Under the pieces are notes generated by a model. The model made no database searches and was not told the origin of the DNA. It saw only the letters and a program-made list of their open reading frames with translations. The translations under genes and the position numbers were made by a program. Below are positions 1 to 64,000 of a DNA stretch of 64,000 bases, one piece after another. The DNA is taken from assembly GCA_025558095.1 (NCBI GenBank), contig JAIVFI010000042.1, positions 248,001 through 312,000 of the forward strand. The letters run 5' to 3'. The DNA comes from Hyaloraphidium curvatum (Eukaryota; Monoblepharomycota; Hyaloraphidiomycetes; Hyaloraphidiales; Hyaloraphidiaceae). Numbering within the stretch: position 1 is the first letter of the stretch; every line of letters starts with the position of its first letter.

Positions 1-2270
1 CAGTTCGCGAAACAGATCCTGTTCCAGTTCCACAGCGACGTCGACGTGTACTCCGGCACGAACCTCCCCGCGAGATCGGGGTAGAACGGCAGCGAGGTGG
101 CGTCCTGCGTCGCCCTGTTGCTCCAGAAGCCCAGGTTGGTCGCGGCGACGGCCTTGGTGTGCGGGCTGCGGCACCGGTCCGCGCGGCTCTGGGTCACGTT
201 GACCCGGTTGAGGAGCCCCTGGACGGTGATGAAGTCCCCGGCGGCATTCCGGGCGCGGACAAAGTACGTCGCGTGGTTGGCGTTGATGTCCGCCTGGGCG
301 GCCTCGTTGCCGCCGACCACGGTGTCCGTGATCGCCGTTCCCTCCTCGATCTGCACCGACGGGCCGATGAGCACCGCGGCCATCTGCACCCGCGAGAAGG
401 TGGAGTACTCCGCGAGCGCGTTGCGGGGCACGTTGAGCAGGGCCCCGCGGGCGCGGTGGCCGTAGGTGCGGATGCGCTTCGCGACGACGTTGCGGTCGTC
501 GAACGCCGAGCTGGCGAGCCCCGCATCGATGGGGTTACTGGCGAACACGCCCGTGCTGGGCAGCCCGGAATCGAGCACGATGGTCCATGTGTCGGGTGCG
601 ACCTGCTGGGCGGACAGCACGCCCCTGCGGACGCCCGTCGTCTGCAGGTTGTCCTTGTGGAAGAACTCGAGCCTGTCGCCCGGCTTGATTTGGTAGCGCC
701 AAAGCGGCATGTTGGTGATCGTCAGCGTCCGCCGGTCCGGCGAGACCGTGATCGGCGAAAACACCGTCGTCTGGTGGAAGTTGACCGCGTCGTCGCCCTG
801 GTACGCGAAAGTCGAATCCTTGACCATGATGCTCCCCTGCGTCAGCGTCGACCACACCCCGTCCGCGGCCCCCGACATGGGCCTGGGGCTCGTCAAGCCG
901 ACCGGGACGGGCACGTCCACCCTGAGCCTGTCGATCCACACCTGCTTGGAGCCCGAGCCGACCCAGACGGCCTTGCCGGGCACCGAGCGGACGAACACGT
1001 CGCGGAGGATGCAGTTGACGCACAGCCGGAGGCGGAACCCGTGCACCTCGTAGGTGAGGTGCTTGATCATGTAGAGCTCGCCCGGGACGGGGGAGCCGCT
1101 GCCGAAGTTGTTCTTCTGGTTGTCGAACGAGATGGTGAAGGTCGGCCCGATCATCGCGTTGGCGCTCAGGCCGCCGTCGGCGACGGTGAGGTTCTGCACC
1201 GAAAGCATCTTGGCGTCGGGGAAGTCGCCGGCATGGAAGCGGAGCATGCTCCCTTTGGGCGCGCCGATCAGCGGCTCGCCGTTCCTCTGCTGGCGCTTGC
1301 CCAGGCGGCGACGGTTCTCCTGGACCTCGGGCACGAGGTAGAACTCGTACCGACCGCGCACGCCGATGGTGAGGAACTGCGGGTCCACGGGATGCACGGA
1401 TTGGTACGCAAAGATGGTATCCGAGTCGACGACGCCGCCGGGGGTGGGCGGGGAGATGAAGGTGAAGGTCCAGCTGGTCTTGTTCCCCGAGATGGATTGG
1501 GACACGAAGCGCGTGAGCGAGGCGATCCGCCAGCGGTTCCCTGCGGGCCGGCGGAGCGGGGCTGTTAGTCGTCGAACGATGGACGCAGCCGAAGCATCCT
1601 CACAATCCCAATCGACCTGGAAGTTCAGAAAGCGGCAGCGGTAGCAGTTGTTGATGTCGAAGAAGGGCAGCGCCAGGCCGTCCTCGGAAAAGGGCCCTGC
1701 GTCGATAGATGCCCGGGTAAAGAGCAGCAGCGCGCCGTTGCCGACGATGGTAAAGTCGTGCAGCGCCCAGCCAAACTTCAAGTGGGTCAGCTGGTAGGTC
1801 TTGCCCGCGGTGAAGATAACCTCGCACGGCCCCAAGTTGCCCGTGGCGATCTCGTGGCATCGATCCAACATGTTCTGCACGTTCCAGGTGACGTCGCCGC
1901 CGTTGTCCGCGCCCCAGTTCCACGAGTACAGCTTGTAGGTCTTTTGCTTTGCGTTGGGCGGCAGCGGCTCGCGCATCGTCCAGTTGAACCACTGAAAAGT
2001 CGGCTGCGCCTGCCTCTGCTGCAGTCGGCGCGCCGGGTCGCGCAGCTCGGCCCAGTAGTCCGTCTGCGGCACGTCGAGGGGCAGATCGTACTTCGCGACG
2101 TACTTGGGGTCCGACAGCTCGATGCGCGGCGACGAGGGCCGGAAATTGTTCGGCAGCGTGAGATCAGGCGAGGGGCGCGGCCCGCGGCGCGTGGTGCGTG
2201 CGGCGGCGGCGGCGGGGAGGGCCGCGGCGAGGACGCCGAGTGCGATGGTCAGGACGCGGAGTGCGCGCAT
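1..2270 (-). CDS. Secreted right-handed beta-helix protein, GH110-like layout (3' end beyond window)
   Basis: The gene starts at 2270 and runs off the left edge of the window. The first residues, MRALRVLTIALGVLAAALPA, form a clear signal peptide, so the product is probably secreted. One intron (1541-1603, 63 nt) has donor GTGAGG, a GACTAAC branch site and a CGCAG acceptor; removing it gives ...NFQVDWDWNRW.... The mature protein shows short beta-rich repeats such as PFFDINNCYRCRFLNFQ and a GDDAVNFH motif. These resemble the parallel beta-helix of the pectate-lyase superfamily and in particular the DDAxNxH pattern of GH110 alpha-1,3-galactosidases. Polysaccharide or glycan binding or cleavage is an inference. 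An in-frame ATG 18 nt upstream (2288) could be the real start. The long open frames on the other strand are shadows. Confidence 0.72.
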   Translation of the reverse strand, partial: MRALRVLTIALGVLAAALPAAAAARTTRRGPRPSPDLTLPNNFRPSSPRIELSDPKYVAKYDLPLDVPQTDYWAELRDPARRLQQRQAQPTFQWFNWTMREPLPPNAKQKTYKLYSWNWGADNGGDVTWNVQNMLDRCHEIATGNLGPCEVIFTAGKTYQLTHLKFGWALHDFTIVGNGALLLFTRASIDAGPFSEDGLALPFFDINNCYRCRFLNFQVDWDCEDASAASIVRRLTAPLRRPAGNRWRIASLTRFVSQSISGNKTSWTFTFISPPTPGGVVDSDTIFAYQSVHPVDPQFLTIGVRGRYEFYLVPEVQENRRRLGKRQQRNGEPLIGAPKGSMLRFHAGDFPDAKMLSVQNLTVADGGLSANAMIGPTFTISFDNQKNNFGSGSPVPGELYMIKHLTYEVHGFRLRLCVNCILRDVFVRSVPGKAVWVGSGSKQVWIDRLRVDVPVPVGLTSPRPMSGAADGVWSTLTQGSIMVKDSTFAYQGDDAVNFHQTTVFSPITVSPDRRTLTITNMPLWRYQIKPGDRLEFFHKDNLQTTGVRRGVLSAQQVAPDTWTIVLDSGLPSTGVFASNPIDAGLASSAFDDRNVVAKRIRTYGHRARGALLNVPRNALAEYSTFSRVQMAAVLIGPSVQIEEGTAITDTVVGGNEAAQADINANHATYFVRARNAAGDFITVQGLLNRVNVTQSRADRCRSPHTKAVAATNLGFWSNRATQDATSLPFYPDLAGRFVPEYTSTSLWNWNRICFAN

Positions 2271-2619
2271 CGCGGCGGGGGTGCCCATCGCGGAGGGGCG
2301 TATCGACCGATGGGTATGGGCACAAGCACCGACGGCGCCCGGCGCTGTTTAGAGCAGTGGCGTCGGGGCAGCGGGGGTTCGGGGGGTCGCCGCTGCGCCG
2401 CAGGTGTTCGAGGCTCCGGGGATCGCCGCGCCAAACCCCACAAGACAGTTGAGCGGCTACGTTCCGCGCAAGACGAGAGGGATTGCGATGCGGATTGCGC
2501 ATCGCGGGACGATCCGATGCGGACCGTGTGCGCGGCGTTATGCGAGCGGGATTGCTGCGAGCTTCGGAGTTGACCGACCGCGCCGGCAGGTGACGTGGCC
2601 CAAGCACCGAGGACGCGCC

Positions 2620-3783
2620 ATGTCCCCAGCGGACGACGAGCCCGAGCAGGGGGCGCCGCCGCGCTTGCTGCCCGAGATCATGCTCTGCATTGCGGCCGCG
2701 TTGAAGCGGGGGCGGGCGCACGCCAGCCTGCTCGCAGTGGCCTGCGCGTCGCGCGAGACGCACGCGCTCGTCGTGCCGGTCCTGCTCCGCTCGCTGTGCC
2801 CGCGGACGTCCTGGTTCCCCTCGTTCGCAAGGCTGCTCACGTCGGAGGGCGAGACCCGCTCGCTGGTGCGGAGCTTGCGGCTCGAGGACAATCGCGTTGG
2901 TCCCGCCGGAGTTGCGACCTGCCTCGCCGCGTTCCGCCGCCTGGAGCACCTCCACCTCTATCTGGATCTGCGAGGCTTGGACGCAGTTGCCGTCTCCTTG
3001 ATCGAGACCTTGGACTGCCTCCGCGCGCTGCGGGTCGAGTGCCAGGACGTTGCTTCTTCTGCCTCGCTGGGGAACCTGCGGTTCCCGGCCAACGTCGAAA
3101 AGCTGGAGCTCGAAGCCATAAACCGCATCGATAACGCGGGAAGCCTCGTGGAAAGGATCGAAGGCTGCCCCAAGTTGTCCACCCTGGTCCTCAAGGTGAA
3201 CTTTGACTTGGGAAGAATGCAAGACGCGATCGCGGGCAGCTCTTCACTCGTTGCCAAGCTGACGCGGCTGCAAGTGCGCCTGCAATCGGTCTTCCATGCT
3301 CTTTTCCGGCACCCCCATCTGAAGCTCGAGCATCTGAGCGTCGTTTGCACCACGGACGACAGTCTCTACACTCCGGAAGGCACCTGGCAGGTGCTCGCCG
3401 CGCTCGCGGGCCTGGACACCTTCAGGATCTTCAACGCTTGCACCACGGACCTTCTTGGAGGGCTGCCGCAATGCCGCACGCTCGTGCTGCTCGACTGCGA
3501 GCCCGATCTGGGGGCGGACCAGGTCGGCTGCATGGAAGCCGCGATCCGCTCGAGGGCCGGCCGCGTGCTCCTGCCGAAGGGATTCTCGGACGATCGGAGC
3601 CGCCCTGGGTCGCACACGGCCGAGGAGCTGGAGATGTGGGCGCGCCTGGCGGCGGATGACGCCTCGAGCGTGCGGTCGTCGGGGCTTTCGGGGTACTCGA
3701 CCGAGAGCGACATGGAAGGTTTCGGGGCAGGCGAGGCGGAGAGCGACTTTGAAGGCGATTTCGACGGGTCTGAGGAAGTGTAG
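2620..3783 (+). CDS. F-box-like / leucine-rich-repeat protein, intronless
   Basis: The product is 387 residues and has no intron. Near the N-terminus, RLLPEIMLCIAAALKRG followed by a hydrophobic helix looks like a degenerate F-box of the fungal type. After it come LRR-like strands (SLVRSLRLEDN, LEHLHLYLDL, LRALRVEC). The C-terminus is acidic and rich in Ser and Gly. Proteins of this shape usually act as substrate receptors of SCF ubiquitin ligases; no substrate can be inferred. The start at 2620 is chosen because the reading begins to look conserved there, although the frame is open from an ATG at 2404, inside the region upstream of the divergent beta-helix gene. A second protein of the same class is at 27674-29704. 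Confidence 0.68.
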   Translation: MSPADDEPEQGAPPRLLPEIMLCIAAALKRGRAHASLLAVACASRETHALVVPVLLRSLCPRTSWFPSFARLLTSEGETRSLVRSLRLEDNRVGPAGVATCLAAFRRLEHLHLYLDLRGLDAVAVSLIETLDCLRALRVECQDVASSASLGNLRFPANVEKLELEAINRIDNAGSLVERIEGCPKLSTLVLKVNFDLGRMQDAIAGSSSLVAKLTRLQVRLQSVFHALFRHPHLKLEHLSVVCTTDDSLYTPEGTWQVLAALAGLDTFRIFNACTTDLLGGLPQCRTLVLLDCEPDLGADQVGCMEAAIRSRAGRVLLPKGFSDDRSRPGSHTAEELEMWARLAADDASSVRSSGLSGYSTESDMEGFGAGEAESDFEGDFDGSEEV

Positions 3784-4063
3784 TATAGGCAATTCGCTCA
3801 GAAAAGTAGAAAAGTAGCAGTGTTCGAGGCGGGTGCTCTGGGAGAAAGCCGTTTTGCCGGCGGATTTAGGCGCTTTCAAGGGACGAGGCGGGATAGGGTT
3901 GGTTGGCCATTGCACACTCGTCCCCAGCTTGCGTGTTCCAGCGCGGAACTCAGCGACTCGGCTGTCCGCGATTCGTTCGTTGTCGTAGTTGGCCTGCCCG
4001 GAGGACCGACCCGCGTCGCGTCTGGTCTTTGGGGACCAGGGCAGAGGGGCGGGCTGCTTTGCC

Positions 4064-5917
4064 ATGGGCCTCCTCGACGGGATCCTCTCCCTCCCGCTTC
4101 CTGTCCTCCTGGGACTCGGCGTCGTCGCCTGGTTCGGCTACCTCCTCTGGACGTACCGCGATGGCCGGGCCTACGGCACCCGGCCGCGGCCGGACCTCGT
4201 CCACTCCAAGCACCAGGTTCCTCTGCTGGGCGACATATTGTATGCCCCCAAGATTTTCAACAACCGCCTTGAGAATCTGAAGCGCGAGCACGAGGAATAT
4301 GGAGAAGTCTTCCGCACCACGGCTTTCGTGCCCGGGCTCGGATCCTTCAGCATAATCCACACCGTGAACCCCCAGGACGTGGAGACCGTCCTCCGCGACC
4401 CATGTGAGTCGATCCTTACCGCCTGCTTGGTTGCCTTGTGGCTGCTGACGGTCCTTTACGCTTCCTTTGTAGACCTTTTTGTCAAGGGAGATTTGATCAG
4501 GAGCTTCGCCGGCGACTTCTTCGGGGCCGGGATTTTCGCCTCGGACGGGGCCCGCTGGCATTCGCAGCGGAAGACGGCTAGCCACGTCTTCAACGCCCGC
4601 AACTTTCGGAGCGTCTTCAACGAGGACTTTCTCGGCGAGGTCGACAAGCTCTGCTCCCACCTCGCCCGGGCGGCGGAGCTCGGCGCCTTTGTCGATATGC
4701 AGGACCTTCTCCTGCGCTGCACCTTGGACTCGTTCGGCCGACTCGCGATGGGCGCCCACTTTGGCTGTATCGAAGTCGAGGGCACCGTGGTGGACGGCAA
4801 ATACCGCCTGCCGCCGGTCAAGTACATGCAGGTGGGTTGTCGTTGGCAGCAGAGGGGTCCGCGCTGAAGCTGATTCTCTGTTAAGGCATTCGACTACCTC
4901 AACGTTGTCGTCGCCGGACGCGGGCCAAAAGTGGGCTGGCGGTATCTGGAGAAGATCGACGGGACGGCGCAGAAGATCAAGGAGGCGCGGGCTACCATGT
5001 TCGAGGTCGCCGACAAGATCATCGCCGACAAGCGCGCCAAGATCGCCAAGGGCGAAATCGTCAAGGAGTCTGACAGCGGCCATGCGGATATGCTTGATTT
5101 CTTCGCGGCCACGAAGAACTTTGACGGCGGCGTTCCGGACAACGACGAGCTCCGCGACGTGGTGATGAACCTCCGTGGGTTTGTGCGATCTGCTGCAAGA
5201 TCGCTGCTGACACCGCCTTTAGTGATCGCCGGCCGCGACACCACTGCGCAGACGCTTACATGGAGCTTCTACAACCTCTCCCGTCGCCCCGACATCGTTA
5301 AGAAGTGCCGGGACGAAATTTCCCGCGTCCTTGGGGCGGACCGTGCGCCAGATTACGAATCGCTCAAGGAGCTCAAGTACCTCACCGCCGTCTTCTTCGA
5401 GACGCTGAGGCTGCACTCTAACGTGCCCACGACGACGCTGTTTGCCACCAAGGACACGGTGCTGCAGGGTTCCGGGACCAAGGTCTATGCCGGCGAGGGG
5501 GTCGAGTACTCCTCGTGGGCTATGGGTTACAGGAAGGAGCTCTGGGGACCGGACGCCGAGGAATTCAAGCCGGAGAGGTGGATCGACCCCCTCACTGGGT
5601 CCGTGCGGAAGGAGAACCAGTACAAGTACCCCGTGTTCAAGGGCGGACCGCGGATCTGCCTCGGGCAGAACATGGCTATCCAGGAGGGCGTCACCTTCCT
5701 CGCGCAGGTGCTCCGCGCATTCGATCTGGAGCTCGTCAACGAGGACGAGCCGGCCAAGTGGGGCGTCTGGAACGAGGATCCCGCCAAGCGGGAGGGGCGA
5801 TGTGGGTTGCAGCACGTGCTCTGCTTGGAAGTCGCTGACAATTGGCCGGCTACAGATGACGTTGCCATAACGCTTGGGGCGAGACAGAGTGTCGAGTTTT
5901 TGGTTCGCAAGCTGTGA
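4064..5917 (+). CDS. Cytochrome P450, CYP52/CYP63-like (fatty acid omega-hydroxylase clan)
   Basis: Five exons (4064-4403, 4473-4831, 4886-5174, 5223-5801, 5856-5917) give 542 residues. An N-terminal membrane anchor (residues about 8-30) should hold the enzyme in the ER. The I-helix oxygen-binding motif AGRDTT is restored only when the 48-nt intron at 5175-5222 is removed. The K-helix ExxR is ETLR, and the heme-binding loop is FKGGPRICLGQ with the cysteine ligand. The final exon restores the typical ending RYDVAITLG. The pattern is that of the CYP52/63/86 group, which oxidises alkanes and fatty acids at the terminal carbon using NADPH-P450 reductase; the exact substrate is unknown. Its 3' end faces the haloperoxidase-like gene, with 68 bp between stop codons. 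Confidence 0.93.
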
Positions 5918-5985
5918 TTTGCTCCTGTACATATTCGAGCTTCCATTCATGACTACTCAGACCTTTTGCCAACCCCTCCAACGCG

Positions 5986-7798
5986 TCAACGCCCGCTGAG
6001 GTCCAGCAAAGACCCTGTACATGACACCTCACTGATCCCACTGACGGCGACGCCGGTTGATGCGGTGCCCCAATAAAAGTAGATCCATCCCGACTCGGCG
6101 CCGTTGCTGCAGACCAGCCTGAGGCGCAGCGGCATGCCCGTGAGCAAGTCCGTAAAGGCCCGCGAGTCCTGCTCGCAGTTGCGTCGCTGGATGTTGAATC
6201 CAGTCGCGTAGCTGCGGGGCCGCGGTCAGCATGCCGATGCGATCATGCCGGGAGAGTGGGACTTACAACTCCATCTGCTCCATGGGGTGCGTCTGCCATT
6301 CGCTCCTGTGTGCGTTGTACACCTCGAACTTGCCGACCGAATTGCACGCCTGGAAGGGCCTGGCGCGCCGTGCGAGCGAGTAGATCTGCGCGCCGCCCGA
6401 GTTGAGTGGCGCATCGCACGCGCTCGAGTTCCAAACGGGGATGCCGATCTGCAGGTCCGGGCGGCGTGACACGGCGCCGATGTAGAATGCGGGACATTCC
6501 ACGCGAATGGGACGGAGGAGGTTCCGCGAGACGTAGGTGCCGATGGCGCGGCCCATGGCGAGGCCCTTGACGTTGTCGCTCGAGACGTGGATGCCGCCGT
6601 AGATGCGCGACATCCCCGCCTCGTCGGCAGCTGAGGAAAGGCTGGCGAAGGAGCGGGGAGCGATGCCGGGGAAGTCGGTGGGTGCCGTGAAGGGCACATT
6701 GTCGGTGCCGAAAAAGCCGCGGATGGCGTTGGATGCGGCGCCCGAGAAGGTCGAGTGGCCGGAGGTGTAGGCCGGAAACGGAGGTGTGACCAGGAGCGGG
6801 GTCCACGAGGGATCTGCCGGAGGCAGCGCCGGGTTGATCGCGGGATCCGACGTGCGCGCGGCGGTCACGGGTCTGATCGAGTTGAATCGGTACTTTGTCG
6901 TCCAGCACGAGATCCCTGCATCTGCAGTGGCGATGTTTATCAGGGCAAAGAGCCTGGCTTCTTCGAGCTCCGGCAGCGGATTTCCGGCCTGGGAGCGCTG
7001 CTGGACAATGCCAGCCGCAATCGTGTTCCACATTCCCGGGGGCGTCGAGGTCCCGCCTCCCTGGGCCCAGTAGCGCGCAATGTTGGTCTGCTCCGGCGTG
7101 CGCACAGCGGAATTGGCAGCACCGATGCCCATGACCTCGATGAGCTCTTCCGCGTACTGGGGGCTGCTGATGGCAGGCGGCGCCTCGGGCACGGCGAACG
7201 AAGACTCGGGATTCTCGTCGTCAATCTCGGCAGGGACACCGAATGGCGTGACCCGGGGCCACTGTGGCAGCAAAGGAGTCGTGACAAAGGTCGGAGGGGT
7301 GGGCTTCCAGTGCTCGGGACCCGGGACGAGATCGTAGGCGACAACTGCGTCGGAGCCATCGTTCGCACGGAGGGCAACAATCGCAGCCGCAACGGCATCG
7401 CCCCAGCGGATCCCGGCCGAGACGGCGGCGGCGGGCTCGCCATTTGCGCTGATGGCCTGCGCGAAGGTGGCGTTGGTCGTGGAGGCGCTTGCGGGGAAGA
7501 GGGTGTTGAGAACGCCCCGGGCCGCGGCTGCGGCCGCCGCGCCGGGTGCCGCCCCCGCGGCGAGCGACGAGCGGGCAACCGCATAGCTGGAATATCCGGG
7601 AGAAATGCCGTTGACGGCGTCGAACATCGCGACGTGCAGCATCGCCAGTGCGCGCGCGGCGCGGGGCGGGGCGAGCGAGGTGTCGCGGATGCGCTGCAGC
7701 AGCACGGCATTCCAATCCGACGCGGCGCCGGCGTCGGCGGTAGCAAAAAGGGCGCAGAGTGCGGTCGCGAGGGCCGCTAACGCCGCGGCCCGCATCAT
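5986..7798 (-). CDS. Secreted vanadium-dependent haloperoxidase-like / PAP2-superfamily enzyme
   Basis: Two exons (7798-6267, 6211-5986; 55-nt intron with donor GTAAGT) give 585 residues. The start at 7798 puts a signal peptide (residues about 1-24, ending near DAGA) at the N-terminus; the frame is open from 7909 but that extension has no signal. The full vanadate-binding signature is present: K302 in KYRFNSIRP, RP at 309-310, SGH at 346-348, and SRxxxGxHxxxD with H404 and D408. In this superfamily these residues bind vanadate (haloperoxidases) or act on phosphate (PAP2 acid phosphatases). The family is far more common in bacteria, so lateral origin is possible. The second exon adds a Cys-containing tail of 75 residues. 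Halogenating versus phosphatase activity cannot be told from sequence. Confidence 0.88.
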
Positions 7799-8000
7799 GG
7801 GGCGCAACCGGGGCAACGGCTTTGTCCCTGGGGACACGGGAGAAGGTCCCTTCGGGCTGTGCCATAGTTCCCGATCCGTCGCCAAACTGTCCCCCGTCCA
7901 ATCGGGCACTTCCGTGCATCAGTTCATTCTGGTATTGCTGTACATCGTTCTGGGTGTGCTCGCCGCAAGCCCGGGTGCTCGAGTATCGTGATCAGCAAGT

Positions 8001-11000
8001 TTAGCGTTCCTCATCCGTCGGGTATTGTTCGCCAGCACGCTGCCGCGCATAGTAGGCCTCCTTGGCCCGGTGGGTATCGTCCGCTTTCTCGACCAGCTCC
8101 AGCAGGTCCTGCATCAAGCAAACCGGTGAGCTCGAGGCACGCTCCGGCAACTGCCGCCTGAAAAGCCCACCTCGATCATCCGCGTCCTGTCCCACTCGAT
8201 CCTCCTGGCGTTGATGGCCGCGCTCATCTCGGCCGAAAGCACCTCGAGCTCGTCGACGGCAAAGCCCTCGGTGCGATCCAGCAGGTCCGCCCGGAACCGC
8301 TCCAGCAGGACGAGGTCCACGATCAGCGTTGACGTCGGCGCCGAAGTGGTCGCCAGTTCCGAGTCCGAAACTGCGCCGGCTTCCTCTTCCGCTGGTTCTG
8401 CAGCACATGGAGGCAAGCGTTATGCGCATGCCTTGGACTGGCACGAGGAAAGACTCACCATCGATGCGATCGCCGGCACCGTCTACGCCCTGTTCGGCAA
8501 AGATCCTCTCCGCTAGGCCTTCCACCGGGCCCTCGCCCGGGCCTTCCGCCGATCCCGCGGCCCCTTCCTCCTCGATGACCTCCCCGGCGTTGTAGAACTG
8601 CGTCTCGGGAGGGTCCTCGACCTCCATGTCCGACGTGGGCCGGGCCTCGGGCTCCTCGCGCTCCTCGGCCGCCGGCGGTGCCTCCGCGGGGCGCTCGACG
8701 AGCTCGTCCGCGCTGTCGGCCACGGCCTCCTCCTCCTCCGGCCTCGCGGCTGGCTCCTCCTCCGCCTTGTCCCCCTCCTGCGCTGCCTCCTCGTCGCCGT
8801 CCTCGCCCGTGAGGTCGACTTGCTCGGCCCCCCTGAGGCGCCTGCTCGCCTTCCTGGCCTTTTCGCGCTCCCGCCTCCCGCGCTCGCGGCGCTCCCTCTC
8901 CTCTGGCTTCTCGGCCGCCGCCAGCCGCACGGCCGTCGACTCGCACTCGGCCAGGAGCTCTCCGTTCATGTTCCAGACCATGTTCTGCGCGAGGTCGAGC
9001 ATGTCGTTGGCCTGTGATGGAACAAGGTCAAGGGATCTTCATGGCGGCTTGCAGACGCGGCAGCTACCCACCCGTGTAGCCACATCGAGCGCCTCGCGCT
9101 TGGAAAGCCCCTTCGCGGCCGCGTAGATGTCCCAGTTGTCCACCATGAGCCTGAAGTCGTCGAGCCACTCTTCGGGCCTGGCGTACTCCCCCGCGTTGAT
9201 CTTTTCGAACACCACGAGCAGGTTCATCGGCCTCGAGATGCCCTCGACCACGTCCTCGATCGGGTCCAGGGGGCGCGAAAAGTCCTTGAACTGCCGCTCC
9301 TTGGCGATCTCCTGCGTCATGGCGCGCAGCTCACGACGGAGCTCGGAGAGGATGAAGGCGTCGTGCCGCGCGATCTGGCTGCGCTCGTCGCGGGTGAGCT
9401 CCCGCGGCGGGGGCGGAGGGGCCAGCGGCAGGGCCTCGGCGCGGCGCTGCGGGCGGGAGATGGCAGGGACCAGGCCCAGGAGCGTCGAGTCGAGTGCGCG
9501 GATGGGGAAGGCCTTGGGCGGCGGCGGCCGGGTGACCTCCTGGATCAGCTCAGCAAAGTAGGCCTGCCGTGCGTGCTGAATGGAACGAGAGATGGTCAGC
9601 GCCTGCCAAAACCGCCCCCAAGTCAGTTGGCTTACCGCGTCCGGCGGCCCGATCGCCACCACGCCCCTGTGCTCCTTGGCCCCTGGCCACACGCCAAACA
9701 CCCTTCCCAGCAGCTCCTCCGGCAGGTCGCCCAGCTCGCCCTCGGCGGTCGCCACCAGCACCACGGGGTCGTGCGGGTCCACCGCGGTCCCGAGGAGGTC
9801 CACGAACGCCGTCCGCGCCAGCGGCGACAGCGCCGCCCACCACGAGCCCACGTTGGGGACATACGCGACGGAAGGCTTCTGCCGGCGGAGCTCGTGGAAG
9901 TACTGCGCCAACGCCGCCTCGGGAGTCTGGCGATCGCGCATGCGTCAGCGCGAGCGCCAAAACGGTGCCCCCAGCGATCGGCCCCACCCTGCCCGGATCG
10001 GAAACCAGCGTCGCCAGATCCAGCGCCTGCACAAAGAACCGGTACCCCTCCAGCCTCTCGAGCACCGCCGGCCCGACGTAGGTCCCCGCGCCCATCCCCG
10101 GCTTGCCGCACAGCAGCACCCTAGGCCGCAGCGCCTGGCGGTAGGTCAGATGCGGCAGCGAGTAGGACGAGGCGCCGTAGGGGAACCGGCCCTCGTGGGT
10201 CAGCGAGGCCGGGGCGTGCTCGGGCCAGTGGATGTCGCGCTCGCGCGCCGAAGGGGGGAAGGACCGCGCGATCCAGTCCGCGCGGCGCTCCTTGGTGCCG
10301 ATCGGGAGGATGCGGTCGAGGAGGGAGAGGGCAGAGTCGACGGCGGGGCGGAGGAGGGGCTCCAGCGGGGTGGGCAGGGGGCGCGCGGCGGCGGCAGAGT
10401 GGCGGTGGGTCGAAGGCACGATCGCTGCACGGGAGGGCGCGAATCAGCCTACAACCATGCGACCGATTGACTGCGCAACCCCACCCTTCATGCTCTCCAT
10501 GAAATCGTCCATCCCCACCTCGACCGCCGCCGGGTCGATGAGCAGCTTCTCCCCGCTCTCGTAGATCTGCGGCCACCTCCCCCTGAGCGCGCCCAGCGCC
10601 GCCTCGGTGCACAGCGCGCGCACGTCGGCGCCGGCATACCCCTGCGTCGCCAGCGCCAGGCGCTCCCGGACGTCCTCGGGCAGCGGCGGGTTCCAGGAGC
10701 GCGTGGCGGCGTCGATGATCTTGCGCCGCGCGGGGGCCGAGGGGAGGGGGAAGTAGAACTCGCGGTCGAAGCGGCCGGGGCGGCGCAGGGCGGGGTCGAT
10801 GGCGTCGATGCGGTTGGTGGCGCCGATCACGACCACCTGGCCTGTGGGGGCAACGCACTCCGATTGGCTGATGGCAATGCGCCAGTCGAGGCGCGCACCC
10901 ACCCCTGTTGTCCAGCCCGTCCATGAGCGCCAGCAGCGTCGACACGATCGAGCTGTGCACCTGGTCCTGCTTGGCGCTCCGCACGGGCGCCAGCCCGTCG

Positions 11001-12873
11001 ATCTCGTCGAAGAAAATAACGGCGGGTTGCCAGCTCCGCGCCTCTTCGAACAGCAGCCTCAGCTGCCGCTCGGCCTCGCCGACCCACTTGGACAGGCAGT
11101 CGGAGCCCTTGCGCATGAAGAAGGCGATCTTGGTCGTGCCCGTGGAGCACGAGTTGGCCAGCGCGCGGGCGAGCATGGTCTTGCCCGTGCCCGGCGGGCC
11201 GTGGAAGAGCACGCCCCGCGGGGGGGACATGCCGAAGCGGTCGTAGACCTCGGGGTAGAGCAGGGGGAGGAGCACCATTTCCTTGAGCTTGCGCACGTGT
11301 TCGTCCAAGCCGCCGAGGTCGTCGAAGGTGGTCTCGACCGTCGGCGTGGGGTCCGTGTCGGCGAGGTCTGGTCGGGGGGTGGGGCCGGGGCCGGAGAAGA
11401 TCAGCGCGATAGTCAGAGGCGTCCTGACGGCGATCACCCACTCTTCCCCTTGCCCAGCGTCACCCCCGCCCTCCCTGCATCCCCCAACAGCTCCGCCATA
11501 TTGAGCGGCACCGGCGCCGACGCCCCGCTCCCCGCGCTCCCCGCCCCCGCCGCCGCGAATCTCCCGCTCCCGCCCCCCCTCCCCCTGAAACCTCCCTGGG
11601 CCCCCTCGTCACCCGACGAATCCCGCTCGAAGAACGACGCGATCCCCTTCCTGATCGCCCCGTTGGCGCCCCCCGCGGGGCGGCGGTACGAAATGGCGCC
11701 CGCCGCGCGCCGCTCGGAGCGCTTCCACTCGCGCTCGAGCTCCTTGGACGACTTGACGCGGTAGTTGACCCGCCGCGTGCGCTCGCGGAGGGCGTAGGTC
11801 CGCTCGCCTTCCTCGGCGTTCTCGCCGTTGGTTTCGTCCGCCTCGCCGTCGCCCTCGCCGTCGCGCAGGCGCGCGCGGGCGGCGTACCGCGCCGCGCGGT
11901 CGACCGCGGCGCGCTTGGACGGCTGCGGGTCGCCGGGGTCGGAGAGCTTGCGCTTGGCGGGGGCGCGCTGCTGCCTGGGGCGCAGCACGCGCGGCTCGGG
12001 TTCGCCGTCCTCCGAGTCCGAGCTGTGTTCGCCCTCGGCGTCCCCGTGGCCCTCGTCGTCGTCCGAGCCGCGGTGCCGCCGCAGGAGGCGCTGCCCGGGG
12101 GTGCGGCGGGTGATCTCGTCCTCGTCCGAGCTGTGGTTGCCGCCAAAGATGGAGCGCGAGCGCGACTCGCGGCGGCGCGAGGCGGGGGCGGACAGACGCG
12201 AGGCGGCTCCGGAGCGGCGCGGGAGGGAGTAGGTAATCAGGTCGTCCGACTGGGCCTCGGAGAACTCGCCGCCGCGGGGCGGGTCGTCGGGCTCCTCGGT
12301 GTCCTCGTCCGCGTCGGCGGCGTCGAACTCGTCGTCGTCGTCCGCGGGGCGGCGGCGGCGCGAGCGGGGTGCCCTCTCCTCTTCCTCATCGCTGGAGTGC
12401 TGGCCATCTCCATCCTGGCTGCCCCCGCCGCCCTGCGCGTCGCCGTTTGCGACCTCGTCCGCCTTTCTCGCGGGCACCCTGTCCCGCCTGGGGGGCGCGT
12501 CCCCGCCGCCCTCGCCCGCGCCCTCCTCGACCCCCGGGCCGTACGACCGCAGCGGGTACGACGAGCGCCGCTCGGGCCCGTCCCGCCCCGGCCTGTCGCG
12601 CTCCGCGGCCGTGGGGCGGCGGTCCCGGTCGTCCCTCCCGTCGAGCCTGCCGCCGCGCCGCCCGTCGCCCCTGCCGCGCAAGTCGCGCTCGTCAAAGTCC
12701 GCGTACGCGGCGCCGACGTCGTAGTTGATGCGCTTTGTCATCCGGCCGTGGCGCGTCGACACCAACGGCTCGCCGTCCCGCGGCTCCGACCCCGCGCGCC
12801 CGGCCATGCCGCCGAGGGGCGCCGACCGCGACGTGCGCCGCCGGCCGTCCTCCGGCTCGGGATCGCGCGTCAT
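8001..12873 (-). CDS. YTA7: Yta7/Abo1/ATAD2-type bromodomain AAA+ ATPase
   Basis: Nine exons (12873-11442, 11367-10903, 10841-10485, 10424-9988, 9926-9636, 9575-9072, 9011-8459, 8397-8171, 8108-8001) join in phase to 1457 residues. The first about 475 residues are disordered, with Ser/Asp/Glu-rich acidic tracts and Arg-rich stretches, as in Yta7. AAA1 has Walker A GPPGTGKT (about residue 535), Walker B VIFFDEIDG and an RRPGRFDREF segment. AAA2 is degenerate: GKPGMGAGT has lost the Walker A lysine. A bromodomain-like region follows (about residues 9230-9100 on the DNA), then an acidic linker and a C-terminal helix. The family consists of hexameric histone chaperones at chromatin. The splice between SDPGR and TPEAAL (9927-9987) and the 60-nt in-frame intron at 9576-9635 are supported by family alignment from memory. 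The gene is divergent from eS25. Confidence 0.93.
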
Positions 12874-13014
12874 GGTCCGCTGCTGTCCGCTGCTGGCTAG
12901 GCGGACTCCACCCTGGGACGGTTGTCCGTGGATCGGTGAAACCCCTTAACCTAGCCCGAGGTCTGTCGGCGAAGTTAGAGGGCACCCACCCGCTGGTCCT
13001 CTCTCGACTCCGCG

Positions 13015-13862
13015 ATGGTGGGCATCGGGCGGCTCTGGGCGGCCCCGGCGGGCACGGCGCGGCAGGGCGGGTCCTTGGGCACCCGGCGGACGCGCGGCAC
13101 GGGGCTCGGCGGGCCGGGGGCCGCGCGGGGCGGCAGGGACCGGGCGCATCCGGATGGGCGTGTCGGCGGGCACTCGCACGCGCGGATGGCCGGGGAGGCC
13201 GCATCTATTGCTGGCACATGGAAGGACGGAGGCGGGAGCTGCTGCCCACGGAGAATCCCTGCCCGCCGCCGCCGCCGCCGAGGACCGGCCCGCCGCGGAC
13301 CTCCCTCCGCCCCTTCCCCCCCCGGAACCCTGCTCACCCCCTCCCTCCCCCCTCCAGGCGCCGAAAAAGGACTCCAAAGCCGCGGCCAAGCCCGCCAAAT
13401 CCGGCGGCGGCGCCAACAAGGGCGCCAAGAAGAAGAAGTGGTCCAAGGGCAAGGTCAAGGACAAGGCAAACAACGCCGTGTCGCTCGACAAGGCCACGTA
13501 CGACAAGCTGGTCAAGGAGGTGCCGACCTACAAGCTCATCACCCTGAGCGTGCTCGTCGACCGGTGCGTTGCCCCCCACGCTCCTCCTTGGTTGCGGACC
13601 GCTGACGCGCCCGCTCAGGATGCGAATAAACGCCTCCCTCGCCCGCATCGCCCTCCGCGACCTCGAATCCAAGGGCCTCATCCGCCGCGTCTCGACGCAC
13701 CACTCGCAGCTCATCTACACCCGCGCCACCCGGGAGGAGGAGCCCGAGGCCGCGGCCGCGGAAAAGGCCGAGAAGGCGCCGGCCAAGAAGGCGCCCAAGG
13801 CAAAGAAGCCCAAGAAGGGCGAGGAGGTCGAGGAGGAGGAGGCGGCGCCGGCGGAGGAGTAG
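13015..13862 (+). CDS. RPS25: 40S ribosomal protein eS25 with a long Lys/Ala/Glu-rich C-terminal tail
   Basis: Three exons: 13015-13017 (the ATG alone), 13358-13563 and 13619-13862, giving 150 residues. The first intron is 340 nt, by far the longest in the window; an intron directly after the start codon is typical of fungal ribosomal protein genes. The core is unmistakable: [12 protein letters not shown], a Lys-rich N-tail, then the winged-helix [20 protein letters not shown] region and [13 protein letters not shown]. eS25 is usually about 105-125 residues. Here about 45 extra residues of alternating Lys/Ala/Pro and Glu follow TR and end in [10 protein letters not shown]. The protein sits in the 40S head and is needed for some IRES-driven initiation. 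The start codon lies 142 bp from the divergent YTA7-like start. Confidence 0.96.
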
Positions 13863-14285
13863 GCTCGGCTCGCGACGAGGACGACGGACGGGCGGGCGGG
13901 CGGGCCCGCGGTGTACAGCTGAATGCAGCGCCGCCCCGCACGCCGGCCGCCTACTGGTCCGGTCCGGGGGACTGGGGGTGCGCTCGCCAACACTCTGTTC
14001 CCCGGGCTTCCATCCCGGGGTCCAATTTTTTACGCGAGCTAGAATCAGTCGGGCAACCAACCCTGGAAAACGGAGCCCCGAGGGGGCGACGATGTCCTGT
14101 TCCTTATCCGGGTGCCTACATCCATACATCCACGGTCCGTGGCGGGCGGTTTGGTGCGACGTGCGTTTATAATTCAATCAACGATGAAACGACAGAGATT
14201 TTTCAATGAGTCGCCTTTCCCACTCTCCCGCCCCATCATCCTCCATGCCGTCCTCCATCCGATCCTCCGCCCTCCTCCATATCCC
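13863..14285. other. Convergent 3' intergenic region, RPS25 and HSP78
   Basis: This 423-bp gap separates the stop codons of RPS25 (+) and HSP78 (-), so it should hold both 3' UTRs. No conserved reading frame was found. It contains a GC-rich hairpin followed by a run of six T, annotated separately. No B-box-like tRNA promoter motif was recognised. Confidence 0.6.
14000..14030 (+). other. Seven-base-pair hairpin followed by a T-run
   Basis: CCCCGGG at 14000-14006 pairs perfectly with CCCGGGG at 14014-14020 around a 7-nt loop, and TTTTTT lies just downstream at about 14025-14030. It sits about 140 bp after the RPS25 stop codon. It could be a 3' UTR element, a chance GC-rich palindrome, or the end of a small Pol III transcript (a T-run is a Pol III stop). 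No A box or B box was seen nearby. Confidence 0.35.
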
Positions 14286-16967
14286 TCAGTCGTGGTTTGG
14301 GAGCACCTTGAGCTCCCGCTTCTTGCTGTGCGGGTCCACCATCACCGTCACCTTTGCCGTCTCCCCGTTCCGCACCCTGCCCTCGATGATGAGCGTGCTC
14401 AGCGGGTTCAGCACCTCCTTCTGCACGGCCCTGTTGAGTGGCCGCGCGCCGTACGCGGGGTCGAAGCCCTCGCTGGAGAGCCAGTCGCGCGCGGCCGGGT
14501 CGACGTCGAGGGTGATCTGCCGGTCCGCGAGGCGCGCCTGCACCTCCGAGAGGCGGACGTCGACGATGCGGCGCATGTCGGGGAGGGTGAGGCGGTTGAA
14601 GATGACCTGGCTGTCGATGCGGTTGATCTGTTCAAAGGAGGAGAAGGAACGGGTCAGAACCTTGGACAGGGCGGGCGATCGGTGCGCAGGGACCCACGAA
14701 TTCGGGCGGGAAATGGTGCCGGATGGCCTCCATGACCTCGTGCTTGACCTCGGGCGTCACCTCGGGCGCGCGGGTCAAGTATTCGGCGCCGAGGTTGCTC
14801 GTCATCACAAGGATTGTGTTCTTGAAGTCCACCGTGCGGCCCTTGCTGTCCGTCAGCCGGCCGTCGTCGAGGATCTGGAGCAGCAGGTTGGTCACGTCCC
14901 GGTGCGCCTTTTCGATCTCGTCGAGGAGGATGAGGGAGTAGGGGTGCCGGCGCACGGCCTCGGTCAGCTCGCCGCCGTCCTCGAAACCGACCTGCAATGT
15001 AAGGAATGGTCAGCACTTGCTGCGCACACACAACGAGTTTGCAACCCACGTATCCGGGGGGCGCGCCGATCAGCCGGCTCGTCGAGAAGCGCTCCTGGTA
15101 CTCGCTCATGTCGATCCGGATCATGGCGTGCTCGGAATCGAAGAGGAACTTGGCCAGCTGCTTGGCCAGCTCGGTCTTGCCGACGCCCGTCGGGCCGGCA
15201 AACAGGAAGCTGGCGATGGGCCGGCGGTCCGACTGCAGCCCGGCCCTCGAGAGGCGCACCGCGTTGCCGATCTCGCGGATGGCCTCGTCCTGGCCGATCA
15301 CGAACTTGCTCAGGTAGTTTTCCACGCCCAGCAGCTTCTCGCGCTCGCCCTTGAGCATCGCTGCGATGGGAACCCCCGTCGCGCGGCTCACGACGCGGGC
15401 GATGTCGTCCGCCGTCACGCGCTCGTGCAGTAGCGGCTCCTCGCCCTCGGCCGCGGAGACGGCCGCCTCCTCCTCCCCCTCGGCGGGCAGCTGCTGCTCC
15501 AGCTCCGGGATCAGCCCGTACTTGATCTCGCTGGCCTTCCTAAAGTCCCCCCTCCTCTGCGCGACCTCGAGGTCCGTGCGCGCCTGCTCCAGCCGGAGCT
15601 TGGCGTCCTTGACCGCCTCGAGCTTCTCGCGCTCCTTCTTCCACGCCTCGTTCAGCGAGTCCACCTCCTTGCGCTTGCTCTCGAGCTCGTGCTCGAGGCG
15701 CTCGCGCCGCTGCCGGGAGCCAAAGTCGGTCTCCTTCTTGAGCGACTCGAGCTCGATCTGGATGGTGAGGATCTGGCGGTCCAGGGCTTCGATGCGCTCG
15801 GGCTTGGATTCCTGCTGGAGACGGAGCTTGGAACACGCCTCGTCGATCAGGTCGATGGCCTGAAAGGAATGTCAGTGGTGGACGGTACGATTGAAGCGAT
15901 GGGGTCGGCTGCCCACCTTGTCCGGGAGGTTGCGGTCGGTGATGTAGCGGTTGCTGAGCTGCGCGGCGGCGACGAGGGCGGCATCGCTGATCCGGACGCC
16001 GTGGTGGACCTCGTACTTTTCCTTCAGCCCGCGCAGGATCGAGATGGTGTCCTGCACGCTCGGCTCCTCGACCATGATGGGCTGGAACCGCCGCGCCAGC
16101 GCCGCGTCCTTCTCGATGTACTTGCGGAACTCGTCGATGGTGGTGGCGCCGCAGCAGTGGAGCTGGCCACGGGCCAGCGCCGGCTTGAGCATGTTGCCGG
16201 CGTCGACGCTGCCCTCGGCCTTGCCCAGGCCGAGCAGGAGGTGGATCTCGTCGATGAAGAGGATGATGCGGCCCTGCTCCTCCTCGATGTCCTTGAGCAC
16301 GGCCTTGAGGCGCTCCTCGAACTCGCCGCGGAACTTGGCGCCGGCGACGAGGAGGCCGAGGTCGAGCGCGACGACGCGCTTGTCCTTTATGGAGTCGGGG
16401 ACCTCGCCCTTGACGATACGCTGGGCGAGGCCCTCGGCGATGGCGGTCTTGCCGACGCCGGCTTCGCCGATCTGGTATCACCAAGCAAGGAGGAAATCAA
16501 CGGTTAGAGGGCGAAATGTCGTCTGGGAGCTGAGGACCCACGAGAAGGGGGTTGTTCTTGGTCCGCCGCGAAAGCACTTGGATCGTGCGGCGAATGATCT
16601 CGTCGCGGCCAATGACGGGATCCAGCTTCCCGGCCGCGGCGAGCTCGGTGAGGTCCACGCCGTACTGCTTCAGCGCCTCGCCCTTCTGCGGCTGCTGCTG
16701 CTGCGCCATGCGCATTTGCGGGCCGGGCGTGGCGTACCCGCGGGTCTGCAGCGGGTGAAGCGGGGTGCGCAGGGGTGTGATGTGCGCGGCGCGGGCGACA
16801 GCCGCGGCGGGGTGCGCGGGACGCGCCGCGGTCCACAGGGCGCGCGAGGCGACCCGAGTGGCGGCGGCAGAGATGCCCGCCAGGGGTGCGGAGAGGCGCG
16901 CGGGGGCCGTCTCGGCAGCAGCGACGGCCGGGGCGGCGAGGGCCGTTGGGAGTCCGTTCGGAGCCAT
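14286..16967 (-). CDS. HSP78: Mitochondrial Hsp78/ClpB disaggregase
   Basis: Five exons (16967-16542, 16471-15917, 15859-15050, 14991-14698, 14627-14286) join in phase to 808 residues. The first about 80 residues are rich in Ala and Arg with almost no acidic residues, an obvious mitochondrial presequence. The protein lacks the ClpB N-domain and begins with NBD1 (Walker A GEAGVGKT at about 144-151, restored by splicing). The coiled-coil middle domain follows, then NBD2 (Walker A GPTGVGKT near residue 550, sensor [10 protein letters not shown]). This is the Hsp78 arrangement: a hexameric matrix ATPase that pulls apart aggregates with mtHsp70. The promoter is shared with PCT1 and contains one GAAnnTTC heat-shock-like unit. 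Confidence 0.96.
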
Positions 16968-17538
16968 CGGTTGGCTTGGTCCACGGGAAAGTCCGGTAAA
17001 GATGCTGTCTGGTCGATGCAGCCGGTATCTGCGGTCAAATAGAGCACCAGCTGCTCGAACTGTGTTTGCGTTTGGCGGAGGTTCGGCGCGCAAGTCCAGC
17101 GTGTGGCGGGTGAAGTCGACCCGCGAAGGTTCTGGCATGTCCCCGACGGTTCGGCGCTCGTACACCGATTGGTTCGGTGCCGGCTTGATTCCGCGGGCCT
17201 GGCAAAGAGGCATGTAATGGCATGCTTCTGGCCCACGGCGGATCCCCGATGAGCCTGGCCTTGAAGCCGCGGTCTTGTCAAGATGCCACACTGCGCCGTT
17301 GCACGGCTTTCAGCCTCAAGTATCCTCGACATTGATTGCCATTCAATCATCGCTTCATTTAGAAGGCCGCGAAGCCGGGCCCGGCGGCCGGTCCGTCGAG
17401 CGAGAGAGTTGATGAGTTTCGCCGCCGTCGGCCCCATTCCGTGGGGGCGCGTCGGTGAGGTGGCCCGTGACATCGATTCCCTCCCTCCGAACTCCCGTTC
17501 CCGGACCACTCGGTGTCTCCGCTGCCGTCCATCGAGCC
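16968..17538. promoter_or_regulatory. Divergent promoter region HSP78 / PCT1 with a heat-shock-element-like site
   Basis: This 571-bp gap separates the two start codons and has no conserved reading frame. GAA-GG-TTC at 17125-17132 fits a minimal two-unit heat shock element and lies about 158 bp upstream of the HSP78 start, where Hsf1 control would be expected. An ATTGG (inverted CCAAT) is at about 17168-17172. Both are short motifs that also occur by chance, so regulation by Hsf1 is an inference. Confidence 0.35.
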
Positions 17539-18921
17539 ATGGCGCTCGCGGACAAGTCGAAGCCGCAGGCGGTTGCCGACAACTACAGGGGCCTCGATGT
17601 CCACGACGAAATCGTGCCCATCGAGCTCCCGCCCGGCTCCGTTCCGCCGCCGACGGACCGACCGGTCCGCGTCTGTGGGTGTCGGAGCGTTCTAGCGGAG
17701 ACGGTCCGGGGCCTGCTGGACGGGATTGGCCCCGCGGCCCGGTGCCGCCGCCAACCGCGCGGAACCCCGTGCTCACAGGCAGCCACCGCCAGACTCGGAC
17801 GGCATCTTCGACCTGTTCCACTTTGGGCACGCCAGGGCGCTGGAGCAGGCCAAGAAGACGTTCCCGAACGTCACCCTGGTGGTCGGCGTGTGCTCGGACG
17901 AGGACACGCACAAGCACAAGGGGCGCACCGTCATGACCGAGGAGGAGCGGGCAGAGAGCGTCAGGCACTGCAAATGGGCCGACGAGGTCATCTGCCCGGC
18001 ACCGTGGATCATCACGCCCGAGTTTATGGAGAAGCACAAGGTCGGTAACACCGGTGGCGGGTTCCTACAAGGCTGATCCTTGCTTCTTGCCTTCCAGATC
18101 GACTATGTGGCCCACGACGACATTCCATACGTGTCTGCCGGCTCTTCTGACGTCTATGGTGCGCTTTGCGCGGTGCTTGTGCCCCTCAGGCCGTCGGTCT
18201 AACGAATCCGCTGCCACGCCCTCGCCTGATCAGCGCCGATCAAGGCCATGGGCCGCTTCATGCCCACTCGGCGCACCGAGGGCATCTCCACCTCCGACCT
18301 CATCACCCGCATCGTGCGCGACTACGACGTGTACCTGCGCCGCAACCTCGAGCGCGGCGTGTCGCCGAAGGAGCTCAACATCTCTTTCCTGAAGCGGCAG
18401 GAGCTCTACGTCCGGACCAACATCGGACACCTGCAGAAGGAAATGCGGAAGCGGTGGGAGTCGACGAAGCGGAAGAGTCCGCCGTGGCTGCGGTGGTGGG
18501 AGCAGCGGGCGGAGGATCTCGGGAAGGGCTTCGCCCAGCTGTTTGCCGGCAACGGCAATAACGTCGTGGTGAGTGTTTGCTTCACCGTCAACCTTGTCGT
18601 TCGCTAACTTCGAGTTTGTTGCAGCGCACAATCCTGGCCCCCTTTGCCCCGTCGCGGCGTATGACCGCCTCGGCGCCTCCGACACCGGGCAACTCTCTCG
18701 CGGCCTGGGCCACGGCGGCTTTGCGCTCCGTTTCCCCGCCGCCGAAGCGGCATTGGTCCTCGGACGAGGATGGGAGCGACGAGGGGCTCGAGGACGGGGC
18801 GAGCGCGCCGGACGGGTACGACGATGAGGAGGAGATGGAGGAAGACGGGAAAGACTGGAGAAGCGAGGCGGATGCCGACGAGGGGTACTTGGCGAGCAAG
18901 AGGAGGAAGTTTGAGGCCTGA
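17539..18921 (+). CDS. PCT1: Choline-phosphate cytidylyltransferase
   Basis: Five exons (17539-17674, 17793-18040, 18098-18158, 18234-18568, 18625-18921) give 358 residues. The enzyme makes CDP-choline from CTP and phosphocholine, the rate-limiting step of the Kennedy pathway for phosphatidylcholine. The cytidylyltransferase HxGH motif is HFGH in [11 protein letters not shown], and the [10 protein letters not shown] signature is intact. Splicing restores [18 protein letters not shown] and [13 protein letters not shown] Trp- and Lys-rich helix after the catalytic core is likely the membrane-sensing amphipathic helix. The C-terminus has SPPP and Asp/Glu-rich segments suited to phosphorylation. 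The second intron has an unusual GTCGGT donor. The start at 17539 is the first Met near the conserved region; the frame is open farther upstream. Confidence 0.95.
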
Positions 18922-19029
18922 GGAGGCCGGCGTGGGGACGTTCTGGGTCTTGGGTGGGACGATGACGCGGCAATCATGTAGCCGTAAAAGAGAGCTCGGC
19001 GTTTGCGACGACCTTCGATTCCCGTCGAC

Positions 19030-22000
19030 TTAGCCTGTCGGGAGCTTCTCGTGCTCCGCGTCCCGCCGCTTCGCCCGAAGCAGCCGGGCAATGAGAGCCG
19101 TCCAGCCCGTTTGGTGCGTCGCCCCCAAACCCCGTCCGTTATCTCCGTCAAAGAACTCGGGGAAGAGAACGAGGTCCTTGAAATGAGGGTCCAACGAAGC
19201 CTTGATATCGTCGCCGTTGAGCGTGCGCCGGCCGCGCTCGTCGCGGAGGAAGAGGCGGCAGAGGCGGCGCGTGATCTCCTCCGAGACTTCCTCCAGATTC
19301 ATGAAGACCCTGCTGCCCGTCGGGCATTCGATGCGAAAGTCGTCAGTAAAGTAGTGATGGAAACGTTGAAGCGATTCGATGAGCAGGTAGTTGACAGGAA
19401 GCCAGATCGGCCCCCGCCAGTTGCTGTTTCCTGTTGGCATCCTCAGCACTCCAGCATGGCGGACACACCACGGCTAGGTCTTACCTCCGAACATGCCGGA
19501 GCGGGAATCGGCCGGCCAGTACTCGACAGAAAGCATTTGGCCGTCGACGTGGAGAACGAAAGGATCCTTCTCGTGGGCTTTGGAGAGAGATCGGATCCCA
19601 TACTCCGAGAGAAACTCCGTCTCGTCGAGCATTCGCTTGAGAATCTTCTTGAGCCTGCTGCCTCGTAGGAGCGAAAGTAGCCTCCGCTGGCCTCGGCCAG
19701 GTTCGTCCCATCGAGAAACGAGTGAAGCGAGCTCGGGGGAGTACTTGAGGAACCAGTCCATGCGAGCCGTGAAATCAGGCACAGTTGCCAGCAGTTCTGG
19801 GTCCAGCGTCTCCACGGCGAAAAGCGAAACCAGGCCAACCATCGAGCGAACGCGAAGGGGGACGATGTGCCCGCCTGGCAGCGTGAGCTTGTCGTAGTAG
19901 AACTCGTCCTCCGCGTGCCAAAGCCCGGTATCCGAGCCGGAGTTGATGTTCGTGAAGAGCGCCTTTGCAATGTACAGGAAGTGCTCGAAGAACTTCGTGG
20001 CCAGGTCCTGGTATACGGGGTTCTGCTGAGCAAGCTCAAGAGCGATCCGCATCATGGTCAAGGAGAAGAAAGCAATCCAGGCGGTACCGTCGGCTTGGTT
20101 GATGAAGCCGCCAGTGGGCAGCGGCTTGCTCCGATCGAACACGCCGATGTTATCGAGTCCCAAGAAACCTCCCTGGAAGACATTCTTGCCGGTAGCGTCC
20201 TTTTTGTTGATCCACCACGTGAAATTGAGCAGCAGCTGTGGAAAACGTGTTAACTTGCACAGCTCGTCCCTTAACGGGGCGCTGACCTTGTGGAAGACAC
20301 GCTCGAGGAAGGCACCTGGCAAACCGGGTGTTAGGACCGACTGCTCCCATGTACGTCCACAAACTGGCAACGCACGATCGCCCTGGCCACCGTTCAGTCG
20401 CCGATCGATCTGGTAAACTCGCATTGTTGCCCAGGCATGAACAGGAGGGTTGGTGTCGGAGTAATCCCTGAGCGAAGCGTCAGTCCCGTGATTTGCGAGC
20501 AGACACGAAGCCCCTACCATTCGTAAGCGGCCAGTTGGCCTGAAGGATGCATGAAGCTTTCCTTGGTCATCAGAAGCAGCTGTCTGTGAGGACGATTGTC
20601 ATAAGACAGGCCAGCTTTGGTAGATTTGCAACTCACTCCTTGGCAAAGGCAGCATCGATCATGGCATACGGAATCATATGGAAAGCAGTATCCCATACGC
20701 AGAAATACGAATATTCCATCTGTCGTGAGGAAAAGAATGTCAGTTCACCACCTAAGGCTTCCCACGAGTCCTCCTCTCACTTTGTCGGGCATCGAGAGAA
20801 TGTCGTAACTGTTGAGATGAGTCCAATCCGCATTCCGATTGTGCCCCGGGGGCGGCGGAGGTTGCGCCGGATCCCCGGCGAGCCATTCGATGGTGTTGAA
20901 GTAGAAGAACTGGAAGAGTCATTATCACGATGTTGCCAATGGAAAGCACGGGATCAAGTGTACCTGTTTGCCCCAAATCAGCCCCGCATAAGCTTGACGC
21001 TGAACGTTCTTCGCGTCCTCGTCCGTCATGCCCGTCTGGATCTGCTCGTAGAAGGCGTCCGCTTCCTTGATGCGCTGTCGCAGGATGCCGTCAAAGTCGA
21101 GGAACGGATCCGACAGGGGATGATGGCCTTCGGGAGTCTCGCGCAGCCTCAGGCTTGCCGAAGCGCTGCGTCCCGCATCCACCGACAACCGGAAGTGAGC
21201 TGCAAGCTTTGTCCCCGTGCAGTCCGGGTTCACGGCTGAACTGTTCCCCTTCACGACAAACTCATGGATGCCGTCCTTGTAGAAGCGACCAGGTTCAGGA
21301 AGCTTTCCGTAGAGCAAGGGTCCGTTGGTGTCGTTGTCGCAAAAGAGGAGATCGGCATCGCCATCGACGTGCAAATGGTATCGCCCCAACGTCCTATGAT
21401 CCACCTCCACGAGGCCGCGTCCGACCTGCCTCAGTTCAGGCCGTTGGACTCCGGCCCTCCAGCTCCAGGTGTTGCGAAACCACAGAGTCGGCAGCAGATG
21501 CAGCTCCGCGGCTTCCGGCCCGCGGTTATGCGCGGTGATGAGCATCAGGATATCGTTCGGGCCGTCCTTGGCGAACTCGATCACGACATCCCAGTAGCGA
21601 TCTTCGTCAAAACACCCCGTGTGGACGAGCTCGAACTCGGGCTCATCCCTGGTTCTCCGGCCGTTCTCGTCGATCAGACGTTGGTAAGGAAACTCGGTCT
21701 GCGGGTACTTGTACTGGAACCGGAGGTACGAATGGGACGGCGTGGCATCCACGTGGTAGTAAGCCTCCTTGACATCTTCTCCGTGGTTACCCTGGCCGTT
21801 CGTGAGCGCAAACAGACGCTCTTTGAGGTGAGGGTCCACGCCGTTCCACATTGAGACCGCGAGACAGAGGCGCTGGTGGTCGTCCGAAACTCCTCCGATG
21901 CCGTCTTCACCCCAACGGAACGCCCGGCTTCTCGCGTCAGAGTAGGAGAAACTGGCCCAGGCGTCGCCATTGTGAGAATAGTCTGTGTACGGCGAGTAGG

Positions 22001-22159
22001 GTCAGGATCGTCGCTTCGAAAGTTCCAGGCGACGCGCTCCTTGCCTTCTCTCACGGTTCCCCATTGGCGCTCGCTCACGTAAGGGCCCCATCGCATCCAC
22101 TTGTCGTGTTCCTTCGTCAGACGCTCGCGTTCGACAGCCGCCAGCAATTCGCCCGACAT
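19030..22159 (-). CDS. GH63-type glucosidase (cytosolic, bacterial/fungal MGH-like)
   Basis: Nine exons (22159-22045, 21982-20964, 20909-20781, 20719-20637, 20583-20518, 20467-20376, 20315-20287, 20235-19485, 19430-19030) give 894 residues with no signal peptide. Family blocks are plain: RWGPYVSERQWGTVREDYS, RAFRWGEDGIGG, DATPSHSYLRF, LPTLWFRNTWSW, WDTAFHMIPYAMID, NPPVHAWA, SGMFGGNSNWRGPIW. This matches the GH63 alpha-glucosidase group with an (alpha/alpha)6 barrel, distinct from the ER processing glucosidase I, which carries a membrane anchor. The first intron (21983-22044) fits only as GC-AG: GAAG|GCAAGG to CACAG|AC recreates the conserved VREDYS. Exon 7 is only 29 nt. The natural substrate is unknown. 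Confidence 0.93.
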
Positions 22160-22417
22160 CGCGACACGACGGGAGTCGAATCGCGATTGAAGGTCGATTT
22201 GTCTGGAGCGGAACCAATCAATCGGGTCGGGCGGGAGACGGGCGAAGAGACGGCGCCGATCACCAAACTACCCACAGCCCGAGCGGAAGAACAGCGGACG
22301 GTCTCCGAAAGACTCCATGGCAGTTCTACCAAAGCGCGTATCCAATCAAATCTAACTACTGCAGGAACTGGCGGTAAACCTGGAATCCGTGGTCAGGCTC
22401 CGGAAAATCACCATGCA

Positions 22418-24307
22418 TCAATCCGCGATCGAGCCCACCTCATTCTCCGTCTCCTCGACGTAAGGATACCGCAGTTCCCGCAGGAAGGCCTCGAACTCCT
22501 CCCTGTCCGCGTCCGTCTGCCCGACCTGCATGCCGACGAGCACCTTGCCGACGTCGGCCCCGTAGTTGCGGTAGTGGAAGAGGCTGACGTTCCACGTCGG
22601 CTTCATGACCGCAAGGAACCGCTGCAGCGCGCCCGGCCGGTCCGGGAACGAGAACCGGAACAGACGCTCATCGGGCAGTTTGGCGCGGCCGCCCATGAGG
22701 TACCGCACGTGCGCCTTGGCGGTTTCATTGTCCGAAATGTCGGTCCCGTGCATGTCCTTCTTGGCGAGCTCGGCGAATATGGCCCCGAGCTCGGTCTCCC
22801 GGTCGCGGGTTTGGAGGGAGAAGGACATGAAGATGTTTGCCTTCTCGGAATCCGAGAAACGGTAGGCAAACTCCGTCACGTTGCGGGGCGCGATGGCCTT
22901 GTAAAGGGTCATGAAGCTGCGGAGGGGCAAGGGATGAGGACAATCCCCGCAGCAGCGTTCCCGCCAGGTTCCACCTTCCGGGCTTCTCAGGAATCACGAC
23001 GCTGACCAGGGCCTCCCTCTTCTCACCGAGCTCCGCGCGCTCGCTCACGAAACGGAGCCGGTCGAAGTTGATGTTGGCACCGCTTGCAATGGCCACGTAT
23101 GTGCCGCCCGTCAGACCCTTGATCTGGACGTACTTCTTGAAGCCAGCGACAGAAAGGGCGCCGGCCGGCTCAACGATGGACCTCGTGTCCTCGAAAATGT
23201 CCTTGATGGCCGCGCACACCTCGTCCGTGGAAACGAGGACCATGGCATCGACGAGCTCCTGGGCGATCCTGAATGTTTCCTCGCCGACGAGGCGGACCGC
23301 GGCACCGTCCGCGAACAGTCCCACTTCCGGGAGCTCCACCCGCTTCCCGGCCTGCAGGCTCCGCGTCATAGCGTCCGCGTCGTAAGTCTCCACACCGATG
23401 ACCTTGACGTGCGGCGCCACGCGCTTGATGTAGGAAGCGATGCCGGTGAGGAGGCCACCGCCTCCGACACAGGCAAAGACGGCGTCCAGGGAGGCCAGGG
23501 TGGCGTAGGCTGGCAGCTGGCGGACGATCTCCATTGCGATCGTCCCCTGGCCGGCGATGACGAAAGGATCGTCGTACGGGTGGACATCGACGAGCCCTTG
23601 CTCCTGTTGTCGCGTACGGTCAGGATCATTCGAGCGCGGGGAGGGTTCCGACCCACGTCAATCAGCTGCTGCCGCCGTTTCTTCGCCTCGTCAAAGTCCA
23701 TGCCGTACAAAACCGCTTTGCCTCCCAATCGCTCGACGTTCTTGACCTTTATGGGAGGGGTCGCGAGCGGCATGACGATGGTCGCCTCGATGCCCATCTT
23801 CTTCGCGGCGAGCGCGACTCCCTGGGCGTGGTTGCCCGCCGAGGCGCACACGACGCCGCGCTTCCGCTCTTCGGGCGTGAGCTGGGACATCCGGTTGTAC
23901 GCGCCGCGCAGCTTGAACGAAAAGACGGGCTGGAGGTCCTCGCGCTTCAGGTACAGGTTGTTCCCGAACCGCGTCGACAGGTTGACCGCGTGGGTCAGGG
24001 GGCTCTCCATCGCCACGTCGTAGACCGGTGCGGTTAGGATCATCTGGAGGTAGTCCGGGTGTCCCGCGCCGGGGGTGTCCGGCTCGGCGTGCCCGTTCGC
24101 CAGGCCGTTGGCGGCGCGCGGGTTCTCCCAGATGGGCTCCCCTGTGAACAAGGTGCCGTCGACGCCGAAAAAGTGCCAGCCTTCGCCGTCGAGCGAGATG
24201 GCGGCCTCGAGTTTCGGGGACGCTGGAGCGTCGGGCGTAGACACGCGCGCCACCACCGCCGGCGCCAGCGCAGGGGGCGGGGTCGAAGGCGACGGTGCCG
24301 GCGGCAT
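22418..24307 (-). CDS. ILV1: Threonine dehydratase (deaminase), isoleucine biosynthesis
   Basis: Three exons (24307-23657, 23603-22975, 22916-22418) join in phase to 592 residues. The enzyme converts threonine to 2-oxobutyrate, the first step to isoleucine, in mitochondria. The PLP lysine lies in [12 protein letters not shown], the phosphate loop is GGGGLLTG, and [10 protein letters not shown] is conserved. Splicing restores [17 protein letters not shown] and [22 protein letters not shown]. The C-terminal ACT-like regulatory region (two copies around [13 protein letters not shown]) should mediate isoleucine feedback. From the 24307 start there is no clear presequence. The frame is open to an ATG at 24550, and that extension is rich in Arg with almost no acidic residues, so it may be the true mitochondrial N-terminus. 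Confidence 0.95.
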
Positions 24308-24769
24308 CGCGACGTTGAAGTCCAACAACACACGGCTCGCGATTCGCCTCTGGTGGAGATGCCGGCGGCGCGGTTTGTTTTGACGTTGGTGATGACGCGT
24401 CTTCACTCGATTCTGCCAAGCTGGAGCAATGTTGGGCAGCGATCTCGTAGCTAGAAGGAGTGGACTATTCCAGCAAACAGAAGAGCTAGTTTTGGGAGCT
24501 TTATGCCCGCTGACCGATGTTGTAGCGGACCCTGCCTCGGGCTTCCCCATCCATCATTTCGACAGGCAGCCCGGATCACCGGCTGTGTCGCCAAGCGGAT
24601 CGCATATCGGATCTTTATCCGCTGAACGAGACGACGATGCGACGATCTTTCCAGGGTTGGGTGTGGTGGCAACGACGGGGCTCCCGCTTCATTTGCCATT
24701 TGGGGACGTCGGGCACACCCTTCGATTCTGCCGACACGGCCTCTATTCGCATCGCGCTTCCAGCGAGCG
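24308..24769. other. Divergent 5' region, ILV1 / SGNH hydrolase
   Basis: This 462-bp gap separates two divergent starts. The part next to ILV1 may encode an N-terminal extension of that protein (see ILV1). No TGACTC Gcn4-type site was found by eye, and no other feature was recognised. Confidence 0.5.
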
Positions 24770-25810
24770 ATGGACGGAAAGGACACGCATTACGATAAGG
24801 AGGGGAAGGATGCCGACTCGATCCCGGCGTCGGAGGTCGCCCTGTCGCACGGTGCTTCTTCGCCGAAGCGCGGCGCCTTCTATGTCGCGCTCGCGGCCAC
24901 CGCGCTCGTGGCGGCGGGCATCGCGGCCTTGGCAACGTACTTGAGCATCAAAGCGCTCGCCGCACCGTGCCCTACTGTGCCGGAGGCCACCAAGACCGTG
25001 ACGACCACACAGACGGTCTTCGCGACGGTGACAGCTCTCGCGGCTGTGGAACACACGCTCCCCGTGGACCCTGTTCGGATCATCGCACTCGGAGATAGCA
25101 TCACGCAGGGATACCTGTACGGAGGGCACTACCGATCCTTCATGTCATACCCTCGGAGGCTGCAGGAGCGGCTGAACCTCAACGAGTTCGGCTGGGGAAG
25201 GGGATTCGAGGTCAAAGTCGAGGCGAAAGGTGGAGACCGGGTTCTCGACGAGTTCGCGCAGCGATATCGGTATCAGCTCGAGGCCAGAGCGAAGGGCGGG
25301 GAGCTCTACGAGTGGAGTATTATCCTTGGTGGATTTAATGACTTAACGTATGGCTCCAAAGCCTCCGACGTCCTGGCGGGTCTCCAGCGTCTGTGGGACA
25401 TTGGACGGGGCAGCAACCCTTACATGAGGATCCTGCAAGCGACCGTGATGGAGTTCGGTCGCAACATCGTGAGTGCCCGCATGACCTCGCAACCTACGAT
25501 GTGATTCCAAGCGCAATCGCCGCAGACCAACTTCGCTGCAGTCGAGCAGCAGCGGATTGAGCTGAACCAGGGAATCTTCAGGGCCGCGAACGCTACGCGC
25601 AACGTGTTCGTCCTGGACACGGCCCAATATTTCCAGTTCCGGAACATTTCGGACGACGAGCGGAGAGCCAGATGGGACGACGATGTGCATCCGACGTCCT
25701 ACGGATACCAGCTCCTCGGCGACGTGTTCTATGAAGGGTGGGTAGCCTTGACCGTCGGATTCCTTTGTTTTGACGTCGGTCCTTGCAGCATTCGAGGACT
25801 CCTGCACTGA
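24770..25810 (+). CDS. Membrane-anchored SGNH/GDSL hydrolase
   Basis: Exons 24770-25468, 25526-25737 and 25789-25810 give 310 residues; the second intron (25738-25788, donor GTGGGT) is a multiple of three, so reading through it also ends at the same stop. A single hydrophobic segment at residues about 37-62 after a charged N-terminus suggests a type II membrane protein with the catalytic domain outside the cytosol. The SGNH blocks are ALGDSITQG (nucleophile Ser), LGGFNDL (Asn) and DDDVHPTSYG (Asp and His of the triad). A Thr-rich stem links the anchor to the domain. Such enzymes remove acyl groups from lipids or polysaccharides; the substrate is not evident. Its stop codon is one base from that of the ZMYND10-like gene. 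Confidence 0.88.
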
Positions 25811-25811
25811 T

Positions 25812-27569
25812 TCAAGTACAAGCAAATGAAAGTCTCTCGTCTAGAACAGCAGATGCTTCTTTGTCTTCTCCTGTCTGCTGATGTAGTTGGAACGCTAATC
25901 TAATGCCCTCTGTGCCTCAATATGCCTCTGCGACTCGTGCAACGTAACTTTGGCCCATCAATGTTTGCAGATCGAGAGCTGAACAGGACTTACCGCTCGA
26001 GGTACTCCTGGAATGCTGCATCCCGGGTCTGGAACCATATTCCGTGGACGTCCGCTTGTTCCGCCTTGAGAGACTCTTCGAGAGAACGGTCCACCGAAGT
26101 GATCTAATCGTGCATCGTGTCGGATCGCAAACGCCATCATCCATCTGAGCCCTTACCTCTTGGATTAGTCCTTTGGAGCGAGCGCCTTTCATCTCCGCTG
26201 GCTCCAGGAGGGAGACTTCTTCTACGACAGCTTGTAGGGGACGGAGGTGCGGAAGGTGCTTCAGAACAGCCCCGTTTAGAATATCACGCAGCTAGGGAAT
26301 CGTGGTTAGAGCTAGTGAGGTGCCTTGTCTTTGCCTGCAAGTGTTCGCAATACGAACCTGCATGATCCAGCCGCGCCTCTGTGCGTCGATCTCGTACTTT
26401 CGGCGTACATCGGGCTCAAGGAGGAGGTTGTACAAAGCCATCCACGTCTTGAGAGGATCGTTAGACGTTGAGACCACAAAAATATCTGCGCCCCCATACC
26501 TGAGCTTCGTACTTGGTCAGCTTGGTGCTTGCCTCCACCATGTTGCTGGCAAACTCCTCATCGAGGAGCTTTTCAAGTCTCAGCCAGGGTGCGGACTCCA
26601 GAAGCTGGATCAGCAAGACTACAATATCTGATTTGTTTGTCAAGCTAAAGGAAGTGCGGGCCCTTAGTGACTCAACTCACCAAAGTCGGCCTGCAACATC
26701 AGATTTGTGGCTTCCAAAGGCAATGATGAAGCAAAGTCGGTGATGCACTGGACAATAGCGAGCGCCGACAGACTAATCCGGTGCCTGTGCCGGTGGTGTG
26801 CCGCTGCCAGATCCTGTTGGTGGATTAGCCTCGTGCGAAGGCAACCCTCGTCTGTGGTACCTTGTCGACCTTCTCCATTCTTCTTTCCAGAGCTGAAGGT
26901 GATGTTCCCTCCCCCTCTTCGTTGCTTTGTCCGGCCATATCAGCGATTGACGTGGTTGCCTAGCTACGGCCACATACCCCAGCGCAAGAAGGTTCACCAT
27001 TTTCCGACGGCACCACCGGAGTAGATCCGTCGCGTGCGAGCCCAGCGACGAGCACGCAAAGCTATGGTAGAGTATCAGAGACAGAAAATCAGCCAAAGTG
27101 GCTTCAAACTGAATCTGATGGCTCCGTTGATCAATCGAAGAGCGGGGCGGCCACTTGCATTGCTCACCACGAAGCGGAGCTTCAACGCTGCTTCTTCATT
27201 ACCGTCCAGGTTCAGCACCAAATTTGGCACGATTTGAGATTTCCAACGCTCGAGCACCAGCAGCTCGTAGACCAGAACTTGGGTCTGCCGAGCATGAGCG
27301 AACAATTGCCGTATCACCAGGGGCTCCGCACCTTCTCTGTATCTGCTATCACATCCGACACACGATCTTCATCGCGCTCTGTGGCTGCTCTGTGTGCCTC
27401 AGCATGGAGGAGCTCGATTGCTTCCTGTTGATTGAACCATCTTGCAACCGCTGAGCCAGGGTTCGCCGTGCCGCAGACTGTCTCACCTCCTGCTGCCAAT
27501 GTCGGCCATTGCCAAAGGCGTTATTGATTCGGCTAGCTCCGAAATAGGCACGGAAGGTCCCGTAGCCAT
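25812..27569 (-). CDS. ZMYND10: ZMYND10-like axonemal dynein assembly factor lacking the MYND finger
   Basis: Ten exons (27569-27487, 27440-27332, 27284-27168, 27114-26978, 26892-26681, 26627-26500, 26447-26358, 26291-26157, 26103-25994, 25899-25812) join in phase to 402 residues. Recognisable ZMYND10 blocks in order are GSRRWFNQQEAIELL, TQVLVYELLVLERWKSQIVP, FEATLADFLSLILYHSF, ALAIVQCITDFASSLPL, LLIQLLESAPW, YEAQTWMALYNLLLEP and LRDILNGAVLKHLPHL. In animals the protein is a cytosolic chaperone factor for preassembly of inner and outer dynein arms of motile cilia. The human protein ends with a MYND zinc finger. Here the last exon ends RLAFQLHQQTGEDKEA...FACT with no Cys/His cluster and abuts the neighbouring gene, so the finger seems absent. 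The first nine exons are well supported; the last splice is less certain. Confidence 0.85.
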
Positions 27570-27673
27570 CGTTTGCCGGGGTTCTTGGGCCTAGATTCGA
27601 AAGTCGCGTCGGATGTTTGCACGCCGGCCGGGACAAGGCCGAACGCGACCGACCAGGCCGCCCAGCCATCAGA

Positions 27674-29704
27674 ATGGAGCCAGAGTCTACGAGCCTCCCC
27701 GTCGAACTATGGCAGGCGGTGTTTTCTTTTCTGACGCGTCGATCCGATCTTTACGCCGCGTCGCTCGCGTGCCGCTTGTGGAACGGACCCGCGTTGGAGA
27801 GGCTCTGGGCCTTGGGGCCTATTCCGCACAACCTGCGGTCCGTGCGCGAGTTTCTACGCGTCGTGGCTGGCACAAAGAATCTTTCTGATGTCGGCATTTT
27901 GGGATTCGACAATGACGGGGCGGAGACGGCCCCCTGGGAACCTCCGGAAGGCGACAGCCCCGAACGTCGTCATCTGCGGGCGAGCGGATTTTTCTCGCTC
28001 GAGGATGATACAAAGGGGCGGGCGAATACGAGGGTTGAAAGGGCTGATGGTGACACAGCGGACTGCATTCCTTATCCTGGTTGCGCTTCGGTGGGGCCGT
28101 GGAAAACTCCTCTAGAGTACGCGGCGCTTGTCCGCCACTTTTCATTCCTGGGGGACTTCTACGGCGGAAGATCAATCATGCCCTCGGGAGCATTGGTGAA
28201 CTTTTTGGTCAGCCGATGCCCTGGTTTGAGGACGCTCGTAGTTCGCCAAGGCCTGTCGGGCACCCCGAACCCCGAGGCCGGCCGGGCGTACAATCTCTCT
28301 TGCCTCCGCGTTCCCGGCGCCCCGTACGAGTCGCTGCAGAACACCTTGGAACCGGGGAAAGTCACGCATTTGGACGTGCTGGTTGATCCTACGCTCCTTG
28401 TCGCGGTATTGGAGGCGTTTCCCAACGTCCGATCCTTGACTTTTGCTCGCCATGGTCTGAGCGGACCTGACGGCACCCCGCCAATTGATCCCGTACTGCC
28501 CGACTTGAACCAGCTCTCCCTCGACGATGAGGGCGAGAACAGCTTGGCTCATCTGGTTCCATCTCTGTCGTCAGTGAAGCTCGTCGGTTTCCACGTCACG
28601 CCGGCCACAGACGAATACGGATCGCGTCTTTTGACGAAGTTGGCGCCGCAGATTCGGAGGCTCACCGTGAGGGCAACTCGAATGAAGGACCTTCTCTGCC
28701 TCGATAAGCTGTCGAATCTCGAGGCTCTCCATCTCCACGATCTTCCCAACCTGCCCCAGATTCTGGTCGCGACCTCATCCGTCTGGGCTCCCAGAATTCG
28801 GAGCCTGTATCTCTGCTCCAGGTCCACCATGTTCGAGGTTGGCTTTCTACTTCGGCAGCTGGACCCGCGCAACCTTCGGGAGTTGACGCTGAAGTGCCTA
28901 CCGTCGCGGAGGAGGAACGATCTGGGCTTCGTGGACCCGACCACGACGTTTCTGGCGACGCCGTCACCGCAACTCGTCGCGCCGAGCTTAGCGCTCTCGT
29001 TCGTTCCGCTTTCTTTCCCGAACCTGGAGGTACTGCGCTTCGAGGGATTCGAGATTTCCGATCTCGATCAGTTCCTCGAGAATCTGGCCTCAACTCGAGG
29101 GCCCCGACCCCAACTGCGCGTCCTCGGTCTTTCGGACCAGCCGCAAATGGCCCCGGACCCGCTGTTAGATTGCCTGCGGAAGCTGAAAGTCCTGCAAGTT
29201 CTGTCTCTGGCCGCGTGCAACCTCGATGACCGTGTGGTGGCCGAAGTGCTTGTCGCAGGCTCCGGCCCCTTGCCAGACAGGGAATCGGAGCTTCCGAGCC
29301 CACGAAGGCGTCGCGATCGCAGCAGATCGGAGTCGTCCGCATCTGGCTCGGAGTTGCTCGCTACGGTAGCAAGGCGGAACCATCGACAGGCGCACGTGGA
29401 CGCGGACTGGGATCGCAGGCTTTCTGATGGGGGACAGATCCGGCGATCCCAGCTTCGGCGCTGCTTCTTCGGAAGGAACCCAGGAGTTACGCTGGAGGAA
29501 CTCGCAGGGCTGGTCAAGAGAAGGGATATGCTTTTGCCCGCAGAGTTGGCGATCCTCGACTTGCTTGGCACGCGGGCCACGGAGCAAGCTGTCGCTGGCC
29601 TCAGGGAGAGCTTGCCGCACATCTTCGGCGCGACTGGCATACGGATCGGATCGCGGCGCCCTCTGGAAGATGAGGATTGGATTTTCGAGGGGGATTTCGA
29701 TTGA
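27674..29704 (+). CDS. F-box / leucine-rich-repeat protein, intronless
   Basis: The product is 676 residues with no intron. The start at 27674 places a textbook F-box at residues 7-40 (SLPVELWQAVFSFLTRRSDL followed by AASLACRLWN). LRR-like strands then run through most of the chain (VRSLTFARHG, LEALHLHDLP, LRELTLKCLP, LQVLSLAACNL). A Ser/Arg-rich basic stretch lies near residues 540-570, and the C-terminus is acidic. This should be a Skp1-binding substrate receptor of an SCF ubiquitin ligase; the substrate is unknown. The frame is open from 27617, but that extension precedes the F-box and looks like 5' UTR. The start codon is 104 bp from that of the divergent ZMYND10-like gene. Confidence 0.85.
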   Translation: MEPESTSLPVELWQAVFSFLTRRSDLYAASLACRLWNGPALERLWALGPIPHNLRSVREFLRVVAGTKNLSDVGILGFDNDGAETAPWEPPEGDSPERRHLRASGFFSLEDDTKGRANTRVERADGDTADCIPYPGCASVGPWKTPLEYAALVRHFSFLGDFYGGRSIMPSGALVNFLVSRCPGLRTLVVRQGLSGTPNPEAGRAYNLSCLRVPGAPYESLQNTLEPGKVTHLDVLVDPTLLVAVLEAFPNVRSLTFARHGLSGPDGTPPIDPVLPDLNQLSLDDEGENSLAHLVPSLSSVKLVGFHVTPATDEYGSRLLTKLAPQIRRLTVRATRMKDLLCLDKLSNLEALHLHDLPNLPQILVATSSVWAPRIRSLYLCSRSTMFEVGFLLRQLDPRNLRELTLKCLPSRRRNDLGFVDPTTTFLATPSPQLVAPSLALSFVPLSFPNLEVLRFEGFEISDLDQFLENLASTRGPRPQLRVLGLSDQPQMAPDPLLDCLRKLKVLQVLSLAACNLDDRVVAEVLVAGSGPLPDRESELPSPRRRRDRSRSESSASGSELLATVARRNHRQAHVDADWDRRLSDGGQIRRSQLRRCFFGRNPGVTLEELAGLVKRRDMLLPAELAILDLLGTRATEQAVAGLRESLPHIFGATGIRIGSRRPLEDEDWIFEGDFD

Positions 29705-29721
29705 ATTCGAGATTCAAGCCA

Positions 29722-32043
29722 TTACAAAAGCCGCTCTTCTGCTGCGACGATTTCCTCCTTGATGAGCTTGTCCACGTCGTTCCGGAAGCCAAACACGCGA
29801 ATCGCCTCCCCGAGGTTCTTCATTCTTCGTGCTGCCATGATTTCCTTCCGTTTGGCCTCCTGCTCCGCGGCCTTCTGCTTCAGCACCCTCTTCTTGTCCT
29901 CCTTCTTCTTGGACTTCTCGCCGCCGCCTTCGCCAGATTTCGCGCTCGCAGCCGCCTTGGAAGAGCTGATCTTCTCAAGCTCCGACTTTCGAATGGCGTC
30001 CATCTCGGGCCGGAACGTGTCCAAGAACGCCTGCGCGAACGCATCCTTCCTCGCTTTTGACCCATTGGCCACGTCGAAAGCGCTGAGCAGCGGGTGATTC
30101 AGAGCAGGATCGTCCCTCTCCTCGGGCCCGAACGGTTCCTCGGGAGGAGGCGCGGCCGCGTTCCCAGCTGTCTTTCGCTTCCGTGCTGCGCGGGCTTTGC
30201 GGCGTGCTCGCCGGATTGTCAGCGCCTCGTACATATCCCCGTCAACGAGGGACTCGCGGTAGAGTTCGATGCCGCGGGTGACCGCATCCAGCATGGCGTC
30301 GATCACTTTGGTGTCACTGTGATCCATCCCTTCCCGAACAAACACGGCGCGATCAAGCACGGCAAATGACAACCGCGGCTGGTCGGCCGTCTCCTCCAGC
30401 GAACCCAGGAAAAATGGCGTCGGATCCGAGTGGATGGAAATGCACGGTTCGAAAAAGCTGTGAAGCAGCATATTCAAAAATGGAAGCGACGGAGCGGTTT
30501 CGCTCGTGTACGGCCGCAGGTGAGCGGGTGTCTCCGGAGCAGGGCGATGCGCCGGGTGAACGTAGTTGTCCAGAGAGACCACTGTCGCATCCCCAAGCTT
30601 CGTGACCGTGTAGGGATACAGGGGATCAGACGCTGTGCCGGAAACTGGAGCTTGATCGTTGCTGGTTCCGACGCCGCCCTCTTTGCGCCCACCGCTGCTG
30701 GTGGTGGAGCCAACGCCCGCGTAGCGGTTCCTCCACAAGGGATCTGTGGCCGGAAACACAAGATCTGCGTACTCGGGCCTGAGCGTGTAGGGAGGATAGC
30801 CAAAGAGCTCGACGGGCGCTTCTTCTGGCTCGTCTCCTTTGCCCTCCTTTCGTCTTCTCTCCGCTCTCTCCGCTGCAGCTTCTGGTACGTCCTGATCCCA
30901 ATTCAGCCGCGCGTAAGCCTCAAGACGTCGATCCGTCGGGTGCCACGACTTGACGAGCGGTTTGAGCGTGTCGCGGATGCGAAGAAGGCACCGGCGAATC
31001 GCCCGCTGGTTCTCGTCGTGCCGCGGAGGAAAGAGCTTCGGATCCGGTTCCGGTATGGTTTCCGGTCGGAACTGAGGATCGCAGGGGTCCCACTGGGGGT
31101 TTGGTTCCGTCCCTGCCACTTCGAACCTCGGAGGCCCGGCAACGCCGGTCCTCTTGGCGTTTGTCGCCCACGCTCGGTCCATGTCGTCCTGAATGCCCCG
31201 CAAAGTCACCTGCAGTTCTCGCAAGCTCTTCGTTGTGGCGTCAAAGAGCAGCATCAGTTCATCGCGTGCAGGTTTTCGGGCTCCGTAGTGTTCCATCTCC
31301 CACGGGGAAAGAGACGCCCAAGTCCGTTCATCGCGCGTCATTGACGATTCGGGATCGGAGTCTGGAGCAGAGTCGGAAGAGTAGACAAAGATCTGCTTGG
31401 CCAACACGTCCTCCGGCCCTTCATAGGAATCGTCGGACGCTTCCATCTCTTCCGCTGTCGTCTTGTCGACGACCGCCGAGACTCTGATGGTGCCCTCGAC
31501 CGAAAGCCCGACATTCTGTCGCTTCGAAGCATGTCGGTAACCGCGCTGGACATCCGCATCGACGTCACTCGCGGAGTCTGCGCTCGATCCCGACGAATCG
31601 GTGTCGGAGTTGCCTTCCTCCGACTCGTCCTGACCGCCATCGTCGCCAGAGGACTCGGCATCCTCGTCCAAAAAACCTTCAACATCGCTCATAGAGCTGC
31701 TGCTTTCGGGAACGTCCGAATCGTGCTCCCGGGCACGCGCAGAACTATTGGGCTTCGGCAGTCCGGGAATGAGCAGATCCTCCGAAGAGCCTGAGCTCTT
31801 TCCCAAGCTTGAGGGAGCATTGCTAGTAGAGCCTGAATCGTCACTCTCTTCCGAGGAAGCACTGGCCGCCGCCCGAGATTCTTGTGTCTTTTCGTCGTCC
31901 GTGGAAGGAGACCGTGCCTTTCCGGACTTTCCGGCCGCGGTGCGCGCTTTTCCGCCAGCTTTCGCCGCCGATGGCGCGCCAGAGGATGCTCTGTGCACTG
32001 ATGCCGCTTGTGGCCGACGGACCGGCTTCTCCCGGGGCGGCAT
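29722..32043 (-). CDS. Hypothetical protein with a Ser/Asp-rich N-terminus and Lys-rich C-terminal helix
   Basis: I do not recognise a family. The single-exon product is 773 residues from the ATG at 32043. Residues about 1-230 are disordered, with many Ser, Asp and Glu (runs such as SSEESDDSGS), and contain basic patches near the start. The middle (about 300-650) looks folded, with Trp, Tyr and Pro-rich segments such as FGYPPYTLRPEY and NMLLHSFFEPCISIH. The last 120 residues are Lys/Glu-rich and likely form a long helix (KSKKKEDKKRVLKQKAAEQEA). The composition is that of nuclear or nucleolar proteins. The frame is open upstream to 32358, but that part overlaps the divergent gene and is Arg-rich noise. 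Confidence 0.7.
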   Translation of the reverse strand: MPPREKPVRRPQAASVHRASSGAPSAAKAGGKARTAAGKSGKARSPSTDDEKTQESRAAASASSEESDDSGSTSNAPSSLGKSSGSSEDLLIPGLPKPNSSARAREHDSDVPESSSSMSDVEGFLDEDAESSGDDGGQDESEEGNSDTDSSGSSADSASDVDADVQRGYRHASKRQNVGLSVEGTIRVSAVVDKTTAEEMEASDDSYEGPEDVLAKQIFVYSSDSAPDSDPESSMTRDERTWASLSPWEMEHYGARKPARDELMLLFDATTKSLRELQVTLRGIQDDMDRAWATNAKRTGVAGPPRFEVAGTEPNPQWDPCDPQFRPETIPEPDPKLFPPRHDENQRAIRRCLLRIRDTLKPLVKSWHPTDRRLEAYARLNWDQDVPEAAAERAERRRKEGKGDEPEEAPVELFGYPPYTLRPEYADLVFPATDPLWRNRYAGVGSTTSSGGRKEGGVGTSNDQAPVSGTASDPLYPYTVTKLGDATVVSLDNYVHPAHRPAPETPAHLRPYTSETAPSLPFLNMLLHSFFEPCISIHSDPTPFFLGSLEETADQPRLSFAVLDRAVFVREGMDHSDTKVIDAMLDAVTRGIELYRESLVDGDMYEALTIRRARRKARAARKRKTAGNAAAPPPEEPFGPEERDDPALNHPLLSAFDVANGSKARKDAFAQAFLDTFRPEMDAIRKSELEKISSSKAAASAKSGEGGGEKSKKKEDKKRVLKQKAAEQEAKRKEIMAARRMKNLGEAIRVFGFRNDVDKLIKEEIVAAEERLL

Positions 32044-32151
32044 GCCGTCGTTGGACCGCGTGCGCTTGCACTGCCTTCCCGCGCCCCTACTCGTGCGTGG
32101 TTCGAGCCCGGCCCAAACAAACAGTCCTGAATCTCCGCTCAACCTCCCGGC

Positions 32152-33625
32152 GTGCTGCAGCCAGTCTCGGCGCGAAGAATGCAGCGAAGGGATACGGTGC
32201 TGCCGGCCATCGTGCCGCCCACCAGGGGCCTGCCGGTGCAGCTGCAAGCGGGCGAGAACTCGCCGTCGCCGGCGACTCCGATTTCGGCGGAGCCCTCTTG
32301 GGCCTCTGCGGACGCCTGCATCGAGCTTGTTGGAGTCCCTCCGGACTTTGCGGACCAAATTCGCGCTGCTGCCGCAGCGGACGACGTCCCGCTCGCCGCA
32401 CTCAAGGCTGCCGACGCAGCTTCTCTGCGGTGGCCCACGCTCGGCACGCTACCACTCTCCGCGTGCGACCCCTTCACGCTGGACTCTTTCTCTAAGCTAC
32501 TGCGGGCACACGCTCGTGCCGGAAAGGACCTCATCGTCGCGAGGGTGACCACGGTGTCGTCGGGCAAGCTCTTCCACGACATCTATGCGGCCCATGCGAT
32601 CAACAGGGTGCTCTTCCGAACGCAGCAGTCCGAAGGGCTGCTGCATCGCATGAAAGCGAGGAACCCGCTCAACAATCTGGAGATCGTGGGCGACGTCTGG
32701 TACTACTCAGTGAACGCCGATGAGGCGAGGACCACCCTTGCTGCGCTCAAAGGAAACGGCAGCTGTGGGTATGGTCTGGGCACGGACACCCGCAGGCCTA
32801 GGAGATTCTCGTTCTCGTCACTCTGGGATGCGGCGACTCAGCTCATCTCGCCCTCGTCGCGAGAAGGGCACAAACGTTCCCGATCGGTCGGCCCCCCCGG
32901 ATACCGCGCTGTCGGCCTAGGAGAGGACCCACCCGCTCTGGTCGAGACTACGATCCGCACTTTTCCGCCTGTGGTGACGGTCGAGGACTGCGACCGCAGC
33001 TCCCCCATCGACGCTGTCGAGCTTCGGCCGGAAGCATGGCCGGACCTGCCTCCACCTTATGTGCGCCCCGGGGCAGAGAGTGTCAAGCCGCCGGCGGTCG
33101 GGCAGTCCGTCATCTTCGGGTGAGCCATGTCTACTTGGCGCCGGCTCCACGCAGACTCATCTCCGTGTCAGGGCAAAATTCATCGGCACGGACGATGACT
33201 TTCTAATGAAGGCTGAAACGAGGGCCTACTTCAGGGCAAATGCGCTCGACCACTCGGAAGCTGTCCTCTTCGAGCTCAGTGGTGCAGCTGCTCCGGCTGA
33301 AGACAATGCCCTCCCCCACCCTGCGCTCCCTGGTTTTCGTTACACGCTCGACACTACCGACGGTGACGATGCGTTCGACGCGGAGAACGCAACACCCCTT
33401 CAACACTTGCGGCGGATGCTCTTCCAGCCCCTGCGTCCCTTCAACAGCGCGATCCTAGGGCTGATCTTCACGCCCGTGTGGAGGACCATTGTCCTCTCGT
33501 ACATCCTGGCCGCCATCTTGGTGATCAAGTTCGTCGGAACGGCGGCGGGGACGGTCGTCTACGTCGTGATCGCGGGGCTGGCGCTCATGTGCGCGGCGTG
33601 CTTCGTGTTCCTCTTCGGGGCCTGA
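32152..33625 (+). CDS. Conserved-looking fungal protein with two C-terminal transmembrane helices
   Basis: Two exons (32152-33119, 33172-33625; intron donor GTGAGC) give 473 residues. No enzyme motif was recognised. Residues about 95-200 look folded (IVARVTTVSSGKLFHDIY, ARNPLNNLEIVGDVWYYSV) and the NPLNN-VGDVWYY pattern is reminiscent of an uncharacterised fungal family. A Ser/Pro-rich linker follows. The last 50 residues form two hydrophobic helices (from about WRTIVLSYILAAILVIKF to the C-terminus) that should anchor the protein with both termini of its soluble part on the same side. The start at 32152 is the first ATG after the divergent gene; 32179 is an alternative. Confidence 0.72.
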
Positions 33626-33632
33626 ACACATT

Positions 33633-34262
33633 TCATTCGACCAGCTCCACCGTCCCGTGCTCTGCGTCCCAGCCGTACTGCCGCATGCTCACGGTCCACT
33701 GGTTCCACGCGTCCTGGTAGACGTCGACCCCTTCGCGCCTCAGAATCGCGGCCTGGAGATCCATGCTGGCTCGAGGGAACCGGATGGAGACTCGTCCTTT
33801 GTGGTTGATGACGCGATGCCAGGGCACCGGCCCGTTGTCGAGGTCGGCAGGGACGGCACGCGCGTTGGCTTCCCGATCGCGGCGACGGCGCCTCCTCCTT
33901 CCTTCCGTGGGTGCGGGTGACGCGCTCCTGCGATCCTGCGCCGTATCGCCGGTGCCCTCTGCAGGGGCGTCCGTGTCCCCGTCCTGCCGGGCCTCCCCAG
34001 ACGCGTTGCCTTCCTCGCGAGCTTCCGTCCTCGTCTCGGCGCGTTCCCTCGCGGCTCTTCGCTCCTGGCGCGCCTCCACTTCGCGATGCAGGTCCCAATC
34101 GATCTCATCGTCGGCGAGCCCGCGCAGGACGTGTCCGACGTGCCTCGAATGGTTCGGGAACCCTGCCACGCGCGCAATCTGGCCATAGCTCGCGACCGAA
34201 CCGCTAGGAATGGAGCGTATGCATCGCAGGACGTTCCGGCGGAACTTGGCCGCGTCGCTCAT
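33633..34262 (-). CDS. ATL1: Alkyltransferase-like protein (ATL) with a long charged insert
   Basis: The protein is 209 residues from the ATG at 34262 (an in-frame ATG at 34295 would add 11). The helix-turn-helix part SIPSGSVASYGQIARVAGFP and the active-site segment PVPWHRVINHKGRVS match Atl1. The cysteine of true O6-alkylguanine transferases (PCHR) is replaced by Trp (PWHR), so the protein cannot accept the alkyl group. ATL proteins flip out O6-alkylguanine and hand it to nucleotide excision repair. Between the HTH and PWHR lies an insert of about 85 residues, rich in Glu/Arg with a run of six Arg, that is absent from the about 108-residue Schizosaccharomyces pombe protein. The stop is 7 bp from the convergent gene's stop. 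Confidence 0.93.
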   Translation of the reverse strand: MSDAAKFRRNVLRCIRSIPSGSVASYGQIARVAGFPNHSRHVGHVLRGLADDEIDWDLHREVEARQERRAARERAETRTEAREEGNASGEARQDGDTDAPAEGTGDTAQDRRSASPAPTEGRRRRRRRDREANARAVPADLDNGPVPWHRVINHKGRVSIRFPRASMDLQAAILRREGVDVYQDAWNQWTVSMRQYGWDAEHGTVELVE

Positions 34263-34436
34263 CGCGGGAGACGGGGTGGGTGAAGGAGCAACCACAGTGG
34301 GCCAAAGGACGTCCGGTCATCACATCAGAGTGCACACAGCATTCTCGACAAGAACCGCTCTATCGCTACAGTTGAAATGACCAACAATCGGTCCTTTTCG
34401 TCGCCGAACCGGATGCTCGGGCTTCCCGCTGACGCC

Positions 34437-36151
34437 TCACCGCGCCCGCTTCTCCTCCGGTCCGAGCAGCTGCCGCCCCAGAATGACCCTCTGGATCTGG
34501 TTGGTCTGCAAAAGCAACGGCGTCAGACCGTGTCCCAAATCGCTAGACGGCCCGCAATCCAACCCACCCCCTCGACGACCTGCAGCAGCTTCGCGTCGCG
34601 CATGTACCTGTTGATCCCGCCGTCGTTGGAGATGCCGTGCGCGCCGTGGAGCTGCACCGCGTCCGTGGCGACGGCCATGGCGGTGTCGGTGGCGAAGAGC
34701 TTGGCGGCGGCGGCGGCCTTGGCCATCTCGGGGCCCTTGAGGTGGGCGTCGGCCATGCACGCGGCCTTGTAGGTGAGCAGGCGGGAGGCTTCGATCCTGG
34801 TGTGCTGTGGGTGATCGGTCAGTGAGGATCGCCATCGTCATCGAGGGCAAGCAGGGACGTACCATGTCGGCGACCATCCAGCGCAGGCCCTGGAAGTCGG
34901 CGAGGGCCTGGCCGAAGGCGCGGCGGCCCTTGATGAACTCGATCGACTTGTCGAGGGCGCCCTGGGCGAGACCGACGCCGCGGGCGGCGATCAGCGGCCT
35001 GTCGTAAAGGCCAGGAGTTTAGATCAATGGGGCACGAGAGAGACGGGTCGGACGAACCTCGAGTGGTTGAACGCCTCCATGACGGCCTTGAAGCCCTTGC
35101 CCTCCTCGCCCAGCATGTTCTCCTTGGGCACCCACACCGAGTCGAAGAAGAGCGGGCTGCTCGGCACGCCCCTGCCGCCCATCTTGTCCTCCTTCCTGCC
35201 CACCGTGAACCCGGGCGTGCCCCTGGGCACGACGAAGAAGTTGAGCGCGGCCCCGCTCTTTGGCGGCTCCTGCCCCTCGGCGACGACCTTGGCGGCCACA
35301 ACCACAAAGTCCGCCACGGCGGCGTTGGTGCACCAGATCTTTGCGCCGTCGATCACGTAGCCGTCGCGGCCGTCGCGGACCTGGCGCACGGCCTTGGTCT
35401 TGATGCCGCTGATGTCGCTGCCGCTCTGGGGCTCCGAGGTGGAGAAGGCGCCGCGGACGCGGCCCTCGGCGAGGCCGGGGAGGAGCTGCGCCTTTTGCTC
35501 GGCGGAGCCGGCGGCGAGGATGGCCGAGATGGGGAGCCACTGCACGAGGAGCAGGTATGCGGCTGGACGGAACGGTTAGGTCGACGATAAGACAGATAGA
35601 TGGCGGTGGAGATACTGACTGTTGTAGCAGATCCTGCCAAGCTCCTCGACGACGACGCAGGCGGAAAGGAGCGAGTCGGAGCCGCCGTCTGCCAATGGGA
35701 GCAATCAGATCTGGCCACCCGAGTCGACGGCACTCGAGCCCACATTCTTCAGGGAAGGGAAGGGTGAAGAGGCCGAGTTCCTTCAGGAGCTCGAACATGT
35801 CCTGCGGGCCCGGTGAGGAACGCCGACGTGGGATCGGCGACGCTGACGCACCTGCGGGTACTCGCCGGTGCGGTCGATCTCGTCCGCCCTGGGGGCGACC
35901 TTCTCCAGCGCGATGCGGCGGACGTAGTCCTTCAGGTTGACGAGGTCCGGCGAGAGGAGGAAGTTTGTCGGTGTCGTCTCGGCGTCGATTGTCGCCTCGA
36001 GCGAGTCCGTGGGCGCCGCGGACGCGAAGCGCGGGGCTGGCGATGCCGAGAACGGCCGCAGCGCGAGCACCGGCAGCCTGCGGGCTGCGGCGGCGCGGGC
36101 GGCGGCGCGGGACAGCGGGGCCGAGAGGAGCAGCGCCCTCGGGGCGGCCAT
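34437..36151 (-). CDS. Mitochondrial acyl-CoA dehydrogenase
   Basis: Seven exons (36151-35852, 35801-35744, 35688-35620, 35562-35058, 34998-34863, 34804-34568, 34505-34437) join in phase to 457 residues. An Arg/Ala/Ser-rich leader of about 45 residues is a mitochondrial targeting sequence. Family motifs include SEPQSGSDISGIKT (FAD and substrate binding), FVVPRGTPGFTVG, FNHSRPLIAARGVG, GRRAFGQALADFQ, DAVQLHGAHGISND and QVVEGTNQIQR with the EGT triplet. The catalytic glutamate should be in this last block (VVEGT). The enzyme would oxidise an acyl-CoA at C2-C3 and pass electrons to ETF. The chain-length class is not clear; it resembles short-chain and branched-chain types. Confidence 0.95.
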
Positions 36152-36411
36152 CGCGGGGGCGGGGGGCGGCGGGCGGCGGCGCGGTGCTCTGCAGACGAAT
36201 GCCGCAACTGTCTGCTGCGGCTTCGGAAGACTCCCTCGGCAGGCGAGATTGAAACCGATGATCGAGCGCGGAAGACGGGTCGATGCCGGGCCGATCTCCG
36301 CCTAGCGGTTCCCTAGTTGGCGTCCTCCACTACGAGAACCCGCTAGCCTCTCCGTGGCGCCGGCCCGCTCCGAGTTCCCCACTTCGACCTCCCACTCCTC
36401 TCTCCCGAACG

Positions 36412-36768
36412 ATGGGCGGCGACGCGCACGGCCACGGCCACGGCCCCTCGGTGCCCAGCTGTGCGTGCGCCGCCGCCTCCCCGCCGCCCCGCTCACCCGC
36501 CGCAGACGACGAGATCCGGCACTTCGCCTTTGTCGGCGCGCGCCCCGCAGTCGTCGACTCGACCGCCTACTACAAGGCTCTCGTCGACACGAACCTCGGC
36601 TCGCCCGCGACCTACCAGAAGGTCTCGGACAAGGCCTAGTGCGTGCCGCGCCGCGCCCTCCTATCCGCGTCTGACCCCATCCGCCCACCAACCCCCATCC
36701 GCCGCCGCATCCGCACCCGCAGCGCCGCCGCGAAGGCCCGGCTAGCAAAGGCCGAGGAGAAGGCGTGA
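36412..36768 (+). CDS. Small protein of 90 residues, His/Gly-rich N-terminus, Ala/Lys helix C-terminus
   Basis: I do not recognise a family. Exon 1 (36412-36638) alone would stop at an apparent TAG. A canonical intron (36639-36722, donor GTGCGT, acceptor CCCGCAG) removes that TAG and joins to exon 2 (36723-36768), giving ...SDKAYAAAKARLAKAEEKA. The N-terminus has HGHGHG and several Cys. The middle, DEIRHFAFVGARPAVVDS followed by TAYYKALVD, looks folded. The C-terminus is a probable helix. It is divergent from the acyl-CoA dehydrogenase gene (260 bp between starts). Confidence 0.66.
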
Positions 36769-36966
36769 TGTAGCCGCTGGACTGAAATCGGACGTGGCTG
36801 CCTCGCTTGTTGCCCCGGGAACTCGGATGCCGACGCTCGCCGGTCCTGGACTGCTGATGGACTGCATTCCTGCGGACATGGAGTGCTGGAACGGGGATTC
36901 TGGCTTCGGATGCCGTGCATCGCGGTGGATCGCCCTACACGGCCCTACGCGACGTGCTCCACGGCA

Positions 36967-37620
36967 CTACTCGTCCTTGAAATAGCTCATATCGAAGCCG
37001 TCCATGTCCCCGTACCTGCCGAGGCTGCGGAACCCCACGGTGATCTGCCCCACGTGGTACGTGGAATGGTTGACCATGTGGGCGACGATCTCGTTGGCGG
37101 GCTTGGTTGCCGTGCCGCCGGCCGAGTCGGTGTACTCCACGGGCTTGCCCGAGGCGAGCAGCCCGGCGAGGTTCCCGTTTGCAAAGGCGAGCACCTTGTC
37201 GGCCTGTCGGGGCGTTCAGTCCAGGCCAGGTGTCGACCCGCTGCCACCCGCCTCTTCGAGCAACATCGCCGCCGTCGCCGCCCGATCCGCAACGTACGTC
37301 TCCCACCCATTCTTCTTCCCCTTGACCTTCGAGTACGGATCCTCCATCCGCTCCCACATGTCGTGCAGAGCCGCGTGTCCCTCCTCGTGCCCGGCCAGTC
37401 TCCCGCCCCACAGCCGGAGCGTCGCCACGACATGGTTCAGCACGCCATGAATGGAGCGGAACACGAGCCCGCAGTCGGAAAAGTAATCGGTGTCCGACAC
37501 GGGCGCGAGCTTCTCGATGACGAGGCCGAGGAGCCAGCGCTGGTACCGCAGCAGGCGGAGGAGGTGAAGTGCTAGGGGGTCGCTGGCGGGCGCGGGGGTG
37601 GAGGGCGCGGGGGAGGACAT
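36967..37620 (-). CDS. DinB-fold protein (putative metal-dependent, four-helix bundle)
   Basis: Two exons (37620-37252, 37203-36967) give 201 residues. The DinB family has a four-helix bundle with three metal-binding His; here candidates are in HGVLNHVVATLRLW and HMVNHSTYHVGQI. The family includes bacterial thiol- and stress-related enzymes, but the role in fungi is unknown. Reading phase allows no GT-AG intron that keeps the second half. A GC-AG intron (37204-37251, GAG|GCGGGT to CGACAG|GCC, with a CTGAAC branch site) gives LLEEADKVLAFA, as in relatives. The window has two other such introns. The frame is open upstream of 37620, but that region is low complexity. Confidence 0.85.
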
Positions 37621-37885
37621 GGTCTGGGGAGCGGGGGTTGGTGTTCCGTCGGAATTGCATTCATCGGAGATAGAAGCAGGCCTCACGTCGCGGGAACGTT
37701 GGGGAACTACGGTTCTGTTTGGGCGCGGAGCGGAGCGATGTAACCTCCCGACTTCGCTCGTGATCGTCGGCCAACGCCGCCCGAAAAGGACGAAAAGACG
37801 AGCAAAAGACTCGTCGCAGAGAGCAAGAAACAAGAATCTGTTGGAAAGAGCAAGAAACATCGCAGCTCTACCGAAGATGTGCCAA

Positions 37886-38265
37886 TCATCGGTATCCGCT
37901 GATGAGACAGGAGCGGCAACGCCTCCACCCATGGTGCCGCCCTCTGTCGGCAACGTCGACCAACCTCTGCAGGCCGGCTAGACGACCGTTCCTGCTGTCG
38001 TCCTGCGTCGACCGTGACATCCCTTGCAGGCTGGCGTCCGTCGTGATCACCTCCTTTGGCCGTCCGCAACCGTCCTGAAACCCACTTATAAAGTTCCAGA
38101 TGGCAACGAGGACGTCGACAATCGCGTTTACAATAGCCATGACTTGTAGGGCGGGTCAGGGTTTGACGTCGCGCAGGCCACGGAACGGGAGGGCCCACAG
38201 AAGGAGGCGATGGCGGAAATGACGGCGTTGATGCCCCTGCCGATGGCTGAAAAGATGTTTCCCAT
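37886..38265 (-). CDS. Small hydrophobic protein, fungal MGxxxSAIGxGINAVISAIA family
   Basis: Exon 1 (38265-38199) and exon 2 (from 38142) encode MGNIFSAIGRGINAVISAIA followed by SFFMAIVNAIVDVLVAIWNFI. This amphipathic to hydrophobic start is typical of short, often multi-copy fungal proteins of unknown function. After this point the end is uncertain. The frame stays open to a TGA at 37886, with or without a 108-nt intron at 37978-38085 (donor GTGGGT), and the tail carries Gly/Arg and two Cys, as relatives often do. The exon 1/exon 2 splice (38143-38198, donor GTGGGC) is well supported. Confidence 0.6.
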
Positions 38266-38610
38266 CTTTGAGTTGGCACTTTGGCACGGAGCGTTGGTGG
38301 AAGCGGGCTATAGAGCGCGGGGTGTGCGGCTTCAGGGCGCTTCAACAGCTCGCTGCAAGGGCGGTTGCGGGGGCACTGGGCAACAAAACTGCCGTCAGAC
38401 GTGTAGCCGCGCTATTCGTTTACATGGCTTACAGTCCGGAGGCGAACTGGAGCGCGGGCGAAGGACTGTTGCGTCGCAATTGCGAACAATGCGATGCGGT
38501 AACCGCTCGCGAAAGCCCCAATACCACCTTTGTGCGTTCATCACAAAACTCCCCCCGCGTTCACACAATCAGAGCTCACATTCTCACTGCATTCATCACC
38601 AAATCAGCGC
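38266..38610. other. Intergenic region between two minus-strand genes
   Basis: This 345-bp gap should hold the 3' UTR of the AlkB-like gene and the promoter of the small hydrophobic-protein gene. It is visibly more AT-rich than its surroundings. No reading frame with family features, RNA gene or repeat was recognised. Confidence 0.5.
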
Positions 38611-39688
38611 TTACTTGCCCATCTTGTCAAAGAAACGCAGCCGCTTCCGCCTGAGCTCTTCCGCGTCGACCTCGCGGTGCTCCCCAACCCGCTGCCCGCC
38701 CTCGACGCTCTCCCTCGCCCTCCGGTTGCCCGATCCGACCTCCCTGATCGACTCGTAGATCGTGGCCTCGTGGCTGGTGAACCTCAGATCCTTCTTGCGC
38801 GGCACGACGTCCTTCAGCACCCTCGTGGCCCGCTCGAGATCGATCTCCTCCTTTTTGACGGGATACTTGAGCTGAGCTTCCAGCCTAGCCCACAGCCCGG
38901 CCTCGCGAAGCAGCATGTTGCTCCAGGTCTTGTGCGATCGGAAGACGATGGAGATCCGGCTCTGGTACTGGCTGGATGGCGGAGCGACCGCGAGGGGGCG
39001 GATGCCGTGCAGCCAGTCGACGCGTGAAGGGCCGGACATAATAGATCTACGGAGCAGCGAATTGAGATGAGTCGAGTGCCTGTGTTTCGAGGGTCATGCG
39101 CTTACCGGGACTTCGATCGCGTAGGCGTTGCGGCACTTGTCGGCGTGCTTGCCGCTCTCGGGGGCCTTTTCGACCCGAAAGCCAGCATCCTCCTCTTCCT
39201 TCGACAGTCTCCTCGGTCTCCCTTCCCACTTCGAGCCGGCGAGGACGAAGGAAGCGGTGCTGCCCAGCCCAAGGCTCACTGTCGTGACGAACTCGCCCCA
39301 TCTGTACCGCGAGTCCCAGTGGGCCTGGGAGAGGAACACGCGCGTCAACGAATATCTAGCGGCTTTAGTGTAAAGGGCTCACATGGAATCCCCCGTTGGG
39401 CGGCTCGTACTCCATGGCCTGAAACGAATCGGCGAGAACCAGCTCGGGACACATGCCGCTGTCTTTGACGAGATTCCAGACCCGGAACCCGTCGTCGAAC
39501 GCGTCGGGACCGCTGATCAATGACTTCCCGGATCCGCCGGTGCGTTCCGTTCCCTCTTTGTCGCGCTTCCACGTTCCGCGTTCGAGTTGGGGTCGGGAGG
39601 CGTCGTAGAGTCGGCGCTCGCCGGCGGGCGTTAGAACGTCGTAGGCGATGAGGAGGCCCGGCACCGAGGTGCTTCGAAGAATGCGCAT
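38611..39688 (-). CDS. AlkB-like 2-oxoglutarate/Fe(II) dioxygenase (gene model does not close in frame)
   Basis: Exon 1 (39688-39383) and exon 2 (39324-39106) join to QAMEYEPPNGGFHAHWDSRY, which has the AlkB pattern with the HxD iron ligands (H-W-D), then VTTVSLGLGS. The C-terminal block lies in another exon ending at 38611: SGPSRVDWLHGIRPL has the distal His and QSRISIVFR the RxxxxxR segment that binds 2-oxoglutarate. The donor GTAAGC at 39105 is in phase 0, but the only usable acceptor (GTAG, exon from 39046) needs phase 2, so the join is off by one base. A non-canonical splice, an assembly error or a recent frameshift would explain it. AlkB family members demethylate nucleic acids or proteins; the target is unknown. 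Confidence 0.72.
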
Positions 39689-39797
39689 GACTGCCAGGGA
39701 AATGGAGCCGACGCTCGCGTGATGACGGGTTCCGCGTGTGGTCCGGAGCGATGACGTTTGCGCCGCGGCGGCCTGGAAATCGACCACACCCGGTTCA

Positions 39798-40871
39798 ATG
39801 CCCACCATCTCGCGCGTTTTGACGCGCCTGACGCGTCTCGCGGTCCAATCTTTGCCGAGGGGCGTGCGCTGGCGGCACGTCCTCGCCTCGCCGGATATTG
39901 TTGGCTTCGCGGAGCACCTGAAGGAATGCCGGAACGTCGTGGTTCTCGCCGGCGCCGGATTGTCGACGGCTGCGGGCCTTCCGGACTTCCGCACCCCCGG
40001 TACCGGCTTGTACGCGGCGCTGGAGAAGTTCAAGCTTCCGTACCCGGAGAGCATCTTCGACCTGGACCACTTCAGAAACGATCCGAGGGCATTTCTTGCC
40101 GTCGGGCGCGACCTTATGCCCCGGCCAGCCCTGTTCCAGCCGACTCTGGGCCACTACTTCGTACGACAACTCTCGGACCAGGGCCGTCTCTTGCGGTTGT
40201 TTAGCCAAAACGTCGACGGTCTCGAGTATCTGGCCGGCATACCTGACGAGAGGGTCGTCACTGCCCATGGCTCCTTCCGGGGGGGGCACTGCGCGGGGTC
40301 GGACAACACTCGTCCGTGCGGACACCGCATCTCGGCCGGGGAAACACGGAGGATCATGCTCTCGGGCAAGATCGAGGACTGCGTTTGCCCACGATGCCAA
40401 ATCGGGTACATGAAGCCCGACATCGTGTTCTTCTCCGAGTCCATGCCCGAGGATTTCTGGTACCGCGCCGAGGCCGATCTCCCCAAGGCGGACGCCCTCA
40501 TCGTTATGGGCACGTCGCTCCAGGTGTTTCCTTTTGCCGGACTCGTAGACGACGTGCCGCGCATGGTCCCGCGGCTGCTGATCAACAAGACTCTGGACGG
40601 CCCGTTCCGGGATCTGCCCGAGATCCGCGACGCCTTTGGTCGGGACGCAGTGTACCAGGGGTCTTGCGACGACGGCGTGAAGGAGCTCGCGCGCCTGTGT
40701 GGGTTCGGGGAGACGGAACTTGTCGAACTTGCCGATCGCGAGCGCGCGATGGTCAAGGAGTTTGGCGAATCCCTCGCGGCCACGCAGGACGGCGAGGCGG
40801 CATTCTGGAATGGACTGCCGTGGTTGGAGGGGAAGGATCGGCCTCCCGGTCTTCCAAAACCTCGCCCATGA
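39798..40871 (+). CDS. Sirtuin, NAD-dependent protein deacylase (class I)
   Basis: Intronless, 357 residues from the ATG at 39798. NAD-binding blocks are GAGLSTAAGLPDFR (residues 52-65) and QNVD (137-140); the catalytic base is H157 in AHGSF; MGTSLQVFPFAGL is near residue 245. It matches the SIRT2/SIRT3/Hst2 branch. The first 30 residues (ISRVLTRLTRLAVQSLP) are basic, amphipathic and free of acidic residues, which suggests import into mitochondria as for SIRT3. The zinc site has unusual spacing: Cys165 and Cys174 are eight residues apart instead of two to four, and the second pair is Cys197/Cys200. The frame is open from 39738, but that part overlaps the promoter shared with the AlkB-like gene (109 bp between starts). 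Confidence 0.94.
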   Translation: MPTISRVLTRLTRLAVQSLPRGVRWRHVLASPDIVGFAEHLKECRNVVVLAGAGLSTAAGLPDFRTPGTGLYAALEKFKLPYPESIFDLDHFRNDPRAFLAVGRDLMPRPALFQPTLGHYFVRQLSDQGRLLRLFSQNVDGLEYLAGIPDERVVTAHGSFRGGHCAGSDNTRPCGHRISAGETRRIMLSGKIEDCVCPRCQIGYMKPDIVFFSESMPEDFWYRAEADLPKADALIVMGTSLQVFPFAGLVDDVPRMVPRLLINKTLDGPFRDLPEIRDAFGRDAVYQGSCDDGVKELARLCGFGETELVELADRERAMVKEFGESLAATQDGEAAFWNGLPWLEGKDRPPGLPKPRP

Positions 40872-40894
40872 TTGCAAGACGGACATGCTTTCGG

Positions 40895-41841
40895 CTACGG
40901 GTTCACATCTTGGGCCACCCACGATCCACCGTCTCCTCGCGAGAACTTGATCCGGGTCTGCGGCCTGCCGGAGAGGCGCAGGTAGTCCACGTTTACCACC
41001 TCCATGACCAGGAGCGTGAACCGCGTCAGCCCGAGGTCGTGCGCCTCCTTCAGCCTCGCGTCGCCCTCTGAGGCCGCCACCATGTCGTCCAGCTCCCAGA
41101 TCATCCTGTCTTCGGGGCTGCGCTCGAGGGGCTTCCCGGGATGCGGCCAGGAGAAGCTGGCGCGACCGCCCGGCGCGATGCGGCCCCAGAGCGCGAGCCG
41201 CTGCTGCTCCCAGAACTGCTGCTGTTCGGCGGGAGAGGGCGTCGGGGCGTCCGCGGTCGTGGGAGGGAAGGGGATGGGCGGCAGCGGGGTGGAGGCGTAC
41301 AGCGGGTGGGAGGGCGGGAAGACGAGGAAGATTCGGCCCGAAAGGCGGTACTGTTCCCGCGGGACCGACAGCCACCAGCAGACCTCTGCCCTTCCGTTGC
41401 CGTCAATCAGCTCCTGGACCTGAAAGCGCTGCAGGATCAGCACTATCGCTCCCAAACCGCGTCCGAATCACTGACAGACCTTCTCCGAGCGACAATCAGT
41501 GCAGAAAGTCAGCATGTCCGAGGTCGGCGACCCCCGGTTCGGTGCCTCCCGCGACGGGATTGGCAGACTCGGATCGTTGCTCGGATCGGGGCTTGTGTCC
41601 GCGGCAGCCGGGGCCGGGACAGCCGAGGTAGGAGCAATAGGGCCTAGGAAGCCGCGAAAGACGACCGTCCGGACCGACGGAGTCGGCGTGGCGAGCTGGA
41701 CATAGACCGCGCTGCCGTCTTTGCCGCGACTGATCTTGAGCGCGTACTGCGACGTGGGCACGCGTCAGAAGCAGCGATGCGCAACGTGCAATGATCCGAG
41801 ACCTCGATCATGGCCTTCCAGGACCGCGACGAGGCCGCCAT
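40895..41841 (-). CDS. FMN-binding split-barrel protein, PPOX family (Alr4036-like)
   Basis: Three exons (41841-41803, 41746-41480, 41419-40895) give 276 residues. Family blocks are YVQLAT, VRTVVFRGF, FCTDCRSEK joined by splicing to VQELIDGNGRAEVCWWL, and EQYRLSGRIFLV. The C-terminus DYLRLSGRPQTRIKF is also typical. The Alr4036 branch of pyridoxamine-5'-phosphate oxidase-like flavoproteins has no confirmed activity; it should bind FMN and may act on B6 vitamers or other small molecules. A Pro/Ala/Ser-rich insert of about 25 residues follows VVFRGF. The start is 65 bp from that of PEX16 on the other strand, so the two share one short promoter. Confidence 0.88.
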
Positions 41842-41906
41842 CGCGTCTTGCGGACTGATTGGTGGTGCTGGGAAACGGGAGATCGGCACCCGCAACCGCC
41901 AACACA

Positions 41907-43054
41907 ATGGCCCGCCTGCCCAGCTTCGCCGATGTGCGCGCCAGCTACGAGGACTTTGTGCTGCGCAACGCGCCTTTGGTGACGGCGGTCGAGGGCATCG
42001 CGCGAAACGTCGCGTTCTTCCTGCCGGGCCGCGTCGTCGAGTCGGAGCTCGCGGCCGAGTCGGTGTTCGCGGCGCTGAACGTGCTCGGCGTCTACCACGA
42101 CGCCATCCTCGCGCCGCACTTCCCGCAGGCGTCGGCGCCCGGCTCGCACACCGCGCTGTTCAACCGCTATGCGCGCGCCGCCGTCGGCCGCCCCGGCGTC
42201 CGCCACGTCGCGTTCGCGCTGGCCGGCCTGTCCGCCGGCGAGGTCGTGCTCGAGCTGCTGGCGCGCAGGCGCGGCGATCGCGCCCGCTGGGACGTCGTGC
42301 TCGCGATCGAGGCCATCAAGGCCGGCCTGCGGCTGCACATGTTCAACCAGACCGGCGGCCGCATGGTGCTGTCGCCGCCGCTGCCCGTGCGCGACTACGA
42401 CACGTCGCAGCCGGAGGTCACAGTGCACATCGGGCCGCCGAACCTCAACGACGTGTTCGGCTCGGGCGCCAAGGACCCGGCCGCCGTCAGCAAGTTCCTG
42501 ACGAGCCGCGCGCTCACCGACCCCAGCGCCCTGAGGCCGGGCGATCTCGTCGGCGTGACCGACGGCTACCGCAAGTGGTGCGAGATTGCCTTCATCCTCA
42601 GGCCAGTCATCTACGGTGGGTTCCCCTCGAATGGCTTCCCATTTTTTTCCGCCTGATCCTTTCCGCAGTCACCCTGATCCGCCAATACGGCGTCCACCAC
42701 GCCCTCCCTTTCTCCGTATCCCTCGCCGTGGACCTGACCGCCCTCCTCGTCTCCCAATCGGTTCTGCGCGGCAAGCGCAAGCCGACGGTGCTGGAGAAGG
42801 CCGAGTACCAGCGCAGGATGTGGCTCCTGCTGTGGTACCTGCTCCGGGGACCGATGTACGACCGGTGGACGAGCCCCCGACTGTCTTCCTTCGTCGGATG
42901 GACCAAGGGGAAGATGGGAATCAGCATACTTGGGAGTGAGTGACTCGGCCCGGTCGCCCGTCCTTGAGGCCGCCTGACACGTTCGTCAGACATTGTCGCC
43001 GACTACCTTCCTGCGTGGGAGTCGGTCTACTTCCATACCGCCGCGTCGTCTTAG
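41907..43054 (+). CDS. PEX16: Peroxin-16 (peroxisome membrane biogenesis)
   Basis: Three exons (41907-42615, 42669-42935, 42990-43054) give 346 residues. PEX16 is an integral membrane protein that starts at the ER and recruits PEX3 and other peroxisomal membrane proteins. Seen here are the N-terminal SYEDFVLRNAPLVTAVEG and FFLPGRVVESELAAE, the IEAIKAGLRL helix, and after splicing RPVIYVTLIRQYG. The C-terminus DYLPAWESVYF, also restored by splicing, is a hallmark of the family. Length fits the usual about 335-350. An in-frame ATG at 41859 could add 16 residues. PEX16 is absent from budding yeasts such as Saccharomyces, so its presence argues against a Saccharomycotina genome. Confidence 0.95.
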
Positions 43055-43141
43055 AGATAGACTCCATTGACTGTGTCGCGATCGCTAATCGTAATGGAAG
43101 GATATCGACAAAGAGTTACATGGCCCAGGAAATCGAAAAGT

Positions 43142-46100
43142 TCAATGCTCCTTGTCCGCCAGCGCGACTTCCTCGTCGCGCTCCAAAGCCGAGAACGCTC
43201 CCTTCAGAAGACTGACAATGTCACCGAGTCCAACCACCTCCCCGCCGCCGCCTTTGCCCCCGCCGCGGCTGGCCAGCGGCAGCATCCTCGCGTTCTCGAC
43301 GTCAGCCCCGAGATCTTCCTCCGCATCGGCGTCCTGAGCTGCGGCGGCCTTGCCGCTCAACGCCATCCGCCGCGTTTCGTAGAGCTCGAAAAGGCCCTCC
43401 TCGATCGTGTTGGCCACGAGGTACCTCCAGACGTGGGTGGTGCGGGTCTGGCCGATGCGGTGCACGCGGTTGATGGCCTGGAGCTCCACGCCAGGGTGCA
43501 GAATGGGCTCGACGATCATGACGTGCGTCGCATTGACCAGGGTGAGGCCGGAGCTCTGCGACTTTGCGTGGAGGATAAAGACGCGGATCTCCGGGTTGCG
43601 GCGGAACTGCACAGCGGCACGGTTGCGCTGCGACCCCTGGAAGCGTACGTAGTGGATGCCGTTCTTGGCCAGGCCGTTGGCCAGGAAGTCCAGCACCTGC
43701 TCCCACTGCGAAAAGAGCACGACCTTCTCCCCCTTGTCCAAAGACATGATGTGGCGCACGATCGTGTCCAGCTTGCTGCCAAAGGAGCCCAGGAGGTGGA
43801 TCTTCTGCACCTTCGTGGTCGACGTCGCCGGCAGCACGTCGCAGAAGCTCGACGCGCGGCGGATGACGCCCTCGAGCGTCAGCTCGTCACTCTTCCGTTT
43901 CGTGCTGTTGAACGACACGCGATTGATCTCCGAGACCGCCATGGTCGAGTTGCACGTCGGGCACTTGCGGTGCTGGTTGACCCACTGCGTCAAGCAGGGG
44001 AGGCAGAAGAAGTGCGCGCACGGCGTGATTGCCGCGTTGTTGTACTCGTCCCGGCAAATGACACACACTCGTGCCTCGCCTTCCGGGGTCTCTTCGCTCA
44101 GGTGGAGCAGGTACTTCTTGCGCCCGTCCAGCTGGACGATCTTGGACTTGAGCTTCTTCTCGTCCTCGGCACACTGCTTGATGGCCCAGGTGAAGCTGTC
44201 CGCAATGTCGCCCTCCGTGAACTTGCCCGGCTCGACGGAGTCCGAGAGATCCTGCAGCGCGCGGAAGTACTCGATGCGAGCATTCTGGAGCTTGGTCATC
44301 AGCCTCGACTCCCTGCGAAACGTTAGGACCGGTGCCGCGCGCCACACGAGGGAGAACGTACTTCTGCAGAGCTTCGATCAGCTTCATGTTCCGGTCCACC
44401 TCCTTGTTCAGCCGCCGAAGCTCGTTCTGGCAGAGCATCGCTTCCGTCTCGGGCATGTTCGGCTTGTTGGCGACGTGGGCCCGAAGGGAGGCCGCGAGCC
44501 CCTTGAGGTTGTTGAGGCCCTTGGGGAGCGTCCTCTCCTTGTACAGCTGCTTCAGCAGATCGCTGCTGTTCTGCAGGTGGATGGTCCCCTCTTGGGGACG
44601 GGGTGCGCCGCTGAGGAGGGTGATTCGGTCCAGTAGAGCCTCGTTGTAGGCGTCTTGGTACACGTTGGCGTCCTCCTGCAGTTTGAGGCTCGTTTGGTAC
44701 TCGTTGCCGTGCGGTTTCTTGGCACCGCTGCCCGACGCCTCGTCCGATGCGGATTCGCCGCCGGCCTGCTCCGTGGAGGACCGTGCGGATCCTGCTCCGT
44801 TCGCAAGCTGCGGATCGCCCGCGGCCGTTTGCGGGGCCGCCGGATCCGACCTTTGGGGAGCTTCCGGTTCCGCGTAATCAAGATCCGTGGTGAGCACGTC
44901 AAGCACCTTCTTCCGCCAGGCCATCATCGTGGCACTCTGCTTGTTGAGCGCCGACACAGTGGCGTCGACCTGCATCATCAGTTCCTGGGTGACGATGCCG
45001 CCCTTGAAGGTACTGGGCGCGATGTGGAGATCGTTCTTGCCCGCGCTGCCGGCCTCCGCGGCTGCTTCGTCGATCCTCTTCTTGGCCTTCTCGACCTCCT
45101 TGATCCTCGGCCCCAGAATCTCCTGCCGGATCGACTCGGCACGGTCGTAAAACTGGTCCTCCAGCGCCTGCTCCTTGAGGGTGTTGTGGACGCAGGCAAT
45201 GAAGTATACCAGTCGGTGTTCCACCTCAAGCCACGCGGCGAGGCGGCCGGCTGCGGCGGAGAGCTTGTCGTCGGCTTCCTTGGTGGCCTCGTCTTCCTCT
45301 TCCGTGACCATCGAGTCAGCGTCGCCGGCTTTAGCCCCTTCGCCAGCGGCGCTGCGCGCGTCAGCTTCCTCGCGCAGCGCAGCGAGCTCCTTGCGCGCCT
45401 CGGCGACCGACTTTTCGACCCCGATGAGGAGGTTCTGGTACAGCTTGAGGGCGTCCGCAAAGGCCTTGCGCTGCTCGAGCGCCTGGGCCCGGCGGATCTG
45501 CACCCCGACCAGCTGGCGCTCGGCGGTGGTGAGGTCGCTCGAGCACTGGCGAACCATCCAGACAAGAACCTGAAGGGGACATAGGTGTGAGAGGTGGGTA
45601 TAAGTGTGACGCTGCAAGAGCGCCTACGTCGTTGATGCTCTTGATGAGCTGCGACCCCAAGGCGCGCTTGTTCTCCGCGCCGATCTGCGGGTGCACGCAA
45701 GTCTGCCGCAGCGTCGTGAGCCACTTGCCCAGCTTCGTCCTGTCCACCTCGCCGATCGAGTCCACGTCCGCCGCCGAGAGTACGGACTTCATGTCCTCCA
45801 GGCACAGCTCGAGCCGCTGCAAGTAGTACTCCCGCTCGACCTCCTTGAGGTTGACCGGGAAGATGTGCTCCTCCTGCGCAGGTATCGTCAGGTCCTCCTT
45901 GACGTGCTCCTTCGAGTTGCGGTGCATGATGATGCCCAGCGCGGCGAGCAGATTGTTTCGGTACGACGGGAGCGGGAGCATGGCGCGCCGGAACGCGAGG
46001 TGGTCGCTCAGCGTGCGGGGCTGCTTGAGGAAGAGAAAGAGGCCCTCCAGATCCTGGATGCCCGCCTTGCCGATCGGGGTGCCCGTGACGACCCTTTGAG

Positions 46101-48450
46101 GATGCCGGTTGGCCACCTGCCGGCCAGCGGACGCAAACGGAGCACACCCACCAAGCGTGCACCCGAGGAATCAGCCCGACCATCTCTGCCGCCTTGCTCA
46201 CGCCGCTCTCGACCCGCTGCGCCTCGTCCAGGCACACCCGCCACCACCGCGACGCCACCAGCGGGCTCGTCTTGCGCTCGTACCGCCTCTCGTACCGCCT
46301 TTCCCGCGCCGAATCGTCCTTGGCGTGCCAGACCTCCTTCTGCAGTACCTCGTACGTGGTGAGGACCACGTCGGCCGCGGCAAAGTCCGGCACCCCGTCA
46401 TCGCCGGACCGCTTGGACTTGGGCTTCATGCCGTTGACCACGTCCGAAGCGTTCTCGAGGCCGGTCTTGACCCCGGAGTAGACGACCACGTTGGTCGACG
46501 GGGCGTGCTGGGCGATCTCCTCGATCCACTGCGCCAGGATCGACTGCGGGGTCACGATCAAGGTCGCGGGGAGGAACGGAAGGTCCGCATCGGGCCCGCC
46601 CGCCACGTTGGCCCCCGCGGACCGCGGGCGCGCGGCCTTCTTGCCCTTGCCCTTGCAGTCGGCGCAGGCGAAGCCGGTGCCGTTGGGGTTGCCGACGCAT
46701 GAGGCGTGGAACGCGCGGGAGCACTTGGAGCACGTCGCGCGGGAATCGCCCGCCGCCACGTCTTCGCCGCACGAGCATGGCTCGACCAGGGGGGGCTGCG
46801 ACTGCGGCCCCGCGCGATGGGCGAGGACCAGAGACAGCAGCTCCACCGTCTTGCCGAGCCCCATCTGAATCGCAACGTCAGGAATGCAAACAGGGCGCAC
46901 CTAGAGAGAAAACCAACCTCTTCGGCAAGGATGCCATATCCGCCCCACGCAGCCCCTTCGTCAGCAAAGCCGCCGTCCCGCCGCATGGCCCCGGTCATCC
47001 GCTCGATCCAGAAAGCCCCGGCCGGGTTGCCGGGCAGCTCGAACTTTTCCCAGATACCCCCCTCGCGAATCGTCACGTCGCCCTGCGGCGGTTCAGCACG
47101 CTCCAGCCCATGGGTGGAGACGGCGACCCCCTCCCTGGCCAACATCCACTGCACGGCCCTCCTCTGGAACGGCAGCAGCGCGCACTCAAGTTCCGCGGGC
47201 TGGCGGAACGCGGGATCCCGCGGTTTGGGGTTCTTTGAGGGGAGGACCGCCGCGTACAGGTCGCGGACCTCGCCGCCGAGGTCGTCTAGGCGGGGCTCCC
47301 GGTTCTGGGGGCGGCCTCCGGAAGGGCGTGCGGGGAGGAGGTGGTTGAACAGGTCGTGCGTGAGCGGCGAGAAGAAGGACGACGAGGCGGCACGCGCGGA
47401 AGAGAGGGAGGCCGAGGTGCCCATGGGCAGGAGGAGGGGGAAAGACAGGTGGAATGACAGGCAATCGTCCGCGGCACTGTAAGTAACCGCCAGCCTGGGG
47501 TCGTGCGTAGCGACGGAGAGGTCGGCCGATTCGGCCTGGCGCGCGAGGTTGTAGATGGCGTGCAGGAGTGTCGGGGCAGGACGGTGCCGCCTCGTCTGCC
47601 CGTTCGGCACGGCCACATCCGAGGCGACGACCGACATGGGCAAGCCCGAGTCGTAGCGGCCAGTGGTTGACAGGCGCACGTAGGGGTAGACGAGCGGCTT
47701 CCAGAACAGCGTCGCAAGGCCGCCCCAGGCCGTGCGGTACTTGCAGACCAGGACGGGGTGGGTCACGCTGGCGCCCGTCTCGGGCACGCGGAAGGTCTCC
47801 AAGCGGAACGAGATGGCCGGCTCGAGGTGCAGGCCGCCCGAAGCGGCGAGCTGCTTGGCGGCGTGGAAGGCATCTGCGGCCTCCGCGGCGGCCGCGTCCC
47901 CGGCGGCGTCCTCGGCCTCATCGTCGCCGACCAGCAGCAGATCCGCGTCCTCCAGGGTCCACTTGACAACGATGTCGACGGAGCCGACCCACTCGCCGCC
48001 CGCGCCGGGCCCCGCGGCGGCCTCCCGGATCGGCGTCTCAGAGGACGCGGGCGCGTCCCCTTCGGCTCCGCCGGCCGGTGCGCAGATGCCGACCCACTCG
48101 AGCGGCGGGTGGCCGACGGCGGCGGGCGCGGGCGCGGGTGCGGGTGCCGGCGCGCGGGTGCGGGCGAGGTGGAGCGCGTGCGGGCGGAGTGCGGCCACGA
48201 ACGGCGAGTCGTGCGCGAGCGCCAGGGCGTGCGCGGGCTCATCGGCGGGGTCGGCGGCGCCGGCGACCTCCGCACCGCCGGCGGGCCCGCCCGGCTGCCG
48301 CGGCGCGCCCGTCGCCCCCGCGTCCCCGCCGGCCGCGGACGCCGCGGCCTCCACCCGGCGGCGCTTCGGTGGGCGGGCTTCCTCCTCCGCCGGTCCGAAC
48401 CGTTCCCATAGCGAGCTGACCGCAGTCTCAAGCCTGCCGAGCCCGGACAT
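43142..48450 (-). CDS. IRC20: SHPRH/Irc20-like SNF2 helicase with PHD and RING fingers
   Basis: Five exons (48450-46918, 46864-46163, 46116-45628, 45569-44362, 44312-43142) join in phase to 1700 residues. The order is that of SHPRH/Irc20: an N-terminal region, SNF2 motif I EEMGLGKT (formed across the first intron), a PHD finger inserted in the helicase (CSCGED...CSKCSRAFHASC), DEAQ box, VVTGTPIGK, a long coiled-coil insert, RING finger CVICRDEYN...CAHFFC...CPTC, and the helicase C-domain ending INRVHRIGQTRTTHVWRY. Such proteins ubiquitylate PCNA or SUMO targets and act in recombination and replication stress. Residues about 15-110 are low-complexity Ala/Pro/Gly. The intron at 46117-46162 is only 46 nt. 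Confidence 0.94.
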
Positions 48451-48546
48451 CGCGGCGTGGGAACGGCGATCTCTCCCCACGAGCTCTCAACCGCGGCCGC
48501 GACATCACACGGTACTGCCGTCCCCGTCTTCCTTTCGCCGAGGACG

Positions 48547-50042
48547 ATGCAGGCCCGGAGCGCGGACGACTTCTTCCTCTCGGATGCCGCGCATGCAAAC
48601 AATGCGCGGCGCGAGGAAAAGATGCGCTCCGGCCTCGGGTCGTCCGCCGGCGCGCCATTCCGCCCGAGCAACGGGTCAAAGATCCTGGCCATGGCCGCCT
48701 CGCCCGCATCGCCAGAGGGCGCCCGCATCTACATAGGGGAAAGCTCGGGCGTGGCCCGCACAGTGAACCTGGACGTGCGTCCGGCGCCTCGCCGCCCCGC
48801 TGCCGGGTCTGACCGGGGCCTTCCTTCAGACAAAGACGACCGTGCGCGTGTTCAAGGGCCACACGGGCCCCGTGACGTGCCTGGCCGTGGAGCAAAACCC
48901 GGAAACGGGCGAGGACGCGTTCCTCTACACCGGCTCGTGGGACAAGACCATTAAGCGATGGGACATTAGGGTTCGTGCCGTCGGTGCGGCGACCCCCCGG
49001 ATCTCTTTGCTCACGCGCCCTTCCTGCCCGCCGCAACCCCGGCACCGTAGACCGGACAGTGCGTCACGACCTTCAGCGGCCACACGGACTTTGTCAAGTG
49101 CATCCTGCTTATCCCGCCGGCCGTACTCGCGGAGCTGCTCCCGGCTTCACACCCCAAGCCCACGAGCCCCAAGCTCGTCTCCTCCTCGTCCGACCGCAGC
49201 ATCAAGCTGTGGGACGTCGCAACCGGCCGCGCCGAACGGACGCTGAAGGGGCACCCCCGCGGTGTTGAGTGTCTCGCGGTCTTCTTTTCGGAGCCGTCGG
49301 AAGGTCGGCCGCAGGCGACGCTGCTCTCGGGCGGCAGCGAGGGGTTCGTGCACGGCTGGAACTTTGGCGACGTGCTGGCGTCCGACCGGGCCGTGCTCGA
49401 TTCGGAGGACGACAGGCTGCACCTGCAGGGAGGGCACGAAACGAGCGTCTACGGGCTGGCAGTCTTGGAAGGGCACTTTTGGAGTGGTGGGCCGAGCCGC
49501 CGGGGTTTCCGCTCCGCGAAGCGCTCACGTTTCCCGCCCGTCCGCAGTGTCTGCCGACAAATCGGCCCGGAGATGGGACTCGGACAGCGGGTTCGCGCAG
49601 GATCTGCGCCTCGAGCACCCCGACTTTGTCCGCTGCATCGCCGTGCACCCGACGCTGCCCATGGTCTTTACCGGCTGCAGGGACGAGGAGATCCGGTGTT
49701 GGGACACACAGGTTCGTCCGCGACGGCCCTGGTCTATGACTCGGCGATCTGACCCCTTGATCGCCGCCCCAGACGGGCGATCTCGTCGCCGAGATCTCGG
49801 GGCACTACGGCGACGTCACTTCCCTGCTCATACCCCCGGCCGACCCCTCGAAGCTGCTTTCCGCGTCGCTGGACGGCACGGTGCGGACGTGGGACGTGTC
49901 CCCCGACGGCATGCGGGCGCACGCCCGGGCATGGAGGGACAAGCTGGACGAGGCGGAAGCGGCGAAGCGGAGGGAGGAGGCGGCGAAGACGGGGATCACG
50001 GAAGAAGAGGAGAGGGAGCTGATGGAATTGATGGAAGATTAG
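48547..50042 (+). CDS. WD40-repeat protein with a C-terminal helix
   Basis: Five exons (48547-48774, 48830-48970, 49051-49486, 49548-49711, 49773-50042) give 412 residues. WD repeats are visible as FKGHTGPVTCLAV...WDKTIKRWDI, FSGHTDFVKC...DRSIKLWDV, LKGHPRGVECLAV, GHETSVYGLAV, PDFVRCIAV...EEIRCWDT and SGHYGDVTSL...DGTVRTWDV, enough for one seven-bladed propeller. The last 45 residues are Glu/Lys-rich and end in EEEERELMELMED, a probable helix. I cannot assign an orthologue. Each intron falls between blade elements. The start codon lies 96 bp from the divergent SHPRH/Irc20 start. Confidence 0.85.
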
Positions 50043-50064
50043 ACCGCTTTGCGTCCTCTGCTGA

Positions 50065-50522
<458 letters not shown>

Positions 50523-50667
50523 GGGGGGTTCGCCAGGAGATCCGAGCGGGCGGACCGGCCAACCCAGCGCGGGACAGCCGTGTCCCATGTGGATCATGTT
50601 CGACACGATTCTCCCTTCAACTTCTCTACGTTCATTCTGACCATGTCCGAGCTTTCTGTCCCCGTTG

Positions 50668-53600
50668 CTACCGTGCCGCAAGGTTCTCTACAAACTCGAG
50701 GGCCTTCTTCTTCACGTGGTCCACCTGGCCGTTCGGCTGCTTCTTCTCCCATTCCAGCCAGCGCTTGAAAATGTCCCTCGCCCGCTTGCTCGAGAGCTGG
50801 AGGTTCGTCATGCGCTCAAACAACCTGCGGACCCGCTCGGGCTCCCCGGGCCGGGCCTTCGAGCCCTGCTCCATGTCCAAGTAGATGGACCAGATGTCCA
50901 GTCGCTTCGGGTATGTGCTGACGACGCTCTCCAGAATCGTGCGGCCGCGTTCGGGCTCGCCAAAGCGGAACTCCATCTGGGCAAACTTGACAATGGTCTC
51001 GATGTCTGCGATTGTGCCGAAAGTCAACCGGGAGTGAAGCCCGGTGCTGCGCCGCACTCACGTTTCCGCTTTGCCAAGCTCTGAATCGCCCGTTGAAGCG
51101 TCTTCCGCGACTCGTCAATCTTGCCACGCTTGATGTAGAAGAGGCCCAATCCGATCCAGACTTTGGAGCTCTCCTTGAACTTCTTGGCCATCGCCTCGTA
51201 AAGAGCTTCGGCGAGCTGTTCGGGACGTGCTGACATCACTACGAGTCGCGCCGCGTTGCGATCTCGACGCACCTGGTCCTTCCCCGACTGTTCATAGATC
51301 GCCACCATTCGGAGGTGCATATCCTTCGAATCGTTGTACTGGCAGGCGCGCGCAAAGACGGCATCCAGCTTGTCCTGGGTCCCGTAAGCATTCTCCAGGT
51401 TCAAGTACGCGATCCAGACGTTGAGCTTCTCGGCTTCTTCCCGGAAGTGGATCGTCTGGAGGGCGCGCTCAGCCACCTCCCTCGCCCGCTCAACCTCCCC
51501 GAGCTGCAGGTGAAAAGCCATGTACTTGACCCAGATGTAAGAGGACGACGGCGAACCCAGCAGGAAGCGCTCAAAGTCGTCGGCGGACTGCGGCGCCCTG
51601 TTGGGGTCAAGCATTTCCTCCTCCTTGCGGCTGATTTCCTCTTCCAGCTCCCTTTTTGACCTCCGTTTGGCGCGGCGCGACTTGCCGTGCTCTGCCCGGT
51701 CTTCCCCTTGATCATCGTCGGCGGAGGCGTCCGCCTCGACCTCCTCATCCGAAGCACGAGTGGCTTTGGCGTCCCAGACAAATCCGTGAGAGGTCTCGAG
51801 CGCGCCGGCTTCTCCGTCCTCGCTGCTTTGGTCCGAGTCTGATGCAGAGTCCATCCGGTTGGCGATGCCGTTGTAAGCGTCGGCCACAGGTTCGCCTCCC
51901 CCGTCGTCCTCGCTCCAGTCCTCCACTTCTTCAACGCCGCCTAAACTGCCATGCGACCGAGTTTCCGAATCGTCTCCCACCGACTCCTCCTCTCCGCCTG
52001 TCTCCTTATCTTCTTCCTCCGAGAGCTCGCCGCCAAGCTCTTCCTCAAAGTAGGTCGACTTCAGTCCGAATGAGACCCGTTTTCGCGTCTCATCAACCTT
52101 CAATATGATGGCTCGCACGGCGTCCCCAACTTGGTACAACTTGTCGATCTGCTTGACCGGTACATCGGCCAGCTGGACGAGCAAAGACGATGTCAGATGG
52201 AGCATTCGACAGCCGAACGTGGTCCGCCAACCTCAGAGATGTGGCAGAGGCCGCTGATACCCTGGCTGTCGTCAACGCGGATAAAGACGCCGAAGCTCTC
52301 GACTTTGGTGACGACTCCATCGACCTTCATGCCTTTCTCCAGATCGGACCATCCGAGACGCTTTCCTCGTCCGCTCCGACCCGCATCGCCCGCTTTTATC
52401 GAGAACTCCACGTGCCGCTTTGGCAGGTCGACGCTGGACGTACATCAGATTGAGCACACGAAAGGGCGTGCGGAAGACCCACCTGATCACTTTCCCGGCC
52501 ACGAGCTGCCCAACTTTCACCAGGCTCTGCCAATCCTTGACGAAATCATGCGAGATCTCTGATATCTTGAGCCGCGCCGTGACGTGGCGGCCGAGTGCGA
52601 CAAAGGCGCCCTTGTCGGTGACATTCACGATGTACCCGCGAATATCCTGGCCGACCTCCAGATCCCCAACGCTAGCCACTTCCGGATCTCTTGCCGGCTT
52701 TCCCGTTGTCGGCCTTAGCCGCGACGTCCGCAGAGAAAGGTCAAGATGATGCCGCTCCGAATCATGCTCCACGACCACCGCACGCACGACGTCCCCAGGA
52801 GCATACCCTTGCGTCGGGTTCTCCTGGTAACTATCGGCGATGTCCGTCAACGCGACCTTTCCATAGCGATGGCCGGAGAGCTGCAAAACGATTCCCTTGA
52901 CGGCATCTGCGCTAACGACCCTTCCCACCGCGGCGGCACCAGGCACGGAAGCCGCTTGCTGCGGTTCGATGAGAGAGAGGTCAACGGTCCTTTTGTCCAG
53001 ATCTACCCGGATGACGTGGCATTTGACAGCTTGTCCCACGAAAAAAATGTCGGCCAAGTTCGACACCACCGTCGCATCCTCGGATGCATCCACGCCGCTG
53101 ATGCGCCCCTGAAGAGTCGGGCTCAGATGAACCCAAAGAGCAGAGTCCTTCACATCGTGGATGAACCCCGGGAGGACATCCCCAACTGCGACGTGCGAGA
53201 CGTCGGGCGGGGGCCTGTGGTCGTCGCCCGCGCCGTTCGCATTCTCTAAGTCACTCGGCCGCACCGTCATCTCAACGACAGTCTGGGTGATGGGGTTGCG
53301 ATGTGTGATGGGCAAGTACTTGTGGTTCTTTGAGGAAATCAATCCAAGAACCTTGCAACTGATCTCCTGTCCAGGCTTCAGGTGCGCCAAGGGTCGCGCA
53401 GGATCCGGGATCCCTTCGAAGCTGTCGAAAATCTCCGTGACGTGAACCCGTCCCCGAAGATTGGCAGCTAGCACGACATTCAACTGGCTGTCCTTGATCG
53501 ATTTGATCCTGCCTTTGGTTAGGCAGCCGACGTTGTAGTCCGATAGGGCAGTCATCCTCGGGTCGATGGGATCGACGACCAGCCGTTTAGCGTCGGCGCT

Positions 53601-56600
53601 ACCGGATTCTCCGCGCACGTCGTCGCGAGATCGGATCAGCACCAGAGTTTTTGACTCGGCCAACCCCTGAAGAGATAGCGGGCTGGACGGAGCTGCCTTG
53701 CGTTCCTGAACCAACTCCACGCTGACGGTCTGGCCAACTTTCAATGGCTTTTGGCCACCGCGCAAGCTCCGTGCGGTCGAAAATATGATTTCGCCGCGCC
53801 CCGACGTGTCCTCGACTTCCAAAACCACCGCAGCCGCTTGAACGACCCTGACGATGGCAAGGCTCAACTTCGATGTCCCAAGCGCGGCCGTTCCCGAAGC
53901 CTTATCCGAAGTGAGAGCAACTCGCATGCCGTTCTTCCCGTATCCCAGCGACCGGCACAAGACTTGCCTACCCCTCTTGGGAACCGTGGCTGCATTGGCA
54001 AGAAGTCAGACATGAAACACTCGCCCACGTATCCACCCTACCTTTGTCCGCACCCAATGCAATGATGCCGTTCAGTCCGTTGTTGAGCTCGACTTCCACG
54101 TCTTCAGCGCCGATTTGCTTCACCACACCCGTGTCCACTGAGCCAATCGGGAAGAGTTCTAGAGCTTTTCGTGCACGCGGATCCAGCGATAATCCGGATT
54201 TGGTCCAGCGGCAGAAGTCCACGGCATCCTGCTCTTCCACGAGCGCCTCGACATACCGCCGTTCGAGATCCCCCGCAATCGGCACGTCAACCAACGAAAG
54301 GCTGAAGCGGCCGCTCTGCGTATTCACCGAAGCCACACGCGCAGCAACAGTCTGCCCAACATTGAACAGAGACGCAGGGCTGCCGGTGAAGCCGACAGCA
54401 ATGTCTTGCTTTTTCAGGTAGCCGACGAGATCGCCCAGGAACGATACGAAGACGCCGGCATCGGTCACGTTTTTGACGAAACCAACCACCACCGAGCCCG
54501 TCTTGACACCGCCAAACGACACCGGAACGTTGCCGTCCGCGACGGCTTGCTGCATGACCCGGTTGCGTGTGACAAACAACCTGGATCTCACGAGATCCGT
54601 GTGTACCACCATCAGGCTCTCCACCAAAGAACCGTCCCTGAGGCCGTCAAAAAGCACCATCTGGTGTTCCGGCACCTCGGCCAACTGGTGCCGCGGCAAG
54701 ACCGCAACCAAGCCCGATCCCTCCAGCTGCAACACTGCCGAATCAGTGGTCTTCGAAATCACCTTGCCCGACACGATGCTCCCGAGAGGGATGTCGCCGA
54801 GCCCCAGCGCGTAGCTTGTCGAAGTAAGGACAAGCGATAAACGCAACTTGGCCTCCTCCGGATCGCAGCTCAGGATTCGGCACTTGACGCTCTGCCCGAG
54901 CTTGACGACATCCGAGGCCGCATTGACGTACTGCGTGCTGCATGCAACCATCATTAGGACGAAACACGACAAAGGGGGCACCGGGTAGGTACCTAAGCTC
55001 CGATATTGGGACGAGACCCTTCACGTTGGCATAAAAAGAGACAATGCAACCCCATCGATCGACCTTGGTCACAGTTCCCTGTACGATGGTGCCTTCGACC
55101 GCAGCTTGATACGAGCTCAAAACCGGCAACGAGTCCTGCACGAGAGACTTCTTTGCCGTGAGGACCATTCGACGTGCCTCGGGGTTCACGGATACGATCC
55201 TGAGCTTCAGCTTTTGGCCAGGCTTGAACATCTTGTCGGGACGTTGAAGCTTTACGTCAGAAAGTTGCGCCGTCGGAACGAAGCCGTTGACAGCCTCCGT
55301 GAGCTTGACCAGGGCCCCGGACGGCTGGAGCCGCAGAATCTCTCCCGTCACCAGCGTCCCAGGTTGAACGTCCCAGTACCCAACGAAAGGCAGACCGAAG
55401 ATGCTGGGCTGGAGAGACAGCTGGACGAGCTCATCGCACAGGTCGAAGCCAAGCAGCCGGGCCTTGTGCTTGGTCCCAACGGCAAACTTGTTTGGCGGGA
55501 TCTTGGCAAGGTGTGAATCCGAAATGCGCGATATCTGCGGGCAAGGCCGTTCATTTTGAACGGTCCAAACGGTGAAAGTAGCGCGACCCACATGCACGAA
55601 ACCAAACGCCGCGCCACACGATACCAAAAGGCCATTGGCTCCGTCCGTCCGAAGGACAGCAACCTCGTCCAACACGCTGCCGATCCTGTAGCTCGTCCCA
55701 TCGAAAGCGTGCGCAGCGCCGCCGGAGCCGCTGAGCAAGGCGGCTCCCCTGTTCCAGTTCACCAGCGCATCCTTGAGCGTCAAGGTGACGGTCTTGGTCT
55801 CCAAATCCACCCCGAGAATGCGGGCCCGTAGTTTCTGATCGACCTTGTACCGCTCTGGGACGGGTTTGAATGCCGACTGAGGATGCATGGGAAGCTGGAG
55901 ATAGTGGACGGTTCCGGAAAACACTCCTCCGAAGGCCAAACGTATTCCGTCCTCGGTGGAGGCAGTGACCCGCGCATTGACCAACAGACCCGGCCTCAAA
56001 GCGTCCAACTGCGCTGCCGAAAGGGTCTGCTCCGGCACCACGGCCCGAGCCAAGGAGGTCCCCTTTGCAGAACACGTAATGACGCGTTTCGATTTGTCCG
56101 TGGTGAGGATCGTCACCGTCACCGTCTGGCCAAGAGCAAGTCCACGAGCCGGTCCCGCCCCGTCGGAATCGTCCGCAACGTTTGGCGCATGATCGTCATG
56201 CAGGAAACAGGACACTTTTGGTATCCCCACGTCCATCAAGTACCCGTGATCTTCCCTGGACAGCACCGACGCAGCCAGAACCTGTGAGCAAGAGGAGGAT
56301 CAACAAAAGCATCGAGGTCATGGGCATGTTGTCGCACCATTCCCTCGAAAAGCGACTTCGCTGTCAGGCCACAGTTGGTTGCGGACGGCTTGATCGACAG
56401 TTCCACCCGGCGCCTCTGTTTGCCCACTCCATCACCATCAATTGCAGGCTCCGAGGATGCCCCTTTGCCGGGGCCACTGCCCAGTTCGGTCACGACGCAG
56501 CGCAGCACCTGGCCAACATGGAAAAGCGCCTCCAACGACGGGAGCGAGACCTCGTCCTCCACCCCCTGGCCGCCTTGGCCAGGCTCAGAAGAATCGTCTC

Positions 56601-57122
56601 CATCCTCCGAGGCTGAGGACTCGTCTTCGGGGGTTTCCATATCCGCGTCAGCGCCCGATGCGCCCAGCGCTGCGCGCTCGACCGCTTTCGAGACCAAATC
56701 AGATACCTCTGTGATGGGAACGAATCCCGTGAGGTTGTTGGGGAGGGAAACCACAAGTTCCAAGTCATGAATCTCCTTCACGACTCCAAGAAAGTGGGAA
56801 GATAGCGCCTTGAGGCTCTGCGGGGGGGTTGGTTGGGTTCCGAGCCCGTCAGCATCGCAGCGGCACCTCGCACCTTGAACCGCCAAGGATCCACACCACC
56901 CTCGACGTTTCTGTTGGGCAAAGTGGCCCCTTTGGATTTCAGCTTCTTGGACTTCGGCTCCTCGGCCGGAACAGGGGCAGCAGTAGTCTCGCGAGCTCGC
57001 TTGAGCTTCGGCGTACTAGGCTCCGAAGCAAGCTCCTTCTTCCGCCGGTCTGAGCTTGCCCGCGGAAAGGCGGTCGCATCCTCGCCTCCCCCGTCTCCGC
57101 GGCCGCGCGGGAAGTCCTCCAT
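50668..57122 (-). CDS. RRP5: rRNA biogenesis protein RRP5 (S1 repeats and HAT/TPR repeats)
   Basis: Ten exons (57122-56874, 56817-56338, 56281-55592, 55534-54993, 54937-54042, 53989-52483, 52433-52232, 52172-51273, 51215-51062, 51005-50668) join in phase to 1985 residues. An Arg/Lys/Ser-rich N-tail leads into about a dozen S1 RNA-binding repeats, seen as recurring G-x-V-x-(K/R)-V and GLVPISEL, GFVHISRISD, GLCHISEL blocks. An acidic linker (EELGGELSEEEDKETGGEEE) separates them from the C-terminal helical HAT repeats (AREVAERALQTI, KVWIGLGLFYIKRGK, IETIVKFAQMEFRFGEPERG). RRP5 is the only factor needed for both 18S and 5.8S rRNA maturation in yeast; the S1 part binds pre-rRNA, the HAT part the small-subunit processome. 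It is a little longer than the 1729-residue yeast protein. Confidence 0.95.
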
Positions 57123-57373
57123 CGGTTGGTCAGACGACGACGACCAAGATTTGTCTCTTTGGTTGTTGACCTGGACGCTGCGGTCATCGCGCGCGCATGT
57201 CGCATTGCTAGGCGGCGCGGGGCCCTTCTCGGCGCTGATCTGCAGCAGAATCGGAATTCGGACGTTTCATTTCCTCACAGAAGCGCCGGACTGGTCCCCC
57301 GCTGACCGGGCCTCTGGACGCCGTCAGCACAGTCTTGGCAGCGCTGCCGCTGCCGCCGGTGCACTTTCCGAGG

Positions 57374-58745
57374 ATGAATCGCGATGAGGCCATCCGTTGC
57401 CTCGAGATCGCGAAGGAACGGTTTCGGCGAGGGGACCTTGAGGCCGCGCTGAAGTTTGCGCAGAAGGCCAAGGCACTTGACTCTGGGCTCGACGAGGTGC
57501 ACGACTACGTCGAGTTCGTCCTTCTGACGAAGGAGCGCAGCAATCGGAGCAGCGGCGCCGGACCTTCCGAAGGACCGTCGGTTCCGGAAGGGGAAGGGAT
57601 CAGGCACCGGCGCCATCCCGCGGGCACCTCCGAGAACGGCGCCGCGGCAACCGCCAACGGCTCCGCAACGGGATCTCGGGCGCACGCCCCTTCAGCCAAA
57701 AAGGAGTACACCGTTGAGCAGGCCGAGGCCGTCAAGGTCGTGCTAAAGATGAAGCACGACTACTACAAAGTTCTGGACGTGGAGCGGACTTGCGTGGAGG
57801 TTGAGCTGAAGAAAGCCTACCGGAAGAAGGCTCTGGTGCTTCACCCCGATAAGAACGGGGCCCCTGGTGCCGATGAGGCGTTCAAGATAGTCTCGAAGGC
57901 GTACCAAGTTCTGTCCGACGAGACTTTGCGGAGGCGGTACGACCAGACCGGGGCCGATCCCGGTTCCCGGGACTCCATGGCCGGCCCTGGCGGCATGTAC
58001 GCCGGCGCGCGTTTCCAGGAGGAGCTGTCGCCGGAAGATCTCTTCAATCTTTTCTTTGGACAAATGGCCGGCGGCCCTGGTAGGTGCTTACGCCGTCCTA
58101 GATTAGCTCGATCTGACCGCCCCCCTGGTGACAGGCTTCCACACGTTCACGACGCGCGGTCCAGGTTTCCAATTCCGGGTTAATCGGCCCCAGCGCCGGC
58201 CGGATCAAGCGCAAGACGGCACTTTCTCCTGGGGTCCCCTCCTCCCCCTCCTCCTCCTTTTGTTGATTTCCATCTTGTCCCCTCTCCTCGGCGGTGGACC
58301 ATCTGGTAAGCCTTGCGGCCGCTCCGTCCCGTGCCTTCGCAGCTGACAGAGTGCCGACAGTGCCGGCCTTCTCCCTCTCGCGGTCACCGCCACATACGCT
58401 TCCGCGTACAACAAGCAACCACGGTGTCAACTATTTCGTGGACCCTCGGACCTTCCCGTACACAACGGTGCGAGATCGGACGGAAGAGCGGCGCTTGCGA
58501 CAGTTCGAGAACGAGGTTGAGGACTTTTACGTCCGAAATCTCCAACATCGCTGCCAATGGGAGATGTGCGTCGCTTCCTACATCGTTGAGCGTCATCATT
58601 CTGCTGACGTGTTCGTCCTAGGGACCGCAAACGCGCGGCGATCCAAGCTGCCAGAGGGCTCTTTAGCGTGGACCAGGAACGGCTACAGGCCGCGCAGGCG
58701 ATGCGGCTTGAGAGCTGCGAAGAGCTGCGGACATGGAGTAGATAG
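57374..58745 (+). CDS. ER membrane DnaJ protein, DNAJB12/DNAJB14-like (Hlj1 class)
   Basis: Four exons (57374-58079, 58135-58305, 58361-58565, 58622-58745) give 401 residues. An N-terminal helical repeat (NRDEAIRCLEIAKERFRRGD) precedes a disordered linker and a J domain with HPD at residues 157-159 (LVLHPDKNG). A single membrane segment at about 268-287 (GPLLPLLLLLLISILSPLL) is followed by the C-terminal DUF1977-type region: HGVNYFVDPRTFPY, EDFYVRNLQHRCQWEM. Splicing of the last intron restores the ending ERLQAAQAMRLESCEEL. Such J proteins recruit cytosolic Hsp70 to the ER for degradation of membrane proteins. Its start is 251 bp from the divergent RRP5 start. Confidence 0.93.
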
Positions 58746-58781
58746 ATGGAGCCAGTCTTGATTTGAAGGGTTGATGTTGAT

Positions 58782-59860
58782 CTAGTCCTTCTTCAACCTG
58801 ATGATCGCCCGCTCGCCGACCTTTTCCAGGGTGAGGTTACCCCTCTTGCTCTCGGCGAGGTAGTGGCGCAAGAGGTTCATGTCCCGAGGGATCGATGGCC
58901 GCGGCGGCACGGCGAACTTGTCCGGCCTGGCGTAGTAGAGGCGTTCCGCGCGCGTGAGGTGGGACGTAACCACCTTCCCCCCGAGTTCCTCAATCCTCCG
59001 GATCGCTTGGGCAGAGACCTTGGCCACTCGGATCTCCACATCGCGCGTTGTAAACGCTTCCGCTCCCTGTGCGAGGATGAGTTTAGACCAGCATCGCGAT
59101 GGGGTCGAAAACGCACTTCGGCGAGGATGGCGACGCCATCCTTTATGCTCTGCACGAGACCCGACTTGTAGAGGACAAGTGTGGTAATCGGCTTCGTTGG
59201 GTCTATCCGTCCCCTGTCGATCCAGTACTGGAGCTTGTTCAGCTGGACGGGAAAGTGCTTTCGCAACGGTCTTGCCGGAGGTCAGCCCACGTCCGGCCAA
59301 AATGTGCCCGGAGAGCTGCTAACCTCGAAAGGCGCACGCCGTGCTTCGGAACCACGTGGAAGAATGTCGTCTGGCCGCCTTCAAAGCCCCGTGGCCCCGG
59401 CTGACCGCTGTGCCTGTTTAGCCAACCCTTGTTGCCCCTGGGACGACCTTCACGGTAAGTCCGGCGGCAGGACGTGCACCCGACGGCAACGAACCGCCCG
59501 GAACGTTTGCCCCTTCCTGAGCCCAACCCTCTCCCCCACCGCTTGCGCTGGCGAACCACCATTGAGAAATTCGCGCGCCAAGCCATCGTTCAGGCCTACG
59601 TAGACGCGCGCGCCCGGGTTGTCCTTGATAGAATTGAGGCCGATCGTGTTCGACGCCGCCCGCGGCTTCACGATGACTGGTTTCCGCGATGCGGCTGGGG
59701 ATGCGTGCGACTTGACGGTTCGCGTCTGCACAGTCGACGCAGCGCTGCCGGCCGCTGCGCGCCGACTGGGGGTCGAGAGCGCGAAAAGGGTCGACGCAAA
59801 CGTCCAACTGGGGAGAAACGGGCTCCGATGAAGGCACTGGACGAGGCCGCGGTGCGCCAT
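58782..59860 (-). CDS. MRPL10: Mitochondrial ribosomal protein uL15m
   Basis: Five exons (59860-59606, 59547-59495, 59437-59338, 59257-59117, 59066-58782) give 277 residues. The first about 65 residues are Ser/Ala/Arg-rich, a mitochondrial leader. uL15 blocks follow: IGLNSIKDNPGAR joined to RKRWGRGLGSGRGKRSGR, then GNKGWLNRHSG and GFEGGQTTFFHVVPKHG. The C-terminal half has LNKLQYWIDRGRID, the beta-rich VEIRVAKVSAQAIRRIEELGG and a tail that ends in KKD. Exon 4 could start at 59242 instead of 59257, skipping five residues; the longer choice is preferred because it keeps PVQLNKLQ. The protein belongs to the 54S mitoribosome subunit and stabilises 23S-type rRNA. Confidence 0.88.
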
Positions 59861-60025
59861 GATGTGATGTGGTTGCTCGTGACTGCGCGGCGCGCGCACT
59901 ACAGCCCGGGGCGTCGGCTCCGCTGGCAATCCAGGAAACGCGCCGATATGGCTCCTTCACGCGCCGGTTGAGCCGCTGAATCCTTTCGGCACGCCGGTTA
60001 CTTGCGCTCGGCACGTGCAGGCGAC

Positions 60026-63000
60026 ATGTCCTTCCTGAGCGCGTTCCTCGCGCCTCCCCCGCCGAAGACGGATCCCGGGGAGACGGTGTCGAAGGTCCGC
60101 CGACGCTTTCTTGCTCTGCAGTCTTGGAGCTCACGAGCTGCTCCGCTCAATGATGTCAATAGCTGGTGGACCGTCTGAAAACGGGGAACTTGGCCGAGGA
60201 CAGGCGCGCTGCTGCATTGGGACTCAAGGGCCTTGTCCGGGAGTACCGATTGGTGGGGACTGGTCCTCTTTCCCCCGTACTTGCTCGTGCTGAATTGCAT
60301 GCTGTGGACGCCAAGGACGTGGGAACCAAGGGCCTGGGCGTGCTGGCAGAAATCATCAAGAACGACCCCGACCTGGAAACGCTGAAAGCCGTCCTGGAGA
60401 CCGTCAACTTGCTCTGCACGGTCGAACCTACCAGCCGAGCGAAAGACGACGGGACTCCCGTGGAGGACCTCGCGGTCATGGTGGGGCAAAATCCCGTGCT
60501 CGTGGGCTTCTCGCTCATTCCGCCCACTCCCCACAGTTCACGGAGATATTCATGAAGGTGCCGGGACCTTTCGGGACTTCTCGATTCCTGCTCACGCCAC
60601 TGTTTCGCCAGGATCCGAGCAATGTTTCGGCGCTTCTTGCCATCCTGGAGGAGACCAACTTTTATGTCCGCTTCCAAACCGTGGAGCTTCTCGGCACGCT
60701 GCTCCACAACCGGCCCGACCAGCTGCAGGATTGCGTTCTGGCCGCCCCAATGGGCTTATCTAGGCTGATTGATCTCCTTGAGGACCGGAGAGAGGCCATT
60801 CGGAATGGTCGGTGGTGCGCAGCAAGGGCCCGACACCTGATGTTGACTTGCAGATAGCTGGCTTGCTTCTTCTCATCACCCTGACTCAAACCAACGCGGA
60901 CATTCAGAAGATCGTTGCCTTCGAGAACGCTTTCGAAAGGTTGTTTCAGATCGTGGTCGAGGAGGGAGCGTCGGACGGTGGGATTGTCGTCCAGGATTGC
61001 TTGAACCTCGTGCACAACCTGCTTCGCTACAACACCTCGAACCAGGTGGGCTCCCTGGGTGTGAAGGTATCCCCGGTTGCCTAACACGTCGCTTTAGAAC
61101 TTGTTCCGGGAAAGCGGCCTTGTCAAGCGCCTTCCGCAGTTGTTGCTGTCCAAGTCGGATTCGGGCGAGGTGCCGCTGAACCATCCTTCGGTGCAATGGC
61201 ACGATCAGAAGATCCACAATGCGATCCTCATCCTGGAGCTTGTGAGGATTCTGTGTGTTCCCAACGATCCCAACACCACAGCCAATCAGGTATCCTTCAT
61301 TGTCCTGCACCGTGTGCGCTTGCTTACGTAAAGACTCAGGTCCTGATGAACCAAGCTTCCATACTCAGCGCCGTCGTGGGCCTGGCACTCGCACCTCACG
61401 TGCCGGTGCAAGTCCGTGCGCAGGCCTTCTACGCCATCGCGGATGCGATTCGGGGGAGCCACGTGAACCAGGACGCATTCGCCCGCTCGGTGCTCCCGCC
61501 TCAGCCCGGTTATACCTCCATCACGCAACCGGCGCTGCTGATAACGATATCCAACGCTCTGGCGACCTCCAAGACGCTGGACGACTTTGTGCTCCGCTCA
61601 GCGTCGACCTACTGCTTCCAAGTAGGTGCTTGTGCACTTACCCGACGCCGGAGAGTGCTCAACGCCTGCAGTGCTATGTCTTCAACAACCCGGAAAGTCA
61701 GCTGGCTGTGGCCGCGACTTTCCAAGCACCGCCGGCCGACAACCCAAACAGCGAAGCACAAGGTAGGGCCGGTGCTGTGTTCAGCCCCTGGTCCTGCAAT
61801 GACCTTCTACAGATAAACCTCAGTCGGCGGGTTCCATTATACTCGATTCCTTGCTTTACTGGGAAGGCGCGCGCAAAGACCCGTACATCGTTTGGTTCGC
61901 AAGCGTCCTCCTCTCTCACGTCCTGCGCAAGAATGAGCAGTGCAAGGAGCTCGCACTCGCTGTGTCCGTCTCCGAGGATGCCACTGGTATGTGGCGTGTG
62001 AATGTTGTTGTTCTCAGCCCGCTGAATCTGCATGTAACGCAGGCGACAGCGTGAAGCTCATGCACAAGGTCATGTACACGGTGACCATGACCATCAGAGA
62101 AAATCTTGACGTTCGTGCACAAATCGGGCTGCTCTGCGTGCTCGCGGTGTGGTTCTACGAGTGCCCGCCGGCAGTCGCCGAGTTCCTGTCGGAGAGCTCC
62201 AACCTATCCTATGTGAGGCCGAGCAGCTTCTGCATCGCGCTGCTTGACTCATCGCCGCCGTCAACAGCTCATCGAGCAGGTGAAGCAGTCTGGAATCAAT
62301 CCCCTCACACAGGGTCTTGCCGCTTTCCTTCTGGGGCTGTGCTATGAATTCAACGACGACTCAGAGCCATCAGTTACGAGGTTCGTGGGCAGCCGCGATG
62401 TCAACGTTCTTTCCACAAACTGTCCGCACCAGGGCAACGATGAAGCCGATCATCACTAATCGGATAGGGATCGACCTTTTCCGAAGTCGGCTTGAGCGCC
62501 TGCGAGAATCGAGGCCTTTCAACAAGGTCTCGCCAAACATGATGGTGCGATGCGTGTAGCTGCGCCGAGGTCAGTGCACTCATGGATGCTACAGATCTCT
62601 GGCGAGATAGATGCCAAGGGCCTCCCGGACGTCTTCTTTGACTACTCCTTCACGGATTTCTTCAAGTCAAACTACGGTGATGCCGAGCATCGATAGCTTG
62701 GTCCAGCATGTGCTAATCAAAACCTTGCTATTGCAGAGGCATTGCTCAATTCCATCACAACGGGGGGGCCAGCACGACCACGGACAGATGCAAAATGTGA
62801 GCTGATCGCGACATGTTCGGCCGTTCGAGCTGATCTCCCGGGGTGAACCCAGCATCACCAATCGCCGGCGACCCCCAAGACCTGTCCGACCAAAGGGCAC
62901 TGCTGACGAAGCAGCGGATGGAGCTGGAATCTCTTCAGCAGCGCGTCAGCGAACTGGAGGCGTTCCTGGCTTCGGAGAGGGAAGCATTTGCGCAGGAGCG

Positions 63001-63199
63001 CTCGGCGATGAACAAAACCATGGAGGACCTCATGGAAAAGCTGGCGACTAAAGAGAAGGAGGAGGAGGAGCTCCTGCTCTTGCTTGCCGACCAGGACTTG
63101 AAGCTCAAGGAGTTGGGCTACAACGACGATGATGGCGAGCCGGAAGAGGCGGCAGACGACGGGAATGACCATGATGAAGTAGACGGGGGTATACAGTAG
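60026..63199 (+). CDS. USO1: Uso1/p115 vesicle tethering factor with a shortened coiled-coil tail
   Basis: Sixteen exons (60026-60094, 60163-60252, 60316-60480, 60537-60557, 60612-60807, 60858-61045, 61098-61289, 61340-61621, 61672-61762, 61813-61986, 62043-62212, 62268-62380, 62433-62544, 62595-62676, 62737-62796, 62853-63199) join in phase to 783 residues. The armadillo-like head is clear: LVDRLKTGNLAEDRRAA, FTEIFMK, MGLSRLIDLLEDRREAIRN, QKIVAFENAFERLFQIV, SDGGIVVQDCLNLVHNLL, SGINPLTQGLAAFLLGL. The tail is only about 115 residues of coiled coil against several hundred in human p115 and yeast Uso1, yet it keeps the LLADQD motif and acidic end. The protein tethers COPII/COPI vesicles to the Golgi with Rab1/Ypt1. 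Exon 4 is 21 nt. Confidence 0.94.
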
Positions 63200-63222
63200 T
63201 AGCTGTCCTATACCACAGTGGA

Positions 63223-64000
63223 TCAGATGACGCAGTAGTCTCGCATGACCATGTGCGCGAGGTGTTGTGCCCCCGTGGACATGTAGATGCCGCAGAGGTT
63301 GTACGCCGCCTCCTGAACGTACGAGTTGCCTCCTGCAGTGCTTCCTTCGGCCAGGACAGTCTCGTAGTAGGGAATTGCAAGATGAAAGAGGCCTGTGGGG
63401 GGTTATGAAATAGCCAGGGCGACATGCCAAAACAGCGCACCTATCTGGTGAAACGCCCGCGCTATGTTGTAGCACGCTTCGCCATTGCCGCGCCGCAGGT
63501 CATAGTAACGAAAAAGGAAGGTGAAGGCCTATTCCGCGTTAGCTGGCGAGGCAGCTCTGCACACAGTCGTCCCTCGACCGACCTGCACAATCTGCAAGTG
63601 ACGGTTGTCCGTTTGCCTGTTCATGGCCCTGTGAAGAAAAGCTATCCCAAGACTGAGGTTGATCAGGGGATCGTTGTTGCTTATGTTGTACGCCTTGATG
63701 TACGAGGCTGCAGTGCGGCGCTAAGCCAAAAGGTTGAAACGGGTGCATGCGTCCCACATATCGCATTAGAGTATGATCGTGCGGCCAGAAGGATGTGGCC
63801 ATAAAGGCAGACAAGCATGGCGTTCTGGTTTGCAGGGCTGTCGGGAGCCTTGCGAGCCTTGTTCTCCATTTGGTTGATGAGGCGCAAGAAAGCCTTCTGA
63901 ACATTGGACTGTGCATAAGCCGAGACGGCGTCCGGTCCTCTGCACCAATCACATGAGAAATCGCGGCCGGCCACCATGCCCTGCGGCTGTGGCGCGGTGC
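63223..64000 (-). CDS. SFC4: TFIIIC TPR subunit Sfc4/TFC4 (GTF3C3), 3' part only
   Basis: The gene enters from the right edge and ends at 63223. C-terminal TPR repeats are plain: QKAFLRLINQMENKA near the edge, then after splicing SYIKAYNISNNDPLINLSLG, AFLHRAMNRQTDNRH, QAFTFLFRYYDLR, GEACYNIARAFHQIGLFHLA, IPYYETVLAEG, VQEAAYNLCGIYMSTGA. These match the end of Sfc4/TFC4, the TFIIIC tau131 arm that recruits TFIIIB to tRNA and 5S genes. The last intron is 63393-63440; two more lie at about 63675-63770 and 63490-63545. The N-terminal part, including any start codon, is outside the window. The stop is 23 bp from that of USO1 on the opposite strand. Confidence 0.9.

Follow-up and report, generated by a model that had tools for sequence, protein, structure and literature searches.

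The minus strand of the window, by which we mean the whole analyzed stretch of 64,000 nucleotides, carries a ZMYND10/DNAAF7 ortholog that starts at the ATG at 27569 and extends down to about 25917, or to 25812 at most (Table 1). It comprises nine well-fixed GT-AG exons, separated by GT-AG introns of 46–66 nt, and a short last exon. A previous reading of the letters alone (the sequence-only reading) had proposed ten small in-phase exons; nine of these stand, whereas the position of the tenth is uncertain. An independent spliced protein-to-DNA alignment against human ZMYND10 recovered exons 1–8 with GT-AG boundaries and without stop or frameshift. The identity proposed for the gene is real and far above chance. 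The spliced match scored 340, whereas 60 shuffled proteins averaged 83.9 (sd 9.1) and did not exceed 105; the match lies 28 sd over the shuffles. In addition, blastp aligned the assembled model with human ZMYND10 over about 320 residues (E=1e-35, 28% identity). The helical region is co-linear over about 370 residues with that of the animal proteins (human, mouse, medaka and Drosophila), and the fungal and animal sequences have the key blocks W-NQQ, ELLVLERWKSQIVP, WMALYNLLLEPD and LPHLRPLQ in common. No Pfam model covers this helical part, and human ZMYND10 itself is matched by MYND models only, so that a profile check was feasible for the MYND finger alone. The genome holds one copy of the gene.

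Table 1. Exons of the ZMYND10 ortholog and its convergent neighbour (positions in the window)
Feature	Position	Strand	Basis
ZMYND10 exon 1 (ATG at 27569)	27487..27569	-	Spliced alignment; donor GTGAGA
ZMYND10 exon 2	27332..27440	-	Spliced alignment
ZMYND10 exon 3	27168..27284	-	Spliced alignment; less sure at the 5' boundary (47-nt intron with donor GTGCGG)
ZMYND10 exon 4	26978..27114	-	Spliced alignment; also unspliced tblastn match in the window
ZMYND10 exon 5	26681..26916	-	Spliced alignment; start uncertain, low-complexity linker
ZMYND10 exon 6	26500..26627	-	Spliced alignment
ZMYND10 exon 7 (TWMALYNLLLEPDVRRKYEID)	26358..26447	-	Spliced alignment
ZMYND10 exon 8	26157..26291	-	Start: spliced alignment; end: reading frame and GTAAGG donor
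ZMYND10 exon 9	25994..26103	-	By eye and reading frame; donor GTAAGT
Preferred last exon (RYVARVAEAY*)	25917..25947	-	46-nt intron and likeness to human QARRWAETY; inferred
Alternative last exon, 88 nt (RLAFQLHQQTGEDKEASAVLDERLSFACT*)	25812..25899	-	Requires a 94-nt intron
Convergent neighbour, GDSL lipase/esterase	24626..25811	+	Pfam PF13472, E=5e-14 in main exon; stop near 25811 read from sequence

For the last exon, we prefer the ending at 25917, because its 46-nt intron fits the normal intron size of this gene and because the predicted peptide resembles the human segment ahead of the MYND finger. The 88-nt exon of the sequence-only reading is possible, but its intron would exceed the size range of the other introns. 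A gene for an F-box-like protein (PF12937; 27674–29701, plus strand) is arranged divergently to ZMYND10, the two starts being about 100 bp apart. Further away in the window, at 6266–7918 on the minus strand, lies a gene for a PAP2/vanadium chloroperoxidase-like protein (PF01569, E=2e-8; VCPO_N and VCPO_2nd just under their cut-offs).

A ZMYND10 without its MYND finger

As far as can be judged from the sequence, the MYND finger is absent from the ZMYND10 locus, as had been proposed; the exact end of the gene is less sure. No acceptor up to 200 nt away from the exon-9 donor leads to a peptide that has a MYND cysteine pattern. The zf-MYND profile search suggested by the sequence-only reading was run and gave no match in the fungal model, with human ZMYND10 as a matching control (E=9e-9). 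The antisense strand of the GDSL neighbour, scanned over the next 1.6 kb to position 24300, encodes no finger either. In the human protein the profile match places the start of the finger at residue 394. The AEAY* end of the preferred model resembles human WAETY, about 15 residues ahead of the finger, where the linker to MYND starts. The gene is a MYND-less ZMYND10 ortholog rather than a canonical member of the family. It is very improbable that the transcript obtains a finger from a distant, unusual exon or that a second gene provides one. The genome does contain at least 150 MYND-domain matches over the Pfam cut-off, many of them in open frames of 300–500 codons, but against a distant exon stand the acceptor and antisense scans and the end of the convergent neighbour, only 1 to about 105 bp away, and against a second gene stands the single copy of ZMYND10. 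The same genome whose ZMYND10 is without MYND thus shows a large expansion of the MYND family. Other MYND proteins may supply the function of the finger in trans.

That the helical part alone suffices for dynein assembly is plausible, and Mali et al. 2018 offer some precedent: the FKBP8 interface reaches past the MYND domain, which agrees with functional rescue by medaka deletion mutants (PMC6044906). FKBP8 binding in human cells requires W423, a residue of the MYND finger, and T379 close to it (PMC6044906). Unlike the animal proteins, the fungal one in its preferred form ends near the region of human T379, and an equivalent of W423 is not encoded, so the fungus probably lacks, or has replaced, a coupling to HSP90 of the FKBP8 type. 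The CS domain of LRRC6 has been reported to bind a C-terminal fragment of ZMYND10 (PMC6940843). The LRRC6 of this fungus retains its CS domain, so the contact between the two proteins may be made through the helical part.

An outer-arm dynein gene set

Two independent domain models, applied to the whole genome (31.9 Mb), detected exactly three dynein heavy-chain genes. The C4 heavy chain is the cytoplasmic DYNC1H1, its best PDB match (523 bits). The C16 heavy chain is of the outer-arm DNAH5/8 type, with DNAH5 as best PDB match (308 bits) and, in second place, a 4730-residue chain that we take to be DNAH8, though its record bears another name. The C38 heavy chain is of the outer-arm DNAH9/17 type, with PDB matches to DNAH17 and DNAH9 at 313 and 291 bits and the next at 239. 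Walker A motifs are intact in both outer-arm chains, including those of AAA1-3 in C38 and AAA1 in C16, and C38 has 3025 codons in open frame without a stop.

Accompanying these chains are the intermediate chains DNAI1 (41% identity) and DNAI2, the arm sensor calaxin, and LRRC6, whose LRR and CS parts are both present (the latter read by eye). LC1 is assigned on the basis of an LC1-like C-terminal LEDVTLVGNPLEE (NPLEE) motif, the LRR part alone ranking PPP1R7 first, and an ODAD4-like TPR gene is a probable, less certain, ODAD4. PACRG (39% identity), EFHC1 (41%) and CFAP20 were also found; DNAI1, calaxin, PACRG and EFHC1 were each confirmed by their best PDB match. As in animals, the single-copy ZMYND10 thus occurs alongside outer-arm dynein and LRRC6, and its proposed link to axonemal dynein is supported. 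There is a single PIH1-domain gene, PIH1D1-like by eye (C24:430779-431159). At C31:177712-178092 lies an LRR gene that shares 46% identity with a portion of DNAAF1/LRRC50; it could be DNAAF1 or encode an Sds22-like protein. An N-terminal match to SAS-6 is located at C14:400979-401401; SAS-6 is kept although the CPAP G-box and delta and epsilon tubulin were not found in the genome. The tubulins detected are alpha, gamma and two beta-tubulins (C33:122687-123403 and C9:248043-248750) with different tails. The EGEF tail motif marks an axonemal role in beta-tubulin, and neither of the two tails has it. Three chitin synthases are 49–64% identical to a yeast division-I query. Calaxin is reported as opisthokont-specific (PMC4415241), and because of these division-I chitin synthases together with calaxin we consider the organism a fungus. 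A diatom, which would have a comparable genome size and dynein set, was weighed as the source and rejected on the same two grounds.

Axonemal and ciliary genes not found

The search for axonemal heavy chains and DNAAFs that had been suggested thus yielded two outer-arm chains and LRRC6; inner-arm chains, DNAAF3 and KTU were not found. The same two domain models detected neither inner-arm heavy chains nor the IFT dynein DYNC2H1 in the whole genome. Genome searches gave no match for IFT52, IFT81, IFT172, IFT20, IFT122, IFT70 or IFT57; an IFT88 query returned a weak, generic TPR match only (29%), and a SPAG6 query armadillo matches of about 30% only. Likewise, p28, RSPH9, GAS8, ENKUR, CFAP298, SPEF1, CCDC103 and a DNAAF2-like gene were not seen in the genome. 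COX1 was not found in the assembly. These absences refer to a single assembly, which was searched at the level of individual exons and for the most part with human queries; it may have gaps or lack stretches, and such searches would miss certain short or coiled-coil proteins. The sensitivity was fair, if incomplete, as proteins of about 40% identity were recovered. A search covering NME7, CFAP52, DYX1C1 and others was flooded by WD40 matches (16 of 152 candidates scored); its reading as absence was discarded, and it was repeated in part.

What kind of flagellum

The sequence-only reading suggested that the fungus forms a motile flagellum or did so until recently. This holds to a limited extent: the outer-arm module is present and looks intact, whereas inner arms, IFT, radial spokes, central pair and delta and epsilon tubulin were not found. 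Judged by this gene content, the fungus is unlikely to have the flagellum that is standard in chytrids. The data rather suggest a reduced, outer-arm-only system in which the loss of MYND is one part of the change, and not an ordinary flagellated fungus.

On balance, we lean towards a MYND-less ZMYND10 that serves two outer-arm chains, in an outer-arm-only axoneme made independently of IFT during a stage that is rare or has gone unrecorded. ZMYND10 ends after its helical solenoid and would most likely be a client-specific chaperone of both outer-arm heavy chains, folding them as it does in animals. The coherent outer-arm kit retained by the fungus comprises the two heavy and two intermediate chains, LC1, calaxin, a probable ODAD4, LRRC6 and ZMYND10, along with the doublet and basal-body proteins CFAP20, PACRG, EFHC1 and SAS-6. 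Apparently lost are inner arms, IFT and its dynein, radial spokes, N-DRC, central pair, and delta and epsilon tubulin. The reduced axoneme, bearing outer arms alone, would probably be assembled in the cytoplasm. From this gene set we infer that the fungus builds an axoneme, that IFT is not required for it, and what ZMYND10 does at the molecular level. Plasmodium microgametes form IFT-independent axonemes in the cytoplasm. Counting against our reading are the beta-tubulin tails and the presence of SAS-6 with no CPAP G-box found. The more specific proposal, that a fungus recorded as flagellum-less builds an IFT-free outer-arm axoneme in a hidden stage, with ZMYND10 folding its motors without MYND, is put forward tentatively, as possible rather than probable.

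The many flagellar genes not found, together with the loss of the ZMYND10 finger, could also mean that the flagellum was lost recently and that the outer-arm module and ZMYND10 are decaying, the missing finger being the first sign. This is unlikely: no decay is seen in the C38 frame, the Walker motifs or the nine ZMYND10 exons, and the remaining genes form one coherent module. Retained and lost genes divide by module, which argues against random decay; such loss would hardly spare a single complex together with the chaperones specific to it. Quite unlikely, too, is a recruitment of outer-arm dynein to a non-ciliary microtubule task (e.g. nuclear movement or the spindle), with ZMYND10 and LRRC6 kept as its folding factors. 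Such a role would suit a genome in which the standard ciliary assembly machinery was not found, but DYNC1H1 is already available for cytoplasmic work, and PACRG, EFHC1, CFAP20, calaxin and probable ODAD4, which make sense on doublets, are retained as well. We give little credence to an ordinary chytrid with a normal flagellum whose missing genes were overlooked by the search or the assembly. PACRG, DNAI1 and EFHC1, similarly divergent, were recovered, whereas eight IFT proteins, further heavy chains (with two models) and delta and epsilon tubulin were not, even if the mostly human queries set limits to the search.

Comparison with known systems

The diatom Thalassiosira pseudonana has DYNC1H1 and outer-arm chains only, and forms an axoneme only in its gametes (Wickstead and Gull 2007, PMC2239267). 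Like this diatom, the organism studied here has DYNC1H1 and outer-arm heavy chains and neither inner-arm chains nor DYNC2. In contrast to it, it is a fungus, has two outer-arm chains of animal types and calaxin, and yielded no convincing IFT protein. The best reading is that the outer-arm-only sets of the two are convergent. T. pseudonana is said to retain some IFT, whereas none was found in the fungus, which counts against the axoneme proposed above. Flagellated fungi normally retain both arms, radial spokes and IFT, and the minimal fungal flagellum amounts to 184 orthogroups, including inner arms, radial spokes, N-DRC, IFT-A/B and IFT motors (PMC13358043). Our gene set has the outer-arm dynein parts in common with this minimum; in contrast, the tested markers of inner arms, radial spokes, N-DRC and IFT were not found.

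We know of no flagellated stage of this fungus. Hyaloraphidium curvatum is reported to lack ZED tubulins and to have lost cilia (PMC12659703), and a 2023 table lists it without flagellum (PMC10459994); Galindo et al. 2021 asked for further analysis to confirm that flagellar components have been lost (PMC8371127). The gene set agrees with these records, in that there is no delta or epsilon tubulin and no standard flagellum is expected. In the passages of PMC12659703, PMC8371127 and PMC10459994 that were consulted, a retention of outer-arm dynein and ZMYND10 is not reported for H. curvatum.

Dynein-arm preassembly has been studied mainly in organisms that have both arm types and IFT. An outer-arm-only genome would reveal which assembly factors the outer-arm branch requires. 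Those remaining here are ZMYND10 (without MYND), LRRC6 and the PIH1D1-like protein, with DNAAF2, DNAAF3 and CFAP298 among those not found. On this gene set, flagellar loss in Hyaloraphidium would be incomplete, which bears on the question raised by Galindo et al. 2021 (PMC8371127).
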